DNA of 34,118 bases from Fidelibacterota bacterium (GTDB taxonomy: Bacteria; Pseudomonadota; Alphaproteobacteria; Rhodospirillales; Rhodospirillaceae): NCBI GenBank assembly GCA_947472795.1, contig CANJBL010000023.1:1-34118 (forward strand), in the 5' to 3' direction. The notes below the pieces were generated by a model. The model did no database searches, was not told where the DNA came from, and saw nothing but the letters and a program-made list of their open reading frames with translations. The position numbers were made by a program, and so were the translations under genes. This document shows positions 1 through 34,118 of the stretch, piece by piece. The number at the start of each line of letters is the position of its first letter. The stretch's first letter is position 1.

Positions 1-216
1 AACGGCTACAACGAAAGCTTCAACGGCAAGCTCAGGGACGAATTACTGAACGGCGAGATCTTCTACAGTCTGAAGGAGGCAAAAGTAGTGATCGAACAAT
101 GGCGTAAGCACTACAACACCAAGCGGCCTCATTCATCGCTCGGCTATAGGCCGCCGGCGCCGGTGACCTATAGCCCGATACCAGTACCACTCGAACAGAG
201 CCAAAACATGCAGTAG
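1..216 (+). CDS. IS3-family transposase OrfB, C-terminal fragment (5' partial)
   Basis: Frame 1 is open from the first base to a TAG at 214-216 and gives 71 residues. They match the end of the IS3-family DDE integrase core. NGYNESFNGKLRDELLN carries the catalytic glutamate (E5) with a basic residue seven positions on (R12). It is followed by the family signature HYNTKRPHSSLGYRPP. The N-terminal part with the two catalytic aspartates lies outside the window. In IS3 elements OrfB is made by programmed frameshifting from OrfA, and the fused OrfAB catalyses copy-out/paste-in transposition. The start of a matching orfA is at 34037. The family assignment is firm. The exact IS name cannot be read from this fragment. 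Confidence 0.9.
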   Translation, partial: NGYNESFNGKLRDELLNGEIFYSLKEAKVVIEQWRKHYNTKRPHSSLGYRPPAPVTYSPIPVPLEQSQNMQ

Positions 217-223
217 ACTAACA

Positions 224-1060
224 TCACGACTGGTAAAGAAAATCGGTCAGGTCAAGCCCATCGTCGCTGGCGACAAAGTTCCACCACATGAGGCGCGGGG
301 CGTCGAGCGCAGCGCCGCCCAGGATCATCACGCGTGACTTTGTCTTGGCCGTCATCGTAACGGGAATGCCGGCGTTCAACACGGCCATCTGCAGGGCAGG
401 TACATCGGTACCGTCGAGGCTCACGGCGCCATCGACAACATAGATCGCCCGCTCGGCATGCTCCGCCGAGATCGCAAGTTCCGCGCCGGCTTCAAGGTCG
501 GCGTCCACGTAGAGTGTAGGGACAAGGACTTCCACGGGTGAGGTGACGCCATAGGCCGCGCCGGCAATGACGCGCAGAACGGCGCCCGTCATCTTCACCA
601 CCGGCAGCGTGGCGGCAGGATGATGTGTGAAACTGGCCGGCCCCTGTTCGGCGGACTTCGGCAAGGCGACCCAGGATTGGATGCCATGCACGCGGTGACC
701 AGCTTGGCGCAGGTCCTCCGGCGAGCGCTCCGAATGCACAATGCCCGTGCCAGCACTCATCCAGTTCATGGCGCCCGGCGTGATGAGTTGCACGCTGCCC
801 AGGCTGTCGCGATGCATGAATGACCCTTCAAACAGATAGGTCACCGTCGCTAAGCCAATATGAGGATGGGGGCGCACGTCGATGCCATGGCCGGGTTTGA
901 ACTCCGCCGGACCCATGTGATCGAAGAATACAAAAGGCCCGACGCTGCGGCGTTTCATGTACGGCAGGACGCGACCTACCTCGAAGTCACCGAGATCGCG
1001 GCGGCGCGGCGAGATAATCTGTTCGATGGAGGTCGTCAGAGGCTGGATTGGTTCGTTCAC
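224..1060 (-). CDS. Pirin family protein, C-terminus truncated by IS insertion
   Basis: The product has 278 residues as it stands. Pirins are bicupin proteins with one metal (usually Fe) in the N-terminal cupin; some are quercetinases, others redox-linked regulators. The cupin metal ligands are visible as H65 and H67 (RPHPHIG), H109 and E111 (GIVHSE), with the family sequence FDHMGP at 47-51. The end is abnormal. After MWWNFVAS, where long bacterial pirins usually continue for some 25 residues (an acidic/basic helix, then a FIPLP-like tail), the frame enters the IS repeat and stops at a TGA supplied by the IS. The catalytic cupin is intact, so residual function is possible. The start is a GTG at 1060, 21 bases after the histidine kinase stop, so the two genes are probably cotranscribed. 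The Shine-Dalgarno is weak and the start is uncertain by a few codons. Confidence 0.85.
   Translation of the reverse strand: MNEPIQPLTTSIEQIISPRRRDLGDFEVGRVLPYMKRRSVGPFVFFDHMGPAEFKPGHGIDVRPHPHIGLATVTYLFEGSFMHRDSLGSVQLITPGAMNWMSAGTGIVHSERSPEDLRQAGHRVHGIQSWVALPKSAEQGPASFTHHPAATLPVVKMTGAVLRVIAGAAYGVTSPVEVLVPTLYVDADLEAGAELAISAEHAERAIYVVDGAVSLDGTDVPALQMAVLNAGIPVTMTAKTKSRVMILGGAALDAPRLMWWNFVASDDGLDLTDFLYQS
231..254 (-). repeat. Right terminal inverted repeat of the IS
   Basis: The reverse complement of 254-231 reads TGACCTGACCGATTTTCTTT and ends ACCA. It pairs with TGACCTGACGGCTTTTTTTG ending TACC at 33972-33995. Nine terminal bases are identical and the rest is imperfect, as usual for IS3 ends. 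This fixes the chromosome junction at 254/255. Confidence 0.75.
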
Positions 1061-1061
1061 G

Positions 1062-1091
1062 ACGGTTTATCCAAAAACGGTTTATCCAAAA
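1062..1091. repeat. Perfect 15-bp tandem duplication across the kinase stop codon
   Basis: ACGGTTTATCCAAAA occurs twice back to back (1062-1076 and 1077-1091). On the minus strand it repeats the last codons and TAA of the histidine kinase gene. Because 15 is a multiple of three, a second in-frame TAA follows the first. It makes up most of the spacer before the pirin start. Confidence 0.9.
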
Positions 1092-2470
1092 GCTTTGACG
1101 GGCAGATCTTGTAGAACACGTGAGGCCGGAAGAGTGATGGTGACGGTTGTTCCCTGGCCGCGTGTGCTGGCAAGCGTCATGGTGCCGTCGTGCAGTTTGA
1201 CCAACTGATCGGCCAGAGGAAGACCCAGGCCAGTGCCTTGCACGCGTTGACGCTCGGTATCGCGGCTTTGCACAAACGGTTTCAGGACTTCGGCGAGTTC
1301 GTCGGAAGCAATTCCGATGCCAGTGTCGGATACACGCACCATAATGCCGCCGTCGGAGGTGCGGCTGGCCTCGATGCGGATGCGCCCGCCTGCGGGCGTG
1401 AATTTCACCGCGTTCGAAATGAGGTTGATCAAGACTTGATCGAGCTTGCGGGCATCCGCCATGACATTGGGCAAGTTGGCATCCAAGGCCATATCCAAAT
1501 GCAGTTTGGCGCCCGCGATGGAATGGTTCATCAGCAGAGCGGCTTTATCCACCAGGGCGGTGATCGAGGTGGGGGCTTCGTCGAGCTGGACCTGACCAGC
1601 TTCGACTTTGGAGAGGTCCAGGATGTCGTTGATGATGCCGACGAGATGCCGCCCGCTTTCATGGATGGCGCGCGCAAATTCCACGTACTGTGGATTGCCG
1701 ACAGGCCCTTTGAACTGGTTATGAATAACCTCGGAAAAGCCAATGATCGCATTGAGCGGGGTGCGAAGCTCATGGCTCATGTTGGCAAGGAAGCGCGTCT
1801 TGGCGCGGTTGGCAGCTTCGGCCTTGAAGGCAAGTTCTGTGTTCTGCAAGCGCAGGCGCACGCTGTCGATAAAGCCTTTGTAGCTATAGACGCCCCAGAC
1901 CAGCAGGAAGGCAACGAAGAAGGCCGTGTAAAGCCCGAGCGCCAGAGACGTGCCGCCTGCTGAAAAGCCGACGACAATCCAAGGCGGCGCAACGCCCAAC
2001 AGCACAAAAGCGAACATGGCAGCCGGAACGGCATACAACATCATCACCCCGCCGGCGGCCATGCCGGCGACAACCGTGCAGACCAAGATGTTTTCTTCCG
2101 GCTGGAGATGCGATGCCAGCAACAAGGCGCCAAGGGCACCCCACGCCATACCGAAGAACACAGACCAGATCGTGGCGCGTGTGATCGTGCGGTCGGTGAC
2201 TTTCGTCGGCCGGGCAACATTGCGATGGGTCACCCAAGACCACAGCTGCCACACGGCCGCAGCTTGGAGAAATGCGACCAGCGCTATCATTAGACTGCGC
2301 TCGGTCACCGCCGGCCAACAGGCCGTCGCGAGGATCACCGAGTTAAGAGCATGTACCGGTGCTGCGAAGGGTTGATGGCGCGCCATAGTGATGAGGCGCT
2401 CGGCATTGACCTCGCGCTCGATCTCAGGCGCAAGATCCGGTTTCAGCCAAAGGGCATGCCAGCGGGCCAC
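1082..2470 (-). CDS. Membrane sensor histidine kinase
   Basis: The 462-residue protein has an N-terminal hydrophobic region of about six transmembrane segments (roughly 40-196), then a short linker helix, a HisKA domain with the phosphorylatable H233 in FLANMSHELRTPLNAIIGFS, and a HATPase_c domain. The N box is at 350-358 (LISNAVKFT), the G1 box DTGIGI at 382-387 and the G2 box GTGLGLPL at 412-419. All catalytic elements are present. There is no receiver domain, no PAS domain and no adjacent response regulator, so it is an orphan kinase whose partner cannot be named. The core resembles the PleC/DivJ-like kinases common in alphaproteobacteria. The ligand is probably sensed within or near the membrane. 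The start is a GTG at 2470; a later start near residue 29 (MARHQPF) is possible. Two hairpin repeats lie just upstream. Confidence 0.88.
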   Translation of the reverse strand: MARWHALWLKPDLAPEIEREVNAERLITMARHQPFAAPVHALNSVILATACWPAVTERSLMIALVAFLQAAAVWQLWSWVTHRNVARPTKVTDRTITRATIWSVFFGMAWGALGALLLASHLQPEENILVCTVVAGMAAGGVMMLYAVPAAMFAFVLLGVAPPWIVVGFSAGGTSLALGLYTAFFVAFLLVWGVYSYKGFIDSVRLRLQNTELAFKAEAANRAKTRFLANMSHELRTPLNAIIGFSEVIHNQFKGPVGNPQYVEFARAIHESGRHLVGIINDILDLSKVEAGQVQLDEAPTSITALVDKAALLMNHSIAGAKLHLDMALDANLPNVMADARKLDQVLINLISNAVKFTPAGGRIRIEASRTSDGGIMVRVSDTGIGIASDELAEVLKPFVQSRDTERQRVQGTGLGLPLADQLVKLHDGTMTLASTRGQGTTVTITLPASRVLQDLPVKAFG

Positions 2471-2481
2471 GAATGGTTCTT

Positions 2482-2562
2482 CATCAAATTTATATTTGCG
2501 CGCTTTCGCGCACGGAATATTTCTATTTGTGCGCCTTCGCGCACGTACGCGGTCGCGCGCAC
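2482..2562 (-). promoter_or_regulatory. Repeated hairpin motifs upstream of the histidine kinase
   Basis: Read on the minus strand, GTGCGCGAAGGCGCAC (2544-2529) and GTGCGCGAAAGCGCGC (2513-2498) each contain a near-perfect GC stem around a 4-base loop. Each is followed by CAAATA, G or T, then AAAT. The two units are 31 bp apart, about three helical turns. A third, looser GTGCGC starts at 2562. They lie 12-90 bases before the kinase GTG, so they could be paired operator sites or leader stem-loops. No protein can be assigned. Confidence 0.45.
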
Positions 2563-2588
2563 GCCGTCAGTTTAAACCCTCCGCCGAG

Positions 2589-2622
2589 GCGAGGCCAGAA
2601 CCAAGGGCGGTTTTGGCCTCGC
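2589..2622. terminator. Long inverted repeat downstream of the PNPOx-like gene, possible terminator
   Basis: GCGAGGCCA (2589-2597) pairs perfectly with TGGCCTCGC (2614-2622), and AACC/GGTT extends the stem inside. It sits 67 bases past the stop of the minus-strand gene at 2689. There is no run of U after the stem on either strand, so intrinsic termination is uncertain. It may instead protect the mRNA end. Confidence 0.45.
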
Positions 2623-2688
2623 ATATATGAATCAAATGGATGAATTGCCGCCTACACGCCCGCAACGGCTGTCGCGCGGCCCGCCACT

Positions 2689-3195
2689 TCAGTGACGGAA
2701 ATGCACATCGGTGACGGTGCCGGCATGCGTGGGCGGGGTTTTGGTAATGTTGGCTTTGGCGATATCGAAAGCCAGGCGCACCATGCCGTGCTTGGAGACC
2801 CACACCCGCCCTTCGCTCGGCGCAAAACAGAGCATCGTGAGATGTGGATCTTCTTTGCCTTCCGGATACCACGCCGCAACCATCGGGCTCCAATAACGCT
2901 CGATGTGCTCTGGGCTGTGTACGGCGGTGAGGGTGCCGGTGACATCAGCAAAGACTTCGCGGTCCTTCGAGGTGAACACAAGCCGCGCATTCTTCAATGT
3001 GGCGGCTTCCTGCGCGAGATCGGTGAGTGTGCTGGCATAGAACCAGATGAGCCCCGTCTCCTTCTCGCAGAAAGCGGTCATGGGCTGGTGATGATGCTCG
3101 GGGACGTTGAGCCCAAGCATGGCGGTTTTGGTGCTCTCCAGATGGTCCCAGAACTCTTGCGTGGCTTCGTTCTCAGTGAGCTGTTTGTCGGCCAT
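2689..3195 (-). CDS. Pyridoxamine 5'-phosphate oxidase-like general stress protein
   Basis: The product has 168 residues and the split-barrel flavin-binding fold of the general stress protein 26 / PNPOx-like group. The typical pattern is an N-terminal helix (ATQEFWDHLES), a strand AMLGLNVP, HHQPMTAFCEKETGLIWFYA, NARLVFTSKD, VTGTLTAV, ERYWSPMVAAWYPEG and LTMLCFAPSEGRVW. Known members bind FMN or FAD and have been linked to oxidative and general stress. Their substrates are mostly unknown, and this is not the vitamin B6 enzyme PdxH. The frame is open further upstream, but the ATG at 3195 is preceded by GGAGG at normal spacing, so I place the start there. It is divergent from the lipoprotein gene at 3321. 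Confidence 0.8.
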   Translation of the reverse strand: MADKQLTENEATQEFWDHLESTKTAMLGLNVPEHHHQPMTAFCEKETGLIWFYASTLTDLAQEAATLKNARLVFTSKDREVFADVTGTLTAVHSPEHIERYWSPMVAAWYPEGKEDPHLTMLCFAPSEGRVWVSKHGMVRLAFDIAKANITKTPPTHAGTVTDVHFRH

Positions 3196-3320
3196 AGAAC
3201 CTCCGGCGTGCTTATAGGTGGCCTTGGCAAAACGAGCTGAGACTGGGCAATGTTCCGGCAGGCGTTGCCGTGTCACAATTGGCCGCAAGATGTTTTATAG
3301 TGACGGCGAAGGACAACGCG

Positions 3321-3734
3321 ATGCGCGTAAGACGACGTATATATTTGGCGCTTTTACCCCTCGCTGCGCTCGCAGGGTGCGCTCCCCAGCGAACCATGCA
3401 AATCATTCCCACGGGCGGGCCCTTTGCGGCGGCGGGCGTGAAGATCACGGCCGTCATGACCGGCAGCGGCAACAGCGGGCGGATCAAGTTTGACTTGCCT
3501 GCGGGCGTGACGTGCGAAGGCCCGTGGAACGTGGTGCCGGGTGGAGCGCTCAGCAATACGACGGGAGTGGGCGGTTACACGCGCTCAAACGTGGCGCGTG
3601 ACACGGGCACGGCCGTGGGGACGTGCGGCGGGGGCGTGACCTTCCAATTCGATTTCACGATCGATCCCGACACCAAGCGCGGTGAGGGGATGGGCAGGGA
3701 TTCGAATGGGAATTTTTACAGCGTCAGTTTTTGA
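3321..3734 (+). CDS. Small putative lipoprotein, unknown function
   Basis: The 137-residue product begins MRVRRRIYLALLPLAALAGC, a basic N-terminus, a hydrophobic stretch and the lipobox LAGC with lipidation cysteine C20. The mature part is Gly/Thr-rich and ends in strand-like segments (GTCGGGVTFQFDFTID, GNFYSVSF), suggesting a small all-beta periplasmic domain with two cysteines (TCEGPW and GTCGGG) that could form a disulphide. I do not recognise the family. The frame is open upstream to 3270, but the lipoprotein signal argues for the ATG at 3321. It converges on the protease gene with three bases between the stops. Confidence 0.7.
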   Translation: MRVRRRIYLALLPLAALAGCAPQRTMQIIPTGGPFAAAGVKITAVMTGSGNSGRIKFDLPAGVTCEGPWNVVPGGALSNTTGVGGYTRSNVARDTGTAVGTCGGGVTFQFDFTIDPDTKRGEGMGRDSNGNFYSVSF

Positions 3735-3737
3735 AGG

Positions 3738-4601
3738 TTATTTCTTCGCAGACGCGGTTTCCGTTGCGGGCCCCATGCCAATTCCGAGGGTTTTTAGTGC
3801 GTCGGCGATGGGTATGAAGAGATTCACGGCTGTTGGCAGACCGTACTGATCATGAAGGCCGATATCGACCAGCCCGATAACATTGCCGCTTTCATCGAAC
3901 ATAGGGCCGCCGCTATTGCCGTGTGTCACGCCCACGTCGCTCTGAATAAAGGGCCCTTCTTTTTCGCTGCGAAAAGCGCTCACGATACCCGCCGTAATGC
4001 TGCCCTCCTGTTTCTGACCAAGAGGTGAGCCTATGACGAAGACGGGTGCGGTCAATTTTGGATTTTGCAGCTGTAAGGGCAAGCCGGCAACGCCAGCAGA
4101 TTCGGTCTTAATGACTGCAACGTCGCGGCGAGAATTTGTGGCCAGGACCCGGCCCTCGATTTCATGACCATCGAAGAAGCGGATTTTCTGTGTGCTATAA
4201 CCTTCGACGACGTGATTGTTTGTCAGAAGCAGCGTATCCGAGATGTAAAAGCCCGAGCCCGAGCCGCCGGCATTCAGGACGGTAACGACCTGGCCACGCA
4301 GGGTATCAACTTGCTCGCGGAAAGGCGCGGTGCTGATTCGCAGAGGGATGATCTGAAAAAGCGCAGGGAGAGCCGCGCCCTGCGCGGGTGCAGCGGGTGC
4401 CGCAGCAGGCGCGTTAGGAGAAGGTGCGGATAACGGATCGGCCGGAGTCTTTGCTTCGGGGAAGAGATCGCCGCTTGCTGCCGGCGGACCGCCGCGCGGG
4501 TCTTTCACGGCTTCGATGAATTCGGGGTTTGAAAGCAAAACCTTTGCCGCTTCCTTAAAAGCCTCGCGCGGGGCTTCGACGCCATAGACTTTGCTGCCCA
4601 T
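3738..4601 (-). CDS. Trypsin-like serine protease, C-terminal catalytic part of a frameshifted gene
   Basis: The 287 residues hold a complete trypsin/DegP-type catalytic domain without a PDZ domain. The triad is H130 in LLLTNNHVVEG, D160 in NSRRDVAVIKTE and S230 in THGNSGGPMFD. Before it lies a Pro/Ala-rich linker (about 48-78). The frame stays open upstream of the first ATG, through WQVFDPLNKKIVFRGET, up to 4682, where it meets the stop of the next upstream frame. Dropping one base (A4683) joins it to the signal-peptide-bearing fragment at 4681-5142, giving one 467-residue secreted protease with triad H310, D340, S410. The intact protein would act in the periplasm or outside. As written, this fragment lacks an export signal, so either the gene is broken or the sequence has a one-base error. 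Confidence 0.85.
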   Translation of the reverse strand: MGSKVYGVEAPREAFKEAAKVLLSNPEFIEAVKDPRGGPPAASGDLFPEAKTPADPLSAPSPNAPAAAPAAPAQGAALPALFQIIPLRISTAPFREQVDTLRGQVVTVLNAGGSGSGFYISDTLLLTNNHVVEGYSTQKIRFFDGHEIEGRVLATNSRRDVAVIKTESAGVAGLPLQLQNPKLTAPVFVIGSPLGQKQEGSITAGIVSAFRSEKEGPFIQSDVGVTHGNSGGPMFDESGNVIGLVDIGLHDQYGLPTAVNLFIPIADALKTLGIGMGPATETASAKK

Positions 4602-4680
4602 ATTGAGGGCAATTTTGGCGCTTCCGGCGGTTTCGCCGCGGAAAACGATCTTTTTGTTGAGCGGATCGAAGACTTGCCAC

Positions 4681-5142
4681 TCAGACCGTAATCGTCGCGT
4701 CCATTTGTTGTTTAACGCTGCCGCAGCCGTTTTCTTTAAGGCTTTTTATAGCGGCGCCTACGAGAAGCTCGGCTCCCACTTCCTTGGTATCGAACAGGTT
4801 GGATTGGGCACTGGACAGCCGATAACCGGCGCGTGTCGCTTCATCGGTAAAAGTAGTTCCATAGTCAGTGGACGTGCGTGGATTGAAAGCATCGTCGGAG
4901 AAGATATCGTTGTGGTTTGCACCGGTGCAAAAAATGTCAAATGAGTATTGACCAATCACAGTCCGCGTCGGAACTTGAATGGCGAGCCGCGCGAAGGCCA
5001 TAGCCTTCGTCGCCACATCCACGCGAAACGGCGGTGGTGGTGGCGGCTCTTCTTTACGCGCGCGTTGGGCGGCAGACACTGGAATAGCGATAAGTGCGGC
5101 GCAGATCAGCAGCGCGGCAGACGATGAAAAGCGGCGAAGCAT
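4681..5142 (-). CDS. N-terminal part of the frameshifted secreted protease
   Basis: The 153 residues begin with a clear signal peptide (MLRRFSSSAALLICAALIAIPVSAAQ, cleavage near 25), then a basic and proline-rich stretch (RARKEEPPPPPP). A domain follows with the strand/loop pattern VIGQYSFDIFCTG, then DEATRAGYRLSS and GAELLVGAAIKSLKENGCG, and it ends ...DATITV at a TGA. Deleting the base at 4683 lets it run on as DATITVEWQVFDPLNKK into the catalytic fragment downstream. Such an N-terminal domain followed by EWQVFD fits one continuous protein, so I read both fragments as one gene. Alone, the fragment would be an exported protein with no enzymatic motif. Confidence 0.75.
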   Translation of the reverse strand: MLRRFSSSAALLICAALIAIPVSAAQRARKEEPPPPPPFRVDVATKAMAFARLAIQVPTRTVIGQYSFDIFCTGANHNDIFSDDAFNPRTSTDYGTTFTDEATRAGYRLSSAQSNLFDTKEVGAELLVGAAIKSLKENGCGSVKQQMDATITV

Positions 5143-5238
5143 GGCCGGATCCCCCTAAGACCTATCCCCCCGCCGCAATCATCGCGTGCGGGAGTAAGGA
5201 GTCAAGCGCGGAGCGGCTTACAGTTTAAAGACAGGGAC

Positions 5239-5439
5239 TTAGGAAGTGGGGTGTTGCTTGCGGAGCGCGATATGGATGAAACCGCCCAGCATGGCGGGTA
5301 CAAAAGCCTCAACGAACATAGGGATAAAGTTGCCCCAGGCGCCGCTCCAATAAGCTGCGCCGAGCCAGACGCCGATCCACACCAGCGCATTCAGGATGCG
5401 CAGATACAGTCGGCCCCTTGACGAAAGCGGCGCGCTCAA
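5239..5439 (-). CDS. Small two-TM membrane protein, coupled to tldD
   Basis: The 66-residue product has two hydrophobic segments (LNALVWIGVWLGAAYW, about 15-30, and FIPMFVEAFVPAMLGGFIHIAL, about 38-58) and a basic C-terminal tail. The start is a TTG at 5439 that overlaps the tldD stop (TTGA), so translation is probably coupled. I do not recognise a family, and short ORFs of this size can be spurious. The membrane pattern and the tight overlap favour a real gene. Confidence 0.5.
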   Translation of the reverse strand: MSAPLSSRGRLYLRILNALVWIGVWLGAAYWSGAWGNFIPMFVEAFVPAMLGGFIHIALRKQHPTS

Positions 5440-6869
5440 ATGGCGGTGCCGCCGACGGTGAGTTGTTCGATCTTCAGGGTCGGCTGGCCCACGCCGCAGG
5501 GCACGCCCTGGCCATCCTTGCCGCAGGTGCCGATGCCGGGGTCGAGCATCATATCGTTGCCGATCATGCTGACCTTAGTCATGACGTCGGGGCCGTTGCC
5601 GATGAGCGTGGCGCCTTTCACCGGCCGGCCGATCTTGCCGTCCTCGATCATGTAGGCTTCCGTGGCGGAGAAGACGAACTTGCCCGAGGTTATGTCCACC
5701 TGGCCGCCGCCGAAGCTGACGGCGTAGAGACCTTTCTTCACCGACTTGAGGATCTCTTGCGGATCGTGATCACCCCCCAGCATGAAGGTGTTGGTCATGC
5801 GCGGCATGGGGTGGTGGGCGTGGGATTGACGACGGCCATTGCCGGTGGGGCGCATGCCCATGAGGCGCGCATTCAGGCGGTCTTGCAGATAGCCCGTGAG
5901 GATGCCGTCTTCGATCAGTACCGTGCGCGAGGTGGGCGTGCCTTCATCATCGATGGTGAGTGAACCGCGGCGGTCGTTGAAGGTGCCGTCGTCGATGACG
6001 GTGACGCCCTTGGAGGCGACGCGCTGACCCATGAGGTTGGAGAAGGCAGACGTCTTTTTGCGGTTGAAATCGCCTTCGAGGCCATGGCCTACGGCTTCAT
6101 GCAGCAGGATACCGGGCCAGCCTGGCCCCAGCACCACGGGCATCTCGCCACCGGGTGCTTCGACGGACTCAAGATTCACCAACGCTTGGCGCAGGGCTTC
6201 ATCGACGCAAGCTTTCCAGCGCTCAGGCTTCAGGAACTCACCATAGAGCACGCGGCCACCAGTGCCGTAGCTGCCGGTCTCCATGCGGGTGCCGTCGCCG
6301 ACGACGATGCTTACATTCAAGCGCACGAGCGGGCGGATATCTGCCACGGCTTCGGCACCCGGGCGCATAATGTGCACGGCCTGCCATGAGCCGGCGAGCG
6401 ACGCGGTCACCTGCTTGATGCGCGGATCCTTGGCGCGGGCGTAGGCGTCGATCTCGGCAAGCGTTGCCACCTTCACATCGAAGGGCACGGCGGGGAGAGG
6501 ATTGGCGTCAGTGTAAAGTTGCTGGTTGGTGCCCGAAGGCGGTGCTGCGAGCGTGCCGCCGCTGCCGCTACGTACCGCTTTCACCGTGTCGCCGGCGCGC
6601 GCGATGGCTTGTTCGGTGAGCGTGCTGGCGTGGGCGAAGCCGGTGGTTTCACCGGAGACGGCGCGCAGGCCAAAGCCCTGCGAGGTATCGAAGCTCGCAT
6701 TCTTGATGCGTCCGTCGTCAAACAGGAAGTTCTCCGACTGGGCGTATTCGAGATACAGCTCGCCGTCGTCGCAGCCCTTCAGGGCGTTTGAGACAATCTT
6801 GTCCACCGCGCCCTTGTCCATGCCAGTCTTGGTGAAGAACAGATTTTCGGTTTCACGCACGTCGGCCAT
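5436..6869 (-). CDS. tldD: Metalloprotease TldD
   Basis: The 477-residue length is normal for TldD. TldD and TldE (PmbA) form a heterodimeric zinc protease that degrades unfolded peptides; in enterobacteria it matures microcin B17 and degrades the CcdA antitoxin. The TldD-specific HExxxH zinc motif is seen as H257-E-A-V-G-H262 (LLHEAVGHGLEGD), and the C-terminus has the cysteine-containing GTCGKDGQGVPCG region expected near the third ligand. No tldE/pmbA partner lies in the window. The frame is open far upstream, but the ATG at 6869 is preceded by AGGAGT and directly follows the heme A synthase stop (8 bases), so I start it there. The small membrane ORF follows with overlap. Confidence 0.93.
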   Translation of the reverse strand: MADVRETENLFFTKTGMDKGAVDKIVSNALKGCDDGELYLEYAQSENFLFDDGRIKNASFDTSQGFGLRAVSGETTGFAHASTLTEQAIARAGDTVKAVRSGSGGTLAAPPSGTNQQLYTDANPLPAVPFDVKVATLAEIDAYARAKDPRIKQVTASLAGSWQAVHIMRPGAEAVADIRPLVRLNVSIVVGDGTRMETGSYGTGGRVLYGEFLKPERWKACVDEALRQALVNLESVEAPGGEMPVVLGPGWPGILLHEAVGHGLEGDFNRKKTSAFSNLMGQRVASKGVTVIDDGTFNDRRGSLTIDDEGTPTSRTVLIEDGILTGYLQDRLNARLMGMRPTGNGRRQSHAHHPMPRMTNTFMLGGDHDPQEILKSVKKGLYAVSFGGGQVDITSGKFVFSATEAYMIEDGKIGRPVKGATLIGNGPDVMTKVSMIGNDMMLDPGIGTCGKDGQGVPCGVGQPTLKIEQLTVGGTAI

Positions 6870-6877
6870 GGAAACTC

Positions 6878-7969
6878 CTACTCCGCAGGTTTGGTGTGCA
6901 GCCCAGGAACATAGTACGCCGCGCGGGCGGGTGCGCGGGTGGCATGAGCTAGACATAAGGCGAGGGTAAATAAGGTCAAGGCGCCGGTCTGGTGGGCCAA
7001 GGCCAGGGGCGTGGGTACGACCAACAGCAGGGTGGAAATGCCGAGGCTGACCTGGATCAACACCATGCCCATGACGGCGTGCACGAGGCGTTTGGCAGTG
7101 CGGGGCAGTGCGAGGCGCCGCGCCCACATCCAGCCACCGGCGATGAGGCACAGCAGTGTCATGGCCAGCAGGCGGTGGTCGAACTGCACGGTGGTGACGT
7201 TCTCGAAAACATTCAGATACCAGGGGTCCATCATGCCGATCCCGTCGGGGATGAACTTGCCGTCCATGAGCGGGAAGGTGTTGTAGGTAAGGCCGGCGTC
7301 GAGACCCGCGACGAAGGCGCCCGAGATCATCACGAAGAGGACAACGCCAGCGAGGCTGAGCGCGATGCGCGAGAGCGCGGCATTGCCGGGCGCGCGTTCG
7401 GTTTTAGAATCGCGGAAGAGATCAAGCGCTGTCCAGATCAGCATGGCGTAGAGGACGAGCGCGGTGAACAAGTGCGCGGCGAGGCGGTACTGGCTGACGT
7501 CGGGCCGGTCCTCGAGGCCACTGGCCACCATGAACCAACCCAGCGCGCCCTGTGCGCCGCCGAGGACAAAGAGGCCGCCGAGTTTCCATGCGAGCTGCCG
7601 GTCCACGGCACGCCGCGTGAGGAACCACAAGAAGGGCGCGGCGAAGGCAAAGCCGATGATGCGGCCCCAGAGGCGGTGCAGGTATTCGAACCAGTAGATG
7701 CCCTTGAAATCATCTACGGTCATCCAGCTGTTCACCTTCTCGAACTGCGGCGAGCGTTGATAGTTTTCGAACTCGGCCTGCCATTGAGCATTATTCAGGG
7801 GCGGGGTGAGGGTGAGAGGCTTCCACTGCACCATGGAGAGACCAGAGTTGGTCAGGCGCGTGGCGCCCCCTAGCATCACCATACCGAAGACCATGACAGC
7901 GCAGATCACCAGCCACCAGGCCATGCGCCGCGTGTTGGGATGGGGCTTGGAAAGAGCGGGGTCCATCAT
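6878..7969 (-). CDS. ctaA: Heme A synthase, COX15/CtaA family
   Basis: The 363-residue membrane protein converts heme O to heme A for aa3-type cytochrome c oxidase. It has eight predicted transmembrane helices. The four heme-ligand histidines are H98 (YLHRLWGR), H166 (RLAAHLFTA), H265 (QFDHRLLAM) and H326 (LAHQTGA). The long first periplasmic loop (RLTNSGLSMVQWKP ... YWFEYLHR) is that of the mitochondrial/alphaproteobacterial COX15 type, not the Bacillus CtaA type. I chose the ATG at 7969. A GTG at 8023 would add 18 residues with no family resemblance and would leave almost no promoter space before the divergent gene at 8041. Other oxidase assembly genes are not nearby. Confidence 0.92.
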   Translation of the reverse strand: MMDPALSKPHPNTRRMAWWLVICAVMVFGMVMLGGATRLTNSGLSMVQWKPLTLTPPLNNAQWQAEFENYQRSPQFEKVNSWMTVDDFKGIYWFEYLHRLWGRIIGFAFAAPFLWFLTRRAVDRQLAWKLGGLFVLGGAQGALGWFMVASGLEDRPDVSQYRLAAHLFTALVLYAMLIWTALDLFRDSKTERAPGNAALSRIALSLAGVVLFVMISGAFVAGLDAGLTYNTFPLMDGKFIPDGIGMMDPWYLNVFENVTTVQFDHRLLAMTLLCLIAGGWMWARRLALPRTAKRLVHAVMGMVLIQVSLGISTLLLVVPTPLALAHQTGALTLFTLALCLAHATRAPARAAYYVPGLHTKPAE

Positions 7970-8040
7970 GGGTAAGGGTTTAGGCCAAGGCCCTTTTCGA
8001 CACAAGGCGGAGGCGCTTTCCACGGCTTACCGGGGCGTGT

Positions 8041-8769
8041 ATGACGGCAGGTATGAGCACTGAAGATCTTGAATTATCTGTCGTCATTCCGGTCCGTAAC
8101 GAGGCCGGCAATGCCGCGCCTTTGGCGGCGGAAATCACCACAGTGTTACAGGGCCGCCATTCTTTCGAAATCATCTTCGTGGACGACGGCTCGCGCGACG
8201 CCACGGCGACGGAACTGGATGCGCTTGCGGCGGCAAATGCTCAGGTGCGCGTCATGCGGCACAGGGATAGCTGCGGTCAGAGCCAGGCCACGATCACGGG
8301 CGTTGCAGCGGCGCGAGGAATTTGGATCACCACCCTGGACGGCGATGGTCAAAACGATCCGGCAGACCTTCCGAAGCTTATGGCAGAACGCACTAAGCAC
8401 AATGCGCGCACACTATTCATCGGCCGGCGCGCGAAACGGCGGGACAGCGTGCTGCGCCTGCTCGCGTCCAAGATCGCGAATGGCATTCGCGGCGCACTCC
8501 TGGGCGACCGCACACCGGATTCCGGCTGCGGTATTAAGCTCATCCGCCGTGATCTTTTTCTGGAGCTGCCGCGTTTCAATGCCCTGCACCGTTTCATGCC
8601 GGCGTTGGTGATTCGGGCCGGTGGGACGGTGGTTTCCGTGCCGGTCAATCACCGCCCGCGCATGCGGGGAGTCTCGAAATACGGCATCCTGCAACGCGGA
8701 GCGATTGGCCTCGTTGATCTCTTCGGTGTGTTCTGGCTCTTGCGCCGGAATAGCCGTCCCAAACTCTAA
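8041..8769 (+). CDS. Family 2 glycosyltransferase, dolichol-phosphate mannose synthase-like
   Basis: The 242-residue GT-A protein has the family opening LSVVIPVRNEAGN (12-24), the nucleotide-binding EIIFVDDGSRDAT (43-54), the metal-binding DGD (D100, D102) in TTLDGDGQNDPADL, and the late motif MRGVSKYG with the Arg/Lys pattern of DPM1-like enzymes. Such enzymes move a sugar from a nucleotide to polyprenyl phosphate at the inner face of the membrane. No strong transmembrane segment is seen, so it would be peripheral. The LABN-domain gene follows 23 bases later, a pairing usual in lipid A or envelope glycolipid modification loci. A second in-frame ATG at 8053, with GGCAGG before it, may be the true start. 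The donor sugar is unknown. Confidence 0.85.
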   Translation: MTAGMSTEDLELSVVIPVRNEAGNAAPLAAEITTVLQGRHSFEIIFVDDGSRDATATELDALAAANAQVRVMRHRDSCGQSQATITGVAAARGIWITTLDGDGQNDPADLPKLMAERTKHNARTLFIGRRAKRRDSVLRLLASKIANGIRGALLGDRTPDSGCGIKLIRRDLFLELPRFNALHRFMPALVIRAGGTVVSVPVNHRPRMRGVSKYGILQRGAIGLVDLFGVFWLLRRNSRPKL

Positions 8770-8792
8770 CTATCCCCTGGCCGGAGCGTCTC

Positions 8793-9110
8793 ATGACCTG
8801 GTTCATCGATTGGTTCTCGACCATGGACGCCATGAAGGTCGTCGGCATTGTTGGGCAAGTGCTCTTCGGCTCACGCTTCTTCGTGCAGTGGATCGCGAGC
8901 GAGAAGCTCAACCGCAGCGTGATCCCCGTCGCCTTCTGGTACTTGAGCCTTGCGGGTGGGGTTTTGACGCTGATCTACGCCATCGAGATTCAGGAGCCGG
9001 TGTTCATGGTGCCCCAGTTTGGCGGCATCATTATTTATGCTCGGAACCTCTATTTCGTGTACCGGGACCGGCAACGGGCGCACCCTTTGATGGGTCCTGA
9101 CCGGACTTAA
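8793..9110 (+). CDS. Lipid A biosynthesis N-terminal (LABN) domain membrane protein
   Basis: The 105-residue protein has about three transmembrane segments. It shows the LABN pattern: GIVGQVLFGSRFFVQWIASEK, then SVIPVAFWYLSLAGGVLTLIYAI and PVFMVPQFGGIIIYARNLYFVYR. The domain occurs alone or at the N-terminus of larger lipid A proteins and resembles small flippase-like or chaperone-like membrane partners; its biochemical role is not settled. It lies directly behind a polyprenyl-phosphate glycosyltransferase. In many genomes a third gene (an ArnT-like integral glycosyltransferase) completes the set; here groESL follows instead. Confidence 0.87.
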   Translation: MTWFIDWFSTMDAMKVVGIVGQVLFGSRFFVQWIASEKLNRSVIPVAFWYLSLAGGVLTLIYAIEIQEPVFMVPQFGGIIIYARNLYFVYRDRQRAHPLMGPDRT

Positions 9111-9120
9111 AGACCCCATC
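9089..9120 (+). terminator. Inverted repeat at the end of the LABN gene
   Basis: GATGGGTC (9089-9096) and GACCCCATC (9112-9120) form an 8-9 bp stem with one bulge and a loop containing the stop codon. It is followed by TTTAAGG, not a clean T-run. It may end the envelope operon before the groESL promoter. Confidence 0.35.
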
Positions 9121-9158
9121 TTTAAGGGCGTTTATCCCACTTTTCACAAGCGCTTCCC

Positions 9159-9187
9159 TTGACTCTCTCGGGGGCTGGCACTACGTA
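9159..9187 (+). promoter_or_regulatory. groESL promoter
   Basis: TTGACT (9159-9164), a 17-base spacer and TACGTA (9182-9187) form a good -35/-10 pair. The CIRCE operator begins two bases later and would cover the transcription start. The preceding CC also gives CCTTGAC, so a heat-shock sigma-32 promoter could overlap. Confidence 0.65.
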
Positions 9188-9188
9188 C

Positions 9189-9215
9189 GTGGCACTCATC
9201 TGGGGCGAGTGCTAA
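9189..9215 (+). promoter_or_regulatory. CIRCE element (HrcA operator)
   Basis: The right arm GAGTGCTAA (9207-9215) is a perfect match to the CIRCE consensus. The left arm GTGGCACTC (9189-9197) matches TTAGCACTC at seven of nine bases. The spacer is exactly nine bases. HrcA binds this inverted repeat and represses groESL until heat shock. hrcA itself is not in the window. Confidence 0.92.
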
Positions 9216-9285
9216 CGCATGTCGGCGCGTCCTGGGGGATTGAAATAAATACATTTAACTTCAAACACTTAGAAGGAGGGCTGAC

Positions 9286-9573
9286 ATGAAATTTCGGCCA
9301 CTGCACGACCGGGTTCTGGTAAAGCGTGTCGAGAGCGACACCAAAACCAAGGGCGGTATCATCATTCCGGACACCGCCCAGGAAAAGCCGATGGAAGGCA
9401 AAGTCATTGCCGTTGGCTCTGGCGTTCGCGGCGAAGACGGCAAGCTCGTCGCGCTGGACGTCAAGAAGAACGATCGCATCCTGTTCGGCAAATGGTCGGG
9501 CACGGAAGTGAAGGTTGATGGTGACGAACTCATCATCATGAAGGAATCCGACATCCTCGGCATCATCGAGTAA
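9286..9573 (+). CDS. groES: Co-chaperonin GroES
   Basis: The 95-residue, full-length product has the GroES start [16 protein letters not shown]. The mobile loop that docks on GroEL is seen as [19 protein letters not shown] (about 17-36), followed by the beta-barrel with [19 protein letters not shown] and the closing [12 protein letters not shown]. The heptamer caps the GroEL cavity in the cytoplasm. A strong Shine-Dalgarno (AGAAGGAGGG) precedes the ATG. It is the first gene of the CIRCE-controlled groESL operon, with groEL 70 bases downstream. Confidence 0.98.
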
Positions 9574-9581
9574 GGCCGAGC

Positions 9582-9597
9582 CTCTCTTTCGAGAGAG
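9582..9597 (+). promoter_or_regulatory. groES-groEL intergenic UUCG hairpin
   Basis: CTCTCT-TTCG-AGAGAG is a perfect six-base stem closed by a UUCG tetraloop, right after the groES stop. In alphaproteobacteria such as Agrobacterium the groESL mRNA is known to be cleaved between the two genes. This stem-loop is a good candidate for a processing or stabilising signal, but cleavage here is inferred. Confidence 0.6.
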
Positions 9598-9631
9598 CCT
9601 CCTTCAATATCCATCCCGAAACCAATCATAG

Positions 9632-11287
<1,656 letters not shown>

Positions 11288-11322
11288 AGTCCACCGCTCA
11301 AGGCACATCAGCTTTGAAACAG

Positions 11323-11354
11323 AGAGCCGCACCTTCGGGTGCGGCTCTTTTTTT
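11323..11354 (+). terminator. Rho-independent terminator of groESL
   Basis: AGAGCCGCACC and GGTGCGGCTCT form a perfect 11-bp stem with a TTCG loop, followed directly by a run of seven T (11348-11354). It is the clearest terminator in the window. Confidence 0.95.
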
Positions 11355-11402
11355 GCTTTGGGAATTACTCGCTTCCCTCGTGGGGCGGGGGTACAACAGC
11401 AC

Positions 11403-11945
11403 ATGGCCTTAAAACCCTCGTCCTCGTTCATGAAGGTGTTGCTGCTGCTGGCGATATTTTCGCTCGCACCGCTCACGCTGTACGCCATGTACAAGCGCAC
11501 GGGTGGGTTGGCGTCCGACAAGGAAATGGGCTTCCAGAAGAACCTGCGCTACGCGCTGATGGCGGGGCAGGACGGCATCGACCTGGCGCCGCTGACGCCG
11601 TGGCCGTGGATCAAGGTCTGCGCGCTGGACAACGGCCTTTCGCGCGAAGAGGTCACGAAGGTCCTCGGCTTCGACTACAAGGACTTCGACGAAATGCACT
11701 GGCTGCCGTTGCAGGCCTATTGGACGCTGGTGTTCATCGACAAAGAACGTGAGGCAAGTTGGGGTATGGCGCGGCCCGTGCAGGCGGTGCGCATCCCCCG
11801 CAAAGACCTTGCTGATCTGAAGCTTCCTAAAGACGCTAAGGGCGTGTGCATCAGCCGTGACGGCCGGGCCGAGATCAGCCGCAAGAGCGTGCCCGTGGGC
11901 GAGAGCCCGGTGATTCTCACATTGGTAAGTGCGAACGCCGACTAG
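11403..11945 (+). CDS. Membrane-anchored protein of unknown function
   Basis: The 180-residue product has one N-terminal hydrophobic segment (VLLLLAIFSLAPLTLYAMY, about 12-30) after a short basic start, so it is a signal anchor or uncleaved signal peptide with the rest in the periplasm. The soluble part has two cysteines (IKVCALDNG and KGVCISRDG) that could pair. It contains EEVTKVLGFDYKDFDEMHWLPLQAYWTLVFID and a basic region PVQAVRIPRKDLADLKLP. I do not recognise a family. The open frame extends back into groEL, but the ATG at 11403 follows a G-rich stretch (GGGGCGGGGG) and lies after the terminator. An ATG at 11430 just before the hydrophobic segment is an alternative. Confidence 0.7.
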   Translation: MALKPSSSFMKVLLLLAIFSLAPLTLYAMYKRTGGLASDKEMGFQKNLRYALMAGQDGIDLAPLTPWPWIKVCALDNGLSREEVTKVLGFDYKDFDEMHWLPLQAYWTLVFIDKEREASWGMARPVQAVRIPRKDLADLKLPKDAKGVCISRDGRAEISRKSVPVGESPVILTLVSANAD

Positions 11946-11988
11946 ACCTTCATAAAATCCGCAGTTTTCCAGCACTTTCTGGCGCGCC

Positions 11989-12018
11989 TTGACAGGCAAC
12001 TAAAAGGTTGCATATTAA
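11989..12018 (+). promoter_or_regulatory. ArsR-family operon promoter with embedded operator
   Basis: A consensus TTGACA (11989-11994), an 18-base spacer and TATTAA (12013-12018) form a strong promoter. Inside the spacer, GCAAC (11996-12000) and GTTGC (12007-12011) form a perfect inverted repeat with a 6-base gap, a natural site for autorepression by the adjacent ArsR-type regulator. Transcription from this promoter would begin at about the ATG at 12024, so the message may be leaderless. Confidence 0.65.
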
Positions 12019-12023
12019 CATCC

Positions 12024-12341
12024 ATGAGTATGGATGCTGTCTTCAAAGCTTTGGCCGATAAAAGTCGTCGGCGTCTGTTGGACAGTCTTCATCGCCGGAA
12101 CGGTCAGACCTTGAGCGAGTTGGCAGGACCCTTGGACATGACGCGCCAAGCCGTGACCAAGCATCTCACCATTCTGGAAACGGCAAATTTGGTGGCTACG
12201 CAGAAGCACGGGCGCGAGAAGTTGCACTTCATCAACCCCGTGCCGATCACCGAGATCGCCGATCGCTGGATTGGCAAATACGAACGCCACCGCCTCGACG
12301 CGTTGGCGAAACTCAAAAAAGACCTGGAGGACGCACCATGA
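12024..12341 (+). CDS. ArsR-family winged helix-turn-helix regulator
   Basis: The 105-residue protein is a compact winged HTH: MDAVFKALADKSRRRLLDSL (first helices), LSELAGPLDMTRQAVTKHLTILE (helix-turn-helix, about 31-54) and LVATQKHGREKLHFINP (wing). It has no ELCVCDL metal-binding motif and no cysteines, so it belongs to the non-metal ArsR group that sits beside SRPBCC/AHSA1 genes. The SRPBCC gene overlaps its stop by 4 bases (ATGA), so the two are translationally coupled. No Shine-Dalgarno precedes the ATG, in keeping with a leaderless start. An in-frame ATG at 12030 is an alternative. The effector is unknown. Confidence 0.9.
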   Translation: MSMDAVFKALADKSRRRLLDSLHRRNGQTLSELAGPLDMTRQAVTKHLTILETANLVATQKHGREKLHFINPVPITEIADRWIGKYERHRLDALAKLKKDLEDAP

Positions 12342-12775
12342 AAAGCAAGTTTGTCTATGTGACTTACATTCGCACCACCCAACAGAAACTCTGGGATGCG
12401 CTCACCAAACCCGAATTCCAGAAAATCTATTGGGGCGTGGTGCAGGAATCGACCTTCGAGAAGGGCGCGAGCTGGAAAATGATCGGCTCGGACTCCGGTA
12501 CCCTCTTCGACTCCGGCGAGATTCTAGAAACGAATCCTCCCAACAAGCTGGTGATTAAGTGGCAGAACGAATGGAAGCCGGAACTGAAGGCCGAAGGATA
12601 TAGCCGTTGCACCTATGAGCTTGCGGAAGCCAATGGTTCCATCAAGCTCACAGTCACGCACGAAAGCGAGGCAGCGGATTCACAGCTGATTGTTGCCGTC
12701 AGCGGCGGCTGGCCGTCGATCCTGGCGAACCTTAAGACCTGGCTCGAAACGGGCGAGCCTTTCCAGAAGCGCTAG
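12338..12775 (+). CDS. SRPBCC (AHSA1/START-like) domain protein
   Basis: The 145-residue single domain has the AHSA1-like order: VYVTYIRTTQQKLWDALTKPEFQKIYWG (strand and helix), then FEKGASWKMIG, GEILETNPPNKLVIKWQNEW, SRCTYELAEANGSIKLTVTHES and the long C-terminal helix GGWPSILANLKTWLETG. The fold forms a hydrophobic pocket for a lipid or aromatic ligand. Members paired with an ArsR regulator are common, but their ligands are mostly unknown. The ATG overlaps the regulator stop, so the two form a two-gene operon. The gene converges on the helicase with 16 bases between the stops. Confidence 0.88.
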   Translation: MKSKFVYVTYIRTTQQKLWDALTKPEFQKIYWGVVQESTFEKGASWKMIGSDSGTLFDSGEILETNPPNKLVIKWQNEWKPELKAEGYSRCTYELAEANGSIKLTVTHESEAADSQLIVAVSGGWPSILANLKTWLETGEPFQKR

Positions 12776-12802
12776 TCTAGTTTTTCATAGTCTAGTTTTT
12801 CT
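12773..12802. repeat. 15-bp tandem duplication at the helicase and SRPBCC stop codons
   Basis: TAGTCTAGTTTTTCA (12773-12787) is followed directly by TAGTCTAGTTTTTCT (12788-12802), 14 of 15 bases identical. On the minus strand it repeats the last helicase codons and TAG, so a second in-frame TAG follows. The first copy begins with the TAG of the SRPBCC gene on the other strand. Confidence 0.88.
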
Positions 12803-15566
12803 CGGGGTCGAGGAAGTTCCGCACTTCCTCGACAGCTTCCTTGAGCCCAACGCGCAAATACGGCACGTCGGGTGGGAAGGCCCCCTTGAGCCGCGACGGC
12901 ATCATGGGATCGAGCAGCACGAAGACGCCGCGATCGGTGGCGCGACGGATGAGACGGCCGAAGGCCTGTTTCAGTCTCAACCGCGTCACTGCATCGTCGT
13001 AGCCTTTTTTTCCAAAGGCCGTACGGCGCGCCTTATGCAGGATATCGGGGCGCGGCCATGGCACACGATCAAACACCACGAGCCGCAACGAGCGACCCGG
13101 CACATCCACGCCCTCACGCACCGCATCGGTGCCGAGCAGGCAGGAGTCTTCCTCGGCGCGGAAGATGTCCACAAGGGTCGAGATGTCCATGGCGTCCACG
13201 TGTTGGGCGTAAAGCGGCAAGCCGGCTTCGTCCAATGCGGGGGCGATCTGTTTGTGCACCTCGCGCAGGCGCGAGATGGCCGTGAACAGTCCGAGTGCAC
13301 CACCATGAGCGGCCAGGAACAATTCGCGGTAGGCCGCTGCCACTTGCGCCATATCGTCCTTGCGTACGTCGGTGATGACGATGACCTTGGTGCGCGCGGC
13401 GTAGTTGAAGGGCGAGGCTACGGAGCTGCGCGTGATGGCTTGGGACAAATGCGCTGCACCGACGCGCGCTTCCGCATTGGCCCAATCGGCGGCTTCGTCC
13501 ACTTCGCCATTCAGTAAGGTTGCGGATGTTACCACCATGCCATGCGTATGGTCGGCCAGCGCGCGGGCAAAGGGCAGGGTTGGGTCCACCCAGTGGCGAA
13601 AAAGGCCCACATCCACGTCATGGCCGCCTTCGCGCTCGATGGCGAACCAATCGACAAACTCCGCCGGCGTAGTGCTGCCGATGGAGCCCAGCATGGCGCG
13701 CCAGGCGGCAGCGGGGATGGCGCCCCGCCGTTCCAAGGTGCGCATGAGAGCTTCGATGCGTATGCGGGCATCGGTATTGAGCGTGGCCGCGTCATTGTCC
13801 AACTTTCGACCGAAACCTGAGACGAGGCGGCGCAATGGCATTTCTAAGCGCTGAAGGGCCACATCGAGCGCCTTGGCTGCTTCCGCGAGCCCGTCGATGA
13901 GGGGCGTGGTCTCGGCCTCCAGAGAATAGGGAGAATTCGTGTCTGCGCGCGCCAGCACCTGCTGGTAGACGAGACTGAGGAAAGTTTCGGCCGGCCCATG
14001 GGGCTGGCCGTCCTTGATACGGTTGCGCCAGCCTTGGCCGGGCAAAGCACGGGCACCGGCCAGCACTTCCTCCAGCGTGATGGCCAGGCCGCCATCGGCC
14101 ATTTCGCCGGAGCCCATAGCGATGAGGTCCTCGGCGCGACGTTTAAGGCCGCGGGCGCGGCTTCGTGTGGCATTGCCCTCGGCACCCAGCAGCCAGCGGC
14201 GTAAATCGGCGGTTTCCAGTCCGGAAAGATGCGCCGAGAAGGCCGAGTCTGCGGCATCGAAAATATGATGGCCTTCGTCGAACACATAACGCGTGGGGCG
14301 CACGGCGTCATCGAGGCCGCCTAGGGCCGCTTGCACCATGACCAGCGCATGATTGGCGACGACAATATCCGCGTGGCGCGCCCGGCGCACCGTGCGCTCG
14401 ATGAAACACTTCTGATAGTGTGGGCAGGCGGCGTAGATGCATTCGCCGCGCCGGTCAGCGAGGGCCAGAGTTTTTTCACGACTGAGAATTTCCGGCAGCC
14501 AGCCGGGCAAATCTCCGCCGATCATGTCGCCGTTGCGCGTCGCGCCGGCCCAACGCGCGAGCAATCCCAGCGCTACGGCATCGGCGGGCTGAGCCGCGAG
14601 GCGGTTCACCGCATCCTCGTAGTTCAGAAGGCAGAGATAGTTCTCGCGGCCCTTGCGAATAACAACCTTGCGCTTCTTCTCATTGGCGTCGGGATAAAGG
14701 CGGTCCAGTTCCTGATCCAATTGGCGCTGCAGATTGCGGGTGAAGGTGGCAAGCCACACGGAACCTTGATTCCGTTCGGCCCAAAGGCTGGCGGGCGCTA
14801 CATAACCGAGCGTTTTACCGGTTCCGGTGCCGGCCTCGGCGAGAACGAGGAGAGGTTGGTCGGGCGCGGGGCGCGGCTGGAAAGCAGCCGTGACATTGCG
14901 CGTATAAGCGCGCTGCACGTCGCGCGTTTCGGCGCCCGCCCCGAGAAGGTGTGCAAGGCGCGCTTCACTTTCATCGGGCGCGATGGGCTGGCTGCCTGGC
15001 GGCGGCGGTGGAGCTCGTTCTTCCCATTCGGGAAGACGCATCCAGACGCGCAAACCCGCGGCGGGGCCGAAACCTTTCACGGCGTTAGGATCGCCGCCGA
15101 GAGCTGTGAGCACACTCACACCCCAAGACCAACCGCCCCGTGTCATGGCACCGGCAATCTCGGCCAGGGGTTTGGCTTCAATGTCGTGAAGGGCAGCGAG
15201 CTCGCTGAGCAGCGTTTTCACCACATCCAGGAGGGCGAGAGGCCGATCTTCCAGGGCGGTGGAATGGGTAAGCCCAAGGGCGGTGGCGAGCCCCATGACA
15301 GTGGGCAGGCAGAAGGTGGCGGGCCGCACGAACGCAAATAGTTCCAGGGCATCGTAGGCCGGAAAGCGCTGAACTTTGAGGCGCGCGGCGGTCGCCGGCG
15401 CGTGGCAGAGAATAGGCCGGGCGGCAGCGGCGCGCTGACCGACCGTGGCGACGGGTTTGATCGCAATCTCCCCACCGGAATCGAGCACGGCCGCTGTGGT
15501 CCAGTCGGCCACGATCACTGGCACGTCGGGAATAAGAATGCGGCGGGAGGACAAGGGAGCATTCAT
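12792..15566 (-). CDS. Fe-S cluster DNA helicase of the DinG/XPD (Rad3) family
   Basis: The 924-residue superfamily 2 helicase shows Walker A AEAGTGTGKT (243-252) and the Walker B/DEAH-type box FDEGHHIF (429-436). Four cysteines placed as in the XPD/DinG 4Fe-4S domain are C312 (YLCLLN), C376, C381 and C387 (GECIYAACPHYQKC). Late motifs include GVDVPGRSLRLVVFDRVPWP and the arginine-finger motif VI QAFGRLIRRATDRG. It would unwind DNA 5' to 3' in repair or in resolving R-loops and replication blocks. About 230 N-terminal residues before Walker A hold an extra domain with DVPVIVADW and a DxE-poor segment that I cannot assign firmly. I start at the ATG at 15566 because the longer frame adds unrelated residues, though the Shine-Dalgarno is weak. 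It lies 47 bases downstream of the alpha-glucosidase stop. Confidence 0.9.
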   Translation of the reverse strand: MNAPLSSRRILIPDVPVIVADWTTAAVLDSGGEIAIKPVATVGQRAAAARPILCHAPATAARLKVQRFPAYDALELFAFVRPATFCLPTVMGLATALGLTHSTALEDRPLALLDVVKTLLSELAALHDIEAKPLAEIAGAMTRGGWSWGVSVLTALGGDPNAVKGFGPAAGLRVWMRLPEWEERAPPPPPGSQPIAPDESEARLAHLLGAGAETRDVQRAYTRNVTAAFQPRPAPDQPLLVLAEAGTGTGKTLGYVAPASLWAERNQGSVWLATFTRNLQRQLDQELDRLYPDANEKKRKVVIRKGRENYLCLLNYEDAVNRLAAQPADAVALGLLARWAGATRNGDMIGGDLPGWLPEILSREKTLALADRRGECIYAACPHYQKCFIERTVRRARHADIVVANHALVMVQAALGGLDDAVRPTRYVFDEGHHIFDAADSAFSAHLSGLETADLRRWLLGAEGNATRSRARGLKRRAEDLIAMGSGEMADGGLAITLEEVLAGARALPGQGWRNRIKDGQPHGPAETFLSLVYQQVLARADTNSPYSLEAETTPLIDGLAEAAKALDVALQRLEMPLRRLVSGFGRKLDNDAATLNTDARIRIEALMRTLERRGAIPAAAWRAMLGSIGSTTPAEFVDWFAIEREGGHDVDVGLFRHWVDPTLPFARALADHTHGMVVTSATLLNGEVDEAADWANAEARVGAAHLSQAITRSSVASPFNYAARTKVIVITDVRKDDMAQVAAAYRELFLAAHGGALGLFTAISRLREVHKQIAPALDEAGLPLYAQHVDAMDISTLVDIFRAEEDSCLLGTDAVREGVDVPGRSLRLVVFDRVPWPRPDILHKARRTAFGKKGYDDAVTRLRLKQAFGRLIRRATDRGVFVLLDPMMPSRLKGAFPPDVPYLRVGLKEAVEEVRNFLDPEKN

Positions 15567-15613
15567 GGGATGCCAGACCTGTAGCGGCAGATGCCGCGGC
15601 TGGCAAGGACACC

Positions 15614-17239
15614 CTAATCCTGTTCCTCGCTCGTCAAGGATGTGTCCACCACAACCCCTTCGAAGGGGCGTAGGCACAGAAGCTTGGTGACGATCTCGCT
15701 GCTTCGCCCCCCGGTGGAGGATAGCAGCACATTGCCTGTGGGGAGGGGCGTATAGACGGTGGTGGCGGAAAAATTGAGGGCGACCGTGAGGCGCGTGCCG
15801 CCGTAAAGGCGCTCATAGACGAGGATATCGCCACGGCTTTCCACGGCGCCGTAATCGCCGAGCGATAGTGCAGGGCAGCGGCGGCGCAGCGCGATCAGAT
15901 CGCGGGTGAAGCGCAGCTGAGATGTGGCCATGGCTCGCTGGGTCTCGACATTCTTCTCGTCGCGGTCGACATTGAGAGGCAACCAGGAGGCACCGCTGGT
16001 GAACCCGGCTCGCTCCGTACTGTCCCAGGGCATGGGTGTGCGGACAGGATCGCGACCGAAGCCGAAGCCGGGCACGCGGCGCTCCCAAGGGTCTTGGACC
16101 AACTCAGGCGGTATGGGTACGTCTTCGAGGCCGAGTTCGTCTCCATAATAGAGTGTCGGTGTGCCGCGCAAAGTAAGGAGAAAAAGAGTTGCGAGCGCAG
16201 CGCTTTCGCGACCGACGCGGCTGGCGACGCGGGACCGATCGTGATTGCCGAGCACCCAATTGGGCCAGTTGCCCGGTTGAAGCAAACCTTCGTATTGCGC
16301 AATGAGATCGGCGAGGAAGGACGCTTTCCAAGCCGCGCCAATGAGATGGAAATTGAAGGGAAGGTGCGAGCCTGGCCGACCAGGCGTGCCGTAGTATGTC
16401 ACGACACGTTCCAAGGGCAGATAGACTTCGCCGATCAGGACGCGATCGTCATAGCTGTCGGTAATGCGCCGGAATCCGGCGATGACGTCGTGCACTTCCG
16501 GGCGATCCATCTGCCGCGTGCGCGCAAACGTCAGGGTCGGCGGCATGCCCGAGCGGAAGTCGGGATTGGGTGGATTGTCGGTGAAGCTTTCATCTTCGAT
16601 GAGATGTTGGATGGTATCGAGACGGAATCCATCGACCCCGCGCTTCAGCCAGAAGTGCAAAGCCTCGTACATGGCCGCACGCACATCGGGATGGCGCCAG
16701 TTGAGGTCTGGCTGTTGTGGCAGATAGGCGTGGTAATAATACTGGCTCGTGGCTTCGTCCTTGGTCCAGGCAGGTCCGCCGAATTCGCTGAGCCAGTTAT
16801 TCGGTGGTCCGCCATCGGAAGCGGGATCGCGCCAGATGAACCAGTCACGCTTGGGGTTAGTGCGCGAGGCACGACTTTCGTGGAACCACGGGTGTTGTTC
16901 GGAGGTGTGATTCGGGACGAAGTCCATGATCAGCTTCATGTCGCGGCGATGCGTCTCCGTCAGAAGGTGGTCGAAGTCTGCAAGCGACCCGAAGATCGGG
17001 TCAACGTCGGTATAGTCGGAGACGTCGTATCCGAAGTCCGCCATGGGCGAAGGATTGATAGGTGATAGCCAAATGGCATCCACGCCCAACCAACGCAGAT
17101 AGTCGAGACGCTGGATGATGCCGGCAAGATCGCCGATACCGTCGCCGTTGCTGTCCTGGAAGGAGCGCGGATAGATCTGATAGATCACGCCGCGCTGCCA
17201 CCACAACGCATCGACAGCAGTGCGCGACATGTCGTTCAT
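15614..17239 (-). CDS. GH13 alpha-glucosidase
   Basis: The 541-residue cytoplasmic-type enzyme (no signal peptide) hydrolyses alpha-glucosidic bonds of maltose, isomaltose-type or sucrose-like substrates. GH13 regions are in order: the start GVIYQIYPRSFQDSNGDGIGDL, DFVPNHTS (region I, 106-113), GFRLDTIQHL with nucleophile D208, LIGEVYLP with acid/base E271, and VLGNHDRSR with the transition-state D334. The small C-terminal beta domain is present. The ATG at 17239 overlaps the stop of the upstream hydrolase (ATGA), so the two are translationally coupled. The length is normal. The precise specificity cannot be read from sequence. No sugar transporter or regulator is adjacent. Confidence 0.92.
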   Translation of the reverse strand: MNDMSRTAVDALWWQRGVIYQIYPRSFQDSNGDGIGDLAGIIQRLDYLRWLGVDAIWLSPINPSPMADFGYDVSDYTDVDPIFGSLADFDHLLTETHRRDMKLIMDFVPNHTSEQHPWFHESRASRTNPKRDWFIWRDPASDGGPPNNWLSEFGGPAWTKDEATSQYYYHAYLPQQPDLNWRHPDVRAAMYEALHFWLKRGVDGFRLDTIQHLIEDESFTDNPPNPDFRSGMPPTLTFARTRQMDRPEVHDVIAGFRRITDSYDDRVLIGEVYLPLERVVTYYGTPGRPGSHLPFNFHLIGAAWKASFLADLIAQYEGLLQPGNWPNWVLGNHDRSRVASRVGRESAALATLFLLTLRGTPTLYYGDELGLEDVPIPPELVQDPWERRVPGFGFGRDPVRTPMPWDSTERAGFTSGASWLPLNVDRDEKNVETQRAMATSQLRFTRDLIALRRRCPALSLGDYGAVESRGDILVYERLYGGTRLTVALNFSATTVYTPLPTGNVLLSSTGGRSSEIVTKLLCLRPFEGVVVDTSLTSEEQD

Positions 17240-18240
17240 GAGGAGCGCCGCAGGCGCGTGGTGATGAAGGCCTTGATCGCCGCAAACCACGGCACGCGCA
17301 CGTCGTCGTGCTCCATAAAAAGTTCGTGGCGGGCTCCGGGAAAATCTACCAGCTGGCAATCTGGCAGGGTTTGCGCTGCCTTGCGATGCGCGCGGGCATC
17401 AACGAAGAAATCCTGGCCAGCGCTGCCAAGCAGGATCGGCGTCGATATGCCGGCAAGAAATGCGGGCGTTTTCAAGCGCGCTGTCAGCGCAAAAGCCGCA
17501 TGCAACCACGCAAAAGTAGCCCCATCCATACGCAGACGGGGATGCGTCTCGAACCATTCTCGCAGGACGGTACAGCGCTCAGGATCGTGGGAGGTGCGGC
17601 TGTTGGCTGGAGTCAGCTCGGCATTATAGTGCCAGGCGCCAGCGCCGGGGACGAAGCAGCTGCCGGCACGCACCGCCATCATCGCCCGCGCCAGAATGCG
17701 GGCCACGAAGACAGGGACAGGCCCTGTTTCCACTTCGATCATTGGCGCCGACAAGACTGCCGCGTCCACAAGCTTCGGGTCTTTGTGCAAGGCAAGCAAA
17801 GCGATGGCTCCGCCCATGGAATGCGCGATGAGAAGACGCGGGCGTTCGCGCGACGTCATTTTGGCAATGAAGGCGGAGAGGTCGGCGGCATCCTGCTCAA
17901 AGGTCCGACCACGCGCCGCAGAAGTGGAGTCGTGGTCGGAGCCGCGATCTGAACCGCCTTGGCCTCGCCAATCCACGCAGAAGACCGCAAGCCCCATGGT
18001 GGCGAGGTCGCGTACGGTCTCGAAATATTTCTCGATGCATTCGGAATAGCCGCCGACAACGACGCATTGGCCCCAGGCTTCCTGTGGAGTGAGGCGCGCC
18101 CAGCGCAAGCTGGCGCCATCGTTCGCGGCAAATCGGCTCCATTGCAAGCCAGCGGGCTCGAGGAACTTGGCCGACAAGGACGGCGGCGAGGACAAAAGCG
18201 GGACGGGGGCGATGGTGTTCATGGCGGTGGCTGCAGCCAT
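17236..18240 (-). CDS. Alpha/beta hydrolase, monoglyceride lipase/lysophospholipase-like
   Basis: The 334-residue serine hydrolase of the Hydrolase_4 group has the oxyanion-region segment VVVGGYSECIEKYFETVRDL, FCVDWRGQGGSDR, the nucleophile elbow IAHSMGGAIAL with S141, the acid region ILLGSAGQDFFVD, and the catalytic His in GARHELFME. Such enzymes cleave monoacylglycerols or lysophospholipids; bacterial annotations often call them PldB-like. The start is uncertain: I use the ATG at 18240, with another at 18222. A longer frame to 18393 would run over the lysK promoter region. The gene ends in a 4-base overlap with the alpha-glucosidase, an odd pairing of a lipid esterase with a sugar hydrolase. 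Confidence 0.85.
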   Translation of the reverse strand: MAAATAMNTIAPVPLLSSPPSLSAKFLEPAGLQWSRFAANDGASLRWARLTPQEAWGQCVVVGGYSECIEKYFETVRDLATMGLAVFCVDWRGQGGSDRGSDHDSTSAARGRTFEQDAADLSAFIAKMTSRERPRLLIAHSMGGAIALLALHKDPKLVDAAVLSAPMIEVETGPVPVFVARILARAMMAVRAGSCFVPGAGAWHYNAELTPANSRTSHDPERCTVLREWFETHPRLRMDGATFAWLHAAFALTARLKTPAFLAGISTPILLGSAGQDFFVDARAHRKAAQTLPDCQLVDFPGARHELFMEHDDVRVPWFAAIKAFITTRLRRSS

Positions 18241-18349
18241 ATGCAATTTAACCCACCCGGCGGGGGTAAACTGCGAAAGTTCTAAGACAGATGGACGCTG
18301 CTTTGCACCTGTTCTGCACGTGGTTTTTGGATGGCGAGGACCCTTCAGC

Positions 18350-18378
18350 TTGACCGCGGGGGGCGGCGCCCCTAGCTT
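18350..18378 (+). promoter_or_regulatory. Candidate lysK promoter
   Basis: TTGACC (18350-18355), a 17-base spacer and TAGCTT (18373-18378) lie 38 bases before the lysK ATG. The spacer contains a small palindrome, GGGGC-GGC-GCCCC. The -10 is a weak match, so this is a candidate only. Confidence 0.4.
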
Positions 18379-18416
18379 GCCGGTGCGACCCACTTCTTAA
18401 GGACTGTAGCTGTTTT

Positions 18417-20012
18417 ATGACCGATCTCGCCGCTCTTGCCCGTCACAGCAATGCCTGGCCCTTTGCCGAAGCCCGTGCCCTGTGGGATGAGCGCCTGAAA
18501 GACAAAGTGCCCGAGAAAGGCTACGTCCTGTTTGAAACCGGGTATGGCCCATCGGGCTTGCCGCATATCGGCACCTTCGGCGAAGTGGTGCGCACGACCA
18601 TGGTGCGCCGGGCTTTTGAAGCGTCGTATCCCGACGTGCCGACCAAGTTGTTCGCCTTTTCCGACGATATGGACGGCCTGCGCAAGGTTCCGGAGAACGT
18701 GCCGAACAAGGAGATGATGGCAGCGCATCTCGGCAAGCCGCTAACGGTCATTCCGGATCCTTTCGGCACGCACGAGAGCTTTGGCCATCACAATAACGCG
18801 CGCCTGCGCGCTTTCCTGGATTCTTTCGGCTTTGACTACGAGTTCAAGAGTTCGACGACGGCATATAAGAGCGGCGCCTTCGACAAGGCGCTACGCCGTG
18901 TGCTGGAAAAGTATGACGAAGTCATCGAGGTCATTCTACCGACCCTGGGGCCGGAGCGCCGAGCGACCTATTCGCCTTTCCTGCCCGTGGATGCGAAAAC
19001 GGGTGTGGTGCTGCAGGTACCCATTGTGGCGCGCGATGTTGCGGCGGGCACCGTGACGTACAAAGACGATACCGGGAAGGACGTGACCGTTCCCGTCACC
19101 GGCGGGCACTGCAAACTGCAATGGAAGTGCGACTGGGCTATGCGCTGGTATGCGCTGGATGTCGATTACGAAATGTCCGGTAAGGACTTGATCGATTCCG
19201 TGAAGCTCTCGGGCCGCATCTGCCGCATTCTGGGCGGCACGCCGCCGACCAATTTGACGTACGAGCTGTTCCTCGACGAAGGCGGGCAGAAGATCTCGAA
19301 GTCCAAAGGTAACGGGCTTTCGGTGGAAGACTGGCTGAAATATGCGCCGCCGGAGAGCTTGGCGTTGTACATGTTCCAGAAGCCCAAGACCGCGAAGCGC
19401 CTGTTCTTCGACGTGATTCCCAAGGCCGTGGACGAATACCTGGACTTCCTGTCCAAGTTTCCCGGCGAAGCGGATGAGGCAAAGCTCAACAACCCCGCAT
19501 GGCACATTCACCATGGAAAGCCGGTAGCGGAAGATGTGCCGCTGACTTTCGGTATCCTTCTGAACCTTGCCGCCGTTTGTAACGCCGAAAATCCGGCGGT
19601 GTTGTGGCAATACATCTCGCGCTACAAGCCGGAAGCCAGCCCGGCGACTGCGCCCTTGCTCGACCGGTTGGTTAAGCATGCTGTCGCTTATTATCAAGAC
19701 TTTGTAAAACCGGCGAAGGTTTATAAGAAGATTGCACCCGAGCAGATGCCAGCTTTCCAGGAACTGCGCGTGGAATTGGCATCCTTCACCCAAGCGCCGA
19801 CGCCGGAAAATCTACAGACGCTGGTGTTCGAGGTGGGCAAGCATCACCCGACGATGTTCGTGAGTCTGCGTGACTGGTTCCAGGCGCTCTACCAGGTCCT
19901 GCTGGGACAGGACCAAGGTCCTCGCATGGGTTCTTTCATTGCCTTGTACGGTGTGAAAGAGACGATCGCCCTGCTCGACCGGGCTATTGCGGGTGAAAAT
20001 CTGGCGGTTTAG
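18417..20012 (+). CDS. lysK: Class I lysyl-tRNA synthetase
   Basis: The 531-residue enzyme charges tRNA-Lys. It is the class I (Rossmann-fold) form found in archaea, spirochaetes and most alphaproteobacteria, not the class II LysS. The HIGH-type motif is [12 protein letters not shown] (45-56) and the KMSKS-type motif is KISKS (292-296) in [14 protein letters not shown]. The alpha-helical anticodon-binding region fills the C-terminal third. [12 protein letters not shown] (233-244) belongs to the class I LysRS core. No class II copy is seen here. The length is normal. An AAGGAC lies 18 bases before the ATG, too far for a good Shine-Dalgarno, but the N-terminus aligns with family expectations. 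Confidence 0.96.
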
Positions 20013-20057
20013 TAAGCGCTTCTGCTATCGCAAGGGGCCCCCATAAAAATTCTTCAC

Positions 20058-20085
20058 TTGAAAAGGTCACGGGGGTGGCTAGCCT
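20058..20085 (+). promoter_or_regulatory. Candidate promoter of the ABC exporter operon
   Basis: TTGAAA (20058-20063), a 16-base spacer and TAGCCT (20080-20085) lie 21 bases before the start codon. The -10 resembles that proposed for lysK (TAGCTT). The evidence is positional and weak. Confidence 0.4.
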
Positions 20086-20106
20086 TGCTTCTCTCTCGGG
20101 GTGCCC

Positions 20107-21036
20107 ATGTCCAGCATTGTTTCGATTTCCAATCTCACAAAAAAGTATTCATCGGGTTTGCAGGCGCTCTCGGGCGTCAGCCTCGATATCCGGCGTGGCG
20201 AGATCTTTGCGCTGCTGGGTCCGAACGGCGCGGGCAAGACCACGCTCATCAACATCATCTGCGGGATTGTCACTGGCAGTTCCGGCACTGTGACTGTTGA
20301 TAGTCATGATATCCGCACCGCCTATCGCGCCGCGCGCTCGAAGATCGGCCTCGTGCCGCAGGAGCTTTCGACCGATGCCTTCGTCAGTGTGCACGAAGCG
20401 GTCAGGTTTAGCCGCGGGCTCTTCGGCCGTCCGCCCAATGCTGACTATGTTGAGAAGACGCTGCGCGACCTGTCGCTCTGGGATAAGCGCGATTCCAAGA
20501 TTCGCACACTCTCAGGCGGCATGAAACGCCGTCTGATGATCGCCAAAGCGCTGTCGCACGAGCCGCAAATCCTGTTCCTGGACGAGCCTACAGCGGGGGT
20601 CGATGTGGAGCTGCGCCGCGACATGTGGGCGATGGTGCGCGGGCTGCGGGAACAAGGCGTTACCATCATTCTTACCACCCACTACATCGAAGAAGCCGAG
20701 GAAATGGCCGACCGTATTGGGGTGATCAACAAAGGCGCGTTGATCGTGGTGGAGGAGAAGAGCGTCTTGATGAAGAAGCTCGGCAAGAAGGAGCTGACAC
20801 TCAACTTGCAGGAGCCGCTCGCCCAAGTGCCGACAGGACTTGCCGCGTGGAATTTGACGCTCAAAGCCGATGGTCACGAGTTGCATTACACCTTCGATGC
20901 CAATGCCGAGAGCGGCAGTGTGTCGGAGTTGCTGCGCCGCCTTGGAGAACTGGGCATTGGTTTCAAGGACCTCAATACCTCGCAAAGCTCGCTGGAAGAA
21001 ATTTTCGTGAGCCTCGTGCATGGCGGAGGCCAGTAA
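20107..21036 (+). CDS. ABC-2 type exporter, ATP-binding subunit
   Basis: The 309-residue nucleotide-binding protein has Walker A GPNGAGKT (38-45), the Q-loop in GLVPQELS, the signature [15 protein letters not shown], Walker [13 protein letters not shown] and the H-loop histidine in [11 protein letters not shown]-terminal extension of about 80 residues ([10 protein letters not shown] ... LEEIFVSLV) is typical of the DrrA/CcmA/YadG group. It pairs with the permease whose ATG overlaps its TAA (TAATG). The exported substrate is unknown; YadGH-like pairs move drugs or lipids/polysaccharides. The ATG at 20107 has GGGG at proper spacing. A GTG two codons upstream (20101) is an alternative. Confidence 0.93.
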
Positions 21037-21797
21037 TGAACATCCACGGCATTGTTGCGATCTATAAGTTCGAATTGTCGCGGTTCATGCGTACGATCTG
21101 GCAGAGCCTGGCCACGCCCGTAATCACCACATCGCTGTACTTCGTGGTTTTCGGCTCGGCCATCGGCGGACGCATGCCGGAGATCAACGGCGTGCCGTAC
21201 GCGTCGTTCATCGTGCCTGGCCTCATGATGATGACGCTGTTCACGGAAAGCATTTTCAACGGCTCGTTCGGGATCTACTTCCCCAAGTTCACGGGAACCA
21301 TCTACGAGTTGTTGTCGGCCCCGATTTCGTCGTCTGAGGCGGTCTTGGCCTATGTGGGCGCGGCGGCGACCAAGTCGGTCATCCTGGGGCTCGTGATCCT
21401 GACGACAGCATCACTCTTTGTGCCGCTTCATATCGTGCACCCGTTTCTGATGGTGGCCTTCCTGCTGCTGATCGCGGCGACCTTCAGCCTGTTCGGTTTC
21501 ATCCTGGGCATTTGGGCTAACAGCTTCGAGCAGTTGAACGTTGTGCCGATGCTGGTGATGACGCCGCTGACCTTCCTGGGCGGCGCGTTCTATTCCCTCG
21601 AGATGCTGCCGCCCTTGTGGCGTACGGTGACGCTGTTCAATCCCGTGGTCTATATCATCAACTGTTTCCGCTGGAGCTTCTTTGGCCATTCGGATGTGAA
21701 CGTAGCCGCGAGCTTGGGGCTGACCCTGGCGTTCTTCTGCATATGCCTTTTGGTGGTGGCGACTATCTTCCGTACCGGCTATCGCCTTAAGAACTAG
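21036..21797 (+). CDS. ABC-2 type exporter, permease subunit
   Basis: The 253-residue inner-membrane protein has about six transmembrane helices and the ABC-2 family pattern: [25 protein letters not shown] (amphipathic start), [24 protein letters not shown], then [15 protein letters not shown] and the conserved [32 protein letters not shown]. It forms the dimeric channel for the ATPase encoded just before it, and GGAGG precedes its ATG. Its TAG shares the palindrome CTAG with the stop of the convergent fatty-acyl-AMP ligase gene, so the two transcription units meet with no space between them. Confidence 0.92.
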
Positions 21798-24622
21798 CGC
21801 GTCAGCAGATATTTCAGCAGCGTATCGCCGTTGTGACGTCCCATGTGGACGCCATCGAAGTAGTCATCGACATTGCCACCAAAATCCGCGGGCGTTGCAA
21901 AGCTATGCAGGCTGAGCCCGGGCGCCCCCAATTTGGCGATGTGATCGACGAGGGCCTGCTGCGTTTCGAAATAGGGGGTCTGTTCCTTTAGCCGCGCGAT
22001 CACGAGCGGATGAAGCGGATTGGTATAGACGGACATTTTGCACCCTGCATCGGCCGCAAGCGCCACCAACCTCTCGAAGTACTGAAGCCGCTGAGGATGC
22101 AGGTGTGTAAGGTCCTTGCAGGCCAGGAATTGCTGCGTCCATTTGGCTTCAAGGTCGGCCCCGGTGTAGTGCAGCGCAGGCATACTCTTCACGTCGCGGC
22201 GAAAGAGCTTGATGACATCGCCGTCGCGGGGATCGAACGCCAGGTCAATGTCCCACGCGCCATAACGCACCTGTGCCCGTTTGGCGATATCAGCGTTCTT
22301 TTCGCCGTCGCCTTCCAGAGTGAGTGAACCTTCGCCGCGCTGATCGACGGCATCAAGCAGCGAAAAGAGCGTGGGCGATTTCACCAGGCGCAGGTCGATA
22401 GGAAGCAACGGCGAAAATTGAATGGGATCGAGACCGACAATAAGACGCTCCACCGGCGTCCGGTTGGTTTGGAGGAAGAGCTTCACCATGCAATAGAGTT
22501 CTTCGGCGCGCACACTGGCGACGGTGAACTGGAAAGCCTTTAACCCGAACCGCGCGGCGTGCTTTGCGCGGACGAGGTAAGCGCGCGAGGAGCCGGCGAT
22601 CAAAGTATCGAAGTCGCGGGGTCCTTCCAGGACATAGTTGGCCTTCACCTGCCGATCGATCACCAGCTCGAACGCCGGGCGCGAAGGAGGGGCGTGTTCG
22701 CTGGACATCAGACGCACGATGGACGCAATGCTATCGAAGCAATCGTAGCCCACGTCCTCGGGCGCTGGGACGGGCTTTTTGAATGTGGTCTCCAGAGCCA
22801 GCAGCAGATTGGTGAGGGCGAGGGAGTCGATGATGCCAGCCGTGACCAAAGGATCGTCCGCGCCTTCAACCCACGTGCCGGACGCCTGGAAGATGCATTC
22901 ACGCACCAGATCGGACGGGTCGGACGGGTCTATCTTCCTAGCCGTGGCGGCTTGCTGGCGCAGTTCCAGGTAGCGGTCGCGGTTGCGCCCGCGCGCCATT
23001 TTTCCGGAAGTCGATTTCGCCAGCCATCCCGCCTCTACAATGCGGACGTCGGCAAGATTGATATCGAAGCGGTTGGTGACGGCCTGCGCGATCATCTGGG
23101 CGGTCTTGCGGGCGGTTATACCGGAGTCGGGTTTCAACTCGGCCAGCACCACCACGTTTTCCGTGCCTTTCGCATCATCCGTGATGCCGAAGGCAACGCA
23201 GCGCCCATCCGCGACGAAAAGCAGGTCACCGACTATGGCCTCAATATCCTGCGGATAGATGTTACGCCCCGCCGTGATGATGAGGTCTTTGATGCGGCCG
23301 GTGACAAAAAGCTCGCCGTCGCTGAGATAGCCCAAATCACCCGTGTGCAGGAGATTACCCGCTATTGCGCTGGCCGTGGCCTCGGGGTTTTTGAAATAGC
23401 CGCCCATGCGCGAGGGGCTGCGCACGGCGATTTCGCCTACGTGTTGGTCGGGGAGCGCTGCGCCGGAGTTATCCAGGATGACGACATCCGTACCGGAAAG
23501 TGCGTGACCGGAAGAAACCATGGCATGTGGGCCCGGTTTCACCGCAGCGCCAGTCGTAAGTGCGGCGCGGTCGATATGATCGACCTTCAAAGAATGACCA
23601 AAGCCGGCGGACGTTACGGCGAATGTGGTTTCCGCCATGGCGTACGACGCGGCCAGCGCTTCCGCTTTGAGTCCATAAGGAGCCAGTGCTTTGAGGAAGA
23701 TGTCATGGCTCGTCGCCGAAACAGGTTCGGAGCAATTCACAACACCGCGCACGCGAGAAAGATCCAAACCCGTCACATCACCCCGTTGAAGGGATTGCGC
23801 AAGGAAGTTGTACGCAAAATTTGGCAGCCAGCAGAGTGTGCCGCCATACCGCGAAAGAGCGTTCAGCAGCATCAAGGGGCTCTTCACCCAATCGAAGGGC
23901 GACATCACGGTGATTTGCGTGCCGGTGAGCAGAGGCATCATCAAGCAAGTGATGAGCCCCATGTCATGGTAGTAGGGCAGCCAGCTCACAATGTGATCGT
24001 CGTCGGCGAGCTTGATTTCGCGCGCGTAGGCATCCACCTGCGAGAGCAACTGCGCCTGCGAGATGGTCACGCCCTTCTTTGTGCCGGTTGTGCCTGAACT
24101 GTATTGAATAAACAGGATCGGGTTGTCGGTGTTGACAACCTGCGGCAACGTCTTGGGCACTTCGATGTCGTCGAAGCTGGCGACGCGCCGGCCAATGGAG
24201 GCGCTGAGATACGAGCAATAGGCGGGATCGCCGACGATGAGAGCCGGCTCGGCATTTTCGATCAGCGGCAGCAGGGTGCGTCCAAAATCGCTGACCGATA
24301 ATTTGGGAGAGGGGTGCGCGGAGACGATGGGAATGCGCCCCGTCAGCAAAGCGCCGGCTTCGGCAAAGAAGACGTCCCTGGGATTGGATAGAACGAAGAT
24401 GACCGTACCGCCCACGGGCACATTGTGCCGATCGAAGAGGCTGGCCGTGACCATTGCCTGTAGGAAGAAGTCGCGGTACGTGAACACCTCTTCGCGCATC
24501 TTGCCATCGATGATGCGCAAGAACGGCCTATCGCCGCGCGTGCGCAGCTGCGCAAGGATGCGCGCGGCAACACTATCGGGCGTGATCTGGGCGGAATTGG
24601 TCTGTGAGGTCAGGGGCGCCAT
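21794..24622 (-). CDS. Three-domain fatty-acyl-AMP ligase / acyl carrier / SGNH-like protein
   Basis: The 942 residues form three parts. Residues 1-555 are an acyl-adenylating enzyme: [14 protein letters not shown] (171-184), [12 protein letters not shown], the FAAL-type segment [17 protein letters not shown] (257-273), [29 protein letters not shown] and catalytic K541 in [15 protein letters not shown] is typical of FAALs, which load fatty acids on carriers rather than on CoA. Residues 570-640 are an acyl carrier domain with the phosphopantetheine serine S600 in GIIDSLAL. Residues 660-942 look like an SGNH-fold hydrolase/transferase: LIAGSSRAY (nucleophile candidate S678 or S679), YTNPLHP, and the end [10 protein letters not shown] with a D-x-x-H dyad (D923, H926). 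No signal peptide or membrane segment is seen, so it is cytosolic. It is the last gene of the fatty-acid operon, 68 bases after the thioesterase. The first two domains are sure; the third is a motif-level call. Confidence 0.85.
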
Positions 24623-24690
24623 CGCGAACCGTAGGATTGATGATGAAAACTACGGCCCGGCAGTTAATAAAAAACTTACCTTTGCGACGG

Positions 24691-25224
24691 CTAAACCTTC
24701 AATGCGGCGTCCAGGGCATCTTTCTTGGCCAGCGCGTCCGTAAACGGCGGTTTTTCGCCCGCGTAGCCCATGATGGCCAACAGTTTTTCAACGGGCAGGC
24801 GGCCCTCCTTGCCGATGAAAGTGACCTTCATCAGCGCAATGGAGGCGACTTCGGTACCCACTAAGATCTTCTGCTCCAGGTAGATCCAGCGATCGTCCCA
24901 GGACACGATGCGAGCTGTGACATCGAAGCGCTGAAAAACCCTGATGGGCCGACGAAAGCGGATGGTAAGCGAAGCCACGACAGGCCCAAGCCCAGCCGCG
25001 CGCAGGCGCGCCCAGGCACCGTTGCGGATCATGAAATCCACGCGCGAGAGGTCCATAAAGCTGGAATAGCGGCTGTTGGTCATGTGCATGTTGAGATCGA
25101 GATCCCAAGGCATGCAGCGAAAGAAGATGTGATTCTCACCCGCCATGTCGCGCCGGCCGGACACCGTGCGCGCGCCGAGATAGGCCGCCGCCATCATCCA
25201 CAGAAAGCGGAGAATGAGGTTCAT
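24691..25224 (-). CDS. Hotdog-fold acyl-CoA thioesterase, THEM6-like
   Basis: The 177-residue protein has a short hydrophobic N-terminus (NLILRFLWMMAAAYLGA), then a single hotdog (4HBT-type) domain. The order is FFRCMPWDLDLNMHMTNSRYSSFMDLSRVDFM (33-64, with the catalytic-region Asp residues and the N of the hotdog helix), then VASLTIRFRRPIRVFQRFDVTARIVSWDDRWIYLEQKI and the closing strand EVASIALMKVTFIGKEGR. Family members are poorly characterised but are taken to hydrolyse acyl-thioesters. Here it lies between acyl-CoA dehydrogenase and the acyl-AMP ligase, so it could release free acids from CoA for the ligase. It starts 21 bases after the dehydrogenase stop. Confidence 0.85.
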   Translation of the reverse strand: MNLILRFLWMMAAAYLGARTVSGRRDMAGENHIFFRCMPWDLDLNMHMTNSRYSSFMDLSRVDFMIRNGAWARLRAAGLGPVVASLTIRFRRPIRVFQRFDVTARIVSWDDRWIYLEQKILVGTEVASIALMKVTFIGKEGRLPVEKLLAIMGYAGEKPPFTDALAKKDALDAALKV

Positions 25225-25245
25225 GGGTAGGGTGGGACGCGGCCG

Positions 25246-27048
25246 TTAAGCCGCGACCGCCGCACTGAAGAGTTCGTCTTCCAAGTCCATGATGGTTTCG
25301 CCGCCGGCCATGATCGAGGACAGCAGCGCGCCGGTGTAGGGCATGATCTTGTGCATATAGAACTTGGCCGTCTTGACCTTGCCCTTGTAGAAGCCCGTCG
25401 GATCATCGCCCAGCTTCGAGAAAGCGAGTTTGGCCATCTTGGCCCACATGAAGCCGACGGAGACGTAAGAGAGCAATTTCAGGAGGTCGGAGGCACCAGC
25501 GCCCGCTTCGTTCGGGTTGCTCATGCCTTTCTGCGCGATCTGGCCCACGGCCTGTTGCAGGCGGCCAAAGCCTTTGGCCAGCTCCATAACAATCTCTTCC
25601 ATGGCCGGGTCGGCGGCGTTCTGCTCGATGAACTCCTGCACCGGATGGAAGAAGGCGCGCATGTAACGGCCGTAATGGGCCGTCATTTTGCGGCCCACCA
25701 GGTCGAGCGCCTGGATGCCGTTGGTGCCTTCGTAGATTTGCGTGATGCGGGCGTCGCGCACGAACTGCTCCATCCCGTGCTCGCGGATATAGCCGTGACC
25801 GCCGAAGATCTGCACACCGAGATTAGCGTTGTCGAAACCGATGTCGGTGCCGAAGGCTTTCACCACCGGCGTCAGGAATTGGATGAGATCGTCGTGTTCC
25901 GTGCGTTCGGCTTCGGTCGCCGCTTTTTCAGCTTTGTCCTGGCTCAAGGCTACCCACATGACCAGCGCACGCGTGCCTTCGGTCAGGGCTTTCATGGTCA
26001 TGAGGTTCTTGCGCACGTCGGGATGCACAATCAGCGGATCGGCGGGCTTCTCCGGTTGAACGGCGCCCTTCAGGCTGCGGCCCTGTAGGCGCTCACGGGC
26101 GTAAAGCAGCCCGCCTTGATAGGCGACTTCCGAAAGCCCGAGGCCCTGCACACCCACACCCAGACGCGCGGTGTTCATCATGGCGAACATGGCGCGCATG
26201 CCTTTGTTCTTCTCACCGACAAGCCAGCCTTTGGCATTGTCGAAGTTGATGACGCAGGTGGCCGAAGCTTTGATGCCCATCTTGTGCTCGATAGAGCCGC
26301 AGGACGCGCCGTTGCGCTGCCCCGGCGTGCCGTCGGCTTTGGGCAGGAACTTGGGGCAGATGAACAGGCTAATGCCCTTGATCCCTGCCGGAGAGTCAGG
26401 CGTGCGTGCCAAAACCAGATGCACGATGTTTTGCGTAAGGTCGTGCTCGCCGGCGGAGATGAAGATCTTGGTGCCTGTGAGATTGTAGCTGCCGTCCGCC
26501 TGAGGCTCGGCCTTGGTGCGCACGAGGCCGAGGTCGGTGCCGCACTGCGGCTCGGTGAGGCACATGGTGCCCGACCAAGTGCCGTCGGTGAACTTCGGCA
26601 AGTAGAGCTGCTTCTGCTCTTCGGTGCCGTAGAGCTTGAGCGCGTTATAGGCGCCGTGGGTCAGGCCCGGATACATGCCGAACGCCATGTTGGCGGAGCA
26701 AATCATCTCCTCGACCATCATGTTGATGGCTTTGGGCGCGCCCTGGCCGCCGTATTCCTGATCGGCGCCGAGGCCGGTCCAGCCGCCAGCGATGAACTGG
26801 TCATAGGCTTCCTTGAAGCCCTTGGGCGTGCGCACAACCCCATTCTCGAAGTGGCAACCTTCTTCGTCACCGGAGCGATTCAAGGGAAACAGCACTTCTT
26901 GGGACAACTTGGCCGCTTCTTCCAGGACCGCATCCACAACGTCTGGCGAGAAATCACCGTAGCCGGGAAGGTTTGCGAGGTCGTCGCCATTGAACAGCTC
27001 GCGGTAGACGAACTTCATATCGCGAAGTGGAGCGGTATAGACGGCCAT
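25246..27048 (-). CDS. Acyl-CoA dehydrogenase, long (600-aa) FadE/DmdC-like type
   Basis: The FAD enzyme makes the trans-2-enoyl-CoA in beta-oxidation. At 600 residues it belongs to the long type with an extra C-terminal domain. Landmarks are ELFNGDDLANLPGYG near the N-terminus, the FAD/substrate segment MCLTEPQCGTDLG (162-174), KIFISAGEHD (194-203), IEHKMGIKAS (253-262), and the catalytic base E440 in QIYEGTNGIQALDL. The helical C-terminal extension runs from about 460 and contains GAGASDLLKLLSYVSVGFMWAKMA. AAGGAG precedes the ATG at good spacing. It starts 11 bases after the FadB-like gene ends. Confidence 0.94.
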   Translation of the reverse strand: MAVYTAPLRDMKFVYRELFNGDDLANLPGYGDFSPDVVDAVLEEAAKLSQEVLFPLNRSGDEEGCHFENGVVRTPKGFKEAYDQFIAGGWTGLGADQEYGGQGAPKAINMMVEEMICSANMAFGMYPGLTHGAYNALKLYGTEEQKQLYLPKFTDGTWSGTMCLTEPQCGTDLGLVRTKAEPQADGSYNLTGTKIFISAGEHDLTQNIVHLVLARTPDSPAGIKGISLFICPKFLPKADGTPGQRNGASCGSIEHKMGIKASATCVINFDNAKGWLVGEKNKGMRAMFAMMNTARLGVGVQGLGLSEVAYQGGLLYARERLQGRSLKGAVQPEKPADPLIVHPDVRKNLMTMKALTEGTRALVMWVALSQDKAEKAATEAERTEHDDLIQFLTPVVKAFGTDIGFDNANLGVQIFGGHGYIREHGMEQFVRDARITQIYEGTNGIQALDLVGRKMTAHYGRYMRAFFHPVQEFIEQNAADPAMEEIVMELAKGFGRLQQAVGQIAQKGMSNPNEAGAGASDLLKLLSYVSVGFMWAKMAKLAFSKLGDDPTGFYKGKVKTAKFYMHKIMPYTGALLSSIMAGGETIMDLEDELFSAAVAA

Positions 27049-27059
27049 AGTGCGTCTCC

Positions 27060-29396
27060 TTAATTCCGAAGCGGTTTGCCGGTGTCGAGCATGACTTCCA
27101 TGCGCGCCAGCGTCGCCGGGTTACGCGCGAGTTCCAGGAAGGCCTGGCGCTCGAGCTTCAGGATGTCTTTCTCGCTGATGGTATCGACGGGATCGGTATT
27201 GCCGCCCGTCAGAACCTTAGCGAGGGCCAGAGAGACGACCATGTCGTGCGGCGTGACCTTGCCCTGCAACTGCATACCCTGCAGTGCCACCGTAAGGGCG
27301 GCTACGCCACCGGCGCCTGGTAGCGAGATCACTTGATCCTTGGGTGGCTGATAACCTTCGGCGAGCTTCAGCACTTTGGCTTTCGCATCGGCCAGCAGGC
27401 GGTCGCGGTTCATGGTGATCTGGTCGTCCTTGCGCAGGATGCCCATTTCCTTGGCCTCGAAGGCGGATTTAGAAACCTGCGCGGTGCCGATCATCTCGAA
27501 AGCTTTACCCGAAGCCGGGATAGGTCCCTTGGGCATCTTCGGATCGTTCTTGAAGCGCAGCAGCATCTCTTTGCAGCCCCCCCAGCCGGGGATCACGCCG
27601 ACGCCGACCTCGACGAGGCCGGTGTAGGTTTCCGCGTGCGCCTGGATGGAATCCGAGTGCAGAAGGATTTCGCACCCGCCGCCGAGCGCCATGCCGAGAG
27701 GTGCTGCGACAACGGGGAAGGGCGCTTGTTTCAGGGCGAGGTAGGTTTTCTGGCCTTCCTCGATCTGGCTTTCCAACTCTGCCCACACAGCGATATTGGC
27801 GGCGAACAGCACAAGGCCGATATTCGCGCCGACAGAGAAGTTCGGACCTTCGTTGTGAACAACGAGGCCTTTCCACTTCTTATCGCTCTTGATGAGCTTG
27901 ATAGTGTCCTTGTAGGCCGCCATGGTCAGTGGATCGAGGCTGTTGGCGCGCGACGTGAACTCGAAGCACAGCACGCCGTCGCCGATATCCCAGACCTTTG
28001 CCGACGGGTTCTTGAGGACGGGTTTGCCGGCGCGTTTGACATCGGAAAGTTTGAGTACGCCCGGCGCACGCACCACATCGGCATAGTCGCCCGTGGTGGT
28101 GAGGTATTGCAGCTTACCGCCTTCGGTGCGGTAGAAGCCGCCCTTTTCAGCCGCCAGCTTCAGCATCGGCGGAACGGGTTTCTTATCTGCCGCGAGTTTG
28201 TCGGCAAACCATTTGGCACCCATGTCGTCGATGATCTCGAATGGACCTTTGCCCCAACCGTAGCCGTCTTTCATGGCCTCATCGACGTCGGTGATGCGGT
28301 CGGCGATCTCAGGAACAAGGGCCGCGGTGTAGGTGAGGCCCTGACTGGCGAGTTTCCAGGCGTATTGACCGCCTTTATCGGGTGATTCCACCAGCGCTTT
28401 AAGGCCGCCTTTCTTGGAGGCGTTCAGGCTCGGCAGATCGGCCTTCACACTGGGCGCGTATTGCGCGGTGGTGAGGTTGAGGCTTTCCTTGATCTTCTGG
28501 CCGCCGTCTTTCTTCACGCGGTAGAAGCCGGACACGCCTTTGCGACCGATCCACTTATTCTGAAGCATGGTGGTGATGACGGGCGGCTCGGCCGAGATGC
28601 GCACGTAGTCGTCGGTCTTGGGCAGCAGCGACAGCATGGACTTGGTGATGTGGGGCATCAGGTCGAGGCCCACGAGGTCAATCAAGCCGAACACGCCGGT
28701 CTTGGGGATACCGAAGGGACGCGAAGCGATGGCGTCGGCTTCGTCCACGGTGAGGCCGAGGTTGATGGCCTCGATCACGCCGGTCTGCAGCCAGTACATG
28801 CCGATGCGGTTGCCGATGAATCCCGGTGTGTCCTTGCAGATGACCACACCCTTGCCCAGGCGCACGTCGCAGAAGTCGCGGATCATCGTGAGGTGTTCTT
28901 TTTTGGTTTTGGAAGAGGCGACCAATTCCAGCAGGCGCATATAGCGCGGCGGGTTGAAGAAGTGCGTGATCATGAAATCCTGCACCATGTCGGCCGGCAT
29001 GCCGGCTTCCAGCTCTTTCAGCGGAATGGTGGAGGTGTTGGAGGACACGACGGAGCCCTTCTTGCGGGTCTCCTCGACCTTCCTATAGAGGGTCTTCTTG
29101 ATCTCGAGATTTTCGATGACCGCTTCAATGATCCAGTCGCAATCGGCGAGCAGGTTCATATGATCTTCGGTGTTGCCGGTGGTGATCAGGCTGGCGTTGC
29201 GCTTGGACATGAAGGGCGCGGGGTCGGTCTTCAGCAGTTTAGCGACCGCGCCTTCCGCGATGGCATTCCGATTGGGATTGTCCTTGGGCACGATGTCCAG
29301 CAACACGCAGGGGACGCCCGCGTTGGTGATATGCGCGGCGATGCTGGCGCCCATGACGCCGGCACCAATCACCGCGGCTTTTTTGATTTCGGCCAT
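27060..29396 (-). CDS. 3-hydroxyacyl-CoA dehydrogenase / enoyl-CoA hydratase (FadB-like)
   Basis: The 778-residue bifunctional enzyme covers the hydration and second oxidation steps of beta-oxidation. The domain order is dehydrogenase first and hydratase last, the reverse of E. coli FadB. The NAD fold starts at once (GAGVMGASIA, 11-20), with ITHFFNPPRYMRLLELV (catalytic His-Glu pair). A 3HCDH C-terminal region holds GFIGNRIGMYWLQTGVIEAI and a second copy follows around TDVDEAMKDGYGWGKGPFE. The crotonase part, from about 490, has VHNEGPNFSVGANIG and PLGMALGGGCEILLHSD. I start at the ATG at 29396 (AGGGGGC upstream); the longer frame runs into the thiolase gene. It is 14 bases from the thiolase stop. 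Confidence 0.94.
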   Translation of the reverse strand: MAEIKKAAVIGAGVMGASIAAHITNAGVPCVLLDIVPKDNPNRNAIAEGAVAKLLKTDPAPFMSKRNASLITTGNTEDHMNLLADCDWIIEAVIENLEIKKTLYRKVEETRKKGSVVSSNTSTIPLKELEAGMPADMVQDFMITHFFNPPRYMRLLELVASSKTKKEHLTMIRDFCDVRLGKGVVICKDTPGFIGNRIGMYWLQTGVIEAINLGLTVDEADAIASRPFGIPKTGVFGLIDLVGLDLMPHITKSMLSLLPKTDDYVRISAEPPVITTMLQNKWIGRKGVSGFYRVKKDGGQKIKESLNLTTAQYAPSVKADLPSLNASKKGGLKALVESPDKGGQYAWKLASQGLTYTAALVPEIADRITDVDEAMKDGYGWGKGPFEIIDDMGAKWFADKLAADKKPVPPMLKLAAEKGGFYRTEGGKLQYLTTTGDYADVVRAPGVLKLSDVKRAGKPVLKNPSAKVWDIGDGVLCFEFTSRANSLDPLTMAAYKDTIKLIKSDKKWKGLVVHNEGPNFSVGANIGLVLFAANIAVWAELESQIEEGQKTYLALKQAPFPVVAAPLGMALGGGCEILLHSDSIQAHAETYTGLVEVGVGVIPGWGGCKEMLLRFKNDPKMPKGPIPASGKAFEMIGTAQVSKSAFEAKEMGILRKDDQITMNRDRLLADAKAKVLKLAEGYQPPKDQVISLPGAGGVAALTVALQGMQLQGKVTPHDMVVSLALAKVLTGGNTDPVDTISEKDILKLERQAFLELARNPATLARMEVMLDTGKPLRN

Positions 29397-29410
29397 GTGT
29401 GCATGCCCCC

Positions 29411-30547
29411 TTACATGGCTTCCAGAACGGTGGCGATGCCTTGTCCGCCGCCGATGCACATGGTGGAGAGCGCGTATTTCTTCTTCTCGCGTTGAAGCAG
29501 AGCAGCGGCCTTGCCGGTGATGCGTCCGCCGGATGCGCCCAGCGGGTGACCGATGGCGATGGCGCCGCCGTCGAGATTGGTCTTGGTGAGATCGATGCCC
29601 AGTTCCTGAATGACCGAGAGGGACTGAGCAGCGAAGGCTTCGTTGACCTCGAAGATGTCGATCTGGTTGAGCTTCAATCCCGCACGCGCGAGCGCTTTCT
29701 GTGTGGCTGGCACGGGCCCGATGCCCATGATCTCCGGTGCGCAGCCGGCGACGGCGATGGAGAGGATGCGGGCCAGCGGCTTGATGCCTTTTTTCTTGGC
29801 GTACTCTTCGCTGCAGACGAGCACGGCGGAGGCGCCATCGGTGAGCGGCGAGGACGTGCCGGCGGTGACGGAGCCGGTTTCCTTGAAGACCGGCTTCAGG
29901 CCGGCGAGCGCTTCCAGCGTGCTGTCCGCACGGATGCAGCCGTCGGCATCGATCATGCCGCCTTCGCCCTTCACGGGAATGATCTCGTCCTTGAACTTGC
30001 CGGCGGCTTGCGCGGCGGCGGCGCGCTTATGGCTTTCCACCGCGAAGGCTTCCTGCTTGGCGCGCGCGATCTGATACTTGTCAGCCAGGTTTTCGGCGGT
30101 CTCGCCCATGCCGATGTAAGCCTTGCTGCCAGCGCTGACGAGGCCGGGGTTCGGCATGGGGTTGAAGCCGCCCATGGGAATGCGGCTCATGCTTTCCACA
30201 CCGGCGCAGATGAAGGCATCGCCCGCACCCATCTTGATGGAGCCTGCCGCCTGGTGGATGGATTGCATGGAGGAGCCGCAGAAGCGGTTCACCGTTACGC
30301 CCGCAACGCTCACGGGCAGGCCGGAGAGGAACGCGGCGATGCGCCCGATGTTGAAGCCTTGCTCACCTTCGGGGAAGGCGCAACCCATGATGATGTCTTC
30401 GATGTCGGCGGGGTCGAGCTTGGTTTTATCAACGAGGCCCTTGATGACGGCGCCAATCATGTCGTCGGGCCGCGTCTTGCGCAGGGCGCCCTTGTTGGCC
30501 AGATGGAAAGCGGAGCGGACATATCCCGCGATGACAACGTTGCTCAT
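29411..30547 (-). CDS. fadA: Acetyl-CoA C-acyltransferase (thiolase)
   Basis: The 378-residue thiolase closes the beta-oxidation cycle by cleaving 3-ketoacyl-CoA. The nucleophile is C90 in NRFCGSSMQS, with the NEAF motif at 302-305 (EVNEAFAAQS), H334 in AIAIGHPLGASG and the second active-site cysteine C364 in CIGGGQG. All catalytic residues are present. The length is slightly short but normal for this group. The ATG at 30547 is preceded by AGGGGGAC. It is the second gene of the operon, 34 bases after the acyl-CoA ligase and directly before its FadB-like partner; the two may form a complex. Confidence 0.94.
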   Translation of the reverse strand: MSNVVIAGYVRSAFHLANKGALRKTRPDDMIGAVIKGLVDKTKLDPADIEDIIMGCAFPEGEQGFNIGRIAAFLSGLPVSVAGVTVNRFCGSSMQSIHQAAGSIKMGAGDAFICAGVESMSRIPMGGFNPMPNPGLVSAGSKAYIGMGETAENLADKYQIARAKQEAFAVESHKRAAAAQAAGKFKDEIIPVKGEGGMIDADGCIRADSTLEALAGLKPVFKETGSVTAGTSSPLTDGASAVLVCSEEYAKKKGIKPLARILSIAVAGCAPEIMGIGPVPATQKALARAGLKLNQIDIFEVNEAFAAQSLSVIQELGIDLTKTNLDGGAIAIGHPLGASGGRITGKAAALLQREKKKYALSTMCIGGGQGIATVLEAM

Positions 30548-30581
30548 GGCTGCGTCCCCCTAATGGTGGTCCGGTAAGTGG

Positions 30582-32300
30582 TTAAGTTGGTTTGGATGAA
30601 GCAACTTCCTGCTTCAGTTCCTTCTTGGATAGTTTTCCGATGAGTGATTTGGGCAGCTGGTCGCGGAACTCGTATTGCGCGGGCTGTTCGATTTTGGAGA
30701 CCTTGTCCTTCATAAATGCGCGGATCTCGGCCTCGGTCAGCGTCATGCCGGGGCGCACCTTGATGTAGGCTTTGGGCGCCTCGCCGCGATAAGCATCGGG
30801 AATGCCGATGACGGTGGTCTCTTCCACGGCCGGGTGCTGATAAAGCGCCTCTTCCAGCACGCGCGGGTAAATCTTGTAGCCCGAGGCGTTGATCATGTCC
30901 TTGATGCGGTCGACGATGAAGACATAACCCTCTTCATCGATGTAACCCACGTCGCCGGTGTGCAGCGCGCCGTTCTTCAAGACATCCGCGGTCTCCTGGG
31001 GGCGTCCCCAATAGCCCTTCATGACTTGCGGACCCTTGATGCAGATCTCGCCTTTTTCGCCGATGCCGAGCACGCGGCCGTCGTCCAATGCGCGGATCTC
31101 GATAATTGTACCGGGCATGGGTAGGCCGACGGAGCCGGGTTTGTTTACGCCCTCGGTGGGATTGGTGCAGGCGACAGGCGAGCTTTCGGAAAGGCCGTAG
31201 CCTTCCACCACCACGCACTTGGTGCGCGCCTCAAAAGCCCTCTTCACTTCGACCGGTAAAGGTGCTCCGCCCGAGATGCAGAGCTTGATGGAGGTGAGGT
31301 CGTATTTGTCGACATCGGGCGAATTGTTGATGGCGGTGTAAATGGTGGGCACCGCTGGAAACAGCGTCGGCTTCTTCTTGTCGATGTTCTTCAAACAGTC
31401 TTTCAGATCGAAGCGCGGCATCATGATGATCTCGGCGCCGTACTCCATGCCCACCAGCAGAATCACGGTCATGGCGAAGACATGGAAGAAGGGCAGGGCG
31501 GCGAGGAAGCGTTCTTTGCCGGGTTGTGGATTGTTGAACCACATGGAGACCTGGCGCGCGTTGGCCGTGCAGTTGGCGTGCGTGAGCATGGCGGCCTTGG
31601 GCACGCCGGTGGTGCCGCCGGTGTACTGAAGCACAGCCACATCTTCCTTGGGGTCGATGGTGACGGGCTCGGGTTCGCCGTCGTTGTCGATAAGGTCATC
31701 CCACCAGATCTGGCGGTCGTCCTCCTCCACATCGGCCACGGTCGAACGTTTGAAGAGATTGAACATCACCGCCGTTCCAAAAGGCAGAGCTTCGGCCATG
31801 GAACAGACGATGAGTTTCTTCAGCGGCGAATTGTTCAGGAGCGTGCGCGCCTTGGGATACATGGCGGTGAGATCCATGGTCACCAGGTACTCGGCCCCGG
31901 AATCCTTGACCATGTTCTCCAGCTCGCGCGCGGCATAAAGCGGGTTCATGTTCACGACCGTGCCGCCGGCCATCAGGATCCCGAAGAAGGAGGCGATGTA
32001 GTAGGGCGTGTTGGGCAGCAGCAGCGCGACGCGCGTACCCTTGGTGACACCGATCTTCTGGAAGCCCTCGGCCGCCTTCATGGCAAGCTCTAGTGTCTCG
32101 GCGTAGGACCACTGCTTGCCGAGGAACTCCATACAGGGGTGGCTGGGGAATCTGCCGGCAGCCTTTTCCAGCAGCGAGAAAACGGTAGTGGCGGGAAGGG
32201 CGGCGTCCCACGGAGCGAAGGGCGGATAGTTCCGCAGCCAGGGGTAAGCCTGGGCGCCGACCGTTTCGCGTGCGGACTTTTGTACGTCGGTTACCACCAT
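30582..32300 (-). CDS. fadD: Long-chain fatty acid-CoA ligase
   Basis: The 572-residue ANL-superfamily enzyme activates fatty acids with ATP and CoA at the start of beta-oxidation. The core motifs are YTGGTTGVPKAAMLTH (near 215), EGYGLSESSPVACTNP, LHTGDVGYIDEEGYVFIVDRIKDMINASGYKIYP (the A7/A8 region with the FadD linker), and the catalytic lysine in SLIGKLSKKELK near the C-terminus. It lacks the FAAL-type PNFAY segment seen in the last gene of the operon, so the operon has both a CoA-type and an AMP/carrier-type activating enzyme. AAGGGGAC lies upstream of the ATG at 32300. It is the first gene of the six-gene unit. Confidence 0.94.
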   Translation of the reverse strand: MVVTDVQKSARETVGAQAYPWLRNYPPFAPWDAALPATTVFSLLEKAAGRFPSHPCMEFLGKQWSYAETLELAMKAAEGFQKIGVTKGTRVALLLPNTPYYIASFFGILMAGGTVVNMNPLYAARELENMVKDSGAEYLVTMDLTAMYPKARTLLNNSPLKKLIVCSMAEALPFGTAVMFNLFKRSTVADVEEDDRQIWWDDLIDNDGEPEPVTIDPKEDVAVLQYTGGTTGVPKAAMLTHANCTANARQVSMWFNNPQPGKERFLAALPFFHVFAMTVILLVGMEYGAEIIMMPRFDLKDCLKNIDKKKPTLFPAVPTIYTAINNSPDVDKYDLTSIKLCISGGAPLPVEVKRAFEARTKCVVVEGYGLSESSPVACTNPTEGVNKPGSVGLPMPGTIIEIRALDDGRVLGIGEKGEICIKGPQVMKGYWGRPQETADVLKNGALHTGDVGYIDEEGYVFIVDRIKDMINASGYKIYPRVLEEALYQHPAVEETTVIGIPDAYRGEAPKAYIKVRPGMTLTEAEIRAFMKDKVSKIEQPAQYEFRDQLPKSLIGKLSKKELKQEVASSKPT

Positions 32301-32509
32301 GCCGTGGCCCGTCCCCTTCTGGTTGGGAAAAATCCTAGCGAATCAAACGCTTCGCGACCAGGGGCGGGCATAAAGCCGAGCAAAACGCGGAGTCCGGGAG
32401 GATGGGGGGAGGGGCGAGGAGCGCCAAAGGGCGCGACTCCGGGGAGGAGTTTAGCGTCAAGGGGATGGCGGAGTTATCCACAGCGTATCAGCCGCTCGAT
32501 TGATAAGGC
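32301..32509 (-). promoter_or_regulatory. Intergenic region upstream of fadD with a palindrome
   Basis: This gene-free stretch should hold the fad operon promoter. The clearest feature is GCGAATCAAACGCTTCGC (32338-32355), GCGAA and TTCGC arms around eight bases, 38 bases before the fadD ATG. It could bind a TetR-type fatty-acid regulator such as a FadR/PsrA analogue, but no such gene is in the window. A G-rich imperfect stem (around 32415-32450) follows. I see no small gene or RNA here. Confidence 0.35.
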
Positions 32510-33193
32510 TCATTGTGGATGGAGAATGGGATTGTCCATCGGACGCGGGTCTTTCGGAATGAAGCCATCGTCGGGCCCGCAACCTTCGGCGGCGAGCCCT
32601 TGGTCGTCGTCAGTGCACTGATTGGCCTTAAAACCGTTCAGGTCCTTCTCCGTCGTTAGAACGATATACGCATATTCTGGAGAGTGGCCAAAGCCGCGCT
32701 CGGCAAACCGGACATAGATGGATGTGTCGTACACCCGAATGCTGGTTTGAAAACCATCCTCATGTGATCGTGTAATCGCCTCGTCAAGCCAGCGGCGACT
32801 GTCCTTCCACGCAGGGAAAAGCGCGGCGATGGCCTCAATCGCATTCTGCTGTTGAAGCTCCGCAGAATCAACATCAGCCGGATCAGGTTCACCCCGCCTG
32901 CCAATCAGGGGCTCATAGTCGCGCAATTCCGGCTCAAGATGGATAATTGGCGCGCCGTCGCTGCTGCTGTAAAGATGTCGGGCTCTAACATACGGGTATC
33001 TTTCGCCTGAGCAGGTGCCGTACTTCTCGTTGCCCCAGGTGCACTTTAACGTTCGCGATAAATCCTTTTTGATGCTTTCCAGCGGACGAAATAATGGCGA
33101 TTGGCTCGGCGTATTGCTGGCGGCATCGGCAGCAGTGATGAGCATCACCGCTGCACAGATAATCCCAGCATAGATAGGACGTTGGACCGACAT
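32510..33193 (-). CDS. Secreted protein of unknown family, paralogue of the next upstream gene
   Basis: The 227-residue product has a signal peptide (MSVQRPIYAGIICAAVMLITAADA). The mature part shares a pattern with the product at 33237-33887: CTWGN against CTWAN near the N-terminus; ALFPAWKDSRRWLDEAI against KLLPEWADAETWTKSAL; FQTSIRVYDTSIYV against FQTSTRVGSTSVYV; YAYIVLTTEKDLNGFK against FASLVLTKALDLTKYK; then CTDDDQG against CGDDDQG, and the end DNPILHPQ against ENPILHLR. I do not recognise the family. Conserved cysteines suggest a disulphide in the periplasm or outside. GGTGAG precedes the ATG. It starts 43 bases after the paralogue ends, so the two are probably cotranscribed. Confidence 0.75.
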   Translation of the reverse strand: MSVQRPIYAGIICAAVMLITAADAASNTPSQSPLFRPLESIKKDLSRTLKCTWGNEKYGTCSGERYPYVRARHLYSSSDGAPIIHLEPELRDYEPLIGRRGEPDPADVDSAELQQQNAIEAIAALFPAWKDSRRWLDEAITRSHEDGFQTSIRVYDTSIYVRFAERGFGHSPEYAYIVLTTEKDLNGFKANQCTDDDQGLAAEGCGPDDGFIPKDPRPMDNPILHPQ

Positions 33194-33236
33194 AGCTTCT
33201 CACCGTTGTTGGCAAAGGGAAAATTTGCCGGCGTAA

Positions 33237-33887
33237 TTATCTCAGATGGAGAATTGGATTTTCGGCTGGGCGCTCATAGTTGCGATCTCGGCACTTATCT
33301 AAACCTGGCCCCTGATCGTCATCACCGCACGGATATTTCTTATATTTGGTCAGATCTAGCGCTTTTGTCAGTACAAGTGATGCAAAACGACCTTCCTCAT
33401 TTGAGTGTTTGTTCTCTGTCACATAGACAGATGTGCTGCCCACGCGGGTGCTCGTCTGAAAATCACCTTCTTTGGCTTTGGTGAGTGCGCTCTTGGTCCA
33501 AGTTTCTGCATCCGCCCACTCGGGCAACAATTTAGAAATGGCTTTTGCGACGGCATCACTATCATCCGGTAACTCACGAAACTGAGGATAGTCTTCAGCA
33601 AGAAGTGGATGGAAAGAGATGCTATCGATTTTCCCCTCCGGCGTTACTTCCAGAAAAACCCAATTTCGATCCAAAGAATCGCGGTCGCACCGGTGCAGAC
33701 GCACATCCTCGTCAGAGTCAGATGTGGTTTTGTACCCGTCCGCATTCGCCCACGTGCACCTCGCGGCTGCTGCAATCCTTGCCTTTGCTTGCTCAATAGG
33801 CTGATCAAGCACTGAAGTGTTAGAAGGGGAGCAAGAAGTCAGCAGAGTCGAGGCAAAAATTGAGATTGCCAAGTTTGCACGATGCAT
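33237..33887 (-). CDS. Putative lipoprotein of unknown family, tandem paralogue
   Basis: The 216-residue product begins MHRANLAISIFASTLLTSC, with a lipobox LTSC and lipidation cysteine C19, so unlike its paralogue it is probably membrane-anchored. It shares with the downstream gene the CTWAN, FQTSTRV-STSVYV, C-DDDQG and NPILH motifs. It has DSDEDVRLHRCDRDSLDRNW where the other has a different loop. Its DNA looks more AT-rich than the metabolic genes, which with the nearby IS hints at recent acquisition. The ATG at 33887 is preceded by GGGAG; a frame open to 33902 adds five residues and is less likely. Function unknown. Confidence 0.75.
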   Translation of the reverse strand: MHRANLAISIFASTLLTSCSPSNTSVLDQPIEQAKARIAAAARCTWANADGYKTTSDSDEDVRLHRCDRDSLDRNWVFLEVTPEGKIDSISFHPLLAEDYPQFRELPDDSDAVAKAISKLLPEWADAETWTKSALTKAKEGDFQTSTRVGSTSVYVTENKHSNEEGRFASLVLTKALDLTKYKKYPCGDDDQGPGLDKCRDRNYERPAENPILHLR

Positions 33888-33971
33888 AACTTCTACTCCC
33901 ATTGTCTATCACTCAGCTCGTAAATAGTTCTTCACGCGATGGGTAGCCTGCCAGATCAACGAGGCAGCCAA
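33888..33971. other. Short flank between the unknown lipoprotein gene and the right IS
   Basis: About 84 bases hold the lipoprotein Shine-Dalgarno (GGGAG near 33896-33900) and then sequence cut by the IS at 33971/33972. On the minus strand, two frames run out of the IS and stop here at 33913 and 33909, ending VDLAGYPSREELFTS or WQATHRVKNYLRAE. Either could be the tail of a gene interrupted by the IS; neither is recognisable. Confidence 0.3.
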
Positions 33972-33995
33972 TGACCTGACGGCTTTTTTTGTACC
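33972..33995 (+). repeat. Left terminal inverted repeat of the IS
   Basis: TGACCTGACGGCTTTTTTTG ending TACC pairs imperfectly with the repeat at 254-231, with nine identical terminal bases. Confidence 0.72.
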
Positions 33996-34036
33996 GGTTG
34001 ATTTGAGAGAATTGACCCCAACAGGAGGAGCTGAAC

Positions 34037-34118
34037 ATGGCGAGACGTGGATTAGGCGCGGAGCAGATTGTTTCCAAGTTAAGGCAGATCGAGGTGCTGA
34101 TGGCGCAGGGCAAGTCTG
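34037..34118 (+). CDS. IS3-family transposase OrfA, N-terminal fragment (3' partial)
   Basis: The 27 visible residues start MARRGLGAEQIVSKLRQIEV and continue LMAQGKS, the first helices of the HTH_Tnp_1-type DNA-binding domain of IS3 OrfA, which binds the terminal repeats. AGGAGG lies nine bases before the ATG. The frame is open at the window edge. Confidence 0.88.
   Translation, partial: MARRGLGAEQIVSKLRQIEVLMAQGKS

Follow-up and report, generated by a model that had tools for sequence, protein, structure and literature searches.

What does a FAAL do when the same polypeptide chain continues into a carrier domain and, beyond it, into an SGNH domain? This question is posed by a gene on contig CANJBL010000023.1 (assembly GCA_947472795.1), whose positions 1 to 34,118 were analyzed as one stretch of 34,118 nucleotides, referred to as the window in the following. 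In the Dlt pathway, adenylation (DltA), carrier (DltC) and SGNH (DltD) functions, along with DltB, bring about D-alanylation of lipoteichoic acid. FAALs are best known for supplying polyketide and peptide synthases (PMC11837247, in part), and the SGNH transferases that act as partners of MBOATs are known as membrane-bound finishers of cell-envelope polymers (PMC12148441, in part). A soluble chain that joins FAAL loading with SGNH transfer would represent a new acylation route, which could be tested with one purified protein and would allow the SGNH transfer step to be studied without a membrane complex. In its part considered here, a 2025 review on FAALs names stand-alone, didomain and synthase-fused FAALs, and the words "GDSL" and "esterase" are absent at word starts (PMC11837247). 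No description of a FAAL fused to an SGNH or GDSL domain was found in the open-licence PMC literature, a scope outside of which most subscription papers lie.

A FAAL, a carrier and an SGNH domain are encoded by a single gene

The gene and its parts are located as follows.

21794..24622, minus strand: whole fusion gene, FAAL - carrier - SGNH; 942 aa, ATG start, full-length homologues
22964..24547, minus strand: FAAL adenylation domain, approximately aa 26-553, with K541 and a FAAL-type insertion; assigned by Pfam, PDB matches and the insertion
22703..22930, minus strand: acyl carrier domain, approximately aa 565-640; PP-binding match, invariant S600
22823..22825, minus strand: codon of S600, predicted phosphopantetheine site in a DSL motif
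21797..22660, minus strand: DltD-like SGNH domain, aa 655-942; assigned by predicted fold and homology to MBOAT-neighbour proteins
22583..22594, minus strand: GSSR, aa 677-680, with predicted nucleophile S679 (block I); GSS invariant in 6/6
21845..21856, minus strand: DGVH, aa 923-926, with predicted catalytic D923 and H926 (block V); both invariant in 6/6

A sequence-only reading of this DNA had proposed these three domains in this order, and Pfam, PDB searches, the predicted fold and homologues agree with it; the motif positions it gave are exact (STSGK at 537 with K541, DSLALT at 599 with S600, GSSR at 677, DGVH at 923). The N-terminal part of the fusion matches the Pfam AMP-binding family at aa 26-410 (E 2.8e-41). 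Among the first 18 rows of a PDB sequence search, 15 are FAALs, led by 3kxw, several of them identified as such by PDB title or by name; the remaining three (6ulx, 6ulw, 4r0m) are adenylation domains of synthases, and CoA ligases rank lower. The top NCBIfam model is PRK07768, which is named a CoA ligase and reaches 316 of 572 bits, followed by FAAL and PKS/NRPS models, all of them below cut-off. The insertion following YAMAE, which we take to be the published FAAL-specific insertion missing from CoA ligases, is present in the fusion and in the other FAAL of the genome (L002) and absent from the FadD of the window. As judged from these matches, the closest solved relatives of the AMP-binding fold are mostly FAALs and the first part of the fusion is a predicted FAAL.

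For the carrier domain, the PP-binding match on aa 550-654 (E 0.0035) remains below the cut-off with 18.0 versus 20.8 bits. Two of three homologues scanned (L056, L057) pass this cut-off, while L059 has no listed match, and S600 of the DSL motif is invariant in all eight aligned proteins. A signal or membrane segment, which the sequence-only reading had not seen either, is not apparent in the window fusion, because KD19 hydropathy reaches no more than 0.26 within the first 45 residues and peaks over the whole protein with 1.87 at residue 592, i.e. inside the carrier. Likewise, a hydrophobic segment is found in the first 45 residues of none of seven fusions (KD19 0.26-0.62). A structural model of the full-length protein (pTM 0.50), in which the arrangement of the domains is not reliable, has the McyG A-PCP structure as best PDB match, followed by FAALs.

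The architecture is not due to chance, because six further genomes encode full-length homologues, one of which is interrupted by an internal stop. We regard it as near certain that the FAAL-carrier-SGNH order and the SGNH fold, addressed below, are real.

The C-terminal domain is predicted to adopt the SGNH fold of DltD

By sequence, the C-terminal part is inconspicuous: Pfam detects no family at E<=1 on aa 655-942, DltD (PF04914) included, and PDB sequence searches return nothing meaningful, the best E values being 0.11 and 0.16. An AlphaFold2 model of aa 641-942, built from six aligned sequences, has a pLDDT of 81.8 and a pTM of 0.84. When this model was compared to solved structures by Foldseek, the SGNH fold that had been surmised for this part was indeed found: ten PDB chains match at E<=0.001, all of them DltD (entries 3bma, 6pfx, 6o93 and 7dxm), followed by rhamnogalacturonan acetylesterase, PatB and other SGNH esterases. 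The DltD matches are modest and hold at the level of the fold (E 4.8e-5 to 7.6e-4, TM by query 0.43-0.51, rmsd 11.6-13.7, identity 9-12%). A fold search in BFVD yielded no match at E 0.001, proteins of uncultured phages being the best with 1.2e-3.

In the model, the first strand ends with GSSR and DGVH immediately precedes the last helix, a placement as expected for blocks I and V. No variation is seen at G677, S678, S679, D923 and H926 between the window's protein and the five other intact full-length ones, which are 37-63% identical to it; this count of six leaves out L020 (interrupted), L019, L021 and L023. Conservation of both motifs had been a premise of the sequence-only reading, which stands for GSS and for the aspartate and histidine of D-x-x-H. 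It does not stand for the last residue of GSSR, as a threonine replaces R680 in two of the six; by this alignment, R680 is not an essential part of the motif.

The likeness to DltA-DltC-DltD that had been pointed out earlier is borne out as well, since no solved structure comes closer to the C-terminal part than DltD. The fusion and the Dlt pathway share the order of jobs, i.e. adenylation, carrier and SGNH transferase. However, the fusion is one chain with a FAAL in place of the D-alanine ligase, and it has neither an MBOAT nearby, nor an anchor, nor a Pfam match to DltD at E<=1.

Free-standing relatives of the domain have a predicted membrane anchor and mostly lie near MBOAT genes

Homologues of the domain that stand alone, mostly 300-400 aa in length, were found at 11 loci, nine of them through the order and class genome searches, one among plasmids and one in genome_contigs. 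An hhalign comparison of the six fused domains with nine of these 11 proteins gives a probability of 99.95 and an E value of 1.3e-38. The same nine proteins, which leave out L037 and L051, all possess an N-terminal hydrophobic segment (KD19 2.2-2.7). They also keep the serine and the histidine (9/9), and the aspartate of D-x-x-H is not present in all of them. Two free-standing relatives weakly match DUF1574 (PF07611) with E 0.013 and 0.0031, both below cut-off, whereas the window's own domain has no such match at E<=1; DUF1574 is listed as an SGNH family without known activity (PMC9487903, in part).

An MBOAT gene adjoins the free-standing gene or lies within one gene of it at 10 of the 11 loci, the exception being L049, which starts near a contig end. 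In contrast, no MBOAT gene is present at any of the ten loci with a fused domain, window included, although these loci are of unequal length, some of them truncated at contig ends, and a distant MBOAT gene could thus be missed. The MBOAT model used for these counts was built from three proteins, one of which is the neighbour at L015 itself. At the level of whole genomes, MBOAT (PF03062) is found in one of nine genomes with the fused domain, namely G012, and not in the window's own genome. On its own, the lack of an MBOAT in a genome carries little weight, because MBOATs are rare in the genus anyway (1/10 tested of the 14 members without the DltD-like domain); the contrast between loci is unaffected by this.

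The fused SGNH domain is, from its sequence, very likely kin to MBOAT-partner proteins. In MBOAT-SGNH systems, the MBOAT delivers the acyl group through the membrane, and the serine of the SGNH protein hands it on (PMC12148441, in part). On the most parsimonious interpretation, the carrier of the fusions replaces the donor role of the MBOAT and the reaction now takes place in the cytosol; an MBOAT-partner transferase seems to have moved there and to have gained its own acyl supply. Compared with pairs such as PatA-PatB (PMC12148441, in part), the fusion shares an SGNH domain homologous to proteins encoded beside an MBOAT, but it differs by loci without MBOAT (10/10), by the missing anchor and by its donor, which is presumably its own carrier.

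FAAL-carrier units also carry other terminal domains

When the genus was searched for FAAL plus carrier, two further proteins emerged, G011 C6 and G001 C57, ending in a GDSL-like domain with GNS and D-x-A-H, which matches Lipase_GDSL models below their cut-offs. No relation of this domain to the DltD-like domain was detected by hhalign (probability 0.6), the alignments being thin with 6 and 3 rows, so that a distant relationship could have escaped detection. Within the class, FAAL-carrier proteins with a hexapeptide-like end are present in G397, G511 and G603, the reading of the last being disturbed near its end. The G511 protein, the one of the three that was scanned, matches Pfam Hexapep with E 7.8e-7 and 29.0 bits versus a cut-off of 27. 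In G397, the gene is preceded, at a distance of about 1.5 kb, by genes for a DegT aminotransferase, an epimerase, a GNAT protein, NeuB and an asparagine-synthase-like protein, a context suggestive of a sugar acceptor in this case. G115 has a FAAL gene and, 12 bases behind it, a gene with a carrier domain (23.0 bits versus 20.8) and GDS, NFGEID and DETH stretches, which by eye read as SGNH-like motifs.

Hexapeptide enzymes of this kind are transferases, and their occurrence on similar FAAL-carrier units therefore favours transfer for the SGNH versions, too. We hold the balance even on a wider proposal, namely that these proteins form a modular family of soluble self-loading acyltransferases, in which a FAAL-carrier unit is combined with three or more types of terminal domain (MBOAT-partner SGNH, GDSL-like SGNH, hexapeptide transferase) and acylates cytosolic glycans or proteins from free fatty acid without CoA, MBOAT or a separate carrier; the window's branch would then be a surface enzyme made cytosolic. 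The interchangeable ends show how one acyl-loading unit is re-used in nature.

The fusion may act as a self-loading O-acyltransferase in the cytosol

Based on domain matches and the model, we lean, with a little better than even confidence, towards the fusion being a cytosolic O-acyltransferase that loads itself, the attached FAAL-carrier part replacing an MBOAT as acyl source. In this mechanism, the FAAL domain would form acyl-AMP from a free carboxylic acid and ATP, as is typical of its family, and the acyl group would move to the phosphopantetheine on S600. S679 would subsequently take it over as acyl-enzyme, assisted by H926 and D923 as fold and conservation suggest, and hand it to a hydroxyl acceptor in the cytosol, e.g. 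a sugar precursor, a glycan or a glycosylated protein. Overall, this would be a Dlt-like chain minus the membrane step, with an SGNH part whose kin elsewhere are membrane-anchored and encoded by an MBOAT gene. The predicted domains and fold suggest that the fusion is able to transfer fatty groups onto an intracellular target with no membrane partner involved.

Earlier, transfer to an acceptor and transfer to water had been left side by side. The acceptor is now the better bet, because the free-standing relatives adjoin MBOAT genes and because other FAAL-carrier units end in a hexapeptide transferase-like domain; on this comparison, the SGNH domain probably transfers rather than hydrolyzes. Against an acyltransferase counts that many SGNH proteins are hydrolases.

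The gene lies among genes of fatty acid metabolism, next to an exporter:

24691..25224, minus strand: upstream neighbour, 4HBT thioesterase (Pfam 4HBT_2, E 4.4e-23)
25246..32300, minus strand: upstream beta-oxidation genes, i.e. acyl-CoA dehydrogenase, FadB-like, thiolase and FadD (profile matches)
20101..21797, plus strand: convergent ABC-2 type exporter, ATPase and membrane protein; its stop overlaps the stop of the fusion

In the direction of transcription the order is FadD, thiolase, FadB-like, acyl-CoA dehydrogenase, 4HBT and then the fusion. This position, after thioesterase and beta-oxidation genes, would suit an SGNH domain that is itself a TesA-like thioesterase freeing the acyl group from the carrier, either for proofreading or for release once the chain has been changed on the carrier by other enzymes, which could here be the neighbouring dehydrogenase and hydratase, and SGNH enzymes do include thioesterase I (PMC9487903, in part). 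We nevertheless consider this unlikely. Loading and hydrolysis on the same chain would be a futile cycle unless the acyl chain is altered in between, and the link to the neighbouring genes does not hold across genomes: the acyl-CoA dehydrogenase occurs with at least 86% identity in all but one of the 19 genomes of the genus (the exception, G017, has a relative of only 50%), but the fusion is present in none of the eight stretches around it elsewhere (L063-L070, two below 6 kb), six of which have the adjoining 4HBT gene. The 4HBT and ABC-2 genes directly abut each other in G009 and G016, where the fusion is absent, as in an empty site, and G012 has a damaged fusion copy between dehydrogenase and thioesterase.

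In other genomes the fusion sits among different genes, which also speaks against a thioesterase serving these neighbours. It follows FliK-, FlgD- and FlgE-type genes in G011 and an M24 peptidase gene in G663; in G437, two TPR genes precede it and an adenosine deaminase gene shares 4 bases with it. The G019 and G253 copies are flanked by a HIT-like gene (by eye) on one side and by a related gene, FAD-binding in G253, on the other, and his-like genes (by eye) are located farther away in G019. The fusion gene has changed places between genomes, and across the loci compared neither a constant neighbour nor one indicating the acceptor was seen. Both the MBOAT genes beside the free-standing relatives and the hexapeptide transferase-like end on a FAAL-carrier relative bring us back to the acyltransferase.

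Two leads on the acceptor were followed and dropped. NeuB, taken as an indicator of a common acceptor sugar, does not predict the fusion: of the 20 genomes examined, 15 contain it, whether they have the fusion or not, and it is missing from the domain-bearing G012 and G018. The case for flagellin came from the flagellar genes next to the G011 fusion and from a TPR-SGNH chimera in G018, the TPR part of FlmG being known to bind flagellin (PMC7591256, in part). The chimera was not counted as support; it is read as a deletion or an assembly error, because it tracks the TPR-GT9 neighbour of the G011 fusion up to residue 430 of 620, inside the glycosyltransferase part.

Very improbable is an ordinary FAAL-carrier starter unit for a polyketide or peptide synthase, to which the SGNH domain would merely contribute docking or structure. 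FAAL-ACP didomain proteins that feed a PKS, such as NocH and HapA, do exist (PMC11837247, in part), and like these and AmbG the fusion has its carrier directly after the FAAL; but those proteins feed a synthase, whereas the fusion continues into a transferase-like SGNH domain. In addition, none of the 18 window ORFs scanned, fusion included, is a PKS or NRPS, and a structural role fits poorly with predicted catalytic GSS, D and H residues that are invariant in 6/6 and with purifying selection on the domain in one pair (see below).

We give equally little credence to the idea that a membrane protein other than an MBOAT, e.g. the convergent ABC exporter, is needed to supply acyl group or acceptor. 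The nearest studied relatives here, DltD and PatB, act with membrane partners (PMC12148441, in part) and the ABC-2 exporter adjoins the fusion gene; yet the exporter is on the opposite strand and adjoins the thioesterase gene in G009 and G016, where the fusion is missing, and no membrane segment is apparent in the fusion.

The fusion recurs in the class, and one pair of copies points to purifying selection

The architecture search proposed with the sequence-only reading found the full FAAL-carrier-SGNH order in seven genomes, i.e. the window's, G011, G012 (with an internal stop), G019, G253, G663 and G437, two of which belong to other families of the class. The C-terminal domain was detected in 6 of 99 relatives, in 10 of 317 genomes of the order and in 9 of 385 genomes drawn from the class, with the window's genome included in every count. 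Apart from the full-length proteins, the domain is held by the G018 chimera and by G015, where the contig starts inside it; a second G012 copy has a large internal deletion removing carrier and GSSR.

Comparison of the window and G011 copies, the single pair analyzed, gave dN/dS values of 0.18 for the FAAL, 0.28 for the carrier and 0.18 for the SGNH domain at a dS of 1.3-1.9, which is near saturation; on these sequences the SGNH domain shows purifying selection in the one pair tested. A metagenome-assembly artefact or a decaying gene, as the mostly draft assemblies, the G012 copies and the odd G018 chimera might suggest, is hardly credible, since the window copy is intact, the architecture recurs at 37-63% identity and in other families, and dN/dS is well below 1 in that pair.

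Whether the DltD-like fusions have a single origin was left undecided by a FAAL tree of 18 rows, one of them on a very long branch (two changes; the constrained grouping was not rejected, AU p 0.195). No relatives of the C-terminal domain were detected in viral_contigs and phages. Among plasmids, one record, from Deinococcus aetherius, has a relative; the profile (A2) with which relatives were searched already included the Deinococcus MBOAT-neighbour protein. In genome_contigs, six of 57 pattern-matching stretches were confirmed, five of which are apparently loci already found, and L058 is new.

Variant arrangements of the FAAL-carrier proteins

Besides the FAAL-carrier-SGNH fusion with a DltD-like C-terminal domain, a second kind was found in two genomes, in which the carrier is followed by a GDSL-like end that differs from the DltD-like one. 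In a third genome, the FAAL and the carrier-SGNH-like protein are encoded separately.

L061:7717-10683 (-), FAAL-carrier-SGNH protein, second kind, GDSL-like end
L062:6814-9783 (-), FAAL-carrier-SGNH protein, second kind, GDSL-like end
L094:6682-9843 (-), FAAL gene, carrier-SGNH-like gene close behind
L019:2805-4979, TPR-GT9 protein and DltD-like domain, joined in frame
L084:1009-10989, gene cluster with the FAAL-carrier protein of genome G397 that has a hexapeptide-like end

The L062 copy is adjoined by a free-standing paralogue of the GDSL-like end, with glycine instead of serine at the nucleophile position. FAAL-carrier proteins of three further stretches (L077, L078, L079) carry a hexapeptide-like end; in G397, NeuB, DegT, epimerase and asparagine-synthase-like genes lie near the respective gene.

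In the L019 chimera, the TPR-GT9 protein is broken off within its glycosyltransferase part and the DltD-like domain is then attached; this chimera is regarded as the product of a deletion or an assembly error.

The records of stretches L055 and L060 are titled Candidatus Marinimicrobia. L056 belongs to a genome assigned to that same family, and its record is titled Alphaproteobacteria; one side is probably mislabeled.
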